Shown here: positions 1-7,750 of the stretch, in pieces | Position numbering within the stretch: position 1 is the stretch's first letter | Layout: the number at the start of each line of letters is the position of its first letter | Assembly: GCA_030753265.1 (NCBI GenBank) | Contig: JASMCQ010000021.1 | Location: 1 to 7,750 of the forward strand | Source: Dehalococcoidia bacterium | GTDB lineage: Bacteria > Chloroflexota > Dehalococcoidia > UBA3495 | DNA length: 7,750 nucleotides | Direction of reading: 5' to 3' | Notes under the pieces: model-generated | Seen by the model: the letters and a program-made list of their open reading frames with translations, nothing else | Told to the model about the DNA's origin: nothing | The model's database searches: none | Made by a program: the position numbers and the translations under genes

Positions 1-990
1 GGCGTCGGTGATCGAGACGCCGTACTTCAATCGGGGCGGGATTCCATTTAAACTCTGGTTGCCCGGGTTCAGGTGGCTCTCCAGCATGCAGCCGATGATG
101 TCGGTGTTGCCGGCCACGCGCTGCTCCACCACGGATTTTAAGGCAATGGCCTGCTTGGAATAGTCTTTGGCGGAATTGCCGTGGCTGCAGTCCACCAGGA
201 GATGGGAGCGGACTCCCGCGGCTTCGAGCTGCATCTTGGACTCGGCGATGGCCTTGGCGCCGTAGTTCGGTCCGTGCCGGCCACCCCGGAGCACGAGGTG
301 CCCGTCCGGGTTGCCGGTGGTACGGACGATCGCCGTCCGGCCTTCGTGGTCGAGGCCTAGAAAAGCGTGGCTGGAACGCGCGGAAACCGTCGCGTCGACG
401 GCTATCTGAGCATTGCCGTCGGTGCCGTTCTTGAACCCCACAGGCATACTCAGCCCGCTGGCCATCTGACGATGGGTCTGGCTCTCGGTGGTACGGGCGC
501 CGATGGTCGCCCAGGTCACCAGGCCCGCCAGATACTGGGGCACCACGGGGTCGAGAAACTCCGAGCCGGCGTACAATCCCATCTCGGCGATCTTCAAGAG
601 CAAAGTACGGGCCCGGTGCATGCCTGTCTCAATATCAAAGCTGTCGTCCAGGTGGGGATCGTAGATGAACCCCTTCCAGCCCACCGTTGTCCGCGGCTTC
701 TCAAAGTAGACGCGCATCACTATCAGCAGCCGGTCACTCAGCTTCTTCGAGGATTCGAGAAGCCGCCCCGCGTACTCCAGGGCAGCTTTCTCGTCATGAA
801 TCGAGCATGGCCCGACGACCAGCATGAACCTTGAGTCCAGGCCATTCAAGATGTCGCGGAGCTGCTGCCGGCCGGATAGCACGGTTTTCTCCGCTTCCGG
901 GCTGACCGGCAGTTTGTTGACCAGATCTAATGGTGAGATGAGCTGCATGGTGCTCTCGATGTGTACGTCCCTGGCGGCTGATGGCTGCAT
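1..990 (-). CDS. 3-deoxy-7-phosphoheptulonate (DAHP) synthase, class I AroG/AroF type, 3' end cut by window edge
   Basis: Condenses phosphoenolpyruvate and erythrose 4-phosphate to DAHP, the first step of the cytoplasmic shikimate pathway. The open frame shows 330 codons without a stop and runs off the left edge. Compared with E. coli AroG (350 residues), about 20-25 C-terminal residues lie outside. Motifs seen in family order: VVGPCSIHD (58-66), RVYFEKPRTTVGWKG (93-107), GARTTESQ (164-171), PVGFKNGTDG (183-192), LRGG (234-237), DCSHGNS (267-273), ESHL (304-307) and SITDA (326-330). The four metal ligands of the family are all visible as C62, H270, E304 and D329. The substrate-binding R93, K98, R100, R166, K187 and R235 also appear conserved. 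The ATG at 990 is chosen because a strong Shine-Dalgarno precedes it by 7 bases and because the N-terminus aligns with AroG. The position matching AroG Ser211 is Gly212, a residue associated with Tyr-sensitive isoenzymes. An attenuator-like leader lies upstream. Isoenzyme class (aroF, aroG or aroH) is not assigned. Confidence 0.95.
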   Translation of the reverse strand, partial: MQPSAARDVHIESTMQLISPLDLVNKLPVSPEAEKTVLSGRQQLRDILNGLDSRFMLVVGPCSIHDEKAALEYAGRLLESSKKLSDRLLIVMRVYFEKPRTTVGWKGFIYDPHLDDSFDIETGMHRARTLLLKIAEMGLYAGSEFLDPVVPQYLAGLVTWATIGARTTESQTHRQMASGLSMPVGFKNGTDGNAQIAVDATVSARSSHAFLGLDHEGRTAIVRTTGNPDGHLVLRGGRHGPNYGAKAIAESKMQLEAAGVRSHLLVDCSHGNSAKDYSKQAIALKSVVEQRVAGNTDIIGCMLESHLNPGNQSLNGIPPRLKYGVSITDA

Positions 991-997
991 GTCTTCG

Positions 998-1005
998 CTC
1001 CCCTT
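998..1005 (-). promoter_or_regulatory. Shine-Dalgarno of the DAHP synthase gene
   Basis: On the minus strand AAGGGGAG is followed by a 7-base spacer (CGAAGAC) and the ATG at 990. It fixes that ATG as the start. The stop codon (TAA, 1006-1004) of a possible upstream small ORF runs directly into it. Confidence 0.8.
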
Positions 1006-1078
1006 AGTCTCGTGGTAGCGCCGTTCGCCGGCTTCCGGGGGTCCACCTTTCGGTATTGATCGTGCTCTGATCCGGCAT
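1004..1078 (-). CDS. possible 24-codon small ORF between attenuator and DAHP synthase start
   Basis: An ATG at 1078 opens 24 codons (beginning MPDQSTINTERW) that end in a TAA overlapping the Shine-Dalgarno of the DAHP synthase gene. A GAGG sits 5 bases before the ATG, a plausible ribosome binding site. The frame differs from that of DAHP synthase, so it is not an N-terminal extension. I recognise no family and no aromatic run (one Trp only). It could be a chance ORF in GC-rich leader RNA, or a translated spacer that delivers ribosomes to the downstream start. Nothing in the sequence decides between these. Confidence 0.25.
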   Translation of the reverse strand: MPDQSTINTERWTPGSRRTALPRD

Positions 1079-1090
1079 GATTGCCTCAAC

Positions 1091-1123
1091 ACAACAAAAC
1101 ACCCCAACCGCTGCCGGTTGGGG
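1091..1123 (-). terminator. attenuator: intrinsic terminator hairpin in the DAHP synthase leader
   Basis: On the minus strand CCCCAACCG (1123-1115), loop GCAG (1114-1111) and CGGTTGGGG (1110-1102) form a perfect 9-bp GC-rich stem. It is followed directly by TGTTTTGTTGT, a T-rich but interrupted tract. An outer helix AAACACC (1134-1128) with GGTGTTT (1103-1097) could extend an inner 7-bp version of the stem. The hairpin lies about 120 bases after the promoter and about 100 bases before the structural gene, with no complete large gene between. It therefore fits a premature terminator rather than the end of an operon. A competing pairing is listed separately. Confidence 0.8.
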
Positions 1124-1190
1124 TCTTGGTGTTTCCGGGAATCTTGTTCTAGGTCATCTGTTTTCGGGCACCAAACCTCGGCCGGCAGCG
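1109..1190 (-). promoter_or_regulatory. antiterminator pairing of the aromatic leader
   Basis: CGCTGCCGG (1190-1182), inside the leader ORF, is perfectly complementary to CCGGCAGCG (1117-1109), which spans the terminator's 5' arm, loop and start of its 3' arm. Nested inside, GGTTTGGTG (1177-1169) pairs with CACCAAGACC (1131-1122) with one bulged G. The two helices are separated by a 4x4 internal loop and enclose a loop of about 37 bases. This fold excludes the terminator. A ribosome stalled at codons 8-13 would leave the 5' arm free, while one that reaches the stop codon (1156-1154) would disturb it. Seen directly: the complementarity. Inferred: its regulatory use. Confidence 0.7.
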
Positions 1191-1246
1191 CTGGAGCCAG
1201 TAAAAAGCCAGTAATACCCGTAAAACCGGTGTGAACTGATCATCAT
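1154..1246 (-). CDS. aromatic-amino-acid leader peptide (30 codons)
   Basis: A small ORF of 30 codons starts with two ATG codons (1246 and 1243) and ends with TGA at 1156-1154. Codons 7-15 read RFYGYYWLF, so six of eight consecutive codons from 8 to 15 are aromatic (Phe8, Tyr9, Tyr11, Tyr12, Trp13, Phe15). The rest (for example GSSAAGRG at 17-24) has no such bias. Position, size and residue run match leader peptides that sense charged tRNA in ribosome-mediated attenuation, as known for trpL and pheL. The product itself probably has no function. The downstream half of the ORF encodes the 5' arm of the antiterminator. There is no Shine-Dalgarno, because the promoter -10 directly precedes the ATG, so translation from a leaderless transcript is likely. 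The mix of three Tyr, two Phe and one Trp suits the first common enzyme of the pathway. Confidence 0.82.
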   Translation of the reverse strand: MMISSHRFYGYYWLFTGSSAAGRGLVPENR

Positions 1247-1251
1247 TATAG

Positions 1252-1279
1252 ATAATACCGCTAATTTCGCGGTTGTCAA
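1252..1279 (-). promoter_or_regulatory. promoter of the leader and DAHP synthase gene
   Basis: The minus strand has a perfect -35 TTGACA (1279-1274), a 16-base spacer, and -10 TATTAT (1257-1252). Initiation would be expected near 1246-1243, which coincides with the two ATG codons of the leader ORF. A TATAAT at 1250-1245 is better as a hexamer but is 23 bases from TTGACA and has no -35 at the right distance. If it were used, the leader start codons would be lost. Confidence 0.75.
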
Positions 1280-1386
1280 TGCCCGCTACCCCAACCCGGT
1301 GGCAGCGGCCGACCACCCGCCACGGAGGCTTTGGTTGGCTTGACGGCCTGCCGGGGTCCCGCGGGGTCGAAGCCCCGGGCCCGCCG
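1280..1386 (-). other. spacer between pyrD stop and aromatic leader promoter; weak hairpin
   Basis: About 107 GC-rich bases without a gene. A hairpin is possible at 1358-1379 (GGGG/CCCC stem around a 6-base loop, with CCC/GGG outside a 2-base bulge). It lacks a T tract on either side, so it is at best a weak or factor-dependent end for the rpoBC-pyrD transcript. I see nothing else in it. Confidence 0.4.
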
Positions 1387-2397
1387 CTACTCCGCGGTTC
1401 CCGTCCGGACGGCGCCGATCAACTCGGTCACGTGGCGAACTCCCGACTGCTCCAGGTATTCCCGGAGCCCTTCCAGGATGCGGAAAGGAGACCCCATGTC
1501 GACCAGGTTGGCGCTGCCCACCTGGACCGCTGTGGCGCCCGCCAGGATGAACTCGAGGGCGTGGGCAGCTTCGAAGATACCCCCGCAGCCGATGATCGGC
1601 ACGTCCACGGCCTGGGCGGTGCGGTACACCAGAGAAATGGCAATCGGACGCAGTCCATGGCCGGAAAGGCCGCCGGCGCCGGCGCCGAGCACCGGCCGGC
1701 GGGTCTCCAGGTCGATGGACATCGCCGGGATGGTGTTGGAGATGGTCAGGGCATCGGCTCCCGCGTCCACCGCTGCCCGAGCGATCTCGGTGATGTCGGG
1801 CACGTTGGGCGACAGCTTTACCAAAACCGGCAGGTCGGTCTTGGCCCTCACGGCCCCCACCGCTTCCCCCGCGAGCTTGGCGCTATGGCTGAACATGGCG
1901 CCGTTCTCGATATTGGGGCAGCTCAGGTTGATTTCCAGGGCCTGAAACCCGCTGGCACCCTGGGTCATGGCCGTCATCTCACCGAATTCCGCGACGCTTT
2001 CGGCGGCCAGGCTCAGCACCACGGTGGTGCCCAGCTCGGCCCACTGAGGGGCAGCGTCGGAAAGGGTGGCCTCGATACCCGGATTGGCCAGGCCGACAGA
2101 GTTGAGGAAAACGAATTCCCCGGCCGCAAATGCCCGGCGAAAGGATTGTGGATACCAGCGCGGCTCCGGGTTGCCCTCCCTTGGATGGCGGGAGACGGTC
2201 TTGGGTATCACGGCGCCCAACAGGCTCAAGTCCAGCTCCGGGGGCATGCCCCGGCCGTATCCGTCGTAGCCGAAGGTGCCGGAGGCGATTATCACCGGGC
2301 TGGCTATATGCAGGTGGTGCCGGTTCCGGGGCGCCAAGTCCACCGCAAGGCCGACATTCTGAGACGCCTCCGGAACTCCGGCAACCTCTTTACTCAT
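1387..2397 (-). CDS. pyrD: dihydroorotate dehydrogenase, class 1B-like (PyrD)
   Basis: Oxidises dihydroorotate to orotate, the fourth step of de novo UMP synthesis; a cytoplasmic FMN enzyme. The 336-residue product shows the family order: [14 protein letters not shown] (33-46), PKTVS (65-69), [11 protein letters not shown] (97-107), INLSCPN (156-162), VKLSPN (193-198), SNTI (220-223), GGLSG (242-246) and the phosphate-binding GCGGI (270-274). Cys160 in NLSCPN is the catalytic base of class 1 enzymes, where class 2 has Ser. There is no membrane-anchoring N-terminus. Class 1B enzymes normally work with the iron-sulfur flavoprotein PyrK, which is not in this window. The frame stays open upstream to 2571 inside rpoC, but family similarity begins near residue 15. 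The ATG at 2397, overlapping the rpoC stop by 8 bases, is therefore the sensible start. No good Shine-Dalgarno is placed for it (AAGGAAG is 15 bases away), so coupling to rpoC translation is likely. Confidence 0.93.
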
Positions 2398-5300
2398 CGG
2401 GCTCGCCGTCGACTTCCTTTCCGCCGTCATCGCCGCTGCCGGACTCCTCTGCCACCGGGGTGTTGTCGTCCGGGGTGTTCTCGTCGAGGATGGGGTCGCC
2501 GCTGCCGGACTCCCCGGCCACCGGGGCGGCATCGCTAGAGTCTTCCCCGCCAAAGATATTGTCCACCTCACCGGGGTCTATATCCTCGGCGCCTTCCTGA
2601 AAGAAGGGGTGGCCCGAGGAAGGTGGCGGTCCCTCCGAGATGGGGAACCGTATATCTTCGGGCCCACTGGGAATTCCCAGCCAGCCGCCTGGGGCCACCG
2701 TCAGCTCCGAAATGATCTCCGGCTCCAAGAGTTGCTCCATGCCTGGGGTATCGATGCGAGCCGGGATCAAGCGGCCGATGATTACGTTTTCCTTTAAACC
2801 GAGCAGCCAGTCCTGGGCGCCGCTGACCGCCGCCTGGGTGAGAACCCTGGTGGTCTCCTGGAAAGATGCCGCTGACAGGAAGCTATCGGTGAGCAGAGAG
2901 GCCCGGGTAACCCCCAGCAGCACTGGCTTGGCCGTGGCGGGCTCCCCACCCTCGGCCAACACTTTGGCGTTCTTCTCCTGGAACTCGAATTTGTCCACCA
3001 TCTGACCCGGAATAAAGTCGGAGTCTCCGGTGGATTCCACCTGGACCCGCCGCAGCATCTGGCGCAGGATTATTTCGATGTGTTTGTCGTGAATGCTGAC
3101 GCCCTGGGATAGGTACACCTGCTGAACCTCATCCACCAGGTACCGCTGCAGAACGTCTTTGCCCCGGATATGAAGGATGTCATGGGGATTCAACGGGCCG
3201 CCGATGAGGGCGTCGCCGGCCTTGACCTGGGCGCCGTCGCTGACCAGGATGTGGGCCGATGCGGGAATGAGGTGTTCCCGCTCCTCCACGTCCTCCCAGA
3301 TGATGGAGATGCCTTCTTTGTTTAGATCCACCCGGCCTCCCATGTTCGCCACCACCTCTTCAGCAGGCGTGGGATCATCTTCAGCGGCGGCGCCATTTTC
3401 ACCGGACAAGGAAATGACGGTGCTGGCCAGGACCATGCCTGGCTCCACGTACTCTCCCTGTTCGACGAGTATCTGGGCGTCCTTCGGGAGGGAGTAGTCC
3501 TCCCGGAACTCCTCCCGGCTAACCATCTTTAGCCGCCGGCCGTCTTCGTCGACCTCTATCTCCACCGTGCCGTCGATGTCCGCCAAGATGGCGGCCCCTT
3601 TGGGGACACGGGCTTCGAACAGCTCTTCCACTCGGGGCAGGCCGCTGGTGATGTCCAGGCCGGCAACGCCTCCGGTGTGGAAGGTCCTCATGGTCAGCTG
3701 GGTGCCCGGCTCGCCGATGCTCTGGGCGGCGATGATGCCCACCGCCTGGCCTTCTTCCACCGTGAACCCGGTGGCCGGCAACCGGCCGTAACACATTTGG
3801 CAAACGCCTCGGTGGGCTTCGCAGTTCAGCGGTGACCGCACTGGGATCTCGTTCACGCCGGCTTCCACCAACTGGTCGGCGATACGTTTGTCGATATCCT
3901 GGTTCCGGTCTACCAGTATCTCCCCGGTCTCTGGATGAGCAACGGGGGCCGCCGAGTACCGGCCCACCAGGCGATCTCGCATCGACACATGCATTGGATC
4001 GTCGGGACGGACGTATACCCAATAGGCGTCATAGGTGCCGCAGTCGCTCTCCAGGACGATTACTTCCTGAGCTATGTCGATCAACCGACGGGTCAGATAC
4101 CCGCTGTCGGCGGTCCGCAACGCGGTGTCGGCCAGACCTTTGCGGGCTCCGTGGGTGGAGATGAAGTACTCCAGCGCGGTCAGCCCCTCGCGGAAGCTGG
4201 ACTTGATGGGCAGGTCGATGATCCGCCCCTTGGGGTTGCTCATCAGGCCGCGCATGCCGGCCATCTGTTTGATCTGGGAAATGTTACCCTTGGCCCCCGA
4301 CCGCGCCATTACCGCGATGCCGCCGTAGTTGGACAACTCCTCTTCCACTAGTGCCGTGGTCTGGTCCGAGGCCTTGGTCCAGACCTCCACCGCATTGTTG
4401 TAGCGTTCCTCCTCGGAGATGAGGCCGGAGAGGAACTGCTCATCGAGATTGGCGACCAGCTTGGTTGCCCGGTTCAATATCTCCGGCTTTTTGACCGACA
4501 CCTGGATGTCGTTGATGGCGATGGTGATGCCTGAAGCGGTGGCGTAGTGAAAGCCCAACTCCTTAATCGCGTCCAACGCCTGCGCCGTCTCGTCGTTGGT
4601 TAGACTATGGTAGAGTTCCGCGGTCAGCTCTTTCAGGCAGCCTCGGTCCATTAACTTGTTTTGGAAGCCGATGGACGAAGGCAAGATCTCGTTGAATATC
4701 AGACGGCCCAAGGTGGTTTCCGTCCAGTCGTCACCATCGGTGCCCTCGACGGTCCGCACGAAGATGCGGGCCTGGAGGCCGATGAGCCCCGACGCATGGG
4801 CGATCCGCGCCTCGTCGAAGTCGTAGAACCGGCGCCCCTCGCCAACGCTGCCTTCCCGCAACTCGGTGAGGTAGAAGCAGCCCATTACCATGTCCAGGGT
4901 GGGTGCGACCAGCGGGTCCCCGGAGGCGGGCGACAGCATATTGTGGGTGCTCAGCATGGTCTCGCGGGCTTCCAGCACCGCCATCCTCGAAAGAGGCACG
5001 TGGACCGCCATCTGGTCGCCGTCGAAGTCCGCGTTGAACGCGGAGCACACCAGGGGGTGAATCTGGATGGCGTTGCCTTCGATGAGCACCGGCATGAAGG
5101 CCTGGATGCCCAGCCGGTGCAAGGTGGGCGCCCGGTTCAGCATCACCGGCCGGTCTTTGATCACGTCTTCCAGGATGTCCCAAACCTCGGGCCGGGCCCG
5201 CTCCACCATTCGCTTGGCGTTCTTGATGTTGGGGGCGATTCCCAAGACGGCCAGGCGGTGCATCACGAAGGGCTTGAACAGCTCCAGCGCCATCCGCTTG

Positions 5301-6649
5301 GGCAGGCCACACTGGTGCATCTTGAGTTCCGGCCCGACCACGATCACGGAGCGGCCGCTGTAGTCCACCCGCTTGCCCAACAGGTTCTGGCGGAAGCGGC
5401 CTTGCTTGCCGCGCAGCAGGTCGGACAGGGACTTGAGCTTGTGATTATGGCTTCCCTGGATGGGGCGGCCCCGGCGCCCGTTGTCGATCAGGGCGTCCAC
5501 CGCCTCCTGGAGCATCCGCTTTTCGTTGCGGATAATTATCTCTGGCGCTCCCAGGTCGGTGAGGCGCTTCAACCGGTTGTTCCGGTTGATGACCCGGCGG
5601 TAGAGGTCGTTGAGGTCGCTGGTGGCGAACCGGCCTCCATCCAGCTGGACCATGGGCCGCAGCTCCGGAGGCAGAACCGGCAGCACGGAGAGGATCATGT
5701 CTGCTACCCGGTTATCGCTGTTGCGGAAGGACTCGACGACCCGCAGCCGCTTGATGGCCTTCTTACGCCGCTGGCCGGAGGTGGAATGCATCTCGTGGAT
5801 CAGGTACTCTCGCAGGGCTTCCAGGTCGATGGTCCTCAGGATGGCCAGGATGGCCTCGGCCCCCATTGCCGCCTGGAAGACCTTGCCGTAATGCTCTTTA
5901 AGCTCCCGGTAGCGGGATTCGGCGATGAGCTTGTGGACCCGCAGGTCTTGAAGCTCGTCGATCACGGTTTGGAACTGCTCTTCCAGCTGTGACTCTTCCA
6001 GGGTCAGCTGGGCGTTAATGGCGTCGATCTCAGCCTGGGCGGCCTGTTGCTCGACCTGCGCTTCCGGGCCGGCTTCGGGGCTGATTTCAGCTTCAACGGT
6101 TGCGGTTAGTTCCAGGGTCCGCTCCGCGGCGGTCCGGCGGCGCTTCTCGACCTCATTCTCCAACTTGGCCCGCTCTTCCTCAACGGACTCCTGCCTGGCC
6201 TCCTCGTCCACGGATACGATGATGTGCTGGGCGAAATAGAGGACCCGCTCCAGGTTTCTGGGAGAGAGGTCTAAAAGGAGGCCAAGCCGGCTGGGCGTGG
6301 TTTTGCTGAACCAGATGTGGGCGACCGGGGCCGCGAGCCGGATGTGGCCCATGCGCTCGCGCCGCACCTTGGATCGGGTTACCTCCACGCCGCACCGGTC
6401 ACAGATGACTCCCCGGTAGCGGATCCGCTTGTACTTGCCGCAGAAGCACTCCCAGTCCTTGGTTGGGCCGAAAAGCCGCTCGCAGAAAAGACCGTCTTTC
6501 TCCGGCCGTAGGGTGCGGTAGTTAATGGTTTCCGGTTTGGTGACCTCGCCGTGGGACCAGTTTAATATCTGCTCTGGAGAGGCGATGGATATTCGAATAG
6601 CGTTGAAATTGGTGCCCTGGGAATCGGTTCTGTCTGCCATCCTTACCAT
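2390..6649 (-). CDS. rpoC: DNA-directed RNA polymerase subunit beta' (RpoC)
   Basis: Largest catalytic subunit of RNA polymerase, complete at 1419 residues. The N-terminal zinc ribbon uses C68, C70, C83 and C86. Residues about 148-250 are rich in Glu, Gln, Lys and Ala and look like a coiled-coil insert in the clamp. The active-site loop NADFDGDQM (539-547) carries the Mg-binding D541, D543 and D545. The second zinc site is C870, C943, C950 and C953. The bridge helix falls near 815-850, and the trigger-loop region (968-994, ending TMRTFHTGG) has no large insertion of the E. coli type. The conserved core ends at [13 protein letters not shown] (1285-1297). About 120 further residues follow, the last 80 acidic and repetitive. 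The ATG at 6649 shares one base with the rpoB stop and has GGAGA 7 bases upstream. The alternative Met4 has no spaced ribosome site. Translationally coupled to rpoB and followed by pyrD. Confidence 0.98.
2431..2526 (-). repeat. in-frame direct repeat in the rpoC acidic tail
   Basis: Two 30-base copies (plus-strand 2431-2460 and 2497-2526, beginning CGCCGCTGCCGGACTCC) match at 28 of 30 positions and are offset by 66 bases, exactly 22 codons. In the protein they give [10 protein letters not shown] (1376-1385) and [10 protein letters not shown] (1398-1407). This suggests expansion of the tail by duplication. Confidence 0.75.
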
Positions 6650-7750
6650 TAAATCGTCTCCAGTGGTAGATAAAGCTCGGTGTCATCGGAGGTTCTCCGG
6701 GTTAGTGAAGGCCGGTCGTCCTCATTCAACAGCTCCACGGACAGCCCCAGGCTCTGGAGTTCCTTGAGCAAGACGTTGAATGATTCCGGCACTCCGGGCT
6801 GGCCGATGGGCTCGCCTTTCACTACTGCCTCGTAGGTCTTGACACGCCCCGCCACATCATCGGATTTTACCGTCAACACCTCCTGCAAGTTGTAGGCCGC
6901 GCTGTAGGCTTCCAGTGCCCAGACTTCCATCTCGCCGAACCGCTGGCCGCCGAATTGGGCCTTCCCGCCCAGCGGCTGCTGGGTGATCATGGAATAAGGC
7001 CCGGTTGACCGGGCGTGGATCTTGTCTTCCACAAGGTGAATGAGTTTCAAAATGTAGATGCTGCCCACCGTTACCAGTTGGTCGAAGGGCTCTCCGCTAC
7101 GGCCGTCGAATAGCTCGAACTTGCCAAAGGTGGGGGGTGAGATACGTTTTTCACGGTGGACCTTCAACGCCAAGTCGTGCAACTCGGCGGGGTCCAGCCC
7201 TTCCGTTTCTTCGCCGGCCGCGTCCTTAAGCCATAGACGCAAGCACGCCGCTTGGGCCGCTCCCCTCACCGATTCATCGAAGAGGTGCCGGCCATCGAAG
7301 CCCCTCTCCTCCAGCCAGCTATACGCCCGGGAGTAGTCGATCCGGGGAGCGTCGTCGTTGGGGCTGGCCTCGTTGGCCTCGGCTTGCTGAACGAACCAGA
7401 CCCGGGCCAGGGCGTCTTCAATGGAGACATCCCGGGCGCCGTCGAACACCGGCGTGTTGGCCCGGAAGTGCAGGTTGTGGGCTGCCCAGCCCAGGTGGGT
7501 TTCCAGCACCTGTCCCAGGTTCATCCGGGAGGGAACGCCGATGGGGTTTAGGATGATATCAACCGGCGTGCCGTCGGTCAAAAAAGGCATGTCCTCCTCG
7601 GGCAAGATACGGGCGACGACACCCTTGTTGCCGTGACGGCCGGCCATCTTGTCCCCGACGGATATCTTCCGGGTCTGGGCAATCCACACGCGTACTGCTT
7701 CGTTGACGCCGGGCGATAGGTCGTCCCGGTTGGCCCGGTCCAGCACCTTA
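6649..7750 (-). CDS. rpoB: DNA-directed RNA polymerase subunit beta (RpoB), C-terminal part
   Basis: The window holds about the last 366 residues of the beta subunit; the 5' part lies beyond the right edge. Family landmarks: [19 protein letters not shown] near the start, [80 protein letters not shown] and [22 protein letters not shown]. These form the end of the catalytic lobe and the C-terminal clamp that contacts beta'. Between LETHLGWAA and FDGRSGEPF there are about 125 residues, longer than the compact linker I recall for many bacteria, so an insert of about 80-90 residues is likely (roughly 7404-7135). The short C-terminus after the core (ending ELYLPLETI) is not strongly acidic. A GTG at 7746 is an internal Val codon, not a start. 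The TAA stop overlaps the rpoC ATG by one base. Confidence 0.97.
6657..6661 (-). promoter_or_regulatory. Shine-Dalgarno deciding the rpoC start
   Basis: GGAGA on the minus strand, inside the last codons of rpoB, lies 7 bases before the ATG at 6649. It favours that start over the second ATG at 6640, which has GGTAAGG directly abutting it with no spacer. Confidence 0.7.

Follow-up and report, generated by a model that had tools for sequence, protein, structure and literature searches.

The window, that is, the whole 7,750-nucleotide stretch of DNA analysed here, holds between its pyrD and aroF genes what is, with a probability of about 0.88, an attenuator that controls transcription of aroF through a translating ribosome, like those of trpL, pheL and aroR. 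Both the kind of attenuator and its target had been proposed in an initial annotation, and they are borne out by codon conservation in the closest orthologues and by covariation of the stems. The genes of the window, namely part of rpoB (TIGR02013), rpoC, pyrD and aroF, lie on the minus strand, as do all window features described below. The lineage is Chloroflexota of the Dehalococcoidia/SAR202 type: among the best 120 database relatives, identity is 99% for the window's own entry and 85–71% for the others, and the named ones are Chloroflexi, Dehalococcoidia or SAR202. Such bacteria are mostly uncultured and known chiefly from genomes. The gene behind the terminator, claimed beforehand to encode a DAHP synthase, is indeed aroF (1–990, cut by the window end), a type I-alpha 3-deoxy-7-phosphoheptulonate (DAHP) synthase according to NF009395 (473.5 bits), TIGR00034 (442.8 bits) and PF00793; its start codon is the ATG at 990, preceded by a Shine-Dalgarno-like AAGGGGAG (998–1005).

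The pyrD ORF ends at 1387, upstream of the aroF leader region, and the gap between the two genes contains a promoter (1279–1252), a 30-codon ORF (1246–1154) and a 10-bp terminator (1124–1101) with a T-rich tail. The sigma-70-type promoter consists of TTGACA (1279–1274) and TATTAT (1257–1252) separated by 16 nt, matches the consensus at 11 of 12 positions, and is the only promoter-like match in 950–1400 (mean of 0.1 in shuffles); a similar arrangement precedes the leaders of many relatives. The interval first assigned to the element, 1091–1257, does contain it apart from the −35 box, which was omitted. The leader ORF MMISSHRFYGYYWLFTGSSAAGRGLVPENR (30 codons plus TGA), including the previously described RFYGYYWLF at codons 7–15, has its first ATG 5 nt and its second ATG 8 nt past the −10 box, and its position and aromatic content are conserved in relatives. 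Judging from this spacing, the leader mRNA is probably leaderless or nearly so, its 5' end lying on the start codon or very close to it. Codons 8–15 (F Y G Y Y W L F; 1202–1225) are the putative control codons: six are aromatic, with two Phe, three Tyr and one Trp in the 12-codon core, F, Y and W interchange in relatives, and the predicted switch point lies directly past codon 15. The window thus shows a hallmark of such attenuators, a small ORF packed with codons for the amino acids that the controlled pathway makes.

Downstream of the control codons, four RNA segments form alternative stems. Region 1 (CTGGC, 1196–1200), located in the Thr-Gly codons 16–17, pairs with region 2 as a protector hairpin (1:2) according to pair counts. 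Region 2 (GCTGCCGGCCGAGGTTTGGTG, 1169–1189), which comprises codons 20–26 (AAGRGLV), is the 5' strand of the antiterminator on the basis of nascent-RNA prediction and pair counts, and region 3 (CACCAAGACCCCAACCGGCAGC, 1110–1131), supported in addition by three-way substitutions, is its 3' strand and includes the 5' arm and loop of the terminator. The intrinsic terminator hairpin (3:4; 1101–1124), identified by sequence, folding and pair counts, reads ACCCCAACCG-GCAG-CGGTTGGGGT with a GCAG loop and is followed by the T-rich tail GTTTTGTTGT (1091–1100). The perfect stem with a T-rich tract reported initially is thus present, with a length of 10 rather than 9 bp. With its flanks, the hairpin preceding GTTTTGTTGT has a folding energy of −20.7 kcal/mol, and none of 40 shuffled versions of the DNA that follows the window leader gave an equally good hairpin with a T-run. 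The antiterminator and the terminator share the strand 1124–1110, making the two stems mutually exclusive.

For the aroF leader, the direct results are which parts are present, how they are conserved, where their substitutions are paired and what energetics are predicted; from these we infer the start site, the stalling, the termination and the signal as follows. Transcription would start at or a few bases from the leader ATG, and a ribosome would load straight onto the 5' end. When the charged form of tRNA-Phe or tRNA-Tyr, or for this species also of tRNA-Trp, runs low, the ribosome would pause in codons 8–15 and mask region 1 (codons 16–17), leaving region 2 (codons 20–26) free to pair with region 3 (terminator 5' arm and loop), and RNA polymerase would continue into aroF. 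When the aromatic amino acids are plentiful, the ribosome would reach the stop codon and mask or clear region 2, the 3:4 hairpin would form, and transcription would terminate before aroF.

The conservation of this arrangement was assessed at orthologous loci. A search of 147 relatives of the L001 genome located aroF in 103, and the DNA upstream of the gene was compared jointly with further Chloroflexota loci, giving 108 unique loci including the window, 107 of them with enough upstream DNA; L097, with only 170 nt before aroF, was left out of the 107-locus statistics. The further loci came from a set of 80, of which 68 were left out of all counts as not, or not clearly, Chloroflexota, among them L007, which shows no leader. 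A promoter directly followed by an aromatic ORF (TTGA[CA]N, 16–18 nt, a −10-like box, 3–10 nt, a start codon and at least three aromatics in 12 codons) occurs at 42 of the 107 loci versus 5 of 2,140 dinucleotide-shuffled upstream regions. Its frequency by tblastn identity is 20/26 (at least 62%), 9/27 (58–62%) and 13/54 (below 58%), and at 41 of the 54 loci of the last class no near-leaderless aromatic ORF was found. Aromatic density exceeded that of shuffles (p ≤ 0.05) at 21/26, 13/27 and 13/54 loci in the same classes, and on the reverse strand, taken as a control, six aromatics in 12 codons were reached at 0 of 107 loci.

Upstream of the closest orthologous aroF genes, the aromatic codons are conserved, a comparison that the initial annotation had put forward: leader and terminator are both present at 25 of the 28 unique loci whose tblastn identity rounds to at least 62%, the exceptions being L092 (short leader), L097 (truncated) and L113 (none shown). 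In L095, the leader is in place with few aromatic codons. The short L092 leader, MISRFYYGPRAVCLFA, carries a terminator-like hairpin inside the ORF directly after FYY, and it is possible that a stalled ribosome would occlude this hairpin directly. For structural analysis, 31 leaders were picked by eye, comprising the 25, L116 and five of a second leader type (family B). All 31 have a terminator 21–44 nt past the stop codon, and 0 of 1,240 shuffles reached the observed score. The aromatic run varies among relatives (FYGYYWLF, YGYWYFF, YGYYYYFF, YGYFGYFFYF, WFYAYYYF), and the FTG and AAGxGLV codons on its 3' side are better conserved than the run itself. Among the 26 family A leaders, the 12-codon core contains Phe in all 26, Tyr in 25 and Trp in 11. 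As to the claim that the leader senses all three aromatic amino acids, what is shown is codon content, with all three present in 10 of the 26 cores; by its codons, Trp is optional in these leaders.

The partial conservation of the peptide (FTG...AAGxGLV) would also suit a nascent-peptide arrest, in which the leader chain, perhaps with a free aromatic amino acid, stalls the ribosome in place of hungry codons. TnaC is an example of nascent-chain arrest with a free aromatic amino acid, and some ORFs of other clades do carry conserved endings directly before their stop codon (SYSYR, FYPGR and YGRSYRS). Within the aromatic stretch, however, F, Y and W are free in order and number, as would be expected of codon sensing; regions 1 and 2 fall on the conserved FTG and AAGxGLV codons, so that RNA pairing can account for the latter; and the pheS copy described below has retained Phe codons, not the peptide. 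Arrest by the peptide is accordingly considered very improbable.

The stems required by the attenuator reading were evaluated by counting pairs on a MAFFT alignment, in which the inner antiterminator strand is misaligned in a few rows (e.g., L091 and L002). In the 26 aligned leaders, 91.9% of the terminator cells are paired (at most 51% in shifted registers) with two-sided changes at 5 of 10 pairs; 29 of 500 shuffles matched this number of two-sided pairs and 0 of 500 matched the percentage or the covariation score, in controls that, for all stems, leave kinship among rows uncorrected. The protector, formed by the Thr-Gly codons and region 2, is paired in 87.4% of cells (shuffles 1/500; at most 57% in shifted registers), with two-sided changes at 4 of 5 pairs (shuffles 40/500). 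For the antiterminator, 64.8% of cells are paired, compared with at most 46% in shifted registers, and 8 of 17 pairs show two-sided changes. Its percentage and covariation score lie above all 500 shuffles, and the number of two-sided pairs (240/500) and the pair types (435/500) show no excess over them. The covarying stems that were looked for on the strength of the initial annotation are thus seen as paired substitutions in terminator, protector and antiterminator, least in the last; the evidence for the antiterminator is weaker than that for the terminator, and its covariation is the least strong among the stems.

A position common to antiterminator and terminator (columns 71-146-157) was followed through the 26 rows. 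It reads G-C-G in 13 rows and A-T-A in three, the latter with both partners altered jointly; both pairs are kept via G-T in five rows, and in the five rows with G-C-A or G-C-C the terminator pair is broken. In a swap test within family A, region 2 formed a more stable duplex with region 3 of the same leader (−24.0 kcal/mol) than with that of other leaders (−20.5 kcal/mol), and 0 of 5,000 permutations were as good. In family B, which offers five very similar rows, the own pairing was no better than the foreign one (4,839 of 5,000 permutations as good).

These stems also bear on the idea that the aromatic ORF is a coincidence and the hairpin an ordinary terminator, one that might serve the rpoBC-pyrD transcript. 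The stem is palindromic enough for terminator calls on both strands, and the pyrD ORF does end upstream. Nevertheless, the promoter sits between the hairpin and pyrD, leader segments covary with the terminator strands, and an aromatic ORF a few nucleotides past a promoter recurs far above the shuffle level in the 107-locus comparison; coincidence is therefore even less probable than peptide arrest. Least probable of all is a metabolite riboswitch, T-box or protein-bound leader in which the ORF has no role, since, despite the presence of alternative stems, an Rfam scan of the window gave no match at gathering score and two chance-like sub-threshold matches in 980–1400, and the conserved features are codons positioned relative to the stems.

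The attenuator reading was further examined by folding at defined ribosome positions, with the RNA downstream of the ribosome left free to fold and the equilibrium probability of the terminator, P(terminator), computed for each A-site. In the window, P(terminator) is predicted to be 0.00–0.08 with the A-site at the aromatic codons of 8–15, to rise to 0.87 once the A-site reaches codon 16, and to be 0.94 with the ribosome on the stop codon; the control codons are thus placed such that a stall would free region 2. The switch edge lies between codons 15 and 16, and footprints of 8–15 nt move it between 13 and 17, those of 13–15 nt leaving the last aromatic codon, F15, on the terminating side. Stalls at the non-aromatic codons 4–7 also give low values (0.00–0.16), so specificity must derive from which codons stall. 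With a stall at Tyr12, an equally low P(terminator) was obtained in 1 of 300 synonymous recodings.

Across the 31 leaders, the predictions are less uniform. An equilibrium fall in P(terminator) of more than 0.3 upon stalling was found in only 12; for the leaders lacking this switch, the model needs the antiterminator to win kinetically, by forming first. When folded ribosome-free, 27 of the 31 are predicted to terminate with P > 0.5, and the window is not (P 0.026). The nascent RNA before the terminator 3' arm is more stable than dinucleotide shuffles (z < −1) in 25 leaders; six, of which L107 is the worst, do not reach this value. In L095 the stall was set at Trp23, past region 2, where z is not meaningful, and moving the stall to the other aromatic codons of this leader gave P(terminator) values down to 0.09. 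Compared with synonymous recodings, the minimum free energy (MFE) of the nascent RNA shows no excess stability (78% as low or lower for the window; 2 of 31 leaders at ≤5%). Because synonymous recoding gives folds of equal stability, a plain appeal to MFE in favour of the antiterminator was abandoned, and the case for this stem is based on pair counts and P(terminator).

To assess specificity, a covariance model built from the aroF leaders (R1) was searched in the 147 genomes at E ≤ 0.001, yielding 42 matches in 40 genomes. Forty of the 42 lie directly upstream of aroF, 16 of these 40 in genomes outside model building. The two matches away from aroF are one partial and one full-length, the latter in G016 upstream of pheS (E 3e-15). 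At E ≤ 1 in 32 chosen genomes, many weak matches appeared, mostly of the terminator part; four were inspected, and in G117 and G141 the best match lay away from aroF. Among 301 genomes across the phylum (E ≤ 1e-4), R1 matched in five, two of the five matches being partial, so the exact RNA belongs to the group around G001.

The pheS copy of G016 (L234:1467–1625, upstream of pheS, TIGR00468, at 1704–2762) has promoter, antiterminator and terminator segments that align with the aroF leader of the same genome. In its ORF, MCNTSITNFFTRFRFIG, Phe is the sole aromatic residue, and region 2 lies behind the stop codon; no equilibrium switch was predicted, P(terminator) being 0.95–0.96 at every codon, and here too the model needs a kinetic advantage of the antiterminator. 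This copy suggests that the RNA switch may be portable and that altered codons would alter its sense. Upstream of pheS in relatives, aromatic density was raised (p ≤ 0.05) at 1 of 29 loci, that of G016, and such a leader was not found at the other 28 loci tested; a Phe leader at pheS as a rule was rejected in favour of a single capture. Aromatic density upstream of trpE was at shuffle level (p ≤ 0.05 at 0 of 17 loci in 16 relatives). A Trp or aromatic leader at trpE was likewise rejected as unconvincing, as ORFs with two Trp occur at 3 of 17 loci and none of the 17 exceeds shuffles.

The phylum-wide R1 search also led to L270, where the leader MVSVTSSKYYSYFTFTGA (L270:1501) stands before the gene for a DAHP synthase of type I-beta (PRK08673/TIGR01361; PF18152 also matches). 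This protein was matched in 50 of 61 relatives. In the best 25 I-beta loci (L270 included; L274–L298), at least five aromatics in 12 codons were found at 24, aromatic density exceeded shuffles (p ≤ 0.05) at 19, and terminator-like hairpins with T-runs were visible by eye in the six inspected. By these leader sequences, the shikimate entry enzyme appears to be preceded by an aromatic leader in both DAHP synthase subfamilies, through common descent or repeated origin.

Leader-like ORFs of other composition were observed as well. Upstream of acetolactate synthase (ilvB), there are Leu/Val/Ile-rich ORFs, e.g., ...ERVFVLITGSRR... and ...LLGLLIQPRRG followed by the stop codon (L273 ~1470–1580; L299–L322), with a density of at least 7 at 12 of 25 loci as a raw count without shuffle control and, in L273, a clear hairpin with a T-run. 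At L235 (~1170–1320), a frame resembling a leader, NQTLCCCCCCLTGVRG, contains an unbroken run of six Cys codons and is accompanied by a terminator-like hairpin; the ORF behind it has no Pfam match. Upstream of aroF in L121, L124, L127, L129, L120 and L125, an ORF ending in ...FTRRGSASYSYR or similar extends over the stop codon of a chorismate mutase gene of the AroH type (TIGR01796 in L121, the locus in which the family was tested) and has, by eye, a G+C-rich stem around its own stop codon; these leaders may use a different mechanism, by occlusion or arrest. Other aroF-upstream ORFs contain Tyr/Phe and end in YGRSYRS, FYPGR, RRRRA or similar (L008, L012, L014, L141 and L043; L135, L137 and L139; L174, L178 and L037), and no obvious terminator was seen there by eye.

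Considering the aromatic leaders at the I-alpha and I-beta enzymes, the putative branched-chain leaders at ilvB, and the Phe-only leader at pheS and the six-Cys leader, each of the last two seen once, it seems fairly probable that Chloroflexota generally control amino acid pathways by leader-peptide ribosome-mediated attenuation, often on leaderless or near-leaderless transcripts. Attenuation of this sort is familiar above all from Proteobacteria and Actinobacteria; it would then be widespread in Chloroflexota as well, and leaderless initiation may ease its evolution there. The interest of the system lies in the aromatic leaders at both DAHP synthase subfamilies together with the pheS copy. 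It offers a cis-RNA family that can be put to the test, since its positions in the genomes are known. It also offers a natural experiment in a single genome, whose pheS is preceded by an aroF-leader-like RNA in which Phe is the sole aromatic residue.

In line with the initial statement that no such leader was known from this lineage, the matches listed in open-access full texts, a scope that lies outside most subscription papers, include no Chloroflexota case of leader-peptide attenuation, and the open-access matches listed include no account of leader peptides controlling the shikimate entry step in Dehalococcoidia, whether SAR202-like or not. In the matched passages of a Chloroflexi paper, "leader peptides" denotes protein-export signals (PMC4959651), and in those of a 2005 study no RNA elements for phenylalanine or tyrosine are reported from Actinobacteria (PMC1262725). 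In Shewanella, candidate cis-RNAs precede the DAHP synthase genes aroF and aroH, as at the present locus, and the aroF one is tabled as an attenuator sensing Tyr-tRNA (PMC2659441); unlike the Chloroflexota RNA, they belong to Gammaproteobacteria, and the matched passages describe no mixed aromatic leader.

The aroF leader resembles the enteric pheL-pheA, pheM-pheST and trpL systems in its leader ORF, its 1:2, 2:3 and 3:4 stems and its terminator, and pheM-pheST also in that pheS is a target here too, once (L234). The enteric systems read one amino acid each, their targets are terminal-branch genes or a tRNA synthetase, and their leaders, in contrast to the aroF leader, have Shine-Dalgarno sites. 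Attenuation at pheA, pheST and trp is mentioned in passages of a review (PMC11802643). In excerpts on the ilvBNC attenuator of Corynebacterium glutamicum, the leader peptide is made without a ribosome binding site (PMC11857589; title of reference 42 in PMC4046766), and several amino acids depend on the operon, the second feature being shared with the element described here and the first probably so; the ilvBNC attenuator differs in serving branched-chain amino acids in Actinobacteria.

The nearest counterpart is the aroR leader of the aroF attenuator of C. glutamicum, reportedly described by Neshat et al. in 2014. The excerpts that treat it describe aroR as a Phe-Tyr-Phe leader peptide before the DAHP synthase gene aroF, acting by ribosome-mediated attenuation (PMC11802643, PMC4046766), and the review passage reports an effect of Phe limitation, not of Tyr (PMC11802643). 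The likeness thus extends to an aromatic-codon leader peptide before a DAHP synthase gene under ribosome-mediated attenuation and probably, as far as those excerpts go for C. glutamicum, to leader peptides that lack a ribosome binding site or stand on leaderless transcripts. The difference is that aroR is actinobacterial and has three aromatic codons, whereas the Chloroflexota leaders have up to eight in 12, with Trp in some; the Chloroflexota RNA, which has no Rfam match, is set beside the aroR RNA by description, not by homology comparison. With aroR as precedent and a classical mechanism, a leader-peptide attenuator of DAHP synthase is not new as such; what is new here is the phylum, the RNA family and its spread.
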